Origin: Corallococcus praedator
GTDB lineage: Bacteria > Myxococcota > Myxococcia > Myxococcales > Myxococcaceae
NCBI RefSeq assembly: GCF_003612125.1
Contig: NZ_RAWI01000014.1
Coordinates: 1 to 57,346, forward strand
Length of the DNA stretch: 57,346 bases
Direction of reading: 5' to 3'
The position numbers and the translations under genes were made by a program. The notes beneath the pieces were generated by a model. It was not told the DNA's origin. It ran no database searches and was given only the letters and a program-made list of their open reading frames with translations. Shown here in pieces: positions 1 to 57,346 of the stretch. The first letter of the stretch is position 1. The number at the start of each line of letters is the position of its first letter.

Positions 1-62
1 CCCTGCGACGCCCCCACCCCCACCGCCGTGCTGTCACCCAACGAGACGTAGTTGACGCTCAT
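1..62 (-). CDS. SGNH/GDSL-type hydrolase, N-terminal fragment (cut by window edge)
   Basis: Only the first 20 codons are inside the window. The minus-strand ATG at 62 is followed by MSVNYVSLGDSTAVGVGAS. The short strand ending in G-D-S-T is block I of SGNH/GDSL esterases, where the Ser is the nucleophile. The ATG lies 15 bases after the stop of the upstream protease gene, so the two are probably co-transcribed. There is no strong ribosome binding site. The rest of the protein (blocks III and V, with Asn and the Asp-x-x-His) lies outside, so the family call rests on one motif. Confidence 0.55.
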   Translation of the reverse strand, partial: MSVNYVSLGDSTAVGVGASQ

Positions 63-77
63 TGCTGCTCGCTCACC

Positions 78-1577
78 TCAGGGAATCTTCAGCGCACGCA
101 AGAGCCGCCCGCCGCCGGGACCGGCCACGCGCAGCAGCAGGGTGCTGCCTGCGGGCGCGGCGCGGATGACCGCGGCCAGCTCCTTCGCGCTCGCGATGGG
201 CTTGCGGTTCGCCTCCACCACCAGCATGCCCGGGGACAGCTGCGCGCGGTCCGCGGGCGAGCCGGGGATGATGTCGGTGATGAGCGCTCCGGAGCGCTCC
301 GTGAAGCCCGCCTGGGACGCGGTGCGCGCATCCAGGTCCTGCAGGGACACGCCCACGCGGCGCGAGGTGTCCTGCTCCTCGGCGGCCTCGGGCTTCTTCT
401 TGGACATGCCCTCCAGGTCCGGCCGGGTGCCCATCGTGACCTTCACGTCCTGGGCCTTGCCGTCGCGGTAGAGGCTGAGCGTGGTGACGCTGTTGGGCTT
501 CTTGAGCGCCACCGTGCGGGTCAGCTCGCTGTCGGAGCGCACCTTCTGCCCGTCCACGGCGACCACCACGTCGTCCGCCTTGAGCCCCGCCTTCGCCGCG
601 GGGGAGCCGGGGTTGATCTGCGTGAGGATGGCGCCCTCGTTCACCGGCAGCTTCAGCGCCTGCGCCAGGTCGCGCGTGAGGGGCTGGATGCCCACGCCCA
701 GCCAGCCGCGCGTGACGGAGCCGCTCTTCTCCAACTGCGGCAGGAGCGCCTTGATGAGGTTGCTGGGCACGGAGAAGCCGATGCCCGTGCCCCCGCCGAC
801 GATGGCGGTGTTGATGCCCACCACCTCGCCCTTCATGTTGAACAGCGGGCCGCCGGAGTTGCCGGGGTTGATGGCCGCGTCCGTCTGGAGGAAGTCGTCG
901 TACACGCTGGCGCCAATTTCCCGGGCCCGCGCGGACAGGATGCCCACGCTGACGCTGGAGGCGAGCCCGAACGGGTTGCCGATGGCCAGCACCCAGTCGC
1001 CCACGCGCACCGCGTCCGAGTCCCCCAGCTTCACGGTGGGCAGCTGATCCACCTTCTCCTTGATCTTCACCACGGCCACGTCGGTGAGCGGGTCGCGCCC
1101 CACCACCTCGCCGGTGAACGAACGGCCGTCGTCCAGGCGGATGGTGATGGTGACCGCGTCCGCGATGACGTGGTTGTTGGTGAGCACCAGGCCCTTGGGG
1201 TCGATGATGAAGCCGGACCCGGCGCCCTGGCGGACCTGCTCCCGCTCACTGCGACCGCCGCCCCGCCCACCGTTTCCACCGAAGAAGCGGTCGAAGAGCG
1301 GATTGTCCTCCATGCCCTCCGGCACTTCGGGACGGGCCTGCACGTCCACGTTCACGACGGCGGACTTCACCGAGTCCACCAGCGGGGCCAGCGAGGCCAG
1401 CGACTGGGCCTCGCGCGTGGCGGGCTGGAGGTTGCCGGCCTGTCCGGAAGCCGCCTGCTGCGTCTGTGGTGCGGCGGGCTTGGGCGCCGGAGCCTGCGCG
1501 AGGGCGAGCGTGGGCGACGCCAGCACCAGCACGGCGGCCACGAGCTTGCGACGGAACGGAAGGAGCGTGTGGGTCAT
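78..1577 (-). CDS. degP: DegP/HtrA-family periplasmic serine protease
   Basis: A 499-residue trypsin-fold protease with two PDZ domains, the usual DegP/HtrA length. It has an N-terminal signal peptide ending near ALAQA (about residue 28) and a Pro/Gln-rich linker. The catalytic triad is visible as H136 (TNNHV), D166 (TDVAVV) and S241 (GNSGG). PDZ1 covers about residues 285-375 and PDZ2 about 400-490. The family degrades or refolds misfolded envelope proteins. I chose ATG 1577 rather than the in-frame TTG at 1589 because AAGGA sits a few bases upstream of the ATG. A Gly-rich loop (FGGNGGRGGG) precedes the first protease strand, as in other HtrA proteins. The SGNH-hydrolase gene follows after 15 bases. 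Confidence 0.93.
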   Translation of the reverse strand: MTHTLLPFRRKLVAAVLVLASPTLALAQAPAPKPAAPQTQQAASGQAGNLQPATREAQSLASLAPLVDSVKSAVVNVDVQARPEVPEGMEDNPLFDRFFGGNGGRGGGRSEREQVRQGAGSGFIIDPKGLVLTNNHVIADAVTITIRLDDGRSFTGEVVGRDPLTDVAVVKIKEKVDQLPTVKLGDSDAVRVGDWVLAIGNPFGLASSVSVGILSARAREIGASVYDDFLQTDAAINPGNSGGPLFNMKGEVVGINTAIVGGGTGIGFSVPSNLIKALLPQLEKSGSVTRGWLGVGIQPLTRDLAQALKLPVNEGAILTQINPGSPAAKAGLKADDVVVAVDGQKVRSDSELTRTVALKKPNSVTTLSLYRDGKAQDVKVTMGTRPDLEGMSKKKPEAAEEQDTSRRVGVSLQDLDARTASQAGFTERSGALITDIIPGSPADRAQLSPGMLVVEANRKPIASAKELAAVIRAAPAGSTLLLRVAGPGGGRLLRALKIP

Positions 1578-1679
1578 GGATTCCTTCAAGCTAAAGCGGA
1601 AACGAGTCCCCGCAACCGGAACGACATCGTCCGCCTGCGGGAGGTGAACTCCCGGCCAGCCCGCCTGTTCCCGAAGCGC

Positions 1680-3269
1680 TCAACCAGGCCGGTACACCCG
1701 GTAGTCCAGCTCAGGGAACAGGTTGTCGCGGCCCTCTACGTGGGACAGCCACGCTTCGTCGACGGTGCCCGCGCGCACCTGATCGTGCAGGCGCAGGAAG
1801 CGCTGCAGGTGCTCCTTCGTCCGGCGGACGGCGTAGTCCACCATGGTGCCGGTCTTCATGATGAAGGCCCAGTCGGAGGACTGCGCCAGCAGCAGCTCGC
1901 GCGCGGCCTGGTTCAGCGCCCGGCGCGGCAGGGATGAAGCGTCAGGGAAGTCCCGCGCCAGCTCCACCATCTGCTTCGCGCAGTGGTCCAGGTGCCGGTA
2001 GATCCAGTCGTTGCTTCCGTCCAACCACATGTTGGCGTAACCGCCCGCGCCCCACGAGGACAGGGGCGGCGTGGCCACCTGGTTCTCCGGGTGCGCTCGC
2101 AGGTCGTCCAGCGGGCTGATGAGGTCGAACTTCCGGGGCTCGCGCGCGGCCTGACGGATGAGCGCTTCGATGAAGTGGGGGCCTTCGAACCACCAGTGAC
2201 CGAACAGCTCCGCGTCGTAGGGCGCGACGACCACGGGCTTGCGGCCGCCCATGCGCGAGGCGAGGTATTCGAACTGGCGCTCGCGGTTGAAGAGGAAGTT
2301 GCCGGCGTGTACCCCAGCGCGCTCGCGGGCGGCGGCCGGATCATAGGGCTGCTTGTCGCTCGTCTTGCCGGTGATGCGGAAGTACTTGAAGCCGGTGTTC
2401 TTGCGGTCGCCGGTGGGCTGGACGAAGGGCCGGATGTAGTCCTGGTCCAGGTCCCAGCCGATGTCCCGGTAGAACTCGCGGTAGACGGGGTCGCCCGGGT
2501 AGCCGTGCTCGGTGCTCCACACCTGCTGGCTGCTCTCCGGGTCGCGTGCGAAGGCGGCGACGCCCGGCTCGGTGAAGATGGGGGCGTAGGGGCCGTGCAG
2601 CGGGCGGGGCGTGGCGTCGGTGAGCGCGTGCGTGTCGACGAAGAAGTAGCGGATGCGCTCGGCGGAGAGGACGCGCTCCAGGCCCGGGTAGTAGCCGCAC
2701 TCGGCCAGCCAGATCCCCGCGGGGTCGCGGCCGAAGTTCTGGCGGTAGTGGTTCGCCGCCACCGTCACCTGGGCGCGCACGGCCTCGGGCGTCTGCTGCA
2801 TCAGCGGCAGGAAGCCGTGGGTGGCGTTGCAGGTGAGGATCTCCAGGTGGCCTGCGTCCTGGAGCCTGCGGAACGCGGCGACGAGGTCACGGCGGTAGTG
2901 GTTGTTGTACGCGAGGCGCAGCGATTCGAAGTGGTCGCGGTGGAAGACGGCCAGCGGATGGAAGGTGGCGTCGTGACGGGTGCGGTGCACCTCACGGGCG
3001 CCCAGCTCGCAGAGCAGGTCCAGGCGCCGGGCGTAGCGCTCGCGCAGCAGGTCGTCGTTGAGCATCGTGACGAGCGTGGGCGAGAGCGTCATCGTCACCC
3101 GGAAGGGGACGCGCTCCTCGACCAGCGTGTCGAACACGCGCAGCAGCGGCAGGTACGTCTCCGAGATGGCTTCGTAGAGCCAGTCCTCCTCGAGGAAGTC
3201 CTCGTACTCGGGGTGGCGGACGAAGGGGAGATGTGCGTGGAGGACCAGCGCGAGGGAGCCCAGGCTCAT
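1680..3269 (-). CDS. GH57 family 1,4-alpha-glucan branching enzyme-type protein
   Basis: A 529-residue glycoside hydrolase family 57 protein of the DUF1957 branching-enzyme type. It begins with the family signature LALVLHAHLPFVRHPE (H11 and H13 in the active site). The nucleophile region is GIWLAECGYYPG with E190; the acid/base region is APYDAELFGHWW with D352. Both match the catalytic Glu/Asp pair of known GH57 branching enzymes, so the expected reaction is making alpha-1,6 branches in glycogen-like glucan in the cytoplasm. The gene starts 27 bases after the DUF4912 gene on the same strand, so the two are likely an operon. The start codon has no strong Shine-Dalgarno sequence, suggesting translation coupled to the upstream gene. 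Amylase or glucanotransferase activity is a less likely alternative. Confidence 0.87.
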   Translation of the reverse strand: MSLGSLALVLHAHLPFVRHPEYEDFLEEDWLYEAISETYLPLLRVFDTLVEERVPFRVTMTLSPTLVTMLNDDLLRERYARRLDLLCELGAREVHRTRHDATFHPLAVFHRDHFESLRLAYNNHYRRDLVAAFRRLQDAGHLEILTCNATHGFLPLMQQTPEAVRAQVTVAANHYRQNFGRDPAGIWLAECGYYPGLERVLSAERIRYFFVDTHALTDATPRPLHGPYAPIFTEPGVAAFARDPESSQQVWSTEHGYPGDPVYREFYRDIGWDLDQDYIRPFVQPTGDRKNTGFKYFRITGKTSDKQPYDPAAARERAGVHAGNFLFNRERQFEYLASRMGGRKPVVVAPYDAELFGHWWFEGPHFIEALIRQAAREPRKFDLISPLDDLRAHPENQVATPPLSSWGAGGYANMWLDGSNDWIYRHLDHCAKQMVELARDFPDASSLPRRALNQAARELLLAQSSDWAFIMKTGTMVDYAVRRTKEHLQRFLRLHDQVRAGTVDEAWLSHVEGRDNLFPELDYRVYRPG

Positions 3270-3295
3270 AGGTCAGTCGAGGAGGCCGTGCGGGT

Positions 3296-5818
3296 TCACG
3301 AACGTCCACGGCGCGAAGAGCGCCGGGACTTGGAGTTGGAGGACTTGGAGCCCGGGGATGAAGGCTCAGGAGGCGCGGGCTTCGCGGGCGCGGAAGGTTG
3401 AGCGGGTGCGGCCTCCGTCCGGGCCGTTTCGGTCCGAGGCGCGGCGGCCTTCGCGGACGGAGTGCCAGGCACCGCGGGAGCGGCGGTCTTCGACGGCGGT
3501 GCGGGCGGAGGCGAAGACGCTTCGGCCTTCGCGGGCGGAGTGCTGGGTGCGACCGTCGAGAGCGCTGCCTTCGATGCCACGGAAGCCGCCTCCGTGGACG
3601 GAGAGCCACTCAAAGGCGCAGGAGCCGGAGCAGCCACCTGCGACGCCTCGCCAGATTCTCTCGCCTTGTCCAGGGCTCGCTGTTCGGACGCGGACAGTCC
3701 GCGCGTCACGCTCAGGGCCCACGGATCCCTGGGGGCCTCAGGCGCGGAAGCGCGCGACGGCTCCGGAGAAACCGCCCCTTGCGAACGTGAATCCGACGCG
3801 GGTTTCCCCACGGAGACGGGCAACGAAGGCGCGCGCGAGCCATTCCCCACGCCACGGCCATTCACGGGAAGTGGCGCCGACGGACCCTTCGCGGGAGGCG
3901 CGCCAGCGGGTGCACGCGAATCATCCAGGGAGCGCGCATCCGATGCCCCGGCCGCGCGCGGCACCGTCGGGTGCTGCTGCCCCGAAGCGCCCTCCGTCCC
4001 CAGATACCGCTGATCCGACGCCCCAGCCGCACGCGGCACCGTCAGGTACTGCTGATCCGAAGCCCCCTGCGCACGCTCCGGGGACAGATACCGCTGATCC
4101 GACGCGCCAGCCGCACGCGGCACCGTCAGGTACTGCTGATCCGAAGCCCCGGGTACCGGCGACACCGTGAGGTAGCGCTGATCCGAAGCACCCGGCGCAC
4201 GCGGCACGTCGATGTACTTCTGGTCGGACGCGCCCTGCCCTCCCGCGCCTTCCACGTAGCGCTGATCCGAAGCGCCAGCGGCACGGGAAGCAACCTCCAG
4301 ATAGCGGTACTCCGACACACCGCCCGGAAGCAGTGCCTGCCCATACCGCTGATCCGAAGCACCCGGCGCGCGCGGCACTTCCAGATACCGATGGCCCACC
4401 GCGCCCCCGGTCTGCTCGTAGCGCTGATCCGAAGCTCCCGGCGCGCGTTCCACCGACAGATAGCGCTGATCCGAAGCACCCGGTGCCCGCGGCGGTGCCA
4501 GGGGAGCAAGCTCCACAGCTCCCGCTTCATACCGCTGGTCCGAAGCACCCGGTGCCCGGGGAGCACCCTCCAGATAGGCCGCCTCCCCATAGCGCTGATC
4601 CGAAGCGCCGGGGGCCCGCACACGGTGCACTTCCGGAACATCGCGCACGCCCGCGCTGCCCGGCAACGTCACCCGGCGCCACGTCACATACTCGCGCTCC
4701 TGCGGCTCCGGAGCGCGCGAGGCAACCACCGGCACGGGCTCCTCACGCTGGCGGTCCACGACGGGCGGGGGTGGCATGTGCAGGAACCGGATGGACGTGT
4801 CCGAGGACGGTCCCGCCGGCGGCAGCGTCGCCCGGTTCGACGAATGTCCGATGCGGCGCGAACGGCCATCCGTGCCGACGAAGTGCGCCTCCACCCGGAA
4901 CGTGCGCCCGGGGGACATGTCCCGCAGGTAGAAGCTGCGCGACTCCAGCGCGAAGTCCACCTCGCGCGCCACACCCTCCCCGTCGAACACCTTCAGCACC
5001 GCGCGCGGCGACGGCAGGCCATCGAGCGCCCGCTGCCGGCTGGCGTCACTGAAGTCCCAGAACACGAAGAGCGTGTGCGGATCGCGCGCGAGCAGCACCA
5101 TCGCGTCGTCCTGGTAGTCCAGGGGCAGCTCGGTCAGGTGCTCCTGCCGCTCGGGCGTCGCGTCCGCGGGGGGCAGGCGCGGCGCCTGCTCCTCCAACAG
5201 ATGATGGCGGCGCGCCTCGGCCTGCCCCGCGATCTTCGTCACGAAGAACCCCTCCACCAGGGGCTCGGCGGCATGCGGAGGCTCGCTCGCGGGCACGGCG
5301 ACCGCTCCGGCGGCGGCAGTGTGCGCCCCCTCTGCATTCGGCGCGCTCGACGGACGCGGCGTGGGCGCGTCGGGGAACGACGGCAGCGTGTCCTCGTCGT
5401 CCGGGTCCCTGCGCGACTTGCCGCGCGCGGGGAAAGTCACCACCCGCGCCGGCCGTGTCCGGGGTCCGCCCGAAGGCTCGGTGATGGGTTCCGAGGAAAG
5501 TTCTCGTGCCTGTGCTTCCTGGGCATCCGACGCCTCCGGAGGCGGCAGGGGAACGGACCCGGGCTTCGCGCCCCGCGCCGGACCGGAATCCGGCTGTCCG
5601 GAATCCAGCGTGCGCTCTTCCCCGCCCACGTCACCGGAGCCCCGCTGGGACACGTTCAGTCCCGCCAGGCGCGCGAGCCGCCCCAGGGCGGGAACACGCT
5701 CGGCGAGCGCGCTGACGAACTCACGCCCTCGGGACGCGCCGGACCGCTCCCGGAGGTATTTCCGGGCCAGTTCGCGCAGGTAGCTCAAGGTGACGCCCTT
5801 CCGCTCATCCATGGACAC
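3296..5818 (-). CDS. DUF4912 domain protein with 14-residue tandem repeat
   Basis: An 840-residue protein of unknown function. Residues about 1-45 form a basic helical segment (SYLRELARKYLRE) like the short helical N-termini seen on other DUF4912 proteins. An acidic, Pro-rich linker follows, then DUF4912 at about residues 225-345, recognisable from LTELPLDYQDD, LLARDPHTLFVFWDFS and the RSFYLRDMSPG core. Residues about 395-635 are a degenerate repeat of consensus RAPGASDQRYLTV. The last 180 residues are Ala/Pro-rich and end in a Ser/Arg/Lys-rich basic tail. There is no signal peptide or membrane segment, so it is probably cytoplasmic. Start GTG 5818 and ATG 5812 are both possible (GAGG lies just upstream). 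Its partner is the downstream GH57 gene. Its biochemical role is unknown. Confidence 0.75.
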   Translation of the reverse strand: MSMDERKGVTLSYLRELARKYLRERSGASRGREFVSALAERVPALGRLARLAGLNVSQRGSGDVGGEERTLDSGQPDSGPARGAKPGSVPLPPPEASDAQEAQARELSSEPITEPSGGPRTRPARVVTFPARGKSRRDPDDEDTLPSFPDAPTPRPSSAPNAEGAHTAAAGAVAVPASEPPHAAEPLVEGFFVTKIAGQAEARRHHLLEEQAPRLPPADATPERQEHLTELPLDYQDDAMVLLARDPHTLFVFWDFSDASRQRALDGLPSPRAVLKVFDGEGVAREVDFALESRSFYLRDMSPGRTFRVEAHFVGTDGRSRRIGHSSNRATLPPAGPSSDTSIRFLHMPPPPVVDRQREEPVPVVASRAPEPQEREYVTWRRVTLPGSAGVRDVPEVHRVRAPGASDQRYGEAAYLEGAPRAPGASDQRYEAGAVELAPLAPPRAPGASDQRYLSVERAPGASDQRYEQTGGAVGHRYLEVPRAPGASDQRYGQALLPGGVSEYRYLEVASRAAGASDQRYVEGAGGQGASDQKYIDVPRAPGASDQRYLTVSPVPGASDQQYLTVPRAAGASDQRYLSPERAQGASDQQYLTVPRAAGASDQRYLGTEGASGQQHPTVPRAAGASDARSLDDSRAPAGAPPAKGPSAPLPVNGRGVGNGSRAPSLPVSVGKPASDSRSQGAVSPEPSRASAPEAPRDPWALSVTRGLSASEQRALDKARESGEASQVAAPAPAPLSGSPSTEAASVASKAALSTVAPSTPPAKAEASSPPPAPPSKTAAPAVPGTPSAKAAAPRTETARTEAAPAQPSAPAKPAPPEPSSPGSKSSNSKSRRSSRRGRS
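3925..4630 (-). repeat. In-frame 42-bp tandem repeat (GASDQRY units) in the DUF4912 gene
   Basis: Twelve clear copies of G-A-S-D-Q-(R/Q/K)-Y and about four decayed ones occupy this stretch. In the C-terminal half the spacing is exactly 14 codons for several units in a row; in the N-terminal half units are separated by 14-28 residues. Adjacent copies share nearly identical DNA, for example the repeated plus-strand string cgctgatccgaagc. Each unit ends in a conserved Tyr. The period is a multiple of three, so the repeat is coding and not a CRISPR array. Confidence 0.88.
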
Positions 5819-5947
5819 CCCGCCTCGTTATGTCGCGGCATACAGGGGGTCAACGCATCCGTCACGGGATGTGTTTGTCTGCCGACCCCGTACTTCTTCC
5901 TTCACGACCGATGACACCTTCCCCTTGTCCAAGTATCCTGCGACCGC

Positions 5948-8851
5948 TTGAGTGACCTGCCCAGACTTCTCCTGTGCAGCTTCGACGTCATCCCCGGCCC
6001 GTCTGGCTCCTCACGCCGACTGACCGAGTATCTGAAGGCGTTGCCTGACCGCTTCTCCGTGGTGGTGCTGTCGGCGAAGACGCCCGACCACTCCCATATC
6101 GAGAAGTACCAGGGCGCCCGGCTGCTTCGCGTCCCGGTAGGCTCCGGCGACCTGGCCTCGCGCATCCAATCCTTCGAGCGGGCCGTGCGTCGGCAGCTGG
6201 AGAGCGAGGACTACGCCCTCGCCCACTTCACGGACCCCTTCGGCGGCTACGCGCTCTGCGAGCTCAAGGCGGACTACGGCTACCGCCTCATCTATGAGGC
6301 GCAGACCTTCCCCTCGCAGGAGCTGCGCTATACCCATCCCCAGACGGATGGGGACCGCCGCTTCCTGTCGAAGATCCGCCGGCAGGAGCTCTTCTGCCTG
6401 ATGAACGCGGACCTCGTCGTCACCGGTTCGCAGACGACGCGCGGGTACATCCAGGGGCTGGGCGCCGCGGAGGACCAGCTGCGCATGCTGCGCGCGCCCG
6501 TGGACCTGAAGCCCTATGACCCGGAGGTGCTCGGCGCCCCGGACGGCACGCCCCTGAGGATGATGTACCTGGGCAGCCACGTCGGCTGGCAGGGCCTGCC
6601 CACCCTCCTGAGGGCCACGGCGCTCGCCGCCCAGCAGGTGGACGTGCGCCTGACGCTCGTGGGCGCGCACCATCCGGACTGGAAGCCCCACCTGGACGAC
6701 CTGGTCAAGGACCTGGGACTCAAGGAGAAGGTCGACTTCCAGCCGCCCGTCGTCCACGACGACCTCTTCAAGGTGCTGGCCCTGGCGGACGTGGGCGTGT
6801 TGCCCATGGACGACTCGGAGCGCAACCGGGTCCAGGGCGGACCGCTGGCCAAGGTCTCCGAGTACATGGCCGCCGGCCGGCCCGTCATCGCCGCGGACCT
6901 GCCCGTCACCCGCGAGCTCATCCCCCAGGACGCGGCCGTCTTCTTCCCGCCCGGGGACAGCCGCGCGCTCTCCGAACGCATCGTGGAGCTGTCGCGCGAC
7001 GTGCCCCGCCGCGTGGCGCTGGGCCGGGCCGGTCGCGCGCACGCGGAGAAGGTGCTGGACGCGGGCCTCATCCGGGGCCAGCTGCTGGACCTCTATGATT
7101 CGCTCCTGAAGAACCGCGGAAACCTGCCCGTGGGCGCCGCCAACGAGCCGCCCGACGTCACCATGACGGGCACGCCCACCAACCGGCTCGCGAACCTGGG
7201 CATGCCGGAGTCCTCCAGGCCCGCGCCCGTGCCCAAGCCGCCCGCGAAGCCCGCCGCGCCGGACAGCGCGCTCGAAGCCTCGGCCCCGGAACCGGCGGCG
7301 AACAAGGAAGGCGCCGAGGACCTGCCCCTGGTGATGGGCATGGCCCTGGAGGAAGGGCTCGACACGCGGCTCGTGAAGACCGAGCCCGACATGCGCCCGG
7401 ATGAAGTCCCCATGGTCCTGGGCCTGCCGCTGCGTGAGCGCGCGCCCGCTTCAGCGCCTGCGCGGACCGAAGCCCCGGCGTCGGTCGACAGTGGGAGCGA
7501 CACCGCCAGGACCACCCTCCCGGCCGCCCCGACGAAGGAGGAACCGGAGCCCCTGGGCGGTCGCCGGGGTGAGCCGGGTCCGCCGACGGAGCTGGTGACG
7601 AGCTTCTCCGCCAAGGCGCTCTCCTCCCGGGACTCGACCCTGGACACGTCCTCCAGGGACGCTGGCAATGCCGACACCGCCCCTCGCGGGCAGGGCGACG
7701 ACGCGGCCCACTCCGGACCGACGCCCGTCGTGCGGCGCTCGGCGCTCGAGGATGAGGGCGAAGCGCCGGCCCCCACGCCCATCGTGCGTCGGCCGGCCCC
7801 GACGGAGGACGAAGAGAAGGCGCCCACGCCCATTGTGCGCCGGCCCTCCTCGCTCGCCTCCGAGGACGAAGAGAAGGCGCCCACGCCCATCGTCCGTCGC
7901 TCCGGCGTCACCCGGGAGGAGGAGTCTCCCGCCCCGACGCCCATCGTCCGTCGCTCCTCGGTGCTGGTGGAGGACTTCCCGGAGCCACCGGCTCCCACGC
8001 CCATCGTGCCCATGCGCTCCGTGATGAACGCGGGGCGGAGCACGAATGCCGGGCGCTCCGATTCGAAACCCCCGCGCCTGGCCTTCACCGGCGAGCCGCC
8101 CTCCGCCGCCACCGAACCTCCCCGCTCTCCTCCCCTTCCTTCCATGGCCGACGCGGACAAACCGCCCATCCGTGGCGGCCTCGCCGCTGATCCAGGCCGT
8201 CCCGCCTCCCCCCGCACGCCGCCGCCGGTGCTGTCGGAATCCGACAAGCCGCCCATCCGGGGGGGAGGCCTCGCGGGTGACGCGGACAAGCCCCCCATCC
8301 GGGGGGGAGGCCTCGGGTCCGACGCGGACCGGCCCCCGCAGCTGCCGCCCCGGGCCGTCTCACCGCCGCCCGTTCCGCGCCAGGGGCCACCGCCCCGGCT
8401 GATGCCGTCCTCTCCGGAGGGACAGGCCCGATCGGGGCCGCCCGTCCTGAAGCCCTCCTCGCCTGCCTCCGCGGACGACGAACCGGAGGAGATCGCCGCC
8501 GACGAGGCCGAGTCTCTCGACGACGACGGCAGCACCACCCCGTCCAACGCCCGCGCGGCGCTGGACGAGCCGGAGGAGATCAGCAGCGACGAGGTCCACG
8601 ACGCGGACTCGCTCGCCCTGGAGGCCGCGGACGCGGAGGACGCCGAAGCCGCGGTGAGCGAAGAGCCTCCGCCGGCGCCGCCCGGATCCACCCTCAACCC
8701 GTGGTTCGCCCAGCTGGCGCACGGGTACTGTCCGCCTGAAGGAGCCCAGTTCGCCCGGCACACCCCTCCCACCAACTTCCCGGGGAGGGATCCGGAGGCT
8801 GGAACGCCCCCACCTGTCGGCCAGGGAGCGGTTCGCAACAAGAACACGTGA
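5948..8851 (+). CDS. Family 4 glycosyltransferase with long repeat-rich C-terminal tail
   Basis: A 967-residue protein. Residues 1-390 are a GT-B glycosyltransferase of the GT4 type: N-terminal LLLCSFDVIPGPSGSS, the second Rossmann half starting at MMYLGSHVGWQG, and the donor-site region GGPLAKVSEYMAAGRPVIAADLPVTREL. It should transfer a nucleotide-activated sugar to a cell-surface glycan or lipid precursor in the cytoplasm. Residues 390-900 are low-complexity and probably disordered, with PTPIVRR and DKPPIRGG repeats and an acidic stretch. A more ordered C-terminal segment contains NPWFAQLAHGYCPPEGAQF. The start is TTG 5948 with no clear ribosome site, but homology begins within a few residues. 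It lies 99 bases upstream of aglZ, same strand. A tail of this size is unusual for GT4. Confidence 0.8.
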   Translation: MSDLPRLLLCSFDVIPGPSGSSRRLTEYLKALPDRFSVVVLSAKTPDHSHIEKYQGARLLRVPVGSGDLASRIQSFERAVRRQLESEDYALAHFTDPFGGYALCELKADYGYRLIYEAQTFPSQELRYTHPQTDGDRRFLSKIRRQELFCLMNADLVVTGSQTTRGYIQGLGAAEDQLRMLRAPVDLKPYDPEVLGAPDGTPLRMMYLGSHVGWQGLPTLLRATALAAQQVDVRLTLVGAHHPDWKPHLDDLVKDLGLKEKVDFQPPVVHDDLFKVLALADVGVLPMDDSERNRVQGGPLAKVSEYMAAGRPVIAADLPVTRELIPQDAAVFFPPGDSRALSERIVELSRDVPRRVALGRAGRAHAEKVLDAGLIRGQLLDLYDSLLKNRGNLPVGAANEPPDVTMTGTPTNRLANLGMPESSRPAPVPKPPAKPAAPDSALEASAPEPAANKEGAEDLPLVMGMALEEGLDTRLVKTEPDMRPDEVPMVLGLPLRERAPASAPARTEAPASVDSGSDTARTTLPAAPTKEEPEPLGGRRGEPGPPTELVTSFSAKALSSRDSTLDTSSRDAGNADTAPRGQGDDAAHSGPTPVVRRSALEDEGEAPAPTPIVRRPAPTEDEEKAPTPIVRRPSSLASEDEEKAPTPIVRRSGVTREEESPAPTPIVRRSSVLVEDFPEPPAPTPIVPMRSVMNAGRSTNAGRSDSKPPRLAFTGEPPSAATEPPRSPPLPSMADADKPPIRGGLAADPGRPASPRTPPPVLSESDKPPIRGGGLAGDADKPPIRGGGLGSDADRPPQLPPRAVSPPPVPRQGPPPRLMPSSPEGQARSGPPVLKPSSPASADDEPEEIAADEAESLDDDGSTTPSNARAALDEPEEISSDEVHDADSLALEAADAEDAEAAVSEEPPPAPPGSTLNPWFAQLAHGYCPPEGAQFARHTPPTNFPGRDPEAGTPPPVGQGAVRNKNT
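7718..8010 (+). repeat. PTPIVRR repeat block in the glycosyltransferase tail
   Basis: Six copies of P-T-P-(I/V)-V-(R/P) occur, separated by acidic 12-20 residue spacers such as EDEEKA. Four copies are exact PTPIVRR, the first is PTPVVRR and the last PTPIVPM. The regular alternation of a basic motif with an acidic spacer suggests a multivalent linear interaction motif and not random low complexity. This is inference from the pattern. Confidence 0.8.
8155..8330 (+). repeat. DKPPIRGG direct repeats in the glycosyltransferase tail
   Basis: Four copies of D-K-P-P-I-R-G-G are encoded within about 150 bases. The last three share long near-identical DNA around cccatccgggggggaggcc, implying recent duplication. 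The repeat is in frame. Confidence 0.8.
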
Positions 8852-8950
8852 GGCAAGCGACCGAGCGCCGCTCGGAAACTTCCCAAGCCTTGCGCCCGCC
8901 GAATAGGATGTGGCGGTTTTCACTGCACTTTTTGCTGGGTGAAGGGCTTC

Positions 8951-11900
8951 ATGGAGCGTCGCGTCCTCATCGTCGAAAGCCAGAACGACTTCGCACTCAG
9001 CATGGCCTCCGTGCTCAAGAGCGCGGGCTACAACACGGCCATGGCCACCACTGCGTCAGATGCGCAGCGGGAGCTGGAGAAACGCCGACCCGACCTGGTC
9101 GTCGTGCGCGCGGAGCTGCCGGACCAGTCCGGCTTCGCCCTCTGTGGTCAGATCAAGAAGGGCAAGTGGGGCCAGAACCTCAAGGTCCTCCTGCTGTCCT
9201 CCGACTCGGGCGTGGAGGGGCTGAACAAACACCGTGAGACGCCCGCCGCCGCGGACGGCTACCTCGTCATCCCCTTCGAGATGGGGGAGCTCGCCTCGAT
9301 GAGCGCGGGCATCGTCCCGCCCGGCACCGACGAAACGGACGCGGACCTGGACGCGGCCCTCTCCGGCGCCCCGCGTGAGGCCCCGCCGCCCATGCCCGGC
9401 GTGCGCACCGGCGCCCCGCCCAAGCTGCCCAAGCGCGAGCGCCGCAGCGCCATGACGGACGAGGACAAGTCCTTCATGGACCGCGCCTTCTCCTCCATCG
9501 CGGACCGCAAGGCGGAGCTGCTGGCGGAGTCGCGTCAGCTCAAGCGCCCGCCCCCGCGCCGTGAATTGATGGGCACGCCCGAGGGGAAGATTCAAATCCT
9601 CCGGGACGAGCTGAAGACACGCGAAGCGCAGCTCGCGCGCCTGTCCGAAATCTGGAGCGTCCGCGAGCGGGAGCTGCTGTCCGTCGAGGACCGGCTCCAC
9701 GAGAAGGACGTGGAGCTGCAGGGCCTGAAGATGCAGGTGGATGACCTGCTGCGGCGCTTCAACGACGCCCAGCAGTCCATCGTCCAGAAGGAGCGCGAGC
9801 ACGGCGCCACCGTGGACGACCTGCTCCTGCAGAAGTTCTCCTCGGAGAAGGACCTCATCGAGGTCGTCGCCTCCAAGGAAAAGGACATCAACGTCCTGCG
9901 CAAGGAGGTCAACCTCCGCGACGAGGAGCTGTCCCGCCGTGGCGCCGACCTGGAAGGCTGGCGCAACGAGTTCGACAAGCTGGAGAAGCACCTCGGCGTC
10001 GTCACGCTGGAGTTCGAGGTCAAGGAGCAGAAGCTCCAGGACACGGTCCGCGCCAACGAGGCGGACATCCTCCAGCTGCGCGAGCGCGGCGACCAGTTCG
10101 AGTCGGAGCTGGGCCGCACCGTCAGCGAGCGCGACCAGCGCTACGCCGAGCTGGACGGCGAGATCCAGGCCCTCCAGGAGCGGCTGACCCAGACCGAGCA
10201 GGAGCGCGACGCCACCGTGCGCGGCCTGGAGGCCCGGTCCACCACCGCGGAAGAGCACGCCAGCCGCTCCGACGCGGAGATTGAACGCCTCAACGCCGAG
10301 CGTGCCGCGCTGGAGCAGCGCCTCACGCAGCAGGTGGCGGACCTGGAGTCGGACATCGCGCGCGTCACCGGCGAGCGCGACCAGCTCAAGCTGGACAAGG
10401 ACGAACAGGAAGCGGACCTCACCCAGCGCGTGGAGGAGCGCGACGCGAAGCTCGCCTCGCTCGACCGCGAGCTGCAGGAGGCCATCGCCCGCAACGAGAA
10501 CAGCGAGGCGGAGCTCAACGCCACCATCCAGCAGCACCGCGAGCGCATCGGTGAGCTGGAGGGCGAAGTCGAGGCCGTCAAGACGCACCTGGAGGACCGC
10601 GAGTCGGAGCTGAACGCCGAAATCCAGGCGCTCCAGCAGGCCAAGGACGCGCTGGAGCAGGACCTCACCAGCCAGTTGGAGAACCTGCGCTCTGAGAAGG
10701 ACGCCCTGGAGGCGGACCTCAAGGGCCAGATCCAGGCGCTCAGCGAGCAGCTGGACTCCGCCCAGCAGCAGGGCGAACAGCTCTCCGCGCGCGTGGCGTC
10801 GCTGGAAGACACCGTCGCCCAGCGCGACAGCAGCATCGAGGGCCTGCAGTCGGACGTGGCCGAGCGTGACTCGCGCATCTCCGAGCTGACCGGGAACCTG
10901 GAGGCGACGAGCCAGCAGCTCACGGAGACGCAGGGCACCCTCTCCAGCACCGAAGCCACCCTCGCGGAGACGCGCGGCGAGCTGGAAGCCACCAGCCAGC
11001 AGCTCTCCGAGACGCAGACGACGCTCTCCACCACGGAGGGCACGCTCGCGGAGACGCGCGGCGAGCTGGAGGCGACCAGCCAGCAGCTCTCCGAGACCCA
11101 GACGCGCCTGACGCAGACCGAGGAGACCCTCGCCTCCACGCGCGGCGAGCTGGAGGCCACCAGCCAGACGCTGGCGACCACCGAGGACACCCTCGCGCGG
11201 ACCCAGGACACGCTGGCGCGCACGGAGGCCACCCTCGCGGACACGCAGGGCACGCTCTCCAGCACCGAAGGCACGCTGGCGGAAACGCGCGGCGAGCTGG
11301 AGGCGACGAGCCAGACGCTGTCCGACACCCAGTCCCGACTCGCGCAGACGGAGGAGACGCTCTCCACCACGCGCGGCGAGCTGGAGGCCACCAGCCAGAC
11401 CCTGTCCGACACGCAGGGCACGCTCTCCAGCACCGAAGGCACGCTGTCGGAGACGCGCGGCGAGCTGGAAGCCACCAGCCAGACCCTGTCCGACACGCAG
11501 ACGCGGCTTGCGCAGACGGAGGAGACGCTCGCCTCCACCCAGGGCGAACTGGAGGCGACCAGCCAGACCCTGACGCGCACCGAGGCGACCCTCGCGGACA
11601 CGCAGGGCACGCTGGCGCGCACCGAGGCCACGCTCGCGGACACGCAGGCCACGCTCTCCAGCACCGAGGGCACGCTGGCGGAGACGCGCGGCGAGCTGGA
11701 GGCGACGAGCCAGACGCTCACGCAGACCCAGGAGTCCCTGGAGTCGACGCGCGCGGAGCTGGCCAAGACGACCACGCACCGCGACGAGCTGGACGCGGAG
11801 CTGAACGAAACGCGCGACATCCTCCAGGAGACCAACGGTCTCCTCGCCCGCACCACGCAGGAGCGCGACACGCGGATCGCGGAGCTGCAGGCGCTCGGCG

Positions 11901-13540
11901 AGGCGAAGGATTCGCTGGAGCAGGACCTCACCGGCCAGATTGGCCAGCTGCGCGCGGACCTGTCCGAGACGCAGGGCCTGTATGAGGCCGAGCGCGGCGC
12001 GCACGCGACGCTCGCGCAGGAGACCACCGCCCAGATCGCCGCCCTCACCGGCGAGCGCGACGGGCTGACGCAGGAGCTGAACGCCACGTCGCAGCAGCTG
12101 GCCGACACCCAGGCCCAGCTCACCGACACCCGGGACGTGCTCGCCCGCGAGGAGCAGGCCCACGCGAAGACGCGCCAGTTGGCCGCCGCCACCCAGGCGG
12201 AGCTGGAGCGCCAGCTCGCGGACTCGCAGGCGAACGGAGAAGAGCTGGCCGAACAGCTCATCGTCACCAAGCACGAGCTGGGCGCGCGCGTGGCGGAAGT
12301 CACGCAGCTGTCCTCCAAGCTCGCGCAGACCGAGGACGCGCGGCACGACCTGGACGACCGCCTCCAGACGCTCACGCACGAGTCCCAGCGTCGCGAGGAG
12401 CTGCTCCAGAACGAGGTCGACACCAAGGGCAAGGAGCTGTCGGACACGCTGCGCAAGCTCACCCACGTGACGCAGGAGAAGATGCGTCAGGCGGAGGTGC
12501 TCAACCGCGAGGTCGCCACCCGCACCGACCAGGTGAAGGCGCTCGAAGGCCAGCTGCAGACCCAGGCCGCCGAAGCCAAGAAGCAGGCGGACGCGCTGGG
12601 CCAGCAGCTCAACGCCGTGTCCAGCGACCTGGACGGGGCGCGCAAGGCCATCGCCGAGCGCGACTCGCAGCTCCAGCAGGCCGGCCAGTCCCAGCAGAAG
12701 CTCGCCAGCGAGCGCGACGGACTCGCCGGACAGCTCCAGCAGGCCCAGGCGCAGGCCCAGGCCCAGGCGCAGCAGGCCCAGGCCGCCGCCGCCGCCCAGA
12801 AGAAGCAGGCCGACGAACTGGCCGCGAAGCTGGCCAAGGCGGAGCAGACCATCGCGCAGCTCGGCCAGGACGCCCAGAAGGCCGCGGCCGACACGGACGC
12901 GAAGCTCAAGGACGCCCAGGCCCAGCTCCAGGCCCGCACCAAGAAGGCCCAGGACCTGGAGCTCGCGCTGGAGAACGCCACGAGCGCCCGGAGCCGCGCG
13001 GAGAAGGAGCTCACCGCCCGCGTCACCGCCGCCGAAACCAAGGCCAACGAGTCCGCCGCCCGTCTCGCCACCGCGCAGAAGGAGCGCAAGGACCTGGAAG
13101 CGCGTCAGCTCAAGGAGCTGGACGACCTCAACGCCAAGCAGAAGGCGGAGCTGGAGCGTCGCGAGGCCATCAAGGCCCAGGAAGTCGCCCGCCTCCAGAC
13201 GTCCGTCCAGGAGAAGAGCAAGGCGCTCAAGGTCGCCGAGCTGGAGCTGGCCCGCTACAAGAGCAAGGCCCCTGCCCCGGCCGCCGCCGCTCCCGCCACC
13301 AAGCCCCCGGTGGACGAACACCTGGCCGTGACGGCCCAGGCGAACCCCGTCATCCCGGCCGCGGCCAAGCCCCCCGCGAAGGCCGCCGCCAAGCCGGCCG
13401 CGAAGAAGGCCGCCCCGGCGCCGGCGCAGCCCCTGGCCGATGACGAAGACGCCCCGGAGCGCACCATGGTGATGCAGCTGCCCACCGCCCCCGAGGGCGA
13501 GGACGACTGGACGGCGCTCGTCGACGAACTCGACAAGTAG
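8951..13540 (+). CDS. aglZ: AglZ-type gliding motility protein: pseudo-receiver plus long coiled coil
   Basis: A 1529-residue protein. Residues 1-120 form a receiver-like domain; 120-200 a linker with the KRERRSAM and KRPPPRREL segments; about 210-1430 a nearly continuous coiled coil; the end is Ala/Pro/Lys-rich and acidic (ERTMVMQLP). The layout and N-terminus match Myxococcus xanthus AglZ, a filament-forming protein that binds MglA and FrzCD and is needed for A-motility. The phospho-acceptor Asp position is R53 (LVVVRAELP) and the conserved Lys is I107 (YLVIPFE), so phosphorylation is not expected. ATG 8951 was chosen over GTG 8939 because AAGGG lies 4 bases upstream of the ATG and homology starts there. 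A 41-heptad repeat occupies residues about 649-942. The M. xanthus protein is about 1395 residues (from memory). Confidence 0.92.
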   Translation: MERRVLIVESQNDFALSMASVLKSAGYNTAMATTASDAQRELEKRRPDLVVVRAELPDQSGFALCGQIKKGKWGQNLKVLLLSSDSGVEGLNKHRETPAAADGYLVIPFEMGELASMSAGIVPPGTDETDADLDAALSGAPREAPPPMPGVRTGAPPKLPKRERRSAMTDEDKSFMDRAFSSIADRKAELLAESRQLKRPPPRRELMGTPEGKIQILRDELKTREAQLARLSEIWSVRERELLSVEDRLHEKDVELQGLKMQVDDLLRRFNDAQQSIVQKEREHGATVDDLLLQKFSSEKDLIEVVASKEKDINVLRKEVNLRDEELSRRGADLEGWRNEFDKLEKHLGVVTLEFEVKEQKLQDTVRANEADILQLRERGDQFESELGRTVSERDQRYAELDGEIQALQERLTQTEQERDATVRGLEARSTTAEEHASRSDAEIERLNAERAALEQRLTQQVADLESDIARVTGERDQLKLDKDEQEADLTQRVEERDAKLASLDRELQEAIARNENSEAELNATIQQHRERIGELEGEVEAVKTHLEDRESELNAEIQALQQAKDALEQDLTSQLENLRSEKDALEADLKGQIQALSEQLDSAQQQGEQLSARVASLEDTVAQRDSSIEGLQSDVAERDSRISELTGNLEATSQQLTETQGTLSSTEATLAETRGELEATSQQLSETQTTLSTTEGTLAETRGELEATSQQLSETQTRLTQTEETLASTRGELEATSQTLATTEDTLARTQDTLARTEATLADTQGTLSSTEGTLAETRGELEATSQTLSDTQSRLAQTEETLSTTRGELEATSQTLSDTQGTLSSTEGTLSETRGELEATSQTLSDTQTRLAQTEETLASTQGELEATSQTLTRTEATLADTQGTLARTEATLADTQATLSSTEGTLAETRGELEATSQTLTQTQESLESTRAELAKTTTHRDELDAELNETRDILQETNGLLARTTQERDTRIAELQALGEAKDSLEQDLTGQIGQLRADLSETQGLYEAERGAHATLAQETTAQIAALTGERDGLTQELNATSQQLADTQAQLTDTRDVLAREEQAHAKTRQLAAATQAELERQLADSQANGEELAEQLIVTKHELGARVAEVTQLSSKLAQTEDARHDLDDRLQTLTHESQRREELLQNEVDTKGKELSDTLRKLTHVTQEKMRQAEVLNREVATRTDQVKALEGQLQTQAAEAKKQADALGQQLNAVSSDLDGARKAIAERDSQLQQAGQSQQKLASERDGLAGQLQQAQAQAQAQAQQAQAAAAAQKKQADELAAKLAKAEQTIAQLGQDAQKAAADTDAKLKDAQAQLQARTKKAQDLELALENATSARSRAEKELTARVTAAETKANESAARLATAQKERKDLEARQLKELDDLNAKQKAELERREAIKAQEVARLQTSVQEKSKALKVAELELARYKSKAPAPAAAAPATKPPVDEHLAVTAQANPVIPAAAKPPAKAAAKPAAKKAAPAPAQPLADDEDAPERTMVMQLPTAPEGEDDWTALVDELDK
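10895..11776 (+). repeat. AglZ heptad array built from two 399-bp (19-heptad) units
   Basis: Forty-two consecutive heptads of pattern x-L-x-x-T-x-x run without a skip. The marker heptad (E/N)LEATSQ occurs nine times, at heptads 1, 5, 9, 13, 20, 24, 28, 32 and 39. The spacing is 4,4,4,7 then 4,4,4,7. This defines a 19-heptad unit of 133 residues present twice (10895-11293 and 11294-11692) plus a partial third. The two units align heptad by heptad, including the shared RL(T/A)QTEE, TLARTEA and TLSSTEG heptads. Confidence 0.88.
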
Positions 13541-13563
13541 CCCTCCGCCGTCCCCTGGAAATG

Positions 13564-13604
13564 ACGAGGGCCCGCGCACTCTTTCGGAGTGCCGGGCCCT
13601 TCGT
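13564..13604. terminator. Hairpin terminator between aglZ and the convergent small gene
   Basis: An inverted repeat pairs acga(g)ggcccg with cgggcccttcgt and, inside it, cactc with gagtg around a tttcg loop. It lies 24 bases after the aglZ stop and 42 bases beyond the stop of the converging gene. There is no strong T-run on either strand, so it may act as a bidirectional, GC-rich terminator. Confidence 0.6.
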
Positions 13605-13645
13605 GCGTCATCTCAGGTCGGTGACTCGGTGCGACGAGCGCCGCG

Positions 13646-13870
13646 CTAAAGGGCTGTGACGGCCTTCGCCTCGCGCAGCAGGTCACGGAAGTGCAGCGAC
13701 CCCACCACGTCCCGCACCGACACCGGCCGGCCTTCGTCCCGGGCCTGCGCCTGCGCCATGCGCCAGCGCTCCACCAGCGTCCGCGTCGCGATGTACGCCA
13801 TCACCAGGGGGATGCCGCCCGGCATCACCACCACCACCACCGCCATCGCCAGTTTCAACCACGCCCACAT
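13646..13870 (-). CDS. Small single-span membrane protein, function unknown
   Basis: A 74-residue protein converging on aglZ. Residues 1-28 form a hydrophobic segment (WLKLAMAVVVVVMPGG) that is likely a membrane anchor, followed by a second moderately hydrophobic stretch (IPLVMAYIATRTLV). The remainder is charged and soluble (RWRMAQAQARDEGRP, LHFRDLLREAKAV). I chose ATG 13870, which has AGG 9 bases upstream; GTG 13906 would add 12 Arg-rich residues. I do not recognise the family. Codon usage fits the genome, which supports a real gene. Confidence 0.55.
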   Translation of the reverse strand: MWAWLKLAMAVVVVVMPGGIPLVMAYIATRTLVERWRMAQAQARDEGRPVSVRDVVGSLHFRDLLREAKAVTAL

Positions 13871-14062
13871 GACCCGCGACCTCGTTCGTGTCCTGAGATA
13901 CGGCACTGAGATGCACGGTGCGTGCCCAGGGTGCGAAAATATTTACGCATCCTGATTCCGGGGGGTTGTAGCCCCAAAGGCCCTCAAGGGTGCGGACGGC
14001 GCCCCCACAACCCTGGCATTTTTGCCGCAGTCGTCAGGGGACCGTCGGTTAAGTTGACGGGT

Positions 14063-15004
14063 GTGAGCCCCCCTGAACTGACCTCCGCGATTCCGTCCTT
14101 CACCAGCGTGGAGGACGCGGCGCGTCGCCTGGAGGCGGTGGGCTACCTGTCGTCCCCCGAAATCGCCACGGCGGTGTTCCTGGCGGACCGGATGAACAAG
14201 CCCATCCTGGTGGAGGGTCCGGCGGGGGTGGGCAAGACGGAGCTGGCGCGCGCCCTGGCCCTGGCCCTGGACCGGGGCTTCATCCGCCTCCAGTGCTACG
14301 AGGGCCTGGACGAAGCCAAGGCCCTCTACGAGTGGGAGTACGCCAAGCAGCTGCTCTACACCCAGCTGCTCAAGGACAAGATTGGAGAGATGACGCAGGG
14401 CACGAAGACGCTCGCGGAGGCCGCGGACCGGCTCGCGTCCGGCGACGCGGTGTTCTTCTCCGAGCGCTTCCTCTTGCCCCGCCCCATCCTCCAGGCCCAG
14501 CTGTCGGAGAAGCCGTCGCTGCTGCTGGTGGACGAAATCGACAAGGCGGATCCGGAGTTCGAGGCCTTCCTCCTGGAAGTGCTCTCTGACAACGCCGTCA
14601 CGGTGCCGGAGCTGGGCACCATCAAGGCGAAGCACATCCCGCGCGTCATCCTCACCAGCAACAACGCCCGCGAACTGTCCGACGCGCTCAAGCGCCGCTG
14701 CCTGCACCTGCACATCGACTTCCCGGACCGGGAGCGCGAGCTGCGCATCGTCCGCTCGCGCCTGCCGGAGGTGCCCCAGGTGCTGGCCGAGCAGGTGGTG
14801 GAAGCCGTGGCCGCCATCCGGGCGTTGGACCTGAAGAAGGCCCCATCCATCAGCGAGACGCTCGACTGGGCGCAGAGCCTGGCGCTGCTCAACGCCGAGT
14901 CACTCACCGCGGACGTCGTCGCCGCCACGCTCAACCTCGTCCTCAAATACGAGGGTGACATCGAGAAGGCCCGCGCCAACCTTCCACAAATCGCCCAGGC
15001 CTGA
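14063..15004 (+). CDS. MoxR-family AAA+ ATPase
   Basis: A 313-residue AAA+ ATPase. Walker A is GPAGVGKTE (residues 53-60), Walker B LLLVDEID (153-160), and sensor 1 sits in VILTSNNARELS (N200). The family acts as a cytoplasmic chaperone that remodels or activates partner complexes, usually proteins with a von Willebrand A domain. No such partner lies next to it. Start GTG 14063 is set by the conserved region beginning soon after; the Shine-Dalgarno is weak. About 190 bases separate it from the divergent small gene, enough for its own promoter. A hairpin follows the stop, so it is probably transcribed alone. Confidence 0.82.
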   Translation: MSPPELTSAIPSFTSVEDAARRLEAVGYLSSPEIATAVFLADRMNKPILVEGPAGVGKTELARALALALDRGFIRLQCYEGLDEAKALYEWEYAKQLLYTQLLKDKIGEMTQGTKTLAEAADRLASGDAVFFSERFLLPRPILQAQLSEKPSLLLVDEIDKADPEFEAFLLEVLSDNAVTVPELGTIKAKHIPRVILTSNNARELSDALKRRCLHLHIDFPDRERELRIVRSRLPEVPQVLAEQVVEAVAAIRALDLKKAPSISETLDWAQSLALLNAESLTADVVAATLNLVLKYEGDIEKARANLPQIAQA

Positions 15005-15034
15005 CGCACGGCGACTTGGACGGTGGACACAGTG

Positions 15035-15059
15035 GGGGCGCTGCGTTCAGGCAGCCCCC
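15035..15059 (+). terminator. Hairpin after the MoxR gene
   Basis: A GC-rich stem (gggg and gctgc pairing with gcagc and cccc, one bulged C, loop gttcag) lies 30 bases past the MoxR stop and is followed by a mixed tggcgttt stretch. It is a plausible factor-independent terminator. Confidence 0.5.
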
Positions 15060-15158
15060 TGGCGTTTCGCGCTTTGCCTCCCCGGTGGGCCTGGATAGAA
15101 GGCTTGAAGACTCACGGTCTCAAGCCGTCCCACCCCTAGCCCGACGAGGAACTTCCCG

Positions 15159-16106
15159 ATGAGCTCGACCTCATCCTCCGTACTGCGCGCCGAACACATC
15201 TGGCTCGATGGGAAGCTGGTGAAATGGGACGAGGGCAGCGTGCACGTGATGACGCACGCCCTCCACTATGGCCTGGGCGTCTTCGAGGGCATCCGCGCCT
15301 ACAAGACCCATGACGGCCGGCTCGCCGTCTTCCGGCTGCGCGAGCACATCCAGCGCCTGCTGGACTCCGCGCACATCATCATGCTGCACATCCCCTACAC
15401 CGAGGACCAACTGGTGGAGGCGACGCTGGAGCTGCTGCGCCAGCAGAAGCACCTGTTCGCCAACGGCGCCTACCTGCGCCCGGTGGCCTTCATGGGCGAT
15501 GGCGCCATGGGCCTGGGCGCGGTGAACCCCACCCGCGTGGCCGTCACCGCCTGGGACTGGGGCGCGTACCTGGGCGACAAGGGCATCCGCGAGGGCATCC
15601 GCGCCAAGGTCAGCTCCTTCACGCGCATGCACGTGAACGTGAACATGGTGCGCGGGAAGATCACCGGCCAGTACGTCAACTCCATCCTGGCCAAGCGCGA
15701 GGCGGTGCTCGCCGGCTACGACGAGGCCATCCTCCTGGACATCAGCGGCTTCGTCGCGGAGGCCTCCGGCGAGAACATCTTCATGGTGAACAAGAAGGGC
15801 ATCATCAAGACGCCGCCCCTCTCCTCGCCCATCCTGGACGGCATCACCCGCGACACCGTGCTGAAGCTGCTGCGCGACAGCGGCCGCCAGGTGGAAGAGG
15901 TGACGTTCACCCGCGACGCCCTCTACATCTGCAACGAGATCTTCTTCACCGGCACCGCCGCGGAGATCACCCCCGTGCGCGAGGTGGACAACCGCCAGGT
16001 GGGCGAGGGCAAGCCCGGTCCCATCGGCCGGTTCGTGCAGGACGCCTACTTCAAGGTCGTCCGGGGCCAGGACGACCGCTATGCGGACTGGCTGACCTAC
16101 GTTTGA
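15159..16106 (+). CDS. ilvE: Branched-chain amino acid aminotransferase (IlvE)
   Basis: A 315-residue class IV PLP aminotransferase, normal length for IlvE. It interconverts Leu/Ile/Val and their 2-keto acids with 2-oxoglutarate/glutamate. The PLP lysine is K167 in RGKITGQYVNS. Other signatures are HALHYGLGVFEGIRAY near the N-terminus, VAEASGENIFMV, and the phosphate-binding FFTGTAAEITPV near the C-terminus. GAGGA 8 bases upstream supports ATG 15159. In myxobacteria the keto acids also feed iso-branched fatty acids, so the enzyme links amino-acid and lipid metabolism (known biology, not seen here). It lies 59 bases upstream of an unrelated ATPase gene on the same strand. Confidence 0.93.
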   Translation: MSSTSSSVLRAEHIWLDGKLVKWDEGSVHVMTHALHYGLGVFEGIRAYKTHDGRLAVFRLREHIQRLLDSAHIIMLHIPYTEDQLVEATLELLRQQKHLFANGAYLRPVAFMGDGAMGLGAVNPTRVAVTAWDWGAYLGDKGIREGIRAKVSSFTRMHVNVNMVRGKITGQYVNSILAKREAVLAGYDEAILLDISGFVAEASGENIFMVNKKGIIKTPPLSSPILDGITRDTVLKLLRDSGRQVEEVTFTRDALYICNEIFFTGTAAEITPVREVDNRQVGEGKPGPIGRFVQDAYFKVVRGQDDRYADWLTYV

Positions 16107-16144
16107 GAACAGTCGCCTGACGTGACATCCCGGCGGGCGGGGGA

Positions 16145-16167
16145 ATCGGGTAGAACCCCTACCCGAT
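16145..16167 (+). promoter_or_regulatory. Perfect 9-bp inverted repeat enclosing a start codon
   Basis: The arms atcgggtag (16145-16153) and ctacccgat (16159-16167) are exact complements around a 5-base aaccc loop. The downstream arm contains the first two bases of the ATG of the following ATPase gene, and there is no Shine-Dalgarno sequence. In mRNA this would occlude the start codon; in DNA it could be an operator. Confidence 0.55.
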
Positions 16168-17503
16168 GCCTCCCGCCGGGTACGCGTACGAAGACAATCC
16201 GTTCAAGCTCGAGAACCCGTCCGTCCTCGACATCGCTCCCTCGGAGCCGAAGTCGCTGGAGGACACCGGACTGAAGATCGGCCTGCTCGCCGACCTGGGT
16301 CTGAAGTTCCTCTACTACGCCGGCACCGGCACGGGCATGGGCATCGCGGAGAGCATGTGCCTGCCCTGGTCGGGCGTCGTCGAGCACGTGGTGGACTTCC
16401 TCGCCCAGGAGAAGCTGGTGGACCTGAGGGGCGGCAAGGGCTTTGGCCGCGCGTCCGTGGAGTTCGCCCTCACGGAGAAGGGCCGCGAGTACGCCCGCGA
16501 CGCCCTCACCCGCTCCACCTACGTGGGCGCCGCCCCCGTCCCCATCGAGCAGTACAACGCCCTCATCACCAGCCAGACGGAGGAGACGCCCGTCGTCAGC
16601 CAGGAGGACCTGGTGATGGCCCTGGGCCACCTCACCGTCTCCGCGGAGCTGATGGACAAGCTGGGCCCGGCGGTGAACTCCGGCCGCTCGCTCTTCCTCT
16701 ACGGCCCGCCCGGCAACGGCAAGACGAGCCTCGCGGAGGCCATCTCGCACATGTTCGGCGGCGAGGTGTACGTCCCGCACTGCCTCGAAATCGACAACCA
16801 GATCATCAAGGTCTACGACCGGATCATCCACACCCCCGTGTCGCTCGAAATCGGCTCGGCCGCGGGCGGCCGCCGGCAGACCTTCGAAATGGACAAGCGG
16901 TGGCTGCTCTGCCGGCGCCCCGCCGTCGTCGTGGGCGGTGAGCTGACGCTGGAGACGTTGGACCTCATCTACTCGGAGAGCACCCGCTTCTACGAAGCCC
17001 CGTTCCAGGTGAAGGCCAACGGCGGCATGCTCCTCATCGACGACTTCGGCCGGCAGAAGGTCCACCCCACGGACCTGCTCAACCGGTGGATCGTCCCCCT
17101 GGAGAAGCGGGTGGACTTCCTCACCCTCCACACGGGCAAGAAGTTCGAAATCCCGTTTGATCAGCTTCTTGTGTTTTCCACCAACCTGGACCCGAAGGAG
17201 CTGGTGGATGAGGCGTTCCTGCGCCGCATCAAGTACAAGATTGAAGTAGGCAATCCGGATGAAGAGTCCTACCGGGAGATCTTCCGCCGGGTGTGCGAGG
17301 CGGCGGGCATTCCCTACGTGGACCAGGCCATCACCTACCTCGTGGAGCACTACTACAAGCCGCGCAGCATGGAGATGCGCTCGTGCCACCCCCGGGACCT
17401 GGTGTCGCTCATCCGGGATGCGGCGAGGTACCGGCAGATACCGCCGGCCCTCTCCAAAGACTTGTTGGACCAGGCGTGCGAAGTGTTCCTGGTGAATCTC
17501 TAG
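16166..17503 (+). CDS. AAA+ ATPase with N-terminal winged-helix-like segment
   Basis: A 445-residue predicted ATPase. Residues about 30-120 look like a helical/winged-helix region (ETGLK-like start, VVEHVVDFLAQEKLVDLRGG, ALTEKGREYARDAL). Then comes an AAA+ core with Walker A LYGPPGNGKTS (178-188), Walker B MLLIDDFGR (288-296) and sensor 1 VFSTN (N340), and a helical lid ending at residue 445. It is probably a cytoplasmic motor or remodelling factor; the substrate is unknown. It follows ilvE after 59 bases, but the function looks unrelated. The ATG is embedded in a perfect inverted repeat, so translation may be controlled there. It is not MoxR, lacking that family's core spacing. Confidence 0.7.
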   Translation: MPPAGYAYEDNPFKLENPSVLDIAPSEPKSLEDTGLKIGLLADLGLKFLYYAGTGTGMGIAESMCLPWSGVVEHVVDFLAQEKLVDLRGGKGFGRASVEFALTEKGREYARDALTRSTYVGAAPVPIEQYNALITSQTEETPVVSQEDLVMALGHLTVSAELMDKLGPAVNSGRSLFLYGPPGNGKTSLAEAISHMFGGEVYVPHCLEIDNQIIKVYDRIIHTPVSLEIGSAAGGRRQTFEMDKRWLLCRRPAVVVGGELTLETLDLIYSESTRFYEAPFQVKANGGMLLIDDFGRQKVHPTDLLNRWIVPLEKRVDFLTLHTGKKFEIPFDQLLVFSTNLDPKELVDEAFLRRIKYKIEVGNPDEESYREIFRRVCEAAGIPYVDQAITYLVEHYYKPRSMEMRSCHPRDLVSLIRDAARYRQIPPALSKDLLDQACEVFLVNL

Positions 17504-17624
17504 TCGGGTTTTAATTGTTCCAACCGCGCGGAATTTCTAGAATCCGCGTGCCGTTGTACCGCCCGGCGCAGCCTCTGAGAAAACAGCGCCCGGGGCGGGC
17601 CGGGGCGAGAAGGAGCCGCAGTCC

Positions 17625-18464
17625 GTGAAGGAACGCTATCAAGACATCGACGAGAAGAACGAGCAGCTGCGCGAGTACCTCGACATCTACAAGGACAAGC
17701 AGCCAGCGCGCGAGTTCCTCGACCGGTTCGAGATGTCGTGGATCTACCACGACGCCGCGCTCGAAGGCGTCGTCTACACGCACCAGGAGTTGATGGCCGC
17801 GCTCTTCCCGGCACGCACCGCCGCGGAAGCGTCCATGATTCCGGTCGTCCTGGAGATCCGCAACCACAAGGCGGTGGCGGATTACATCCGCGAGGAAGCG
17901 CAGGGCGCGAAGAAGCAGTCCGCGCTGACGCTCACCACCATCAAGCGGATGCACGACCTCTTCCTGGGCAACACGCCGGAAGCCCTGGCCGAGCGCGCGC
18001 GCATGGAGCGGCGCGAGCGCACGGAGAAGGAGCTGGCCAAGGAGAGGGATCGCGCGGGGCTGCGCAAGGACATGCCCCTGCACCGCACCTACTTCCACGA
18101 CATCACCCAGCCGGCGAAGATCCAGGCCCGGCTGGAGAAGCTCGTGGACCACACCGCCAGCGCGGAGTTCCGCGAGTTCCACCCCATCAAACAGGCGGCG
18201 GTGGTGCAGCACGAGTTCCTGCAGATCTTCCCCTTCACCGAGCACAGCGGGAAGGTGGGGCGCATGTGCAGCAACCTCATCCTGCTGCGCAACGGCTACA
18301 TGCCCGCGGTCATCCACTCCATCGATCGGCAGCGCTACTACGAGTCCTTCCGGGGCCCGGTGGCCGTCTTCCGCACGGTGCTGATGGACGCGATGGAGAA
18401 CTCGCTCGACAACGGCGTGAAGTACTTCCGCGACCTGGGTCGCAAGTACAAGACCGTCGAGTAG
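17625..18464 (+). CDS. Fic-fold protein with degenerate catalytic motif
   Basis: A 279-residue Fic-domain protein. Active Fic enzymes (AMP- or UMP-transferases) carry H-P-F-x-(D/E)-G-N-G-R-x-x-R. The aligned segment here is FPFTEHSGKVGR at residues 202-213: the catalytic His is F202, the GN pair is H207-S208, the next Arg is K210, while G209 and R213 remain. Upstream, DAALEGVVYT (residues 43-52) resembles the class II autoinhibitory helix that carries a Glu before Gly. The fold call therefore stands, but classical AMPylation is unlikely. Codons at the motif are clean and the frame is intact, so this is not a sequencing frameshift. Start GTG 17625 has AAGGAG 9 bases upstream. It is probably transcribed separately from the ATPase gene. 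Confidence 0.72.
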   Translation: MKERYQDIDEKNEQLREYLDIYKDKQPAREFLDRFEMSWIYHDAALEGVVYTHQELMAALFPARTAAEASMIPVVLEIRNHKAVADYIREEAQGAKKQSALTLTTIKRMHDLFLGNTPEALAERARMERRERTEKELAKERDRAGLRKDMPLHRTYFHDITQPAKIQARLEKLVDHTASAEFREFHPIKQAAVVQHEFLQIFPFTEHSGKVGRMCSNLILLRNGYMPAVIHSIDRQRYYESFRGPVAVFRTVLMDAMENSLDNGVKYFRDLGRKYKTVE

Positions 18465-18507
18465 TCATCCCCGGGGCTCAGCCCCCGGGCAACCCACCAG
18501 GGAGGCG

Positions 18508-18530
18508 GACGGCCTGAGGGCCGTCTGCTT
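18508..18530 (+). terminator. Hairpin terminator after the Fic-fold gene
   Basis: A perfect 7-bp stem, gacggcc with ggccgtc, and loop tgag, followed by tgctt. A second palindrome (cccggggc with gccccggg) lies just before it at about 18470-18489. Together they mark the end of the Fic transcript. Confidence 0.55.
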
Positions 18531-18655
18531 CGCCGTGAAGGACGGGCGGGTCATCGACACCATTGGGGTGCTGGACCCACCTTTTCCGGAACGTCAGGGG
18601 GAGAACATCCGACTTCTCGAATCCCCGTGGCGGAGGAAGTAAAAGAAGAACCTCC

Positions 18656-19777
18656 ATGCCCGTGACCCCTTCCCTCCAGAGCCGCCGCGCCCAGCTTCCC
18701 GCTGGCAGCGAGCTGACGGAGCCTCCGCCAGCACGCCTGGCCCACCTCCCCGCCGTCGAAAAGCTGGGCCGCCTGCTGCGCGTGGCCAAGGGCCACCGCC
18801 GGGCGCTCATCCTGACGCACGACAACCCGGATCCCGACTCCATGGCCGCCGCCGTGGCGCTCGCGCACCTGTTGGAGTGCAAGGCCGGCGTGGAAGCCCA
18901 GGTGGGCTACGGCGGCATCATCGGCCGGGCGGAGAACATCGCCTTCGTGAAGGTGCTGCGCCTGCCCGTGTCGCACGTGTCGCAGCTCGACTTCTCCGAG
19001 TACGACCTGTTCGGCCTCGTGGACACGCAGCCGCCGGTGCGCAACCACTCGCTGCCCGCGAAGATCCGCGCGGACATCGTGGTGGACCACCATCCGCTGC
19101 GCGAGGAGAGCCTCCAGTCGCCCTTCGCGGACGTGGGCGGCGACTTCGGCGCCACGTCCACCATGCTGGTGGAGTACCTGCGGGCCGCGCGGGTGGAGCC
19201 GTCCCTGGAGATCGCCACCGCGCTCTTCTACGGCATCAAGGCGGACACGCGGGACCTGGGCCGGGAGACGACCCAGACGGACGTGGACAGCTACCTGTGG
19301 CTGTTCCCCCGCTGTGACAAGACGATGCTGGGGCAGATCGAGCACCCGGAGGTGCCCGCCCGCTTCTTCCAGCTCTTCCACACGTCCATCGAAAAGGCGA
19401 AGGTCTACGGCACCGCCATCATCACCGACCTGGAGGAGGTCTACTCCCCGGACATGGTGGCGGAGGTCGCCGAGCGGATGATGTTCCTCGAAGGGATGAA
19501 GTGGTCCCTGGCGTACGGGACGTTCCGCAACCAGCTCTTCCTGAGCCTGCGCGTGAAGGACCGGCGCATGAACGCGGGCCGGCTCATCCGCGAGCTGTGC
19601 GAGGACCTGGGCGGCTCGTCCGGCGGCCACGGCAGCATGGCGGGCGCACGGCTTCCCCTCTCTGGCAGCGCCAACAAGCGCAAGGCGCTCAAGCGCGAGC
19701 TGGTGGGGCGCTTCCTGGAAGCCTTCGGTGTCGCCCAGGAGCGGCCGGTGTCGCTGCTGTCCGCGCAGGACACGTGA
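18656..19777 (+). CDS. DHH/DHHA1 phosphoesterase (NrnA-like)
   Basis: A 373-residue DHH-superfamily phosphoesterase. The N-terminal metal site is ILTHDNPDPDS (about residues 52-62), with LVDTQP and the DHH triad IVVDHHP further on. The DHHA1 nucleotide-binding motif near the C-terminus is SGGHGSMAGARLP. Relatives degrade nanoRNA or cyclic dinucleotide products such as pApA; whether this one is a nanoRNase, a c-di-AMP hydrolase or a 3'-phosphoadenosine phosphatase cannot be told from sequence. ATG 18656 is the first start consistent with the family; its ribosome site is weak. Its stop overlaps the next gene (GTGA), so the two are translationally coupled. Confidence 0.8.
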   Translation: MPVTPSLQSRRAQLPAGSELTEPPPARLAHLPAVEKLGRLLRVAKGHRRALILTHDNPDPDSMAAAVALAHLLECKAGVEAQVGYGGIIGRAENIAFVKVLRLPVSHVSQLDFSEYDLFGLVDTQPPVRNHSLPAKIRADIVVDHHPLREESLQSPFADVGGDFGATSTMLVEYLRAARVEPSLEIATALFYGIKADTRDLGRETTQTDVDSYLWLFPRCDKTMLGQIEHPEVPARFFQLFHTSIEKAKVYGTAIITDLEEVYSPDMVAEVAERMMFLEGMKWSLAYGTFRNQLFLSLRVKDRRMNAGRLIRELCEDLGGSSGGHGSMAGARLPLSGSANKRKALKRELVGRFLEAFGVAQERPVSLLSAQDT

Positions 19778-20934
19778 TCTACTGGGACCACAACGCCGCC
19801 GCGCCGGTGCGCGCGGAGGTGGGTGCCCTGCTCGCGCGAGCCTTCACGGAGGGCGGCTTCGGCAACGCCTCCAGCGTGCACGGTGGAGGGCGCGAGGCGC
19901 GCGGTCGGCTGGACGCGGCGCGGGCCCGGGTGGCGCGGCTCCTGGGCTGCGAGCCGAAGGAGATCTGCTTCACCGCGTCGGGCAGTGAGGCGGATGCGCT
20001 CGCGCTGCTGGGCGCGTATGCCGCCCGGCCCGTGAAGGAGCGCCGCCGGGTGGTGGGCTCGACGGTGGAGCACCCTGCCCTGCTGGGCGCGCTCACGCAG
20101 TTGGAGCGAGAGGGCGCGCAGGTGGTGCGGGTGTCTCCCGGCGCCGACGGCCGCGTGCCGTTGGAGGCCCTGCTGGAGGCGCTCACGCCGGACACCGCGC
20201 TGTGCTCGCTGATGTGGGCCAACAACGAGACGGGCGTGCTGCAACCAGTGGCGGACGTGGCCCGAGCGTGCCGGCAGCGCGGCATCCTCTTCCACACCGA
20301 CGCCGTGCAGGCCGCGGGCAAGGTGCCGCTGACGCTGCGTGAAGTGGACGCGGATCTGCTCTCCCTGTCGGCGCACAAGTTTGGAGGGCCGCAAGGCTCG
20401 GGCGTGCTGGTGGTGCGCAAGGGCGTGGACGTGCGGGCGCTGACCCCCGGGCACCAGGAGGGCGGACGCCGGGGAGGCACGCAGAACGTCCCCTACGCGG
20501 AGGCCCTGGCCCTGGCCCTGGAACTGGCCGCGAAGGAGCAGTCGACCCTCGCCGGACAGGTGGGCGCCCTGCGCGACGGGTTCGAGCAGCAGGTGCTCAC
20601 GCGGCTGCCCGGCGTGACGGTGAACGGCGCCGGGGCACCGCGCGTGCCCAACACCAGCAACCTGCGCTTCGACGGCGTCGAGGGCGAAGCGCTCCTGATG
20701 GCGTTGGACCTGGAAGGCATCCACGTGTCGTCGGGCGCGGCCTGCGCGTCCGGGACGCTGTCCCCGTCGCACGTGCTGCGCGCCATGGGCCTGTCCCCCG
20801 CGCAGGCACGCGGCAGCCTGCGCTTCAGCCTGGGTCCGAACACCACCGAAGCAGAGGTGTCACGCGTCGTGGAGGCGCTGTGCACGCACGTCCCCCGCGT
20901 GCGCGCCCTGGAAGCTTCGTCCGCCATCGCCTGA
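19774..20934 (+). CDS. Cysteine desulfurase (NifS/IscS family)
   Basis: A 386-residue class V PLP enzyme that takes sulfur from L-cysteine as a protein persulfide for Fe-S clusters or thio-cofactors. H100, D176 and Q179 are the expected PLP contacts (STVEHPA, FHTDAVQ), the PLP lysine is K202 in SLSAHKFGGP, and the catalytic cysteine is C324 in SSGAACASG. The start GTG 19774 overlaps the stop of the DHH gene by four bases. No IscU, IscA or SUF gene is adjacent, so it may serve tRNA thiolation or a dedicated acceptor. The active-site loop is short, as in the IscS/NifS subgroup. Confidence 0.87.
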   Translation: MIYWDHNAAAPVRAEVGALLARAFTEGGFGNASSVHGGGREARGRLDAARARVARLLGCEPKEICFTASGSEADALALLGAYAARPVKERRRVVGSTVEHPALLGALTQLEREGAQVVRVSPGADGRVPLEALLEALTPDTALCSLMWANNETGVLQPVADVARACRQRGILFHTDAVQAAGKVPLTLREVDADLLSLSAHKFGGPQGSGVLVVRKGVDVRALTPGHQEGGRRGGTQNVPYAEALALALELAAKEQSTLAGQVGALRDGFEQQVLTRLPGVTVNGAGAPRVPNTSNLRFDGVEGEALLMALDLEGIHVSSGAACASGTLSPSHVLRAMGLSPAQARGSLRFSLGPNTTEAEVSRVVEALCTHVPRVRALEASSAIA

Positions 20935-20954
20935 AGGCGTCACCGCGGGCGGGG

Positions 20955-21131
20955 TCACCACTTCTGGTCGGGCAGACTCTTCTCGCGCACGTCCGGGTCA
21001 GGCTGGCCGTAGCCGGGCATGCCGTCCTCCCTGGCCTCGTCGCGCTTGGGCGGCAGACGCTCGTCCTCGCGCCGCGTCTCGCGGGCCGGCTTGTCCTGTT
21101 CGGGCTGCTGCTGCTTGCGCTCGGTCGCCAT
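20955..21131 (-). CDS. 58-residue highly charged protein, function unknown
   Basis: A very small, hydrophilic protein rich in Glu, Asp, Arg, Lys, Gln and Pro with no hydrophobic core (REDERLPPKRDEARED in the middle, ending DPDVREKSLPDQKW). It is probably disordered. A strong GGGAGGA sits 5 bases before ATG 21131, which is the main reason to accept it. It converges on the cysteine desulfurase gene with 20 bases between stops and lies about 107 bases after the kinase gene. I do not recognise a family. Confidence 0.55.
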   Translation of the reverse strand: MATERKQQQPEQDKPARETRREDERLPPKRDEAREDGMPGYGQPDPDVREKSLPDQKW

Positions 21132-21238
21132 GCATGTCCTCCCAAAAGTGCGGTGGGAGGAAAGGTCATCATCCGGTGCGAAGGTCGCAGCGACCCTTCC
21201 CGTCCGGGGACCCGCGCGACAGGGACCTGCCCGCCCGA

Positions 21239-22231
21239 CTACTCGGCGTTTTCGCCGGAGCGCCCGAGCGCGGAGTCGGGAATCGTCGGCACCTGGTCGG
21301 TGGTGCCGAACAGGCCGCGCACCACCGCCGCGATGGCCAGGGGCGTGCCCACGCGCTCGTCGTAATGCGGCGACAGGGCGAGCGCGTACTCCTCCGCGGA
21401 CGGGAAGCGGTCCTCGGGGTTCTCCGCGAAGGCGCGCGCCAGCACCGCGTCCAGCGCCTTGGGGACGTCCGGCCGCACCACGCTCAGCGGCTTGTAGTCG
21501 CGCGACAGGATGCCCGCGAACACTTCCTCGGGCGAGGCGCCGTTGAAGGGACGCCCCAGCGTGAGCAGTTCGTAGAGCACGACGCTCGCGGCCCACAGGT
21601 CCGCCTCCGGCGTCACCGCGCCCTGCAGTGACTCCGGGGACAGGTAGTACGGCTTGCCCAGCACTTCACCGCCCTGGAGCTTGCCGTCCACCAGCACGCG
21701 GGACACGCCGAAGTCGCCCAGCTTGATCTCCCCCACCCGCGAGATGAACAGGTTGGACGGGGACACATCGCAGTGGACGATGCCCAGCGGCTCGCCCTCG
21801 GGCCCGGTGGCGGTGTGCGCGTACGCGAGCGCCTCCAGCAGCACCTTGGCCAGGTACACCGCGAAGTCGATGGGCAGCGGAATCCCCCGCGCCTTGCACC
21901 GACGCAGGATGTGGCCCAGGTCGCGCCCGTCCACCAGCTCCATCACCAGGAAGGAGATGTCCTCCAGCATGCCCGCGTCCAACACCTTCACGATGTTGGG
22001 ATGGTCCAGCTGGCGCGACAGGTGCGCCTCGCGCGCGAACAGGTCCAGCGACGCGGGGTCGCGGGTGAGCGCGGGCAACAGCCGCTTGAGCGCCACCGTC
22101 CACCCCTCATGGGGCCCGGAGCGCACGCGCGCGCGGTACACCTGGGCCATGCCGCCCTTGCCCAGCAACGACAGGATTTCGTAGTTGCCGAAGACCTTGA
22201 TGGGCTTCGGGACGGGGGTCGGCACGGTCAC
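21239..22231 (-). CDS. Eukaryotic-type Ser/Thr protein kinase, kinase domain only
   Basis: A 330-residue cytoplasmic kinase. The Gly-rich loop is LLGKGGMAQVY (22-32), the VALK lysine is K49, the helix-C Glu is E68, the catalytic loop is VHCDVSPSN (152-160; HCD in place of HRD with the Asp kept), DFG is at 173-175, and SPE replaces APE. All residues for phosphotransfer are present. There is no transmembrane segment or sensor domain, so a partner may provide the signal. Its start (GTG 22231) overlaps the stop of the upstream secreted-protein gene by four bases, which suggests a functional link. Myxobacteria carry many such kinases that control development and stress responses. Confidence 0.87.
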   Translation of the reverse strand: MTVPTPVPKPIKVFGNYEILSLLGKGGMAQVYRARVRSGPHEGWTVALKRLLPALTRDPASLDLFAREAHLSRQLDHPNIVKVLDAGMLEDISFLVMELVDGRDLGHILRRCKARGIPLPIDFAVYLAKVLLEALAYAHTATGPEGEPLGIVHCDVSPSNLFISRVGEIKLGDFGVSRVLVDGKLQGGEVLGKPYYLSPESLQGAVTPEADLWAASVVLYELLTLGRPFNGASPEEVFAGILSRDYKPLSVVRPDVPKALDAVLARAFAENPEDRFPSAEEYALALSPHYDERVGTPLAIAAVVRGLFGTTDQVPTIPDSALGRSGENAE

Positions 22232-23214
22232 GGGCTGACGCTTCCGGCTCCTTGCGAGTCCCGACCCTGGGCCCGCTTGCGACCGCGGGCCTGCTTCACC
22301 AGCGCGTCGAAATTCGGACCTTCGTTCGACAGCCGCAGCAGCTCCCGGTCCACCAGCGCGTTGCCTTCCGGCGCCGACCAACCCTCGACCACCACCGCCC
22401 GGCGCAGCGCCTCCTGGGCCACCTTCGACTCCTGGGTCGCCCGCTTCACACAGGCCATCCAGAACCAGGCCTCCGCCCGGGCCTGCTGGTTGCCCACGCC
22501 CCGCGCCTGCTCCAGGAACTTGAGGGCCTCCAGCTTCTGGTCGCGAAGGAAGTGGGCCACGGCCATGCCGGTGAGCGCGGTGGCGTTGTTCTTCTCCTGG
22601 GCCAGCACCAGTTGGAACTGCTGCGACGCCGTGAGCGGATTCATCGCCGCCAGGGCCTGCTGTCCCTGCCGCAGGGCGGCCGGCACGTCCACTGCCTCCA
22701 GCCGGCGCTGCGCCGCCACCTGCGCGGCCGAACCCGACGGTGAGGCGGGCGTCGGTGCCTGGACCTGACGCTCGGGGGCCGGGGCCGCCGCGGGCTGCGC
22801 GGAGGCGCCCTGCTCCAGGGCCCGCAGCACCAGCATCCCGTTCTTGAGGAGGTCCGACTCGCAGCCTCCCTCCATCTTCACCAGCCCGCCCAGCGCCCGC
22901 TCCTCGAAGTTGTAGAAGAGCATGACCGCGTAGGTGGCGGACTCGCTGCAGGCGTCGCCCTTCTGACAGAGCGTCACGTCACCAATGAAGACGTTGCCCA
23001 GGAAGGAGCCGTTCAGGACCTGCTGGGCGACCGGGCGCTGGCAGGGTCCGCCGGCCGGTGCCGTCCCCACCAGCTGGTCCCCGCTCGTGCGCAACTCCAC
23101 GGGTCCGAAGGCATCTCCCTGGTAGGAGCCATTGACGGCCGGGCCCGCCCACGCGAATCCGGAGGCGAGGCAGACAACCGCCGCGAGAGCCAATGTTGTG
23201 GTCGGGGGCGACAT
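22228..23214 (-). CDS. Secreted protein with TPR-like helical repeats
   Basis: A 328-residue protein with a signal peptide cleaved near FAWA-GP (about residue 24). Residues 25-140 are a beta-rich domain with five cysteines (GPCQRP, TLCQKGDACSES, GGCESD), probably disulfide-bonded. A Pro/Ala-rich linker follows, and residues 180-320 are TPR-like helices (ALRQGQQALAAMNPLTASQQFQLVLAQ). It likely acts outside the cytoplasmic membrane. ATG 23214 was chosen because the signal peptide begins there; ribosome-site support is weak. It is translationally coupled to the downstream kinase. I know no functional family for the N-terminal domain. Confidence 0.65.
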   Translation of the reverse strand: MSPPTTTLALAAVVCLASGFAWAGPAVNGSYQGDAFGPVELRTSGDQLVGTAPAGGPCQRPVAQQVLNGSFLGNVFIGDVTLCQKGDACSESATYAVMLFYNFEERALGGLVKMEGGCESDLLKNGMLVLRALEQGASAQPAAAPAPERQVQAPTPASPSGSAAQVAAQRRLEAVDVPAALRQGQQALAAMNPLTASQQFQLVLAQEKNNATALTGMAVAHFLRDQKLEALKFLEQARGVGNQQARAEAWFWMACVKRATQESKVAQEALRRAVVVEGWSAPEGNALVDRELLRLSNEGPNFDALVKQARGRKRAQGRDSQGAGSVSP

Positions 23215-23361
23215 GTCAGGGGCCCGGACATCATAGAAGTCCACGGGGTCGGTTGTAAACGCGCGAGGACGGCTTGACCGCACGCTCCTCCATCCTTATC
23301 ATTTTCCCAAGAACGCCCTGGGATTTCCCAGTAATTCTGAGGACTTGTAGCGAGATTTGCG

Positions 23362-23521
23362 TTAGTAAAGGTCTGTTCCCTGCGGGGTTCGTGATGCCCA
23401 GCAGAAATTCGAACCGATACGTCCATTCCGGGGTCCGTTTCGGTCGCCATGTGCAAGCCCTCCCCTTCACGGGGATGAGGGAAGCCTGCGGTGACATGAT
23501 TTCGGTCCCCACCTGACTTAC
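23362..23521 (+). ncRNA. ssrS: Probable 6S RNA (ssrS)
   Basis: This non-coding stretch lies directly upstream of the 5-formyltetrahydrofolate cyclo-ligase gene on the same strand, the conserved ssrS-ygfA arrangement of proteobacteria. It can fold into one long interrupted hairpin: ends gtaaaggtc with gacttac; gggg with cccc; gtcgcc with ggtgac; and an apical ccctcccc...gggg..aggg hairpin. An unpaired tccgtttcg/atgatttcgg region would be the central bubble that mimics an open promoter. The segments gaaccgata and aagcctgcggtgaca resemble E. coli 6S positions. About 160 nt is typical. 6S binds the housekeeping RNA polymerase holoenzyme. The exact ends are inferred. Confidence 0.72.
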
Positions 23522-23584
23522 GAGGGTTCAATGGACGCTGGACACACGGCTCGGCGGGGGACTCTTTCTTGGGGAGCGGCGGCG

Positions 23585-24217
23585 GTGAGCGAGACTGCGG
23601 TGGATACGGCGGCGGGGGCGGCGGAGAAGAAGGTATCGCTTCGTGAGGAACTGACGGCGCGCCGAAAGGCGATGACCAACGACCTCATCGATGAGCGAGG
23701 CCTGAAGGTTCAGTCTCGATTCCTGGCTTCACCCTACTATCAGAAGGCACGAACAGTGGCGCTCTACGCCCCCATCCGGGGCGAGGTGCCCACCCGGGAC
23801 ATCCTCATCGCGGCCCTGCAGGACGAGAAGATCGTCTGCTATCCGCTGTCCCACGTGCACGGGCGCATCCTGGCCTTCCGGGCCATCAAGTCGGAGAGCG
23901 AATTGGAGCCGGGACGCCTGGGCGTCCGGGAGCCCACCAACGCCTCTGAACTGATCGCGGTGGACCAGATCGATCTGTTCGTGGTGCCAGGCCTGGGCTT
24001 CAGCCCGGACGGCAAGCGGCTGGGACGCGGGGGCGGCTACTACGACGCGACCCTCAAGGCGGCCAGTCCCCGCAGCCGGCGGGTGGGCCTGGCCTTCAGC
24101 GACCAGATCGTCCAGGCGCTGCCCACCAACCAGGACGACGTGGACATGGACCAGGTCGTCACGGAGAGCCAGACCCTGCGCGGCCTGAGCCGTGACTGGG
24201 ACTTCCTGGACACCTGA
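23585..24217 (+). CDS. ygfA: 5-formyltetrahydrofolate cyclo-ligase
   Basis: A 210-residue enzyme of the 5-FTHF cyclo-ligase family, which uses ATP to convert 5-formyl-THF to 5,10-methenyl-THF in one-carbon metabolism. The signature loop near the C-terminus is PDGKRLGRGGGYYDATL, preceded by LFVVPGLGFS. The N-terminal KVSLREELTARRKAM is the usual first helix. I chose GTG 23585 (GGGGAG about 9 bases upstream); ATG 23531 is in frame and would add 18 residues, but it starts only about 10 bases after the predicted 6S RNA end. Co-transcription with the 6S RNA is expected from the arrangement. Confidence 0.88.
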   Translation: MSETAVDTAAGAAEKKVSLREELTARRKAMTNDLIDERGLKVQSRFLASPYYQKARTVALYAPIRGEVPTRDILIAALQDEKIVCYPLSHVHGRILAFRAIKSESELEPGRLGVREPTNASELIAVDQIDLFVVPGLGFSPDGKRLGRGGGYYDATLKAASPRSRRVGLAFSDQIVQALPTNQDDVDMDQVVTESQTLRGLSRDWDFLDT

Positions 24218-24242
24218 GGCAGCCAGCCAGACGGACATGACC

Positions 24243-24269
24243 GGGCGGGGCGGACGCGAAGTCCCGCCC
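24243..24269 (+). terminator. Hairpin between the cyclo-ligase gene and tyrS
   Basis: A perfect 7-bp GC stem (gggcggg with cccgccc) around a 13-base loop lies 25 bases after the cyclo-ligase stop and 34 bases before tyrS. It could be a terminator or part of the tyrS leader. There is no T-box-like structure or T-run. Confidence 0.4.
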
Positions 24270-24303
24270 TGCCTGGAGCCTTTCGGGTAGTGTCCGCGGC
24301 GCC

Positions 24304-25566
24304 ATGAACCCGGACGCACTGCGCAAGGCGACACCCGAAGAGCAGTACGAAGAAGTCACTCGCGGCACCGTGGATTTGCAGGTGCCGGAGGACCTCAAGA
24401 AGAAGCTCCAGCGCTCGTACGACAAGGGCAAGCCGCTCGTCATCAAGGCGGGCTTCGACCCCAGTCGTCCCGACCTGCACCTGGGCCACTCGCTCCTGTT
24501 GACGCGCATGCGGCGCTTCCAGGAGTTCGGGCACACGGTGGTGTTCCTCATCGGTGACTTCACCGCCCTCATCGGCGACCCCACCGGGAAGAACACGACG
24601 CGCCCGGCCCTCACCCGCGACGAGGTGAAGTCCAACTCGGAGACCTACAAGCAACAGGTCTTCAAGGTGTTGGATCCCGACAAGACGGTGGTGAAGTTCA
24701 ACTCGGAGTGGCTCGACGCGCTGGGCACCGAGGGGATGATCCGCCTGGCCTCGCGCTACTCCGTGCAGCGCATGCTGGAGCGCGACGACTTCAAGACGCG
24801 CTACCGGGAGAACCGCTCCATCTCGCTGCACGAGTTCCTCTACCCGCTGCTGCAGGGCCATGACTCCGTGGCGCTGAAGGCGGACGTGGAGCTGGGCGCG
24901 ACGGATCAGCTCTTCAACCTGGGCGTGGGCCGTCAGCTCATGAAGGACGAGGGCCTGGAGCCGCAGGTCATCATGACGGGCCCCATCCTGGAGGGCCTGG
25001 ACGCGAAGCTCGTCGACGGCGTCATCACCGGCGACAAGATGTCCAAGAGCCTGGACAACTACGTGGGCATCGACGAGTCGGCGGACAACATCTTCGGCAA
25101 GTTGATGAGCATCACCGACGACCTGATGTGGCGGTACTACAAGCTGCTGTCGTCGGTGCCGCTCAAGAAGGTCCTGGAGATGGAGGAGCAGACGAAGTCC
25201 GGCGCCCTCCACCCGAAGGCCGCCAAGGTCGCGTTCGCGCAGGAGATCGCCGCGCGCTTCCAGGGCGAGGAGGCCGGACGCAAGGCGGCCGAGGACTTCG
25301 AGAAGCGCTTCGCCAAGAAGGAACTGTCCACGGAGGAGTTGCCGCTCGTGGAGGTGTCGCTCGCGGGCGCGGAGAAGCTGCCGGTGACGAAGCTGCTGCC
25401 GGAGACGAAGCTCGTCGCCTCCGCCACCGAAGCGCGCAAGCTGATGGCCCAGGGCGGCGTCCGGGTGAACGGTGAGAAGGTCACCGACCCCAAGGCGGAG
25501 CTCGGGGCCGGCGAGTACACCGTGCAGGTGGGCAAGCTGAAGGTGGCGCGGGTGAAGCTGTCTTGA
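24304..25566 (+). CDS. tyrS: Tyrosyl-tRNA synthetase
   Basis: A 420-residue class I aminoacyl-tRNA synthetase that charges tRNA-Tyr. The HIGH-equivalent is HLGH within FDPSRPDLHLGHS (residues 51-63), and KMSKS is at 245-249 (TGDKMSKSLDNY). Residues about 355-420 form an S4-like RNA-binding domain (EARKLMAQGGVRVNGEKV). The substrate region ADVELGATDQLFNLGVGR and the insertion-free core fit the TyrZ-like bacterial subgroup. ATG 24304 is the first start and agrees with the family N-terminus. It stands alone between hairpins, so it is probably monocistronic. Confidence 0.93.
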   Translation: MNPDALRKATPEEQYEEVTRGTVDLQVPEDLKKKLQRSYDKGKPLVIKAGFDPSRPDLHLGHSLLLTRMRRFQEFGHTVVFLIGDFTALIGDPTGKNTTRPALTRDEVKSNSETYKQQVFKVLDPDKTVVKFNSEWLDALGTEGMIRLASRYSVQRMLERDDFKTRYRENRSISLHEFLYPLLQGHDSVALKADVELGATDQLFNLGVGRQLMKDEGLEPQVIMTGPILEGLDAKLVDGVITGDKMSKSLDNYVGIDESADNIFGKLMSITDDLMWRYYKLLSSVPLKKVLEMEEQTKSGALHPKAAKVAFAQEIAARFQGEEAGRKAAEDFEKRFAKKELSTEELPLVEVSLAGAEKLPVTKLLPETKLVASATEARKLMAQGGVRVNGEKVTDPKAELGAGEYTVQVGKLKVARVKLS

Positions 25567-25582
25567 GCCGCGAAGCCTCCGC

Positions 25583-25605
25583 CCCGGGGCTCATGAAGCC
25601 CCGGG
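25583..25605. terminator. Bidirectional hairpin terminator between tyrS and the SDR gene
   Basis: A perfect 9-bp stem, cccggggct with agccccggg, and a 5-base loop catga sits between two converging genes, 16 bases after the tyrS stop and 11 bases beyond the stop of the SDR gene. It can fold equally in both transcripts. Confidence 0.6.
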
Positions 25606-25616
25606 ACGTGACGGCC

Positions 25617-26441
25617 TCAGGGGGCGGGAGGCTCCTTCGGGAGCCCGCCCTCGTAGAGCGCGGCGGCCCGCTGGGCCATGAAGCCGTGGGGCAGCAGCTT
25701 CATCGTCATGGCGAGGAAGCGGTTGAGGACCCCGGGCACGGCCAGCTCGCGACGGTGCACCATCGAGTCCACGGCGATGCGCGCGCAGGCCTCCGCGGAC
25801 ATGATGCCCAGGTCGCCGGCCTTGAACTTCCGGTCCAGGCCCGACAGCGACAGCATCTCCGTGGCGATGCCGCCCGGCGCGAAGACGGTGATGGACACGC
25901 CTGACTTGCGCAGCTCCTGGGCCATCCCCCGCCCGAAGCTGATGACGAACGCCTTCGTCGCCGCGTAGGTCGTCTGGTACGGCAGCGGCGCGAAGCCCGC
26001 CGTGCTGGCGACGAGCATCAGAGACCCCTGCCCTCCCCGCTTCACGAAGTCCGCCGCGAAGAGCTGGGACATCCGCACCACGCTGGTGACGTTGGTGGCG
26101 AGCATCGTGTCGAAGGACTCGGGCGGCTGCTCCAGCACGTGGCCGAAGAAGGTGACGCCCGCGTTGAGGATGACGCCGTCCACGGCGCGCCCCTCCACGG
26201 CGGCGGCATGCACGCGCACGGCCTCACCGGGCTTCGTGAGGTCCGCGGTGAGGGGCAGCACCTGCACGCCGTGCGCGCCCTCCAGCTCCGCCTTGAGCGC
26301 GAGGAGCCGATCCTCGCGGCGCGCGACGGCGATGATGTGGGCGCCGTGCTCCTTCGCGAGCAGACGGGCCATCTCCAGCCCCAGGCCGGACGACGCACCG
26401 GTAATGAGCACCCACCGGCCTCGGAAATTCATCGGTTTCAT
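25617..26441 (-). CDS. Short-chain dehydrogenase/reductase (SDR)
   Basis: A 274-residue classical SDR. The cofactor-binding motif is GASSGLGLEMA at the N-terminus, LNAGVT is the NAG motif, the catalytic Ser lies in LVASTAG, and the YxxxK pair is in YQTTYAATKAF. ARREDR after the second strand, with two Arg, suggests NADP(H). The C-terminal region (hydrophobic, LAMTMKLLPHGFMAQRA) may associate with membrane or a lipid-like substrate. The substrate is unknown. ATG 26441 is supported by AAGGA 8 bases upstream; ATG 26432 is also possible. It is divergent from the EndoU-like gene. Confidence 0.85.
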   Translation of the reverse strand: MKPMNFRGRWVLITGASSGLGLEMARLLAKEHGAHIIAVARREDRLLALKAELEGAHGVQVLPLTADLTKPGEAVRVHAAAVEGRAVDGVILNAGVTFFGHVLEQPPESFDTMLATNVTSVVRMSQLFAADFVKRGGQGSLMLVASTAGFAPLPYQTTYAATKAFVISFGRGMAQELRKSGVSITVFAPGGIATEMLSLSGLDRKFKAGDLGIMSAEACARIAVDSMVHRRELAVPGVLNRFLAMTMKLLPHGFMAQRAAALYEGGLPKEPPAP

Positions 26442-26527
26442 ATCGGGGGTCCTTATTCTCCGACGGGGCGGCGGGCGCAACCGGGGAACAGCGGGCCCGG
26501 GGCGCTCCTGTTAGAGTCCCGCGCACC

Positions 26528-27694
26528 ATGCGCCTTTCCGGGTCGCTCGCCTGCTTCTTCCTGGCCCTCTCCGTGGCTCCCGCCGTCTGGGCCGGGGGCG
26601 GAGTCTTCGTCTCCGACGAACGCGTGGACGCCGTGGAGCAACCGGAGTCCTCCAAGGTCGTCTTCGCCGTGGAACCGGGCGTGACGTATCCGCTCGTGAA
26701 GAAGGGAGGCCCCGCCCGGGCGTGGTGCAAGCTCCAGGGCCCCAGGGCCGAGGGCTGGGTGCTCTGCGATGGCACGCCCACGGAGGCCGTGCAGAAGGCT
26801 CCCGACACGGAAGCCCTCGTGAAGGCGGACCACGCGAACACGCGGCAGCAGTTGGCGGCCCGGAGCGGTGGCGCATCGCTGTCCGACGGGGTGGGCGAGG
26901 GCGCGGGCGCGGGCAGCCCCACGCTTGACGAAACAGGAAGCGTCACCGTCCAGGCCCCCGCGAGCCGCGCGGCCCCTCCGGCCTCCGCGAAGGGCGAGGC
27001 ACCGGCGTGCGAGACCACCTGTGAGAACGCGCCCCTCTTCGCCAAGGCCCCCGCCCTGTCCGCGTTGGATCGCGAGGTGCTGGACCTGTGCCCGGCGCGT
27101 CCCGATGCGAGCGTGAGCGCGGGGGATGTGCAGCGCTTCTTCGCGAAGCACTACGACGATGCCCGCGTGCAGCGGGCGCTCTCCGCGGCGGGCCGTCCGG
27201 GGACGGGCTCCCGGCAGGCGAACCTCGAATGGCTCACGAGCCTGTGGGTGAGCACCGGCCCTCGCAATGCGTTCACCCACGTCTTCTGCGGCGATGACTG
27301 GCAGCGCGGGCCCATTGGCGGGCTCCACTTCCTGCCGCGCTACGCGCAGCTCGAGGCGGAGGGGAAGATTTGCTACCAGGGCCCCGGCAAGGGTGAGGAA
27401 GCCCTGCGCGGCGAGCAGTACCTGATCCGTTTCCGGGGCAACGCGCCCTGGTCCTGCGGGGTGAAGCGGCTCGGGGGCTTCTCCACGACGCAGGACGCGG
27501 TCTCCATCGCCACCATCGGGACGCGCGCCTTTGCCCGGTGCTGTGCCCGGGATGGTGCCAAGAAGGAGGGCGGCGTGTACTCGGCGCCGGACATCGGGGG
27601 CGGCAACTGGCGCATCTGGTGCGGCACGCGCAACGGCACGTACGGCATCGCCACGCTGCACCCGACGGACGACGCCGCCACCTGCGCGGAGTAG
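26528..27694 (+). CDS. Secreted protein with SH3-like and EndoU (XendoU-type) nuclease-like domains
   Basis: A 388-residue exported protein. The signal peptide ends at AVWA-GG (about residue 22). Residues 43-82 look like a bacterial SH3 domain (KVVFAVEPGVTYPL, AWCKLQGPRAEGWVLCD). A low-complexity linker follows. Residues about 180-388 resemble the EndoU endoribonuclease fold: NLEWLTSLW, then FTHVFCGDD, then GGLHFLPRY. Family catalytic residues are H162, H178 and K224 in Xenopus XendoU; here H251, H267 and K313 have identical spacing (16 and 46). D256 matches the Glu five residues after the first His, but the Glu just before it is T250. The end NGTYGIATLHP resembles the conserved TAYP strand. 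Eleven cysteines fit an extracellular, disulfide-bonded protein. Expected activity, by inference, is RNA cleavage. Confidence 0.62.
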   Translation: MRLSGSLACFFLALSVAPAVWAGGGVFVSDERVDAVEQPESSKVVFAVEPGVTYPLVKKGGPARAWCKLQGPRAEGWVLCDGTPTEAVQKAPDTEALVKADHANTRQQLAARSGGASLSDGVGEGAGAGSPTLDETGSVTVQAPASRAAPPASAKGEAPACETTCENAPLFAKAPALSALDREVLDLCPARPDASVSAGDVQRFFAKHYDDARVQRALSAAGRPGTGSRQANLEWLTSLWVSTGPRNAFTHVFCGDDWQRGPIGGLHFLPRYAQLEAEGKICYQGPGKGEEALRGEQYLIRFRGNAPWSCGVKRLGGFSTTQDAVSIATIGTRAFARCCARDGAKKEGGVYSAPDIGGGNWRIWCGTRNGTYGIATLHPTDDAATCAE

Positions 27695-27696
27695 CC

Positions 27697-27725
27697 GGGC
27701 CGACGCCCCGAAGGAGCGCCGGCCC
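27697..27725. terminator. Hairpin between the EndoU-like gene and the macroglobulin gene
   Basis: The arms gggccg and cggccc flank a GC-rich loop between two converging stops (27694 and 27743). It is likely shared as a terminator; it has no T-run. Confidence 0.35.
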
Positions 27726-27742
27726 CCTGCCCCGCCCACGGA

Positions 27743-30700
27743 CTACGGGGCCTTGCCCACGGTGAGCACCGCGCCCGTGGAGTACGCGGTGAACTCCGGC
27801 GCGTACATGGACTGCACCGTCGCCGGCCCCACGCGGAAGGTGCCCGCGAGGTTGGCGCGCAGCCGGTACTTGAACGTGTACTCGCCCACCGGCAGCGCTT
27901 CGAAGAAGAAGTTCGTCCCCGAGTCGCGCACCTCTTCGTACCAGACGATGCCCAGGTCCCACTTGTGGCGGGAGACGGCGTTCTCCGGCTCCAGGCCCGC
28001 GGCGCGCGGATCCCTCAGGTGCACGTACTCCGCCGCGTGCTTCGTGCGCAGCGACAGTTGCACCTCCACCTCGTCACCGGGCTGGAGCTTCGCGCCCTCG
28101 GCCAGCGGACGCAGCAGCGTCTGGTTGCCTTCGCGCACCCGCACGAAGTAGCGGCGCGACACGTGGAAGAAGTCCCCGCGCTCCTCCTTCGGCAACTCCT
28201 CCGTGGAGAAGTGCCACGTCGCGGAGGCGAAGGCGAAGCCCGGCGTCGTCTTCTCCACCACCGTGGTCGCCGTGGAGGGCTTCACCTCCGGCCCGGTGAG
28301 CACCACCTGGTTCTTCTTCCCCGTGTACACCTCCGGCGAGAAGACCATGGGCACGACCTTCGGCCCCACCGTCACCTTCAGCTCCTCGCGGATGCCCAGC
28401 GCCCCTTCCGCCTCCAGGTAGTTCACCAGCGCGTAGAGCGCCTCCGCCGTGGCGCGCGTGGACTTCCAGTGGCCCAGCTTCTTGTCCAGGAGCAGCCACT
28501 GCACCAGGCCCTCGCGGCGCGGGTCCTTGGGGCGCAATTCCGACAGCGTGCGCAGCGCGAACGCCTGCGTCTCCGTGGTGTCGTTGTACCAGAGCCAGCT
28601 GCGGTCCTCGGGCGCCCAGTACGTCCCCAGCTCCTCCGTCGTCTTCGCGGAGTCCATCACGCTGTCCCAGACCTTCAGCGCGTCCTGCGTCCGCGTGGAG
28701 CGGTGCAGCGTGAGCGCCAGGTAGCCCTTGAGGAACGGCGCGTGCTTCTTCCAGTGTTTGAAGGAGAACTCGAGCATGCGCTGCCGCTCGGCCGGCGTGA
28801 GCGCCTCGCCCGTGTAGCGCGCGTCCGGGTACGAGGACGCCACGAAGTTGAGGAACGTGAGGAACTCCCAGCCCTCGTCCTTCTTCATCAGCGTGTTGGC
28901 GTAGTCCGCCCGGAACTGCGTGGCCAGGTATGCCCAGGCCCGCGCGGTCATCTGCGGAGGCACCTCCACCCCGTGCTCCATCGCGCGCGACAGGCCGTGG
29001 AGGATGTAGACCGTCATGTACGGCGAGGGCGGGCCGCCCGGCCACCAGGGGAAGCCGCCGGAGGCCGTCTGCGCCTTCCTCAGCTTCTCCATCGACGCCT
29101 GGCGCTCCGCCTGCGCCACCTTGGGATCCAACACCCGCAGCAGCTTGTCCTCGGACTCGCCTCCACCCCGCGCCTCGGTGAGCCAGGGCGACTCCTCCAG
29201 CGTCATCTTCCGGTTCGGATCCACCGAGTCCCAGGTCTCGAAGCGCGTGGGCCGCTGGCTCATCTGCTTCGCCATCTTCGCCACCGCCGGGTGCTTCTCG
29301 TAGAGGCTGGAGACGATGCCGGAGGACACGAAGCGGTTGAGCGTCTGCTCCGTGCACTCGTAGGGATAGTCCACCAGGTACGGCAGCGCCTGGAGCACCG
29401 AATAGAAGAGCTGCGCGTCCACCGTGACGACCAGCTGCTCGTTCACCCGCGTGGGGTCATCCGAGCGCTTCAGGTCCTCGAACGTCAGCGTCTTGCGGTC
29501 GTTGTTGCGCAACGTCACGAAGCGCGACTGGGCCAGGTGCATGCGCCCCGGCAACACCGGCAGCGGACGCAGCTCGCCGTCGCTGAAGGCGCCCGACTTC
29601 GCGACGACGCGGAAGGCCACCGGGCCCACGCGCGCGGGCGTGGTGATGGGGAACCTCAGGTGCGTCCCCTTCCCCGCCGCCACCGTGAAGGACTGGGCGG
29701 CCACCTTCACGCCGAAGTCCGCGAGCAGGCTCTTCTGCGTGTCCGGATCCACGATGTCGAACGTGAGCTGGCCCTGCTGGGGACCCGCCCCCGCGTTGTT
29801 CACCACGACCTCCAGCTCCGCGCGGTCCCCCTCGCGCAGGAAGCGCGGCAGGTAGGGGCGCACCATCAGCTCCTTCACGCTGCGGGTCGTGCGCTGCAGC
29901 GAGCCGCCCTTCAGGTCGCGGGTGAGCGCGTGCACCCAGACGCTCCACGCCGTCACCGAGTCCGGCACGGAGAACTCCAGCACCGCCGCGCCGTCCGGCC
30001 CGGTGAGGAGCTGCGGAATCCAGAACGCCGTCTCCGCGAAGTTCGAGCGCAGCGGCGGCGGCGGCGCTTCCGGCGCGTTGTTGATCTCGATGACGGAGTA
30101 CCGCTTCGCCTGGAGCTTCGCCTCCGGCTTCGGCGCCGAGGAAGGGGCCGGAGGGGGCGGCGGAGGCGGAGGCGCCCCAGGAGACCGCTCCTCCTCGGAG
30201 ATGTCCGCCTCCCGCGAGCGTGCCACCGACATGGGCAGGGAGGACCGGACGCGCCGCCCGTAGCCGGGGCCGCCCAGCCCGTAGCCGCTGCCGAACTTCA
30301 ACTGGTCCTGCTCCGGATCCGCCAGGGACCGGGTCCTGTCCAGATCGTCGAAGAGCCAGTCCGCCCCATTGCTGTTCACGGACGACCGGGTGTCGACCGA
30401 CATCGACGTCTGGGGATACAGCTGCGCCACCTGGGGCGGCGTGTGCGGCCCGAAGAGCTCCAACGACTGATCGTACATGTACGCGAGCACCTCCGCCGCC
30501 CCCGCCTCCAGCTTCGCGCCCTTCGGCCCCTTCACCGTCACGCGAAAGGTCTCCTTCGCGCCGGGCCGCAGCGTGTCGCGGAAGGTGGCGAACTCCACGC
30601 TCAGCTCCTTGTCGTCGAAGGGGACGGCCACCGTCTGCTGGAAGCCCAGGTGCTGCCAGTCGCGCACCATCGACAGCGTCACCGTGAAGCCCCCGCGCAG

Positions 30701-33700
30701 CGACTCCGTCACCGGAATCTCCACCACGGCCCGGCCCTGCCCCGCGGTCAGTACGCGGTGCTCGATGCGCCGGGAGCCCTGGTACACGTCCATCGCCAGC
30801 GGCTGGCCCTCGAACCCGGAGGCCACCACCAGCCGCGCCACGTCACCCACCCGCACAGACGACTGCTCCGCCATCAGCAGGGCCGGCAACCCCGTGGGGG
30901 CCCGTGCGCCCGCGACCACGAAGTCGTGCTGCGCGAGGGCCTTCTGGCCGAAGGCATCCGTCGTCTCGTAGCGCAGGCGGTACACCCCCGCGCGCAGCGC
31001 CGGCAGCTTCACGGCCGCCACGCCATCCGCGCCGTGCGTCACCGCCGCCTGCGCCACCTCCGCGCCGTCCTCCCAGCTCCGCACCGTCGACGCCACGTCG
31101 AAGCCCTGTTCCCAGCGCGGCTTGAGCGCATCCCCCGGCGTGGGCGAGGACTCGCGGCGCTCCTGCACCGAGGCCTCCAGCGGACGCGGCGTCACGACCG
31201 GCGCCTCCGAAGGCATCAGCGGACGGGAGGGCTGCTTCAGGGCCAGCAGCCGCCAGCGTCCCGCGCCGGCCTGCGGCGCCCCATCCAGGTTCGAGCGCAC
31301 CAGGCGCACGGCCGACGGCAGGTCCTCGCGGACGAAGCCCTGGTCCGCCTCCACGCGGCCCTCCACCGACACGAAGCCCAGCCGAAAGGCCCGGCTCGCG
31401 GAGCGCGTCTCACCGCCCTCGTCCGTCAGATCCGCCTCCACGCGGTAGCGCCACGACACGCCCGGCGTCTTCGCCAGCCGCTCGTCCGCCTCCGGGGTGA
31501 AGGCCACGGAGAAGCCGCCGTCCTCCCCCACCGACGCGGAGCCGGACGCCACCAGCTGCGACGACGTGGGGATGCGCTCCCAGAACCACCAGGGCGGCAG
31601 CACCGGCTCCCGCGACACGCGCCACTTCACCGCGCCGCTCGTCACCGGCAGACCGAAGAAGTAGCGCGCCTCGCCCTTGAACGTCGCGGGGCGGTTGAGA
31701 CGGAGCGAATCGGGCGCGTCCTTCAGCGTCACCTCGAAGGTGGGCCGCTTGTACTCCTCCACGCGCACGGCGGCGTAGCCCGAGGGACTCGTCCGCACGA
31801 GCCACCGGCCCAGCGGACGACCCGAGGGCACCGTGAACTCCCCCGCCACCGAACCGAACGCGTTGGTGCGCGCCTCGCGGGTCTCCACCACCTGCCCGTT
31901 GGGGTCGCTGAGCGACACCGTCACCGGCGCGTCCGGCAGCACCTGATGGCGCTTCGTGCCCTCGTCCGCGCGATAGGCCACCACCTTCCACAACAGCTTC
32001 TGCTGCGGCCGGTACACGGCCCGGTCGGTGTAGATCAGCGTCTGCGTCAGCGTGTACGGGGGGCGCTCCGCGTACAGGTACACCGAGCCCGGGTACACCA
32101 TCACGCCCTTGCCGCGCCCCAGCACCAGCATCCCGTTCGTGTTGTCCTCGCGGGCCTGCGCTTCGAGCGTGAGCTCCCCGCGCTCATCCGTACGGCGGTT
32201 GACGACGCTGAAGCGGCGCGTCTGGTAGTCCGACGTCACGAGCCGCGCCTCCACGTTCGGCGCGCCGGCCCCGGTCGCGCCGTCCACCACGCGCACCTCC
32301 ACCCGTCCCGAACCGACCCGACGGACCACCACGGCCCACGGCGACACGTTCATCGTCACCGAGACGAGCTTGTTGTCCTTCTCCCGGAAGTCCTCGCGCA
32401 GGGACATCACCAGCGCGTACACGCCGGGCTGGAGCGGCGGCGGCGTGACGAAGGTCTGGTGCGTCTGGAAGTCAGGCGTCTTCGGCAGCGCCGTGCTCCA
32501 GACCGCCTCCGGCTTTCGCGTGCGGATCATCTTGCGCACTTCGTCGCCCGACGCGATGAGCGACAGGTCCTGCCCGGGCTTCGCGATCTTCGCCTCCACA
32601 TCCAGCGCGAACGCCCGGAAGTGGACCGTCGGCACGTTGCGGTGGCGCAGTTCCAGGGAGCGCTTGCCCGCGCCGTCCACCTCCATCACCGTGGCGGACA
32701 GGTCCGGCGCCTCCAGGGCCTTCACCTTCGCGGCGCAGCGCAGCCCCCCGAACGACTTCGGCCACGCCTCTGCCCCTGCCTTCGCCGCGGCATGCGCGGA
32801 CACCTTCCGCCCCGCCTCCTCCTCCAGCTCCGCGAGCTGGAGCTGTCCCACCGACCACCACGGCACGTCCCGGAAGTCCTTCAGGTGCGCGGCCAGGTGC
32901 TCGCGCACGCGCAGTTGATCCGCGGCGTCGGTGAAGGACGTGGTCAGGACGTCGTAGCGCCGCAGCCGCGCCTCCAGGGCCGCCTCGCGCCGGCCCGCCG
33001 CCAGGTGCCACGCCTCCAGGTCCCCCAAGAGCGCCGCCACCTTCATCAGCGGGTGCACGGCCGGATCCACCAGGTCCACCTTCGGCGTGCCCGAAAAGAG
33101 CGCGCCCAGTTCCAACCGGTACACCTGCTGCGCCTGCTCCGGCCGCCACAGGTCCGTGCGCTCCAGCAGCTCCACCCACAGGTACGTCACCGCGTCGCGC
33201 AGCGTGGAGCGGATGCCGGCCGGGTACGTGTTGGGCTGGATGTACTCCGCCAGCGCCTTCACCGGTTCGGTGCCCAGCTCCTGGCGCAGCGCCCAGACGG
33301 CGGCCTGCGCGCGCTGCGCCTCCGTCACCAACTGGTCCTTCGTCCACGCCTTCAGGTCCACCGGCCCCGAGGAGGCCACCTGTTCGCGCTGACCGATTTC
33401 GTAGCCGTACGCGTCCACGTAGTGCGTGAGCACCGCCGCGTAGAAGAGGTTCAGCGTGGCCCGCTGCCGCGCGTCGTCCGGCCAGGGCTGCTCGCGCAGG
33501 AAGCGCACCGCCGTCTCGTAGCCGTGCAGCTGCGTGCGAAGCTGCACGGTGCGCACCAGCGCGCGCGTCCACTCGTCCGCGTCCTTCTTCTGCTTCGCGG
33601 CGACGAGCCGGGCCTCCGCCCCCTGCGCGGCGGACTCCACCTTGTCGTCCGCGACGAGCGCGTCGATGGCCTTCCACGTCGGGGGCGGCTTCGCCTGGGC

Positions 33701-33784
33701 CCGCGCGGACACGGGGTGCAACAGCGCGAACGACAGCAGGCACAACAGGACGGCGAGCGCACGCGGGCGCGAAGGTTCAAACAT
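27743..33784 (-). CDS. Bacterial alpha-2-macroglobulin family protein
   Basis: A 2013-residue secreted protein. A type I signal peptide ends near VSARA-QA (residue 28); no lipobox Cys is seen, so it is not an obvious lipoprotein. Macroglobulin-like beta domains occupy roughly residues 300-1150; a long Pro-rich, protease-sensitive-looking stretch (GAPPPPPPPPAPSS) precedes the A2M signature SNFAETAFWIPQLLT. The thioester is intact: C1477 in YECTEQ, within the alpha/alpha TED domain. Relatives trap attacking proteases or peptides in the periplasm or outer envelope. The usual partner, a PBP1C transglycosylase, is not next to it. GTG 33793 is an alternative start three codons upstream. The Gly-rich region near SGYGLGGPGYGR is unusual. 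Confidence 0.87.
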   Translation of the reverse strand: MFEPSRPRALAVLLCLLSFALLHPVSARAQAKPPPTWKAIDALVADDKVESAAQGAEARLVAAKQKKDADEWTRALVRTVQLRTQLHGYETAVRFLREQPWPDDARQRATLNLFYAAVLTHYVDAYGYEIGQREQVASSGPVDLKAWTKDQLVTEAQRAQAAVWALRQELGTEPVKALAEYIQPNTYPAGIRSTLRDAVTYLWVELLERTDLWRPEQAQQVYRLELGALFSGTPKVDLVDPAVHPLMKVAALLGDLEAWHLAAGRREAALEARLRRYDVLTTSFTDAADQLRVREHLAAHLKDFRDVPWWSVGQLQLAELEEEAGRKVSAHAAAKAGAEAWPKSFGGLRCAAKVKALEAPDLSATVMEVDGAGKRSLELRHRNVPTVHFRAFALDVEAKIAKPGQDLSLIASGDEVRKMIRTRKPEAVWSTALPKTPDFQTHQTFVTPPPLQPGVYALVMSLREDFREKDNKLVSVTMNVSPWAVVVRRVGSGRVEVRVVDGATGAGAPNVEARLVTSDYQTRRFSVVNRRTDERGELTLEAQAREDNTNGMLVLGRGKGVMVYPGSVYLYAERPPYTLTQTLIYTDRAVYRPQQKLLWKVVAYRADEGTKRHQVLPDAPVTVSLSDPNGQVVETREARTNAFGSVAGEFTVPSGRPLGRWLVRTSPSGYAAVRVEEYKRPTFEVTLKDAPDSLRLNRPATFKGEARYFFGLPVTSGAVKWRVSREPVLPPWWFWERIPTSSQLVASGSASVGEDGGFSVAFTPEADERLAKTPGVSWRYRVEADLTDEGGETRSASRAFRLGFVSVEGRVEADQGFVREDLPSAVRLVRSNLDGAPQAGAGRWRLLALKQPSRPLMPSEAPVVTPRPLEASVQERRESSPTPGDALKPRWEQGFDVASTVRSWEDGAEVAQAAVTHGADGVAAVKLPALRAGVYRLRYETTDAFGQKALAQHDFVVAGARAPTGLPALLMAEQSSVRVGDVARLVVASGFEGQPLAMDVYQGSRRIEHRVLTAGQGRAVVEIPVTESLRGGFTVTLSMVRDWQHLGFQQTVAVPFDDKELSVEFATFRDTLRPGAKETFRVTVKGPKGAKLEAGAAEVLAYMYDQSLELFGPHTPPQVAQLYPQTSMSVDTRSSVNSNGADWLFDDLDRTRSLADPEQDQLKFGSGYGLGGPGYGRRVRSSLPMSVARSREADISEEERSPGAPPPPPPPPAPSSAPKPEAKLQAKRYSVIEINNAPEAPPPPLRSNFAETAFWIPQLLTGPDGAAVLEFSVPDSVTAWSVWVHALTRDLKGGSLQRTTRSVKELMVRPYLPRFLREGDRAELEVVVNNAGAGPQQGQLTFDIVDPDTQKSLLADFGVKVAAQSFTVAAGKGTHLRFPITTPARVGPVAFRVVAKSGAFSDGELRPLPVLPGRMHLAQSRFVTLRNNDRKTLTFEDLKRSDDPTRVNEQLVVTVDAQLFYSVLQALPYLVDYPYECTEQTLNRFVSSGIVSSLYEKHPAVAKMAKQMSQRPTRFETWDSVDPNRKMTLEESPWLTEARGGGESEDKLLRVLDPKVAQAERQASMEKLRKAQTASGGFPWWPGGPPSPYMTVYILHGLSRAMEHGVEVPPQMTARAWAYLATQFRADYANTLMKKDEGWEFLTFLNFVASSYPDARYTGEALTPAERQRMLEFSFKHWKKHAPFLKGYLALTLHRSTRTQDALKVWDSVMDSAKTTEELGTYWAPEDRSWLWYNDTTETQAFALRTLSELRPKDPRREGLVQWLLLDKKLGHWKSTRATAEALYALVNYLEAEGALGIREELKVTVGPKVVPMVFSPEVYTGKKNQVVLTGPEVKPSTATTVVEKTTPGFAFASATWHFSTEELPKEERGDFFHVSRRYFVRVREGNQTLLRPLAEGAKLQPGDEVEVQLSLRTKHAAEYVHLRDPRAAGLEPENAVSRHKWDLGIVWYEEVRDSGTNFFFEALPVGEYTFKYRLRANLAGTFRVGPATVQSMYAPEFTAYSTGAVLTVGKAP

Positions 33785-33833
33785 GGGCGGCACTCTAGAC
33801 GCCGCCCACCCCCTCGGGCGTTCCCTCTTCGCG

Positions 33834-34466
33834 TCAGGAAGCGACTGGAGCCGTGGGGGCCTCCGGGGCCCGGCGCCGCAGCCCCACCACGTAGACCTCC
33901 ATGCTGGCGCCGCGCGTGGCCTCCGGCCGCACCACCTTCACCTCTTCGTACAGACGACGCACCTCGTCGCGGAAGGACTCGAAGTCGCCGCCCATGAAGA
34001 CCTTGGCCACGAACGTGCCCCCGGCCCGGCCGCGCGCCGCCGCCACCTCCAGCGCCTTGCCAGCCAGCCGCAGGCTGCGCGCCTCGTCCGTGCCCTTGAT
34101 GCCGGACGTCTTGGGGGCCATGTCGGAGATCACCGCGTCGTACGGCCCGTCGTACAGCGCGGCCAGCTTCGCGTCGAAGTCGTCCGCCAGCACGTCCAGC
34201 ACCGCCGTCGTCACCTGCTTCTGCGAAAATGGCCGGATGGCGACGATGTCCACGCCGATGACGCGCCCGGAGACGCCCACCGCGTCCACGAGAATCTGGA
34301 GGAAACCGCCCGGCGCCGCCCCCAGGTCCAGCACCGCCGCGCCCTTCTTCACGGAGGTGGGGAAGCGCTTGAGGATTTCGTCGACCTTGAAGGCCGACCG
34401 CGCGCGCAGGCCCTCTTGCTTGGCTTTCTGGAAATAGTGGTCTTTAGGACGGTAGGACTTGCCCAT
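33834..34466 (-). CDS. rlmE: 23S rRNA 2'-O-methyltransferase RlmE (FtsJ/RrmJ)
   Basis: A 210-residue Rossmann methyltransferase that methylates the 2'-O of a uridine in the 23S rRNA A-loop using SAM. The SAM motif is VLDLGAAPGGF (46-55). The K-D-K-E tetrad is complete: K27 (SAFKVDE), D115 (ISDMAPKTSG), K155 (FVAKVF) and E190 (ASMEVYVV). ATG 34466 was chosen because MGKSYRPKDHYF matches the family N-terminus. The last 15 residues are a dispensable-looking Ala/Pro tail. It is divergent from a small membrane-protein gene and 49 bases beyond the macroglobulin start. Confidence 0.92.
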   Translation of the reverse strand: MGKSYRPKDHYFQKAKQEGLRARSAFKVDEILKRFPTSVKKGAAVLDLGAAPGGFLQILVDAVGVSGRVIGVDIVAIRPFSQKQVTTAVLDVLADDFDAKLAALYDGPYDAVISDMAPKTSGIKGTDEARSLRLAGKALEVAAARGRAGGTFVAKVFMGGDFESFRDEVRRLYEEVKVVRPEATRGASMEVYVVGLRRRAPEAPTAPVAS

Positions 34467-34567
34467 GTCAGACCCCGTCCCTAGCATCCGCTACTGTCTT
34501 CGGAAAGCCGGAGCAGTCGCGGCCTGTTCAGCGTCCGCGCCAACGGATATTCCGGAGGGTTGAGGGC

Positions 34568-34975
34568 ATGGGCACCCGGAGCGTGACAGCGGCCTTGACC
34601 ATCTCCCTGCTCTTCGCGGGCGGAGCGGCGTTCTGCTACACGCGCGCCGAAACGCTCCAGGCGGAAGGGCGGTGGCTGATGGCCCGGAGCAACGCCCAGG
34701 CCTCCGACTTCGCCCAGAAGCTGGACGGGACGTCCGTGGACGCCCAGCTGAAGACCTTCAAGGAGCGGCGGGGCGTGATGGAGAAGGCCCACCGCTGGCA
34801 GCGGGGCATGCTGCTGGGCATCATGGCCTCCGTCCTGTCCGCCCTGTCCGCCTACGTCCTCTTCCTGCTCAAGCGGCTGGACGACCAGATGCTGGACGCC
34901 ACCGGCGAGCTGCGCCGGCCCCAGGAAGCCTCGTCGCTGCCCGCCCCGGCGTTCACGCCCAGCGTCCAGCGCTGA
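34568..34975 (+). CDS. Small two-span membrane protein, function unknown
   Basis: A 135-residue protein. Residues 5-24 (VTAALTISLLFAGGAAFCY) and about 80-99 (GMLLGIMASVLSALSAYVLF) are hydrophobic helices. Between them lies a charged helical segment (QASDFAQKLDGTSVDAQLK) on one side of the membrane, and the last 30 residues are soluble. GAGGG followed by TTGAGGGC precedes ATG 34568. I do not recognise the family. Next on the same strand is a zinc-ribbon-like small gene 65 bases away, possibly co-transcribed. Confidence 0.68.
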   Translation: MGTRSVTAALTISLLFAGGAAFCYTRAETLQAEGRWLMARSNAQASDFAQKLDGTSVDAQLKTFKERRGVMEKAHRWQRGMLLGIMASVLSALSAYVLFLLKRLDDQMLDATGELRRPQEASSLPAPAFTPSVQR

Positions 34976-35040
34976 AGGGCCCCAGGCCCCATCATTCTGG
35001 CAGGATGCCGCCCCGGCCCATTCACGGGGAGGACCTCGCC

Positions 35041-35328
35041 ATGCCCGGTTGCGCGCACTGCGGACGCACGCTCGACATCATCGCCAACCAGGTGGGGCGC
35101 AACGACGCGTGCCCCGGCTGTGAGGAGGACCTGCGCTCGTGCCGCAACTGCCGGCACTTCGACCTGTCCGTGGCCAAGGCCTGCAAGGAGCCCTTCGCGG
35201 AGGTGCCCCGCGACAAGGACGGGGCCAACTTCTGCGAACTGTTCCAGTTGGGCGAAGGCGGCCTGCATCAGAAGGACTCGCGCGACGCGCTGCTCAGCGC
35301 CGCGGAGTCCCTCTTCCGCAAGAAGTAG
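35041..35328 (+). CDS. Small Cys-rich protein with three CxxC pairs
   Basis: A 95-residue protein with CxxC pairs at C4/C7, C24/C27 and C33/C36 (GCAHCG, ACPGCE, SCRNCR), and further cysteines at about 48 and 62. This suggests one or two structural zinc ribbons. The rest is soluble (AEVPRDKDGANFCELFQLG). The GGGAGGA 7 bases upstream supports ATG 35041. Its stop is only 3 bases from the stop of the converging acyl-CoA dehydrogenase gene. Zinc-ribbon proteins of this size often bind nucleic acid or chaperone other proteins, but nothing here says which. Confidence 0.72.
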   Translation: MPGCAHCGRTLDIIANQVGRNDACPGCEEDLRSCRNCRHFDLSVAKACKEPFAEVPRDKDGANFCELFQLGEGGLHQKDSRDALLSAAESLFRKK

Positions 35329-35331
35329 CGA

Positions 35332-36471
35332 CTAGAAGCCGTACAGCTTGGAGATGATCTCCTTCATCACCTCGGAGGTGCCACCGCCGATGGTGATGAG
35401 CCGCACGTCCCGCCACATCCGCGCGATGGGCGTCTCCTCGATGTAGCCCATGCCGCCGAAGAACTGCTGGCAGTCGTAGGCCACGCGCTGCGCGAGGTCG
35501 CCCGCGAACAGCTTCGCCATGGAGACCTCCTTCACCGGGTTCTCCCCCCGGTCGAACAGGTCCACCGCGTGGTAGGTGAGCCGCCGCGCCGCCTCCACCG
35601 CCGCCAGGTGCTCCACGAACTTGTGGCGCCACACCTGGAACTTGATGAGCGGCCGGCCGAACGCCTCGCGCTCGCCGCCGTACTGGATGGCGTCCTCCAG
35701 CATCCGGTCCATGCCGCCCACCGTGGTGATGGCCCCCACCAGGCGCTCGCCCTGGAAGTTCGTCATCACGTGGTAGAAGCCCTGGTTCTCCTCGCCCAGC
35801 ACGTAGCGCGCCGGGATGCGGCAGTCCTCGAAGTAGAGGATGGCCGTGTCCGAGGACAGGTTGCCAATCTTGTCCAGCTTCTTGGAGACGCTGAACCCCT
35901 TCACGTCCGTGGGGAACGTCACCAGCGAGATGCCGCCGTAGCCCTGCTCACCGGTGCGCACCGCCAGCGTGATGAAGTCCGCGCGCGTGCCGTTGGTGAT
36001 CCACATCTTGGAGCCGTTGATGACGTAGTCGTCGCCGTCCCGGCGCGCCGTCGTCTTGATGCTCGCCACGTCCGAGCCGCACCCCGGCTCGCTCACGCCC
36101 AGCGCCGCGATGCGCTCACCCTTGAGCGCGGGCTCCAGGAACTCGCGCTTCTGCTCGTCGGTTCCAATCTCGTTGATGATGGGCGTGGCCATCTGGCTCT
36201 GCACCAGCAGCGCCATGTTCACGCCCGCGTTGCGGCTGCGGCTCAGCTCCTCCGCGAACGCCGTCACGTACCAGTAGTCCAGGCCGCTGCCGCCGAACTT
36301 GGGGTCGTGGTTGATGCCCAGGAAACCCAGGTCACCGCACTTCTTGAAGAGCTCGCGGGGGAAGATGCCCGCGCGATCCCACTCCAGCCCGTACGGCGCC
36401 ATCTCCTTCTCCACGAAGGCGCGCACCGTCTTGCGAAACGCCTCGTGATCCTCGGTGAACGGATTGAGCAT
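35332..36471 (-). CDS. Acyl-CoA dehydrogenase
   Basis: A 379-residue FAD-dependent acyl-CoA dehydrogenase. [16 protein letters not shown] and WITNGTRAD bind FAD and substrate, and [22 protein letters not shown] and [12 protein letters not shown] are C-terminal family motifs. The Glu used as base in medium-chain enzymes (in YEGT) is Gly here (IGGGT); instead E242 in [10 protein letters not shown] matches the base of isovaleryl-CoA-type enzymes. So a branched or long-chain acyl-CoA substrate is plausible. The start is ATG 36471 after AGGACC. A near-perfect palindrome 45 bases upstream is a candidate operator. It could serve fatty acid, Leu or Val degradation. Confidence 0.9.
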
Positions 36472-36515
36472 CGCTGGTCCTCGGAAAGTGACTCGGGGGG
36501 GTGTTTCCGGCGTGG

Positions 36516-36533
36516 ATTGACTCGCGAATCAAT
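36516..36533 (-). promoter_or_regulatory. TetR-like palindrome upstream of the acyl-CoA dehydrogenase gene
   Basis: An 18-bp palindrome, ATTGACTCGCGAATCAAT, in which 8 of 9 base pairs match. Its core TTGAyT-N4-AATCA recurs upstream of the SCP2-domain gene (49448-49463). The geometry fits a TetR-family operator of the kind that controls fatty-acid genes. Confidence 0.5.
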
Positions 36534-36674
36534 AACAGGCGCTTCGTGTCAGCCACAAGCAACGCACGCCGTCCCCTCCCCCTTGCACCGCGTCAATTCA
36601 TGCTGACGCGATGCGACGCCCTCGGAGCGCAAGCCTCCGGGCAGGCAGGCGGCCCCCGGGGTCCCCTTGAGGGT

Positions 36675-36699
36675 GGATAGTCCGCATTACGGAGTATCC
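36675..36699 (+). promoter_or_regulatory. 25-bp dyad directly upstream of the RND-operon promoter
   Basis: Half-sites ggata-n-tccg and cgga-n-tatcc are arranged around a central base; 10 of 12 pairs match. It ends 2 bases before a TTGACA -35-like hexamer. It is a candidate binding site for the MarR regulator encoded by the last gene of the operon, or for another dimeric repressor or activator. Confidence 0.5.
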
Positions 36700-36701
36700 T
36701 C

Positions 36702-36729
36702 TTGACAGATAATCGAGCATCGGTAATTT
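36702..36729 (+). promoter_or_regulatory. Candidate sigma-70 promoter of the RND efflux operon
   Basis: A consensus TTGACA at 36702-36707, then 16 bases, then TAATTT at 36724-36729 as a weak -10. It is about 80 bases before the GTG of the first operon gene and next to a dyad. The rest of the 335-base stretch from 36472 holds only this and the operator-like palindrome; I see no gene there. Confidence 0.45.
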
Positions 36730-36806
36730 CTAGTCCCCAAAGAATATCAGCCGGAGCAGGTATCCGGGCGGGTGATCCGCCGGACAACCGGCAGGAGTTC
36801 GGACGC

Positions 36807-37907
36807 GTGAATCAGCGAATCTTGGCCGCCGTGGTGGCCGTTGCGGTGTCGACGGCGGGCTGCTCGAAGGCGGGGGCGGAGAAGGCGCAGCTTCCGACGC
36901 CGCAGGAGGGCGCGAACGCGCTGGGTGTGAAGGCGATTACTCCGGCCACGGAGCTGGCGCAGAACGTCACGCGCGTCACCGGGCAGGTGCGCTCCAAGCA
37001 GGAGGCGACGCTGGGTCCGTCCGCCACCGGCACGCTCGCGAAGGTGAACGTGCGGGTGGGCGACAAGGTGAAGAAGGGCGACGTGCTGGCGGTGCTGGAC
37101 ACGTCCAACGTGCGCATCGCGGTGGAGCAGACGCGCGCGGCCAAGGACATGGCGGACGCGGCGCTGCAGCTGGCCACCAGCACCCTGGAGCGCACGCGCA
37201 AGGTCGCCGAGTCCGGCGGCGTCGCGGCCAACGCGCTGGAGCAGGCGGAGATCGGCCAGAAGCAGGCGGCGGCCCAGGCGGCCCAGGCCGGCGCGGCGCT
37301 GCGGCTGGCGGAGGAGAACCTGCGCGACCACAACATCACCGCGCCGTTCGACGGCATCATCACCTCGCGCACGAAGAACGTGGGCGACTCCGTGGCGATG
37401 ACGCCCTCCACCCCGGTGTTCTCCATCGTGGACGCTGACGGGCTGGAGATCCGGATGCTGGTGCCGGAGTCGGTCATCGACAACGTGGCGCCGGGCACCG
37501 TGACGCCGGGCATCGTGAACCCCAGCGGCATGCGCTTCGAGGCGAAGGTCGCCAACGTGGGCGCCGTCATCGACGCGCAGAGCCGCACCGTGGAGGTGCT
37601 GGCGGACGTGACGGGCAAGACGGAGCGCCCGCTGCGCCCGGGCGCGCTCGTGGAGATGGACTTCTCCAAGGCCGCGGGCGACTCCGGCAACGGCCTGTTC
37701 CTGCCCTCGCAGGCGGTCAGCGCCAAGGGCCAGGACGGCTTCGTGTGGGTGGTGCAGGACGGCACCGTGCGCAAGCGCGACGTGCGCGTGCAGCGCGTGC
37801 TGCCGGGCTACGTGAAGGTGTTGCAGGGCCTCACGGCGGAGGAGCGCGTGCTCGCCGACGCCTCGCTGGACGTCAAGGAGGGGACCGCGGTGCGCGTCGC
37901 GCAGTAG
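36807..37907 (+). CDS. RND efflux periplasmic adaptor (membrane fusion) lipoprotein
   Basis: A 366-residue HlyD/AcrA-type adaptor that bridges an RND pump and an outer-membrane channel. The lipoprotein signal is MNQRILAAVVAVAVSTAGC, with C19 as the lipidated residue (start GTG 36807, GGAG 9 bases upstream). A barrel-sandwich (lipoyl-like) motif GPSATGTLAKVNVRVGDKVKKGDVLA is followed by a hairpin of helices (about residues 105-170: TRAAKDMADAALQLATSTLE), then the second lipoyl half (NITAPFDGIITSR), a beta-barrel domain and the membrane-proximal domain. It precedes the RND pump by 50 bases. No outer-membrane TolC-type gene lies in the operon. Confidence 0.9.
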   Translation: MNQRILAAVVAVAVSTAGCSKAGAEKAQLPTPQEGANALGVKAITPATELAQNVTRVTGQVRSKQEATLGPSATGTLAKVNVRVGDKVKKGDVLAVLDTSNVRIAVEQTRAAKDMADAALQLATSTLERTRKVAESGGVAANALEQAEIGQKQAAAQAAQAGAALRLAEENLRDHNITAPFDGIITSRTKNVGDSVAMTPSTPVFSIVDADGLEIRMLVPESVIDNVAPGTVTPGIVNPSGMRFEAKVANVGAVIDAQSRTVEVLADVTGKTERPLRPGALVEMDFSKAAGDSGNGLFLPSQAVSAKGQDGFVWVVQDGTVRKRDVRVQRVLPGYVKVLQGLTAEERVLADASLDVKEGTAVRVAQ

Positions 37908-37957
37908 CGCGAGCGACGGTCCTCCCTCCCCTCCCCTTTCCTTCGGGTACCTGAAGA

Positions 37958-41112
<3,155 letters not shown>

Positions 41113-41113
<1 letters not shown>

Positions 41114-41688
41114 TGCGCCGCCCCACCTCCATCACCCCGCCCCCGGACGCCGACGCGCGCTCCGGGGGGCAGGAGGAGGCCCTGGACGAGCCCGCCGACG
41201 AGCTGTCGCCGGCGGACCGTCTGCTCCAGGAAGGCGACCAGTCCACGCCGGACTCCCGTCGCTTCCTGGCGCTCCTCAAGGAGCTGGCCAACTTCCGCTC
41301 CTTGAGGGATCCGCTGGCCAGCCTCTGTGACGACATGCGGCTCACCCCCACCCAGGTCCATGCGCTGGGCTGGTTGGGGATGGACGGCCCCACCCAGGTG
41401 GGCGTGCTGGCGCAGCGCATCGGCATCACCAAGAAGACCATCACCGGGGTGGTGGACCGGCTGGAGGACATGGGGATGGTGGAGCGCGGGCGGGACGCGG
41501 AAGACCGTCGCGCCGTCACCGCGAAGCTCACCGACAAGGGCTGTGAGCTCTACAAGATCATCAACCTGATGACCGACTCGGGCGTCCGGCGGTTGATGGG
41601 CCTGCTGGAGCCCGCGGACCGCGAGTCGCTGTTCGGCATCATCGAGCGGATGCTCGCACGTTTGAAGAGCAGCTCCCCGGCGCGCTGA
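41113..41688 (+). CDS. MarR-family transcriptional regulator
   Basis: A 191-residue protein with a 45-residue Pro/Glu/Asp-rich N-terminal extension and a winged helix-turn-helix core: MRLTPTQVHALGWLG, then GPTQVGVLAQRIGITKKTITGVVDRLEDMGMVERG (recognition helix region) and the wing DAEDRRAVTAKLTDKG. It dimerises through end helices. Cotranscribed as the last gene of the RND operon and translationally coupled to the pump, so it probably controls this operon, perhaps through the dyad at 36675. The ligand is unknown, but MarR proteins often sense the pump's substrates. Confidence 0.87.
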
Positions 41689-41739
41689 ACCGGCTGGAAG
41701 ATGCGCGGAAGGGCGCGGGCTGCGACACTGCCCGCGCCC

Positions 41740-42855
41740 ATGCTCCCCTCTTCCGTGGCCCTGCTCGGGTTCATCCTGAGCGCTTCCCCACCCTCCCCGG
41801 CTCCGACGCCTGTCTCCGCGGCCTCGGTGCTCCATGCGCAGTGCCGCACGCACGCCGCGGATCCGAAGAACCCCTGGGCGCTGGCGCACGGAATGGACCT
41901 GGACGGCAGGGCCTTCCGCACCCGCGACGGGCGTCCTGCCTCGGAGGCCATCGTCGCGGGCTTCCTGCGCCGCGAGTCCACCGACGCGGGAACTCCGGCG
42001 CGCTACGTCTTCGACGCGTTCGCCCCGGATGGCACGCCCGTGGAGCCCCACCCGGCGCTCCAGGTGAAGACGTTCCTGCTGTCGGGCTACCCGATGTCCC
42101 ACGCCTTCCCCGCGTCGTGGGGACCGGTGTCGCTGCGAGAGCTGGTGGCGTCGCTCCAGCAGGACTTCCGGCCCGCGCTCGCCACCTCGCCGGACGGCGC
42201 GTGGGCGCTGGATGCGCTGTCGCACGTGCTCAAGCCCGGAGGCTCGTTCCAGAACGGCGCGGGGGAGACGGTGCGCATCGACGCGGTGATGGACACCGCG
42301 CTGGGCACGCTGGAGTCCGCCAATGCGGCACTGGCGGAAGGAATGAAGGCCGGCCGCGCGGAGGTGCCCAAGAACAAACAGGGCATCTACGCGCACCCGT
42401 GCGGCGGGCTCCACTTCTTCCAGGCCGTCGCGGGCTGGGCCCGCTTCCCGTCGGTGCGCAAGGCGTGGGGCGCGCGGCTGGACGCGCAGGTGGACGTGCT
42501 CGTGTACCGGCTGGGTTCGGAGGCCCGGCAGTACGAGGCCGCGCTCGCCGCCGCGCCCGCGTACCGCATCCCGGTGCTGGTGCAGATGGTGAAGTTCTAC
42601 GGGCACTGGCTGGAGGCGCTGGGGCGCTACCGGAACGAGACGGGCTGGAAGCCCACGCCCGCGCAGGCCCGCGCCGTGGCGGAGGCGCGCGCCGCGCTGG
42701 AGAGCGCCACCCTGCGGCTGGAGGCCACCGGCGCCTTTCGCGACACCGCGACGCTGGCCCTGAAGGAGCCCCAGCTCGCGCTGGACCTGGTGGGGGATGC
42801 GTGCCACGCGGCGCGCGGCTGGGACCTGTGGCCGGTAGCCCCCGGCGCGAAGTGA
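41740..42855 (+). CDS. Exported protein of unknown function
   Basis: A 371-residue protein. The first 25-30 residues are a signal peptide (MLPSSVALLGFILSA, then a Pro-rich stretch). The mature part is mainly alpha-helical with conserved-looking blocks: CRTHAADPKNPWALAHG, LLSGYPMSHAFPASWGP, and YAHPCGGLHFFQAVAGWARFP with a Cys/His cluster. The His, Cys and Gly near 'HPCGGLHFF' could bind a metal, but no family is recognised. ATG 41740 fits the signal peptide; ATG 41701 (13 residues more) is possible, but its ribosome site is too close. It follows marR by 51 bases and may be the last gene of the RND transcript. Confidence 0.6.
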   Translation: MLPSSVALLGFILSASPPSPAPTPVSAASVLHAQCRTHAADPKNPWALAHGMDLDGRAFRTRDGRPASEAIVAGFLRRESTDAGTPARYVFDAFAPDGTPVEPHPALQVKTFLLSGYPMSHAFPASWGPVSLRELVASLQQDFRPALATSPDGAWALDALSHVLKPGGSFQNGAGETVRIDAVMDTALGTLESANAALAEGMKAGRAEVPKNKQGIYAHPCGGLHFFQAVAGWARFPSVRKAWGARLDAQVDVLVYRLGSEARQYEAALAAAPAYRIPVLVQMVKFYGHWLEALGRYRNETGWKPTPAQARAVAEARAALESATLRLEATGAFRDTATLALKEPQLALDLVGDACHAARGWDLWPVAPGAK

Positions 42856-42865
42856 ACCGGGGCCG

Positions 42866-44617
42866 TCAGGCGCCCTCGGTGCGCTTCCCCTTCCCGCGCA
42901 GGCGCTCGAAGCCCGCGGTCAGGGCCGAGCGTCCGGTGGCCATCCACCGGCGCCCGCGCTGACGGGCGACGATGACCGAGCCCAGGACCAGCCGCTGGGC
43001 GCGCATCTTGAGCAGGTCCGCGCGCAGCTCCGAGGGCGTCACGGTGCGCACGCGGCCCTGCTCGTAGGCCTCGGTGATGGCGCGGCGCTGGAGCTTGCCG
43101 CTGCTCGTCTTCTGCAACTGGCCGTAGCGGATGAACAGCACGTCCTTCGCCGGCAGCGTCACGCCCACCGTCTCCAGCACCGACCGGCAGACCTGCTGCT
43201 GACTCTCCTCCAGCCGCTCCAGCACGGAGGGGTGGTTCACCTCCGCCAGCACCACCAGCCGCCCCTGCACCTGGATGACGGCGGTGCGGCCCGGGCGGAT
43301 GAAGGGCACGCGCTCCACCGCCTGCTCGAAGTCGGCGGAGAAGAAGCTCTGCCCGTTCACCTTGATGCGGTCGTTGATGCGCCCGGTGATGAAGAGCTCA
43401 CCGCCCTGCTGGAAGCCCAGGTCGCCCGTCGCGTAATAGCCGTCCTCCCCGAGCAGCGGCCGGTCATCCAGGAAGTACGACGGCGCCAGGCTTCCGCCGC
43501 CCAGCTCCACCTCGCCCATCTCCCCTTCGCCGCACACCCGCCCGTCCTCGGCGCGCAGCCGCACCCGGAACTCCGACAGCGGCCGGCCCACGGAGATGGC
43601 GGGCTGGCCGTTGGGCGCGGTGACGACGCGCACCTCCTGGTAGGGCGCCGTGCTCGCGACCATCAGCACCGTCTCCGCCATGCCATAGCAGGGCATGAAC
43701 ACGTCGCGCTTCAGGCCCGCGGGCGCCAGCAGCGCCAGGAACTGCTGGAGGTTGGGGATGTTGATGGGCTCGCTGCCCAGGTAGATGGAGCGCACGCGCT
43801 TCAGGTCCATCCGCTTCACGTCCTCCGCGTCCAGGTCCTTGAGCGTCTTGAGCGCGTAGTCGATGGCGAAGTTGGGGATGACCGACCCGGTGACCTTCTC
43901 CGTCGACATCTGTTCGAACCAGCCCAGCGGATCCATCAGGAAGGCCGCGGGCTGCGACAGGAGCAGGTCATTGCCCTCCACGAGGCAGGTGAGCAGCCCG
44001 CCGATGAGGCCCATGTCGTGGTAGAGCGGCAGCCAGCTCGTCACCCGGTCGTCGTTCGTACGGCCGTCGTGCTGGACGATCATCCGCAGGTTGGCGGACA
44101 GGTTGCCCTGGGTGATGGGAATGCCCTTCGGGAACGACGTCGAACCCGACGAGAACTGCACGAACGCCAGCTCCTCGGGCGCGACCTCGCGCAGCCGCGC
44201 GCCCGCGCGCTTCACGCCCTCCGGAGGCATGGACAGGCGGGGCAGCGGCAGCTCCAGTCCGGAGAGGCTCGGCGCGTCCAGGATGCGCCAGGCGCCGTAG
44301 CGCTCGGTGATGCGCGCGAGGAAGTCGCGGTAGGGCCCCTTGGGCGTGCTCAGGATGTACGGCTTCACCGACAGGGGCAGCGCCCCCAGCTCCATCAACC
44401 CCAGGAAGGAGAAGAGGACGGCGGTGGACGTCTCGAAGGGGAGCACGACGCGCGCGCCGGGCGTCACGCCCTGGGCGCGGAAGAAATCCGCGGCCGCGGC
44501 CACCCGCGCGGGAAACTCCCGGTAGGGCACGAACGCAGGCGGTCCGACGAAGTCGTCGTAGACGAACAGCCCCCGGCGCGGATCCGCCGACTCCAACCGC
44601 TGGATGATTCCAAGCAT
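42866..44617 (-). CDS. Fatty acyl-AMP ligase (FAAL)-type adenylating enzyme
   Basis: A 583-residue ANL-superfamily enzyme that should activate a fatty acid as acyl-AMP and, as FAALs do, pass it to an acyl carrier protein. P-loop: FVQFSSGSTSFPKGIPITQGN (residues about 152-172; SGSTSFPKG). The A5-like region is PCYGMAETVLMVASTAP; the adenylate-binding Asp is in YATGDLGFQ, GRINDRIKVNG follows, and the C-terminal catalytic Lys lies in SSGKLQRRA. FAAL is favoured over acyl-CoA synthetase by the operon with an ACP and PPTase. ATG 44617 has GGAGGGG 6 bases upstream. It is the last gene of the operon, 59 bases after the hydrolase. Confidence 0.84.
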   Translation of the reverse strand: MLGIIQRLESADPRRGLFVYDDFVGPPAFVPYREFPARVAAAADFFRAQGVTPGARVVLPFETSTAVLFSFLGLMELGALPLSVKPYILSTPKGPYRDFLARITERYGAWRILDAPSLSGLELPLPRLSMPPEGVKRAGARLREVAPEELAFVQFSSGSTSFPKGIPITQGNLSANLRMIVQHDGRTNDDRVTSWLPLYHDMGLIGGLLTCLVEGNDLLLSQPAAFLMDPLGWFEQMSTEKVTGSVIPNFAIDYALKTLKDLDAEDVKRMDLKRVRSIYLGSEPINIPNLQQFLALLAPAGLKRDVFMPCYGMAETVLMVASTAPYQEVRVVTAPNGQPAISVGRPLSEFRVRLRAEDGRVCGEGEMGEVELGGGSLAPSYFLDDRPLLGEDGYYATGDLGFQQGGELFITGRINDRIKVNGQSFFSADFEQAVERVPFIRPGRTAVIQVQGRLVVLAEVNHPSVLERLEESQQQVCRSVLETVGVTLPAKDVLFIRYGQLQKTSSGKLQRRAITEAYEQGRVRTVTPSELRADLLKMRAQRLVLGSVIVARQRGRRWMATGRSALTAGFERLRGKGKRTEGA

Positions 44618-44676
44618 GTGAATCCCCTCCTCGTGCTGTCTCACCACCACCGCTCCCGGACCGGCCCCGGAAGCGC

Positions 44677-45600
44677 TCAAGCCGGGGGCGACACCTGCCG
44701 CATCCACGACCACACCCGGGGCAGCACTTCCCGCCGCGCGCGCTCTCCACGCACCACGTCGAAGTGCCCCGCGTCCCAGCTCAACCCCTGCGCGCGGCCC
44801 AGGACGACCAATTCCTTTTGCGCGCTGCCCAGGTGCGCCACCAGCTTCTCCGCGCGGCGGGGCGAGGCATGGAACACGTCCGCCGCCCCCACGCCCGCGA
44901 ACACCGGCAGCGTCACCTGTCCCAGCGCCTTCCAGTAGTCCGTCGCGCCGTCCGCGCTGCGAAAGGCCCCCGTGGGGGCCCAGTCGGTGAACTGCCGCAT
45001 CACCCCCGCGGGTTCGTCCCAGGGCCCCTGCTTGAGCGCCTTCGCCGGGAAGCGGCCCAGGAGGCCCGCCACCGCCGAGGAGAACCCCAGCTGCACGCGC
45101 TTCTTCATCCCGCCGTCGCTGTAGTCATTCACCGCCGACGACAGCGTGCACACGCCCGACAGCATCGCCTGTGCGTCCGGCGCGAGCCCCAGCGCCGCCA
45201 GCGCCGCGTACCCGGCCATGCTGTGGGCCAGGAGGATGAGCGGCCCCTCGTGGCGCGCGCGCACGGCCCGCACCAGGTCCGGCACGTCATGGCGCACGTA
45301 CGTGTCGAAGCTCCAGTCCCACGCGCGCCGGGCCGGCCAGCGGCTCTTGCCATGTCCTCGCAGCGAGGCGACGTAGGCCACGCAGCCGGAGTCCACGAAG
45401 AAGCGCGCGGGCCCGTCCACCTGGCTCCCCAGGAAGAAGCGGCCGTCGGAGAACAGGCCGGGCACGAAGAGCACGCCCAGCCGGGGCACGTTCGCGGACG
45501 CGGCCGGACGCACCTGGGTGACGTGCAGCGCGTGGTCGCCCGACGTGGGCACCCAGAACTCCTCCACGAGGAGGGCGGCTTCGACGGCGTGCGTGCTCAT
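44677..45600 (-). CDS. Alpha/beta hydrolase, possible acyl-chain release or editing enzyme
   Basis: A 307-residue alpha/beta hydrolase. The nucleophile elbow is AHSMAGYAA (Ser), the acid is likely the Asp in GVGAADVFH, and the base His is in AGHFDVVRG. VLFVPGLFSDGRFF forms the oxyanion side and LRGHGKSRWPARR a cap region. No signal peptide. It overlaps the thioesterase gene by 4 bases (ATGA), so it is made together with it. In an acyl-ACP pathway it could hydrolyse an acyl-ACP or acyl ester, or transfer the acyl group; the sequence does not decide. Confidence 0.82.
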   Translation of the reverse strand: MSTHAVEAALLVEEFWVPTSGDHALHVTQVRPAASANVPRLGVLFVPGLFSDGRFFLGSQVDGPARFFVDSGCVAYVASLRGHGKSRWPARRAWDWSFDTYVRHDVPDLVRAVRARHEGPLILLAHSMAGYAALAALGLAPDAQAMLSGVCTLSSAVNDYSDGGMKKRVQLGFSSAVAGLLGRFPAKALKQGPWDEPAGVMRQFTDWAPTGAFRSADGATDYWKALGQVTLPVFAGVGAADVFHASPRRAEKLVAHLGSAQKELVVLGRAQGLSWDAGHFDVVRGERARREVLPRVWSWMRQVSPPA

Positions 45601-46055
45601 GGGGACGTCTCCCGGGAGGCCACCGCGTCACCGCGCGCGACCGTGAGGAACTGCTGCAGCGACGCGAGCGAACGGGTCGCCGCGTCCAGGAACGCCACGT
45701 TCACGACGGCCTCCACCGCGAGGGACGCGCTGCCCTCCCCCAGGTACACGCGCTGGCGGAAGCTCGCGCGGTAGTTCAGGCCGTCCTCGTCCAGGTCATC
45801 CCCGGCGGGCGACTCCAGCACCGTGCGCACCACCACGTCACCGGGCGGAATCTCACGCCGGTAGTCCACCTCCACGCGCGACACCACCGCCACCACCGTC
45901 CCGCCGCGCGACAGGCCGTGGTGCGCGAGCCACGCCCAGCGTCCGGCCTCCAGGTACTCCAGCGCGGTGGCGTTGTTCACGTGGCCCAGGCTGTCCAGGT
46001 CGTTGGGGCGCACGCTCAACGTCAGGGAGACTTCATCGAAATGCACGGGGGACAT
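45597..46055 (-). CDS. Hot-dog thioesterase (4HBT-like)
   Basis: A 152-residue hot-dog fold protein of the acyl-CoA/acyl-ACP thioesterase type. VRPNDLDSLGHVNNATALEYLEAGR is the signature: the Asp near the start and the GHVNN turn place the catalytic residues. It should cleave a thioester from ACP or CoA. ATG 46055 fits the family start; GTG 46061 would add two residues. The stop overlaps the alpha/beta hydrolase start. Together they are a two-enzyme release step in the operon. A role as a proofreading (type II) thioesterase is an alternative. Confidence 0.83.
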   Translation of the reverse strand: MSPVHFDEVSLTLSVRPNDLDSLGHVNNATALEYLEAGRWAWLAHHGLSRGGTVVAVVSRVEVDYRREIPPGDVVVRTVLESPAGDDLDEDGLNYRASFRQRVYLGEGSASLAVEAVVNVAFLDAATRSLASLQQFLTVARGDAVASRETSP

Positions 46056-46084
46056 CCTCACTTCTCACGGCACGCCAGGGAGCT

Positions 46085-46450
46085 TCAGGAGCGGGGCACG
46101 TGCATCACGACGACCACCGTCGAGACGAAGCCGCCGCTGTGCGACAGCGACACGGAGACCTGCCACCCTTCGCGCGTCAGGTGCTCCGCGAGCGCCCCGT
46201 GGAAGTGGAAGCGGGGCGCGTGCCGCGCGTCGTGGAGCAGCTCCGCGTCGGTCCAGAACCAGGTGTCGATGCGGGGCAGCGCCTTGAAGAGGGCCTCCTT
46301 GGCGCTGAAGCCCGCGGCCATGCTCTCCACGGGAGAGCGCGCGTGGGCGAAGCGCTCCAGCTCCGCCGCCGTGAAGAACACGTCCGGTTCGAGCAGCGCC
46401 CGCGTGGCCTCCAGCTCCGCGACGGACTGGAGGTCATGGCCCAGGCCCAT
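46085..46450 (-). CDS. Phosphopantetheinyl transferase (AcpS-type)
   Basis: A 121-residue AcpS-family holo-ACP synthase, which moves 4'-phosphopantetheine from CoA to a carrier-protein Ser. The two signature motifs are GHDLQSVAELEA at the N-terminus (the metal-binding Asp) and FSAKEALFKAL in the middle (Glu and Lys). The start overlaps the stop of the diiron gene by one base (TGATG); GTG 46456 is an alternative. It lies next to its own ACP, so it probably activates that ACP and not the housekeeping one. AcpS acts as a trimer. Confidence 0.88.
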   Translation of the reverse strand: MGLGHDLQSVAELEATRALLEPDVFFTAAELERFAHARSPVESMAAGFSAKEALFKALPRIDTWFWTDAELLHDARHAPRFHFHGALAEHLTREGWQVSVSLSHSGGFVSTVVVVMHVPRS

Positions 46451-47385
46451 CAACACCCGACGAGGTCCATCCAGGTGTCCTCGACGGCCTCGCGCGAATC
46501 CACCGTGATGCCGGTGATGCGCTTGAGCGCGTGGAAGATGAGCTGCTCCTTCTTGCGCAGCGCATCCGGCGTGTACATGCCCTCGCGGTGCTCCAGGTGG
46601 TCCCACCAGTTGACGTGGGTGTCGCGCGCCTCCACCCGCTCGCGCTTGCTGCCGTGCACCTCACCGCCGTCGCGCAGGAACAGGTGCGCCACCGCGAAGG
46701 CCTCCTTCGCCCGGTACGCCCCGCTGTCCACCAGCGCCTTGGCGAAGGCGATGAAGTTGTTCATGTGCTGGATTTCATCCGCGGCCACCTGCTTGAAGAG
46801 CGCCCGCAGGCCCGGGTCCTCGATGATGGCCGCGCACTGGCCGTAGTTCACCGCCGCCACGACCTCGGAGATGGCCAGCAGCGTCAGCGTGCGCAGCATG
46901 TCGTCGTCGGGGAACACCTTGCGGAACTCGATGAAGGTGGCGTTGGAGACGCGCTCCAGCTTCATCACCGTGGAGATGCGGTTGAACGCCGTCTCGTGGT
47001 GCGCCTCCTCCTCGTTCCAGTAGCGGCTCCACGTGCCACACGCCTGCATGATGGCCGCGACCGTCGGGTCCTTCTCCAGCCACCGCCGGCACTCCGCGTC
47101 CGCCAGCCGCTCCAGGCGGTCCGCGCCCGGCTTCGTGGTCAGCTCCGCGCGGCCCGCGTTCCACACCAGGTGACGGTCGGACTCACTCACGCGCGCGAAG
47201 TCCACCGCGCCCAGCGCCTCTACCACGCTCCAGCGCCGGGACTCGTGCAGCCGCTGCTGCTCCCACGCCAGGTCCACCAGCGACAGGCCCTGCACCGTGA
47301 GGGCGTGGTGCAGCTCCGCCACGATGGCCGGACGGGCCTCCACGACGTCTTCCACCGACTGCGACGGCTGGGAATGGATGCTCAT
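46450..47385 (-). CDS. Ferritin-like diiron enzyme, acyl-ACP desaturase-related
   Basis: A 311-residue, mainly helical protein with the ExxH pairs of four-helix diiron oxygenases. E127-x-x-H130 is in WNEEEAHHE, E174 in LLAISEVV, and E204-x-x-H207 in AADEIQHM. WNEEEAHH parallels WTAEENRH and ADEIQH parallels ADEKRH of soluble acyl-ACP desaturases, with similar spacing. The likely chemistry is O2-dependent desaturation, hydroxylation or oxidation of an acyl chain held on ACP; AurF-type N-oxygenase is a less likely alternative. It starts by ATGA overlap with the ACP gene and overlaps the PPTase start. The C-terminal 60 residues (REGMYTPDALRKK) are probably outside the core. Confidence 0.72.
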   Translation of the reverse strand: MSIHSQPSQSVEDVVEARPAIVAELHHALTVQGLSLVDLAWEQQRLHESRRWSVVEALGAVDFARVSESDRHLVWNAGRAELTTKPGADRLERLADAECRRWLEKDPTVAAIMQACGTWSRYWNEEEAHHETAFNRISTVMKLERVSNATFIEFRKVFPDDDMLRTLTLLAISEVVAAVNYGQCAAIIEDPGLRALFKQVAADEIQHMNNFIAFAKALVDSGAYRAKEAFAVAHLFLRDGGEVHGSKRERVEARDTHVNWWDHLEHREGMYTPDALRKKEQLIFHALKRITGITVDSREAVEDTWMDLVGC

Positions 47386-47678
47386 GCGCTCTTGCGCTCC
47401 GGGTTGCGGACTTCTTCCAGGAAGATGGCGAGGACCTTCGACACGGGGGTGTCGAGCGACAGCGCCGGCAAACGCACTCTCAGTCCAAAATCCTTTCGCA
47501 ATCCGTTCGAGGTCCGCGCGAAGGCCTCCATCAAATCCACACTGTTCGTCATCCGGTCCGAGCGCGTGATGAGGGCCGCGAGCGTCATGTCCTCCGAGAG
47601 CAGTTCGGCTTCTGGCAGACCTACGTGTTCCGAGAACTTACGGAGGAGGTAGGACTCCAAATCCTGTGCGTCGGGCAT
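47382..47678 (-). CDS. Stand-alone acyl carrier protein
   Basis: A 98-residue small acidic helical protein with the ACP pattern. The prosthetic-group Ser is S46 in RMTNSVDLMEAFA; the usual D-S-L is N-S-V, with the Asp before Ser replaced by Asn. Helix II (SVDLMEAFARTS) is where partner enzymes bind. The N-terminal helix is DLESYLLRKFSEHVG. First gene of the operon, start ATG 47678 with GGAAGGAAA upstream; its stop overlaps the diiron gene start (ATGA). It should carry a fatty acyl chain on phosphopantetheine. The C-terminal 20 residues are a charged extension. Confidence 0.76.
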   Translation of the reverse strand: MPDAQDLESYLLRKFSEHVGLPEAELLSEDMTLAALITRSDRMTNSVDLMEAFARTSNGLRKDFGLRVRLPALSLDTPVSKVLAIFLEEVRNPERKSA

Positions 47679-47683
47679 GTGTT

Positions 47684-47710
47684 GACTTTCCTTCCGGGGG
47701 GCTGAAAGTC
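47684..47710 (-). promoter_or_regulatory. 5'-UTR stem next to the ACP Shine-Dalgarno
   Basis: gactttc and gaaagtc pair perfectly over 7 bp around a 13-base loop just before the ACP start. In the mRNA the GGAAGGAAA ribosome site lies at the loop/3' arm, so the stem would partly hide it. It may also be a dyad operator near the start of transcription. Confidence 0.42.
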
Positions 47711-47725
47711 GATTCCACAGTCAAA

Positions 47726-47753
47726 AATCTAGCTGTCGCTGAACGGCTGTCAA
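47726..47753 (-). promoter_or_regulatory. Candidate sigma-70 promoter for the ACP operon
   Basis: On the minus strand, a consensus TTGACA (47753-47748) is followed by a 16-base spacer and TAGATT (47731-47726), giving a transcription start near 47718 and a 40-base leader. It drives the minus-strand operon ACP to acyl-AMP ligase. Confidence 0.52.
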
Positions 47754-47808
47754 TTGCCAAGCGCGAAGGCCCGGATTCCCCTGGAAAATGCCGCGCGGCG
47801 ACTATGTT

Positions 47809-48987
47809 TCACACACCCAGACGCGAGATTTCTTCAGCGGTGAAACCCGCCGCCTCAAGGATGACGCGGGAGTGCTGGCCCAGCGCGGGCGGTGGACGCA
47901 ACGCGACATCCCCCATGCGCAGCGGCGTGAGCAGGTGCGTTACGCGAATGCCGCGCTGCGCATCCTCCGTCTCCACGAAGAGGCCGCGGGCGCGCAGCTG
48001 TGCATCGGACAACAGTTCATCCCCCTCCGCGACGGGCTCCACGCAGAGGTCCGCGCCGGCCAGCAGTTCGCGCCAGTGGGCCAGGGGTTCGCTTTCGAAG
48101 ATGCGCTGGAGCTCCGCCTTCACCCGCTCGCCGGGTTCACCTGGCACGTACGCATCGTCCAGCAATTCCGGGCGGCCCAGCTTCGCCGCGAGCGCTCCGA
48201 AGAACTTGGGCTCCAGCGCGCCCACCGCGAGCCAGCGGTTGTCCGCGGTGCGGTACAGGCCGTAGCTGGGGTAGCCGCCGTTGAGCGCCTCGCGGCCGCG
48301 CGTGAGCGGCGTTCCTTGCGCGCCGGCGAACAGGCGCGCGGCCAGGTGCAGGTGCAGGAACGCCAGCGCGCCGTCCGTCATGGACACGTCCACGAAGCGG
48401 CCCACGCCCGTGCGCTCGCGCTCGTGCAGCGCGGCGAGGATGCCCACCAGCGCGAACAGGCTGCCCCCTCCAATGTCCGCCACCTGCACGCCCGGGAACG
48501 CGGGGGCGCCGTCCGCTTCGCCGCCGTAGCCCAGCAGGCCCGCCCGGGCCACGTAGTTCAGGTCATGCCCCGCCTTGAGCCGGTCCGGGCCCGTCTGCCC
48601 GTAGCCGGAGATGGCGCAGTAGATGAGCCGGGGGTTCTTCGCGCGCAGCACCGCTTCTCCCACGCCCAGCTTGTCCATGACGCCGGGCCGGAAGCTCTCC
48701 ACCAGCACGTCGTAGTGGGAGACGAGGCGCAGGAGCGCGTCGCGGCCCTCCGGCGTCTTGAGGTTCAGCGCCAGCGAGCGCTTGTTGCGGTGCAGCCCGT
48801 AGAAGAGCGCGCCCTCGCCGTCGCGCTGGGGCGGCATGTGCCGGGTGGCGTCCCCCACGTCCGGATCCTCCACCTTGTCGACGGTGGCCCCCAGGTCCGC
48901 CAGCACCAGCGTCGCGTAGGGGCCGGGCAGCAGGCGCGACAGGTCCAACACCCGCAGGCCCGCGAGGGGCGATGACGACGGAGACAT
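47809..48987 (-). CDS. CaiB/BaiF family CoA transferase, alpha-methylacyl-CoA racemase-like
   Basis: A 392-residue class III CoA-transferase-fold enzyme. H141 (KAGHDLNY) and D171 (QVADIGGG) are exactly 30 residues apart, as in the alpha-methylacyl-CoA racemase pair H126/D156; the transferase-type catalytic Asp position is also present in the fold. It should interconvert the R and S 2-methyl branches of acyl-CoA, a prerequisite for beta-oxidation of methyl-branched fatty acids. ATG 48987; GGAG lies 11 bases upstream. The SCP2-like gene is upstream on the same strand (109-base gap). CoA transferase activity remains an alternative. Confidence 0.84.
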   Translation of the reverse strand: MSPSSSPLAGLRVLDLSRLLPGPYATLVLADLGATVDKVEDPDVGDATRHMPPQRDGEGALFYGLHRNKRSLALNLKTPEGRDALLRLVSHYDVLVESFRPGVMDKLGVGEAVLRAKNPRLIYCAISGYGQTGPDRLKAGHDLNYVARAGLLGYGGEADGAPAFPGVQVADIGGGSLFALVGILAALHERERTGVGRFVDVSMTDGALAFLHLHLAARLFAGAQGTPLTRGREALNGGYPSYGLYRTADNRWLAVGALEPKFFGALAAKLGRPELLDDAYVPGEPGERVKAELQRIFESEPLAHWRELLAGADLCVEPVAEGDELLSDAQLRARGLFVETEDAQRGIRVTHLLTPLRMGDVALRPPPALGQHSRVILEAAGFTAEEISRLGV

Positions 48988-49096
48988 GAGGGGGGTTACT
49001 CCAGGAGGGGGAGGATGAAACGGAAGACGGCGCGTTCCCCGTGGAAGGAAACGCGCCGCCGACTCGACACGGGAAGCGACTGGTGCGGGCTTCGGC

Positions 49097-49426
49097 TCAG
49101 CCGAGCAGCTTCGCGAGCTTCATCGCGAGGCCCATGTCCATCGGCTTGAACTTGAGCTTGCCCTGCATGGCCGCCATCTGCGCGTTCAGCTTCTTCTCGC
49201 GGATCTTCACGAAGTCGTCGTTGCTGACGGTGACCGTCATCTTCGACGCGCCCTCGATGCCCGAGGACACCCAGCCCTCCGACTTGGTGGCGTCCAGCGT
49301 CCACTTGCCTCCGCCCTCACCCGAGATGTCGAAGTGGATGATGGCGTTGATGTCCTTCGCCAGCTCCGGCTTCTCCTTCAGGACGGCGGGAATGTCGGTC
49401 TCGATGATGTCCTTCGCGGTCGCCAT
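49097..49426 (-). CDS. SCP2 sterol-binding-domain protein
   Basis: A 109-residue protein made of one SCP2 domain: N-terminal helix DIIETDIPAVLKEKPE, then INAIIHFDISGEGGGKWTLD, VSNDDFVKIREKKLNAQMAAMQGKLKFKPMDMGLAMKLAKLL. The fold has a hydrophobic tunnel that binds lipids, acyl chains or acyl-CoA. It probably carries a lipid-like substrate. The start ATG 49426 has AGGAG 6 bases upstream. The palindrome 22 bases upstream resembles the one before the acyl-CoA dehydrogenase gene. Downstream, the racemase-like gene is on the same strand. Confidence 0.85.
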   Translation of the reverse strand: MATAKDIIETDIPAVLKEKPELAKDINAIIHFDISGEGGGKWTLDATKSEGWVSSGIEGASKMTVTVSNDDFVKIREKKLNAQMAAMQGKLKFKPMDMGLAMKLAKLLG

Positions 49427-49447
49427 GACTCGCTCCTTTTCTCAGCG

Positions 49448-49463
49448 TTGATTGGTGAATCAG
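49448..49463 (-). promoter_or_regulatory. TetR-like palindrome upstream of the SCP2-domain gene
   Basis: TTGATTGGTGAATCAG contains matching TGATT and AATCA arms around 4 bases. It matches the acyl-CoA dehydrogenase palindrome (36517-36532) at 12 of 16 positions with the same 6-4-6 geometry. A shared fatty-acid regulator is plausible. Confidence 0.45.
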
Positions 49464-49520
49464 TCCGCGCGGACCGTAACGGCGGCTCCCCCGTCGGGTC
49501 AAGCACGGGAGGCAGCGGTT

Positions 49521-50048
49521 TCAGATGCGCGTCGTTTCCACCACGGGATTGAGGGAGTGGCGGACCATGGCCAGCAGGTCGTTGAGTTCGAACGGCTTGG
49601 CCAGGTGTCCCACCGCGCCAATGTCCTTCGCCTTGCTGCCGACGTTCCGGTCCGCGCTCAGGACGATGAGCGGAATCGACGCGACGGACGGCTTCTGGCG
49701 CATGCGCTGGGCGAACTCCCACCCGTCCATCACCGGCATCATCAGGTCCAACAGGATGAGCTGAGGCGGGTCCGGCTCCAGGCGCTCCAGGGCTTCCTTT
49801 CCGTTGCGTGCGCGGCGGATTTCAAAGCCCTCGGCTTCGAGGATCTCCGAAAGGGCCTCCAGGATGTCGGGATCATCATCCACGACGAGAACGACGGGCG
49901 AACCAGTCTGCTGTGCGTTGAGCGAGGTCAGTGGTGTCTCCTCGATGCCGCTTCCGGAGCCTAGCTTCCACCATCCGAGGACCGTCTGGCGCAAGAAATT
50001 AAGGCGCCCCCGCTCCGAGCGGGAGCCCGTTGCAAAACCGACAGTCAC
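49521..50048 (-). CDS. Single-domain response regulator
   Basis: A 175-residue protein whose C-terminal 125 residues are a canonical receiver domain. VVLVVDDDPD holds the acidic pocket; LILLDLMMPVMDGW has the phospho-acceptor Asp; LIVLSADRN the conserved Ser; AKPF the Lys. All residues for phosphorylation are intact. No output domain, so it must act through protein contact. GTG 50048 has GGAAGG 7 bases upstream. Residues 1-45 are not receiver-like and could be untranslated: CTG 49931 has a near-perfect GAGGAG site. It is divergent from a degenerate histidine kinase gene. Confidence 0.86.
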   Translation of the reverse strand: MTVGFATGSRSERGRLNFLRQTVLGWWKLGSGSGIEETPLTSLNAQQTGSPVVLVVDDDPDILEALSEILEAEGFEIRRARNGKEALERLEPDPPQLILLDLMMPVMDGWEFAQRMRQKPSVASIPLIVLSADRNVGSKAKDIGAVGHLAKPFELNDLLAMVRHSLNPVVETTRI

Positions 50049-50073
50049 TGCCCACCCTTCCGGAGACCGAAAG

Positions 50074-51111
50074 ATGGCGCAGGGGGAGGTCCGCGTGACG
50101 TGGATGGGGGAGACAGCGGCAGGTCACGAGCCAGCACCCGGCCTCGTGCTCCTGTCCCGACAGGGGACGCCGCGCCTGCTTGGCCCCCTGCTGCTCGAGC
50201 ACCTGGGCCTGGAGGCCCTGCCGCCCGTCCTGGCCTCCGACGGGCTGGAGGGCCTGCTGACGTCCGCGGGCTTCCATCCGCGCGAGGGCGTCCGGGGCGT
50301 CTGGGAGCGTGAAGGCCGCGCGCTGATGGCCGGCGAGGAGGCGCTGGAGGACGGCGGGCGGCTGGTGTGGACGCTGCCGGTGCCCTGGAGCAGCGAGCGC
50401 GTGACGGAGCGCGTGCGCTACCTGTCACTCGCCTCGCACGACCTGCGCGGCTCGCTGGCGAACATCCGCTCGTACGCGGCGCTGCTGCTCAACGGGCGCG
50501 TGCCGCTGGAGCCCAAGGCGCAGCGCGGCCTGGAGACCATCCTGCGCAACGCGGACCGCTCGCTGGCCTTCGCCCAGGACTTCTTCGATTCGAGCCGCGC
50601 GGAGCTGGGCGCGCTGGCCGTGGAGCGCGAGCGACAGCCGCTCCTGCCCATCCTGGACGCGGCGGTGGAGCGCACGCGGGCCGCGGCGTCCGCCGCCAGC
50701 GTGGCGCTGGTGCTGGACGCGCTGCCGGACCTGCCCGACGTGGAGGTGGACGCGGGCCGCATCCAGCACGCGGTGGAGGCCTTCGTGCACCACCACCTGG
50801 TGCGCGCGCAGCCGGGCGAGGAGCTTCACGTCCGGGCCGCCCGGCTGGGACCGCAGGTGCGGGTGGAGGTGCGCCGCGACGGCGCGCCCGTTCCGGAAGA
50901 GGACATCGCCGCCGTCTTCCAGTGCGAGGAGCGCGCGTTCCGCGAGCGCAAGCTGGAGGATCCGCTGCGCGTCTTCCTGGCCCTGCAGGAGGTGGAGGCG
51001 CACGGCGGCCAGGTGGGCGCCCAGGCGGACGAAGGCGGCAGCACCCTCTTCCTCACGCTGCCGGTGCCGCGGGTCCGGGAGCTCGCGCATCCGGCGGGCT
51101 GGCAGGCGTGA
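50074..51111 (+). CDS. Histidine kinase-like protein with degraded ATP-binding domain
   Basis: A 345-residue protein with a 100-residue N-terminal domain of unknown fold, a HisKA-like dimerisation helix with H122 (SLASHDLRGSLANIRSYAALL), and a HATPase-like C-terminal half. The usual N-box Asn is missing (VDAGRIQHAVEAFVHHHL), the G1 D-x-G-x-G is DGAPVPEEDI, and the Gly-rich G2 loop is LRVFLALQEVEAHGG. ATP binding is therefore doubtful while the H-box is intact; it may be a phosphotransfer or a pseudokinase partner. ATG 50074 with GGAG 8 bases upstream. Its 5' end is 25 bases from the divergent response-regulator gene. No transmembrane segment. Confidence 0.68.
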   Translation: MAQGEVRVTWMGETAAGHEPAPGLVLLSRQGTPRLLGPLLLEHLGLEALPPVLASDGLEGLLTSAGFHPREGVRGVWEREGRALMAGEEALEDGGRLVWTLPVPWSSERVTERVRYLSLASHDLRGSLANIRSYAALLLNGRVPLEPKAQRGLETILRNADRSLAFAQDFFDSSRAELGALAVERERQPLLPILDAAVERTRAAASAASVALVLDALPDLPDVEVDAGRIQHAVEAFVHHHLVRAQPGEELHVRAARLGPQVRVEVRRDGAPVPEEDIAAVFQCEERAFRERKLEDPLRVFLALQEVEAHGGQVGAQADEGGSTLFLTLPVPRVRELAHPAGWQA

Positions 51112-51189
51112 GCGGCCCAGGCGGGAGTTGCTAGCGCGACCCACCTCCCACCGCTATGCTCCGGCGCGCATTGTGCGAGGAGCGAAGCC

Positions 51190-51426
51190 ATGGGTTTGAA
51201 GCTTCCTGAGATTCTGTTGATTTTCGCGGCGCTGCTGCTGCTGTTCGGCGGCTCGCGGCTGCCGCAGCTCGGCTCGTCCCTGGGCAGTGCGCTTCGCAAC
51301 TTCAAGCGCGGCTTCTCCACCGACGAGAAGGACGACGTCGAGGAGAAGAAGACGCCGGGCACCCTGTCCGCCGCTTCCGGCGTGGACAAGGACGTGGCGG
51401 CCAAGTCCCCGAGCCACCACGCCTGA
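51190..51426 (+). CDS. tatA: Sec-independent translocase protein TatA
   Basis: A 78-residue TatA/E-family protein that forms the protein-conducting element of the twin-arginine export system in the cytoplasmic membrane. A single TM helix (ILLIFAALLLLFG) is followed by the conserved SRLPQLGSSLGSALRNFKRGF amphipathic helix with the FKRG turn. The C-terminal 35 residues are charged and Ala/Ser-rich. GAGGAG 7 bases upstream supports ATG 51190. It lies alone, 78 bases after the kinase-like gene; TatB/TatC are not here. Confidence 0.9.
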   Translation: MGLKLPEILLIFAALLLLFGGSRLPQLGSSLGSALRNFKRGFSTDEKDDVEEKKTPGTLSAASGVDKDVAAKSPSHHA

Positions 51427-51434
51427 AGCCGTCC

Positions 51435-51457
51435 GGGCGGGCCCTGAAGGCCCGTCC
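51435..51457. terminator. Hairpin between tatA and fadD
   Basis: A 9-bp GC-rich stem, gggcgggcc with ggcccgtcc, and a 5-base loop lie 8 bases after the tatA stop. It is positioned between convergent genes and can serve both. Confidence 0.5.
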
Positions 51458-51600
51458 CCCAGAGCGCCGTCACACCCTTGACGCCCGTACCGGGGACCGC
51501 GTGAAGCGGCTTCGGACGGGCGTCGGGCTTGGTGGGGCACCCTCTCCGCGCAAGGCACCCGGCGCCCCTTTCGGGACGCCAGGGAGCCCGGCGGGGAACC

Positions 51601-53469
51601 TCAGTCCGTCGCCTTCGCGCCTTGGTACATGGCGTCGATGATGGCCTTGTACTTCTGGCTCGCGACCTTGCGCTTCACCTTGAGGGTGGGCGTGAGCTCG
51701 CCGGACTCCTGCGTGAAGTCCGCCTCCATCACCGCGATCTTCTTGATGCCGGAGTACGGAGGGATCTCCGCGTTCACCTTCTTGATGATCTCCTCGACGG
51801 CCGTCTTGATCTCCGGCCGCTGGGAGTTCTGCGCGTAGCTGCCCACCGCGATGCCCTTGTCCTCCAGCAGCTTGCGCGCCGGGTCTTCGGACACCGTGAC
51901 GAGCGCGACGAGGAACGGGCGCGTGTCGCCGTACACCATCACCTGGCTGATGAGCGGGAACGTCTTGAGCGTGTTCTCGATGTTCTGGGGCGCCACGTTC
52001 TTGCCGCCCGCGGTGACGATGATGTCCTTCTTGCGGTCGGTGATGCGCAGGTAGTTGTCGGAGTCCACCTCGCCGATGTCACCGGTGTGGAACCAGCCGT
52101 CCGCCTCCAGCACCTCCGCGGTGGCCTCCGGGTTCTTGTAGTAGCCCTTCATCACGCAGGGGCCACGCACCAGAATCTCACCGTCCGCGGCGATCTTGAT
52201 CTCCGTGCCCGGAACCGGCGGGCCCACGGTGCCGATCTTGATCTTCTCCACGCGGTTGGCGTTGCAGGGGGCGCTCGTCTCCGTGAGGCCGTAGCCCTCC
52301 AGCACCTTGAGCTCCAGCAGGTCGAAGAAGTAGGCGATCTTCCGCGACAGCGGCGCGCCGCCGGAGATGAAGATGCGCATGTTGCCGCCCAGCTTCTCGT
52401 CCAGCGTCTTGCGCACCTTGGAGAAGACCAGCTTCTTCGCCAGGCCGAACATCAGCGTGTTGTACTCGCGGCCCTGCGCCTTGGCCTCGGCGTACTCGTC
52501 GAACAGGCCGAAGGCCCAGTTGAAGAGCTTGCCCTTCACGCCGGGCGCCGCGGAGCCGTTGGCCACGACGTTGTTGTAGACCTTCTCGAACACGCGCGGC
52601 ACCGACGGGAGCACCGTGGGGCGCGTCTCCGCCAGGTTCGCCAGCAGCTTGTCCACCGACTCCGCGATGATGAGCCGGAAGCCCATGGACAGCCACGCGG
52701 CCTTCACCACCTGGGCGAACACGTGCGCCAGGGGCAGGAACAGCATCACCGAGTCCTCGGGCTTCATCATGCCCATGGCCTGGGTGGCCTTCGCTTCATA
52801 GGCCCAGTTGCCGTGGGTCAGGATGACGCCCTTGGGGTCGCCCGTGGTGCCGGAGGTGTAGATGAGCAGGTTCGTGTCATCCGACTTCACCGCCGCCACG
52901 CGCTGCGCGAAGGACTCCTCCGTGGCCTGGGGGCCGCTCTTGCCGGACGCCATCACGTCCGCGAGCGAGATCTCCATGTCGCCGCTGACCGGGCCCTCGA
53001 AGACGATGATCTTCTTGAGCGACGGGATGTCCTTGAGCTTGGAGCGCACGCGCGACAGGCGACCGGCCTGCTTGGCATCCTTCTCGTCGGAGTCGACGAG
53101 CAGCACCTTCGTCTCCGAGTGGTTGAGGATGTAGCGACATTCATCCGGCGTGTTGGAGTTGTAGATGGGCACCGTGATGCCCTGGGCCGCGCTGATGGCC
53201 AGGTCGGCGACGATCCACTGGAGACTGGTGTTGGCGAAGATGGCCACCCGGTCCCCGGGCTGGACGCCCTGAGCGATGAGCCCGGAGGCCAGCCCCTTCA
53301 CGTCCTCCAGCACCTGGGCGAACGTGACGTCCTGCCAGCGCCCGTCCTTCTTGTGGGTGACGCCCACCTTGGAGGCGTTCTGGGCCCGCTGCACGAGCAA
53401 CTGGACGAGGTTCTGCTCCTGCGTCCCGCTCGCCGCGGGAGCCGTCGTGACCTGACTCTCTGCCCTCAC
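51601..53469 (-). CDS. Long-chain fatty acid-CoA ligase
   Basis: A 622-residue AMP-forming acyl-CoA synthetase of the long-chain type. The P-loop is LLIYTSGTTGDPKGV, the A5 motif is EGYGLTETSAP, the ATP-binding Asp is in WFHTGDIGEVD, ITDRKKDIIVTAGGKNVAP holds the hinge and linker, and the C-terminal catalytic Lys is in LKVKRKVASQKYK. It should make long-chain acyl-CoA for beta-oxidation or lipid synthesis. GTG 53469 overlaps the stop of the TPR gene by 4 bases (GTGA), and AGGAGG lies 7 bases upstream of it. So it is translationally coupled to the TPR protein. Confidence 0.9.
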   Translation of the reverse strand: MRAESQVTTAPAASGTQEQNLVQLLVQRAQNASKVGVTHKKDGRWQDVTFAQVLEDVKGLASGLIAQGVQPGDRVAIFANTSLQWIVADLAISAAQGITVPIYNSNTPDECRYILNHSETKVLLVDSDEKDAKQAGRLSRVRSKLKDIPSLKKIIVFEGPVSGDMEISLADVMASGKSGPQATEESFAQRVAAVKSDDTNLLIYTSGTTGDPKGVILTHGNWAYEAKATQAMGMMKPEDSVMLFLPLAHVFAQVVKAAWLSMGFRLIIAESVDKLLANLAETRPTVLPSVPRVFEKVYNNVVANGSAAPGVKGKLFNWAFGLFDEYAEAKAQGREYNTLMFGLAKKLVFSKVRKTLDEKLGGNMRIFISGGAPLSRKIAYFFDLLELKVLEGYGLTETSAPCNANRVEKIKIGTVGPPVPGTEIKIAADGEILVRGPCVMKGYYKNPEATAEVLEADGWFHTGDIGEVDSDNYLRITDRKKDIIVTAGGKNVAPQNIENTLKTFPLISQVMVYGDTRPFLVALVTVSEDPARKLLEDKGIAVGSYAQNSQRPEIKTAVEEIIKKVNAEIPPYSGIKKIAVMEADFTQESGELTPTLKVKRKVASQKYKAIIDAMYQGAKATD

Positions 53470-54206
53470 TTGAGCTCCTCCTGGATGTCTGCATCCACCT
53501 TCTTGGCCCACTGCTGCACCCGTTGCGCCTCGGCGAGGCTGTACGCGGTGCTTCCCTGCTTGACCTTCTCGATGGCCGCGCTCGCCTCTTTCGCCTTGCC
53601 GTCCTTCAACAGCGTCTCGGCCAGGTAGTAGTAGGCACGCAGCGACTGCGGATACTTGGCGATGGCCTTCTCGTAGTACGACACCGACTTCTTCAGGTCG
53701 CGCTTCGGCCACGGCAATTCATAGAAATAGCGACCCTTCACCAGCCAGGGACCCCCGAAGTCGTAGCCCGGGTCCAGCTTCAGCGCGGTGTCCAGGCGCT
53801 CGTTGAACTTGCCCTCCAGGCCGTCCCCCAGCGCCTTCATGATGCCCACCGCCTGGGAGTAGGACCCGATGCCACATGCAGCGTAGTAATGCCCCTCCAC
53901 GCGCGCGGGCTGGAGCTTCGCGGCCTTGTCGCCCTCTTCCCACGTCTGCTTGCCCAGGACCTTCTTGAGCTTTTCCGTGGTGGCGCCGTCCGCCTGCCAT
54001 TGGAGGATGCGGGCCTTGCGCCACACGAGGTCGAAGTCCTCGGGCGCGGCCTTCAGCGCATCCCTCAGCCCCGTCTCCAGCGCCTTCACCGACTCCGCGT
54101 CGTTGCGTTTGTCGAACAACGCGTCGAGTTGGGTGAGCAGCGCGGGTTCCGCCGCCTGGGCTGGAAGGGCCGCCAAGACCCAAAGGGCTAGCAATTTCAA
54201 GCGCAT
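53466..54206 (-). CDS. Exported TPR-like protein
   Basis: A 246-residue protein with a signal peptide ending near LPAQA-AE (residue 19). The mature part is helical and TPR-like (ALLTQLDALFDKRNDAESVKALETG, LRAYYYLAETLLKDGK). EGHYYAACGIGSYSQAVGIMKALGDGLEGKF and PGYDFGGPWLVKGRYFYELPWPKRDLKK are conserved-looking blocks seen in TatT-like proteins; I do not know their partner here. ATG 54206; AAGG lies 7 bases upstream. Coupled to fadD downstream (GTGA), so it could help fatty-acid handling at the envelope. Confidence 0.72.
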   Translation of the reverse strand: MRLKLLALWVLAALPAQAAEPALLTQLDALFDKRNDAESVKALETGLRDALKAAPEDFDLVWRKARILQWQADGATTEKLKKVLGKQTWEEGDKAAKLQPARVEGHYYAACGIGSYSQAVGIMKALGDGLEGKFNERLDTALKLDPGYDFGGPWLVKGRYFYELPWPKRDLKKSVSYYEKAIAKYPQSLRAYYYLAETLLKDGKAKEASAAIEKVKQGSTAYSLAEAQRVQQWAKKVDADIQEELK

Positions 54207-54268
54207 CCTAACGCCTTAACACGCACGCTTGCCCACCAGCAACCGAACGCGCCAGACGCAGCGCGGCA

Positions 54269-54320
54269 AAAAGAAGACGGGGCCGGCAAGGTTTGAACAA
54301 CCCGCCAGACCCCGTCTTTT
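54269..54320 (-). terminator. Strong intrinsic terminator of the sigma factor gene
   Basis: On the minus strand, aaaagacgggg pairs with ccccgtcttctttt, with an inner ggc/gcc pair and a 20-base loop, and ends in TTTTT. It is the best terminator in the window and lies 54 bases beyond the sigma-factor stop. A second stem (54331-54360, cccctgcc with ggcagggg) lies between it and the gene. Confidence 0.78.
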
Positions 54321-54373
54321 CTGAACAGAACCCCTGCCCTCCCGGGTGGGGAGGCAGGGGAATTGGAACCGCT

Positions 54374-55114
54374 TCAGGCCGCGTCGGCCGTGGCGGTGTG
54401 CTCCTCGTTCTCGTTGAAGGCGAGGAGGTAGCGCTCCAGGAAGTTCTTCGTCTTCAGCTCCACCTGGCGCACGCGCTCGCGCGACACGCCCCAGCGCTGG
54501 CCCAGCTCCTCCAGCGTCAGCGGCTTGTCCTGCGTGAGCCGCTCCTGGAGGATGTCCCAGCCCAGGTCGCCAATGCGCTTGCGCACCTTGGCCAGGGCCT
54601 CCTGCACTTCGGAGTCCTGCTCGCGCGTCAGGAACGAGTCCTGGGGCGAGGGCCCGCCGTCCTCCAACCGGTCGAGGAACGTGGTTTCACCCTCCTCGTC
54701 GATGGTGGCGTCCAGCGAGAAGTCCACCATGCTGCCCCGCTCCGCCTCGCCGCCGCGCACCTGGCTGCGGTTGTCCTTGAGGTAGCGGGTGATGTAGGCG
54801 CGGATCCACCAGACGGCATAGGTGGCGAAGCGCACGTTCTTCTTCGGATCGAAGTGCTCGATGGCCTTCATCAGGCCCACGTTGCCTTCCTGGATGAGGT
54901 CGTCCAGACGGGCCCCGCGATTGGCGAACTTCTTGGCGACCGCGACCACGAAAGCGAGGTTGGAGCTGGCGAGCGTCTGTCGGGCGCTCTCATCTCCCTT
55001 GCGGGCCTGGCGCGCGAGTTCGTACTCCTGCTCACGCGTCAGCTGGTGGTGCCCGCCCAGGTGACGCAGGTAATGCGAGAGGCCCTCTGCTGCGTACTTC
55101 GTCGAGTTGGCCAT
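54374..55114 (-). CDS. Sigma-70 family factor (RpoH-like, short)
   Basis: A 246-residue sigma factor. Region 1.2 is LSHYLRHLGGHHQLTREQEYELARQ; region 2 is LASSNLAFVVAVAKKFANRGARLDDLIQEGNVGLMKAIEHFDP...FATYAVWWIRAYITRYLKD; region 4 is LTLEELGQRWGVSRERVRQVE with a clear helix-turn-helix. Region 1.1 is absent and region 3 is short (the RpoH-box QRKLFF is not seen). So it is a group 3 (heat-shock/sporulation-type) factor, probably for stress or development. ATG 55114 was chosen because the family start begins there; AAGGA lies 9 bases upstream. Confidence 0.86.
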   Translation of the reverse strand: MANSTKYAAEGLSHYLRHLGGHHQLTREQEYELARQARKGDESARQTLASSNLAFVVAVAKKFANRGARLDDLIQEGNVGLMKAIEHFDPKKNVRFATYAVWWIRAYITRYLKDNRSQVRGGEAERGSMVDFSLDATIDEEGETTFLDRLEDGGPSPQDSFLTREQDSEVQEALAKVRKRIGDLGWDILQERLTQDKPLTLEELGQRWGVSRERVRQVELKTKNFLERYLLAFNENEEHTATADAA

Positions 55115-55340
55115 GATTTCCCGTCCTTCCGTTCGTAACTGCCGGACGCGATGAATCCCCCGACGAACCGCGTCCATCTGTTACTAGGACGCGCAACGTC
55201 GGAAAGGGTTTCTCATTCCGATGGAGAAGGGCATTTCGCCCGCTTACCCATGTCAAAAGCCCGTCACAGGGGTGGCCTCTCATGCCTCGAAAGGTGAGAA
55301 GTCTGACGGGTGGGCAGCACCTACGTTTCCGGCCACGGAT

Positions 55341-56771
55341 TCAAGAACACCTGGGAACGGGGAACATTTTCTCCGGGTTGAGCAGGCCTGATGGATCAAA
55401 AAAGGCCTTCAGCCGCCGCTGGAGGTCCAGGAGCGCGGGGGCCTGCTCCAGGGCCAGGTATTCCCGCTTGGCGTGGCCCACGCCGTGTTCGCCGGTGATG
55501 GTGCCTCCCAGGGCGACGGTGAGCTCCAGCATCCGGCGCAGGGCCTCCTCGACGAGCGGGCGCTGGGCCGGGCCGTCGTAGAGGATGTTGGCGTGCAGGT
55601 TGCCGTCGCCCGCATGGCCGTACGTGGCCACGGTGAGCCCCAGCTCCTCGCCCATCTTCTTGAGCCGCTCGATGATCTCGGGAATTTTCGAGCGGGGGAC
55701 CACGATGTCTTCCGAAATCTTCGCGGCCTTCAGCGCGCGCAGCGCCGGGGAAATCACCCGCCGCGCGGCCCACAGCTTCTCGCGCTGGGACTCGTCCTGG
55801 GCCACCAGGGTCTGGGTGGCCCCGTGTGATTCACAAATGCCCCCCAGTTGGGTGAGCTCCGCGAACACCCCTTCGGAGGAGTTGCCGTCCACCTCCGCGA
55901 TGAGGGCGGCGCCCGCGTCCGGGGGGAACTGGAAGCTGCCCCGGTGGACGATGGCCTGGACGGCGACCTCGTCGATGAGTTCCAGGCACCGGGGCAGGAT
56001 GCCGGCCGCGAGCACGGCGGAGACGCCCCGGGCCGCGTGCAGCACGGAGGGGAACACCACCAGCGCGGTCATCACCTGGCGCGGCAGGGGGATGAGCTGG
56101 ACGGTGATTTCGGTGGCGACGCCGAGCGTGCCCTCGGAGCCCACGAAGAGCCCCACAAGGTCGTAGCCGGCCACGCCCTTGATGGTGCGCCGGCCCACGC
56201 GCAGCACCTCGCCGTCCGGCATCACCCACTCCAGGCCGATGACGTAGTCGCGCGTGACGCCGTACTTGAGCGCGCGGGGCCCGCCGGCGTTCTCCGCCAC
56301 GTTGCCGCCCAGGGTGCAGAACTCCCAGGAGTTGGGGTCCGGGGGATAGAAGAGCCCTTGCGCCTCCACGGCCTTCATCAGGTCGCCCGTGATGACGCCG
56401 GGCTCCACCACCGCGGTGAGGTCCTCGGAGGAGATGGCGCGGATGCGGTTCATGCGCTCCAGGCTGACCACCACGCCGCCCCGCAAGGGCAGCGACCCGC
56501 CGCTCTTGCCGCTGCGCGCGCCGCACGGGGTGAAGGGCACGCCGTTCGCCTGGCAGGCCTTGAAGATGGCGGACACCTGCGCGGTGGTCTCCGGCAGGAG
56601 GACGACGTCGGGCGGGTAGACGCCGCTGTCGGATTCGTCGCGCGCGTAGGCGTCGAGCGAGGCCTCGTCGCGCCGCATCTGACCTTGCGCCAGCACGTCC
56701 GCCAGGGCCTCCAGCACCTTCGCCACCCGCTCGGGCGCCACCCGTTCGAAGGTCTGGCCCGCCGGGTTCAT
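55341..56771 (-). CDS. FAD-linked oxidase (GlcD/D-lactate dehydrogenase type)
   Basis: A 476-residue FAD_binding_4/FAD-oxidase_C protein. The PP-loop FAD site is PFTPCGARSGKSGGSLPLRGGVVVS, the second FAD stretch is LGGNVAENAGGPRALKYG, and TYGHAGDGNLHANILYD and TGEHGVGHAKREYL are the C-terminal metal and active-site blocks (His). The family oxidises D-2-hydroxyacids such as glycolate or D-lactate. No GlcE/GlcF partner is visible in the window. Its start overlaps the folE stop by 4 bases (ATGA). Confidence 0.88.
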   Translation of the reverse strand: MNPAGQTFERVAPERVAKVLEALADVLAQGQMRRDEASLDAYARDESDSGVYPPDVVLLPETTAQVSAIFKACQANGVPFTPCGARSGKSGGSLPLRGGVVVSLERMNRIRAISSEDLTAVVEPGVITGDLMKAVEAQGLFYPPDPNSWEFCTLGGNVAENAGGPRALKYGVTRDYVIGLEWVMPDGEVLRVGRRTIKGVAGYDLVGLFVGSEGTLGVATEITVQLIPLPRQVMTALVVFPSVLHAARGVSAVLAAGILPRCLELIDEVAVQAIVHRGSFQFPPDAGAALIAEVDGNSSEGVFAELTQLGGICESHGATQTLVAQDESQREKLWAARRVISPALRALKAAKISEDIVVPRSKIPEIIERLKKMGEELGLTVATYGHAGDGNLHANILYDGPAQRPLVEEALRRMLELTVALGGTITGEHGVGHAKREYLALEQAPALLDLQRRLKAFFDPSGLLNPEKMFPVPRCS

Positions 56772-57346
56772 CGCCGGGCCCCCAAGCGGGCCCACAGCTC
56801 GCGGCGCAGGGGGCCATCGCGGCGCAACCGGCCTTCATAGGCTTCGGCGTGCGTGACGGCGTCGCGCTGGTGATCCGCCCTCAACCGGAGACAGGCCTGC
56901 TCCGCCTCCAGGATGCAGGCGGTGGCGGGACTGTCGAGCACGCGGGCGAGGGACCAGGCCACCTGCCGCGCCAGGTCCTCCTGGAGGATGAGCCGGTGCG
57001 CGAAGCAGTCCACCAGCGCCGCCAGCCGGCCGAAGCCCACCACGCGCGCGCCGGGCACGTAGGCCACGTGGGCGCGGCCGGTGAAGGGCAGCAGGTGGTG
57101 CGGGCACATGGAGTGGAAGCGCAGGTCCGTGACGACGACCAGCTCCCCGGACGAGTTCGCCGGGGCGGGATAGGTCTTTCCGAGCGCCTCCTCCGGCGTG
57201 CGGCCGTAGCCGTCCAGGAAGCCGTTCGCCCACACGTCGGCCACGCGCGTCGGGGTGTCCACCAGGTTCTCGTCCTGGAGGGGGAGGCCCGCGGCGGCGA
57301 GGAAGTCGCGCACCGCCCGGGCCATGGCGGCGGGGTCGGGCTTCAC
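56768..57346 (-). CDS. folE: GTP cyclohydrolase I (FolE), start at window edge
   Basis: At least 192 residues of a GTP cyclohydrolase I, the first enzyme of tetrahydrofolate/pteridine synthesis. Zn ligands are in MCPHHLLPF (Cys, His) and ILEAEQACLRLR (Cys). VGFGRLAALVDCFAHRLILQEDLARQVAW is the GTP and tunnel region. A GTG lies exactly at the last window base, so this may be the true start or the gene may extend further. FolE is usually about 190-220 residues, so it is close to complete. It is co-transcribed with the FAD oxidase. Confidence 0.87.
   Translation of the reverse strand: MKPDPAAMARAVRDFLAAAGLPLQDENLVDTPTRVADVWANGFLDGYGRTPEEALGKTYPAPANSSGELVVVTDLRFHSMCPHHLLPFTGRAHVAYVPGARVVGFGRLAALVDCFAHRLILQEDLARQVAWSLARVLDSPATACILEAEQACLRLRADHQRDAVTHAEAYEGRLRRDGPLRRELWARLGARR

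What the first reader, a model, noticed from the sequence alone, without database searches (positions are those of the whole stretch)
42866..47753. Self-contained acyl-ACP pathway: FAAL + ACP + diiron enzyme + own PPTase + two release enzymes
Six minus-strand genes are tightly packed, three junctions overlapping (ATGA, TGATG, ATGA), with one good promoter. Together they supply an activator (acyl-AMP ligase), a carrier (ACP), its maturation enzyme (AcpS-type), a ferritin-like diiron enzyme with complete ExxH ligands, and two release enzymes (hot-dog thioesterase, alpha/beta hydrolase). There is no PKS, NRPS or FAS gene. By analogy with acyl-AMP ligase/desaturase/ACP loading modules such as JamABC, which use a membrane desaturase, the operon may make a free unsaturated, hydroxylated or otherwise oxidised fatty acid from a pre-formed one. 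The soluble diiron enzyme in that slot is what looks new. Function is inference.
Basis: partly seen in the sequence, partly recalled or inferred. Interest (0 to 1): 0.8.

Follow-up and report, generated by a model that had tools for sequence, protein, structure and literature searches.

The report
Stand-alone fatty-acid oxidising gene cassette
This soil bacterium carries a compact six-gene kit, shared with Streptomyces and Frankia, that appears to hang a ready-made fatty acid on its own carrier protein, oxidise it (most likely by adding a double bond) with a soluble iron enzyme, and release it again; the exact product has not been measured.

Summary
Six minus-strand genes (ACP, diiron, AcpS, hot-dog thioesterase, alpha/beta-hydrolase, FAAL) lie at 42866-47678 with the three stated overlaps and a TTGACA promoter invariant in 15 relatives. 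The window is Corallococcus. The same gene order recurs in Streptomyces, Frankia, Saccharothrix and Catellatospora at 66-72% identity for the diiron protein. The tree nests the myxobacterial copies among actinobacterial ones.

The diiron protein is a divergent relative of soluble acyl-ACP desaturases: 23 of 25 orthologues hit PF03405, and five ligand residues plus a likely sixth are invariant. The ACP has an ACP fold and an invariant S46. A sister Streptomyces cluster adds a ferredoxin, as desaturase chemistry needs.

Best reading: FAAL loads a free fatty acid on the ACP, the diiron enzyme oxidises it (desaturation most likely, hydroxylation the main rival), and a thioesterase frees it. The claim that a soluble diiron enzyme in this slot is new fails: CylC and NocO (FAAL-ACP-ferritin-like halogenases) precede it. 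PKS-free FAAL/ACP/desaturase/thioesterase release is known from polyynes. New are this diiron subfamily, its private ACP and AcpS, and the two-phylum distribution. No product or activity is shown.

The parts
47726..47753 (-). promoter-like site TTGACA-16-TAGATT upstream of the ACP gene
   Evidence: TTGACA invariant in 15 Myxococcaceae intergenic regions, -10 region conserved as TTAGAT in most
47382..47678 (-). free-standing acyl carrier protein, 98 aa, phosphopantetheine-site candidate S46 (MTNSVDLMEAF)
   Evidence: S46 invariant in 25 orthologues; AlphaFold model pLDDT 86.6; nearly all top structural matches are ACPs, Z 6-8; no Pfam match
46450..47385 (-). ferritin-like diiron oxidase, 311 aa, divergent acyl-ACP-desaturase (PF03405) relative; predicted ligands E81, E127, H130, E174, E204, H207
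46085..46450 (-). AcpS-type phosphopantetheinyl transferase, 121 aa
   Evidence: PF01648, AcpS structures, D10, E56, K60 (numbering of P0006) conserved
45597..46055 (-). hot-dog thioesterase (4HBT_2), start ATG 46055 (alternative GTG 46061)
   Evidence: PF13279, thioesterase structures incl. YbaW, D21/D23/H27/N29 (numbering of P0005) conserved
44677..45600 (-). alpha/beta-hydrolase, 307 aa; S127, H279 and candidate D241 conserved
   Evidence: PF12146, conservation; absent from some cassettes
42866..44617 (-). fatty acyl-AMP ligase, 583 aa, start ATG 44617
   Evidence: PF00501 + PF23024; best PDB matches all FAALs; catalytic-Lys motif TSSGK conserved

Best explanation
A mobile, free-standing fatty-acid oxidation cassette. 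AcpS converts the dedicated ACP to its holo form on S46. FAAL activates a pre-formed fatty acid as acyl-AMP and loads it on that ACP. The diiron protein, a divergent soluble acyl-ACP desaturase relative fed by ferredoxin, oxidises the ACP-bound chain with O2, most likely introducing a double bond. The hot-dog thioesterase (helped in some species by the alpha/beta-hydrolase) releases the free modified acid, which in Streptomyces is probably exported by an MFS pump. Shown here by computation: gene identities, predicted metal ligands and ACP serine, fold class, conserved linkage, purifying selection, promoter conservation. Inferred: loading of this ACP, ferredoxin as donor, desaturation as outcome, chain length, position and biological role.
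For: Diiron family: 23 of 25 orthologues match PF03405, more than any other family, one above Pfam's cut-off; best solved-structure profile match is mycobacterial acyl-ACP desaturase DesA2, E 8e-5; both ExxH motifs plus E81 and E174 are invariant, the 2-His/4-Glu set typical of acyl-ACP desaturases and R2-type enzymes. Profile alignment to ferredoxin-fused desaturase-like proteins L019/L020 (97%, E 1e-10) places E81 on the canonical first Glu. The diiron gene directly follows its own ACP gene in nearly all loci, including tandem ACP-diiron pairs (L051). The sister clusters carry a ferredoxin gene downstream of FAAL. Neighbours fit unsaturated-fatty-acid chemistry: membrane desaturase and cyclopropane-fatty-acid synthase in L037 and L052, crotonase in 9 actinobacterial loci, MFS exporter in 9.
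Against: The window protein itself is below Pfam's PF03405 cut-off (19.3 against 22.7 bits). The fold search cannot separate desaturases from R2lox, RNR R2 and the azoxy synthase VlmB (Z 16-17.7). A conserved insertion of about 15 residues after E81 is not seen in desaturases. The sister clusters hold an FMN alpha-hydroxy-acid-type dehydrogenase and an aminotransferase, which fit hydroxylation at C2 as well or better. No ferredoxin lies in the Corallococcus operon. No biochemical data exist.
Confidence: 0.5

Rival explanations
1. Same cassette logic, but the diiron enzyme is a hydroxylase: it adds OH to the ACP-bound chain (for example at C2), and the thioesterase releases a hydroxy fatty acid.
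For: The fold ties with oxygen-inserting and N-hydroxylating relatives such as VlmB; sister clusters pair the cassette with an L-lactate-dehydrogenase-type FMN enzyme and a PLP aminotransferase, a chain that would turn a 2-hydroxy acid into a 2-amino acid.
Against: Nearest curated family is acyl-ACP desaturase; the FMN/aminotransferase genes occur only in the sister clade (about 39% identity), not next to the main-clade cassettes.
Confidence: 0.25
2. The diiron enzyme performs another ACP-bound oxidation: C-C cleavage to a shorter (di)acid as BioE does, or halogenation as CylC/NocO do.
For: BioE is a ferritin-like diiron oxygenase that cleaves long-chain acyl-ACP at C7-C8 (PMC12915131); CylC/NocO chlorinate FAAL-loaded acyl-ACP (PMC12101540).
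Against: CylC-type enzymes use QExxH and HxxDExxH with 3 His/3 Glu (PMC12101540); here the motifs are EExxH and DExxH with no upstream His. No biotin genes were seen beside the cassettes. No BioE sequence was at hand for a direct comparison.
Confidence: 0.13
3. The cassette makes a modified acyl-ACP as a building block for another pathway elsewhere in the genome, and the thioesterase and hydrolase are only editing enzymes.
For: FAAL+ACP+oxidase triplets often feed a PKS (PMC8406957); L052 keeps ACP+diiron without a neighbouring FAAL or thioesterase.
Against: Apart from unrelated genes in single loci (a KAS III-containing set about 3 kb upstream in L065), no PKS, NRPS or condensing enzyme recurs beside the cassettes; thioesterase and FAAL are the most constant partners, and exporters recur.
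Confidence: 0.12

Closest known systems
Alkyne/polyyne cassettes (JamABC; caryoynencin, protegencin and cepacin clusters)
   Same: FAAL, free-standing ACP, desaturase(s) and thioesterase; in the protegencin cluster the product has 18 carbons (C18H18O2) (PMC8406139)
   Different: Those desaturases are membrane enzymes and polyyne clusters carry rubredoxin; here the oxidase is a soluble ferritin-like protein and the operon has its own AcpS
CylABC / NocLMO (cylindrocyclophane-type halogenase modules)
   Same: FAAL + ACP + soluble ferritin-like dimetal enzyme acting on the ACP-bound chain (PMC8406957, PMC12101540)
   Different: AurF-like 3-His site and chlorination; a PKS follows in many such clusters; no AcpS or dedicated thioesterase described in the text read
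Soluble acyl-ACP desaturases (castor stearoyl-ACP desaturase, mycobacterial DesA; PF03405)
   Same: Ferritin-like fold, 2-His/4-Glu ligand set, ACP-linked context (ferredoxin supply, PMC8002970)
   Different: Low identity (under 20%), conserved extra segment after the first ligand, own ACP and FAAL instead of the house fatty-acid synthase ACP
BolL of the bolagladin cluster
   Same: acyl-ACP-desaturase-like protein in a specialised-metabolite cluster, proposed to introduce one of the two double bonds of the acyl chain (PMC7756342)
   Different: Sits in an NRPS cluster and is proposed to act on fatty acid synthase-derived acyl-ACP; no FAAL loading described in the text read
BioE
   Same: Ferritin-like diiron oxygenase that uses long-chain acyl-ACP (PMC12915131)
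   Different: Cleaves C7-C8 for biotin; not shown to be a sequence relative here

Membership tests
Soluble acyl-ACP desaturase (PF03405) | Pfam profile match above gathering score | tested here: inconclusive
   Window protein 19.3 bits against 22.7; 23 of 25 orthologues match at E<=0.01 and the G013 orthologue scores 28.5 bits, above cut-off
Soluble acyl-ACP desaturase (PF03405) | Six metal ligands E, ExxH, E, ExxH on four helices | tested here: met
   E81, E127/H130, E174, E204/H207 invariant and on four predicted helices; E81 assignment from profile alignment and helix depth only; metal geometry not measured
Soluble acyl-ACP desaturase (PF03405) | Ferritin-like fold matching desaturase structures better than other ferritin-like enzymes | tested here: inconclusive
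   Z about 16 to castor and ivy desaturases, but tied with R2lox and RNR R2
Soluble acyl-ACP desaturase (PF03405) | Introduces a double bond in acyl-ACP with ferredoxin and O2 | not testable with these tools
   needs in vitro assay; only indirect support from ferredoxin genes in sister clusters
CylC/AurF dimetal oxidase | QExxH and HxxDExxH motifs, 3-His site (definition from PMC12101540) | tested here: not met
   Motifs are EExxH (E127/H130) and DExxH (E204/H207) without the extra His; profile comparison with a small set of AurF-like proteins gave no match
FAAL | Sequence closer to FAALs than to acyl-CoA ligases | tested here: met
   The best PDB matches are FAALs such as FadD32, FadD23, FadD28 and E. 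coli FAAL; PF23024 C-domain. The FAAL-specific insertion was not separately inspected
Acyl carrier protein | ACP fold with invariant Ser at start of helix 2 | tested here: met
   S46 invariant, at start of predicted helix 46-64, ACP structures fill the match list; PF00550 not matched
Acyl carrier protein | Carries 4'-phosphopantetheine | not testable with these tools
   needs mass spectrometry
JamABC-type alkyne cassette | Membrane fatty-acid desaturase JamB (PF00487-type) | tested here: not met
   The oxidase matches PF03405, not PF00487

The most novel reading that the evidence does not exclude
The diiron proteins (main clade plus the sister clade) form a new family of private-ACP-dependent, ferredoxin-driven oxidases whose reaction is not classical mid-chain desaturation (for example C2 hydroxylation leading to 2-amino fatty acids, or alpha,beta-desaturation), packaged in a cassette that passed from actinobacteria to myxobacteria.
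Probability: 0.3. Interest if true: 0.7.

Novelty: new variant of a known kind. Interest (0 to 1): 0.5.

Why it matters
If right, it is a minimal, transferable unit that turns a free fatty acid into an oxidised free acid using its own carrier protein, carrier-activating enzyme and soluble oxidase. That would be a tractable system for carrier-protein recognition by diiron enzymes, a possible source of new lipid signals or antibiotics in Corallococcus and Streptomyces, and a handy biocatalyst because every component is soluble.

Tried and rejected
Viral contigs: no relative of the diiron protein. Profile search of the ACP family against PDB sequences: nothing, so the ACP call rests on fold, serine and context. 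NCBIfam gives no usable name for the diiron protein (only weak encapsulin-ferritin hits). PDB sequence search of the alpha/beta-hydrolase: nothing. Literature searches for a published FAAL/ACP/PF03405 cassette in Streptomyces or myxobacteria found none in the held open-access library; subscription papers are not covered. Acidomycin as product: considered and rejected because its cluster is NRPS/P450-based. Membership of the CoA-transferase gene (47809-48987) in the operon: rejected, since the conserved promoter lies between it and the ACP gene and it is absent from actinobacterial cassettes. The BioE paper text held no ligand residues to compare.
Full report
Observation. The window comes from the genus Corallococcus: the nearest public contigs are Corallococcus species and the genome search lists 15 congeners. 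The single sigma-70-like site upstream of the ACP gene is phylogenetically conserved: TTGACA is identical in 15 aligned Myxococcaceae intergenic regions. All genes are under purifying selection, dN/dS 0.10-0.47. The downstream gene (41701/41827-42855) is convergent, so the operon ends at the FAAL gene.

Distribution. The diiron gene occurs in 13 of 15 other genomes of the genus and in 24 of 195 Myxococcota genomes, all in one family. At 66-72% identity it occurs in Streptomyces, Frankia, Saccharothrix and Catellatospora, with the order ACP-diiron-AcpS-hot-dog-(hydrolase)-FAAL kept. In Streptomycetaceae the main clade is in 6 of 395 sampled genomes and a sister clade (about 39% identity) in 5. 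Myxobacterial rows form one clade inside an actinobacterial grade, which points to transfer from actinobacteria. The most constant parts are ACP, diiron, hot-dog thioesterase and FAAL. AcpS was not found in the Frankia cassettes or in L035, L038 and L063; the hydrolase was not found in L036, L037, L038, L055, L056, L059 and L061. A MAG from outside the family (L064) holds FAAL-ACP-diiron-AcpS in a different order with an apparently frameshifted diiron gene. Gene calls in the relatives come from a simple caller of my own, checked with tblastn.

The diiron protein. Pfam places it nearest to FA_desaturase_2 (PF03405): the window copy is sub-threshold (19.3 bits against 22.7), 23 of 25 orthologues match, and the G013 copy passes the cut-off. 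A profile of the family finds mycobacterial DesA2 as the best solved relative (E 8e-5). E81, E127, H130, E174, E204 and H207 are invariant in 25 sequences and lie on four predicted helices (pLDDT 81.6). The E81 assignment is the least certain; it rests on profile alignment to ferredoxin-fused desaturase-like proteins in the same bacterial family and on helix depth. Structural comparison confirms the ferritin-like R2/desaturase fold but cannot choose among R2lox, RNR R2, desaturases and VlmB. A conserved segment of about 15 residues after E81 marks the subfamily. The AurF/CylC ligand pattern is absent.

The carrier and its partners. The ACP is too divergent for Pfam but has an ACP fold and an invariant serine at the start of helix 2. 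The ACP gene directly precedes the diiron gene in nearly all loci, and Hyalangium (L051) has two ACP-diiron pairs in tandem, so the two proteins behave as a unit. The FAAL is a FAAL and not an acyl-CoA ligase by its relatives. AcpS, thioesterase and hydrolase keep their catalytic residues.

Neighbours as clues. Nine actinobacterial loci have an MFS transporter upstream and nine a small crotonase, usually just after FAAL. L037 and L052 carry a cyclopropane-fatty-acid synthase and a membrane desaturase just upstream of ACP-diiron. These fit unsaturated fatty-acid chemistry and export. The sister clusters (L143-L147) hold, in several or all members, a ferredoxin, a patatin-like protein (by eye, no Pfam match), an FMN dehydrogenase of the L-lactate type and a PLP aminotransferase. 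The ferredoxin supports a desaturase-like electron supply; the FMN enzyme and aminotransferase would suit a 2-hydroxy acid and keep hydroxylation open.

Mechanism. Most likely: AcpS arms the ACP, FAAL loads a pre-formed acid, the diiron enzyme desaturates it on the ACP with ferredoxin and O2, and the hot-dog thioesterase frees it. I hold the ACP-tethered oxidation at about 0.8 and desaturation in particular at about 0.5. Chain length, position, redox partner in Corallococcus and biological role are unknown.

Comparison with the known. The design resembles polyyne cassettes, which use FAAL, ACP, membrane desaturases, thioesterase and rubredoxin (PMC8406139). It also resembles CylABC/NocLMO, which put a soluble ferritin-like dimetal enzyme in the same slot (PMC8406957, PMC12101540). 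BolL is a further precedent for an acyl-ACP-desaturase-like protein in a specialised pathway (PMC7756342), and BioE for a ferritin-like diiron enzyme on long-chain acyl-ACP (PMC12915131). What is not matched by anything found in the open-access library is this diiron subfamily, its bundling with a private ACP and AcpS, and its presence in two phyla. I file it as a new variant of a known kind.

Noticed in passing
L143-L147 (Streptomycetaceae): Sister clusters: ACP-diiron-AcpS-thioesterase-FAAL, in three of them followed by a patatin-like protein and a ferredoxin, with an FMN alpha-hydroxy-acid-type dehydrogenase, aminotransferase, abhydrolase_3 and TetR regulator nearby; possibly a route to 2-amino fatty acids.
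   Followed up: partly
L019:949-2097, L020:754-1950: Natural fusions of a single-cluster ferredoxin to a desaturase-like diiron domain in the same bacterial family; the best profile relative of the cassette's diiron protein.
   Followed up: partly
L057:353-3181 (also L054, L055, L058, L061): Divergent neighbouring unit of a second FAAL, a ThiS-like protein ending in GG and an unassigned 276-278 aa protein; suggests sulfur or thiocarboxylate chemistry beside the cassette.
   Followed up: no
L051:5069-7888: Two tandem ACP-diiron pairs (about 58% identical) sharing one AcpS-thioesterase-hydrolase-FAAL set, as if two successive oxidations were made.
   Followed up: partly
L064:7001-7765: Diiron gene of a soil MAG matched in two pieces, as if frameshifted; a real break or an assembly error.
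   Followed up: no
window 26528-27694 (+): 388-aa protein with a weak C-terminal bacterial EndoU nuclease match (E 3e-6), perhaps a polymorphic-toxin-like protein.
   Followed up: no
window 47809-49426 (-): CoA-transferase family III gene and SCP-2 sterol-carrier gene just upstream of the cassette; synteny kept in several Myxococcaceae but not in actinobacteria.
   Followed up: partly
window 27743-33784 (-): Bacterial alpha-2-macroglobulin of 2013 aa.
   Followed up: no
L036:3371-6301 (-): In this relative the FAAL frame stays open for 976 aa, running antisense into the neighbouring gene; a lost stop codon or a sequence error.
   Followed up: no
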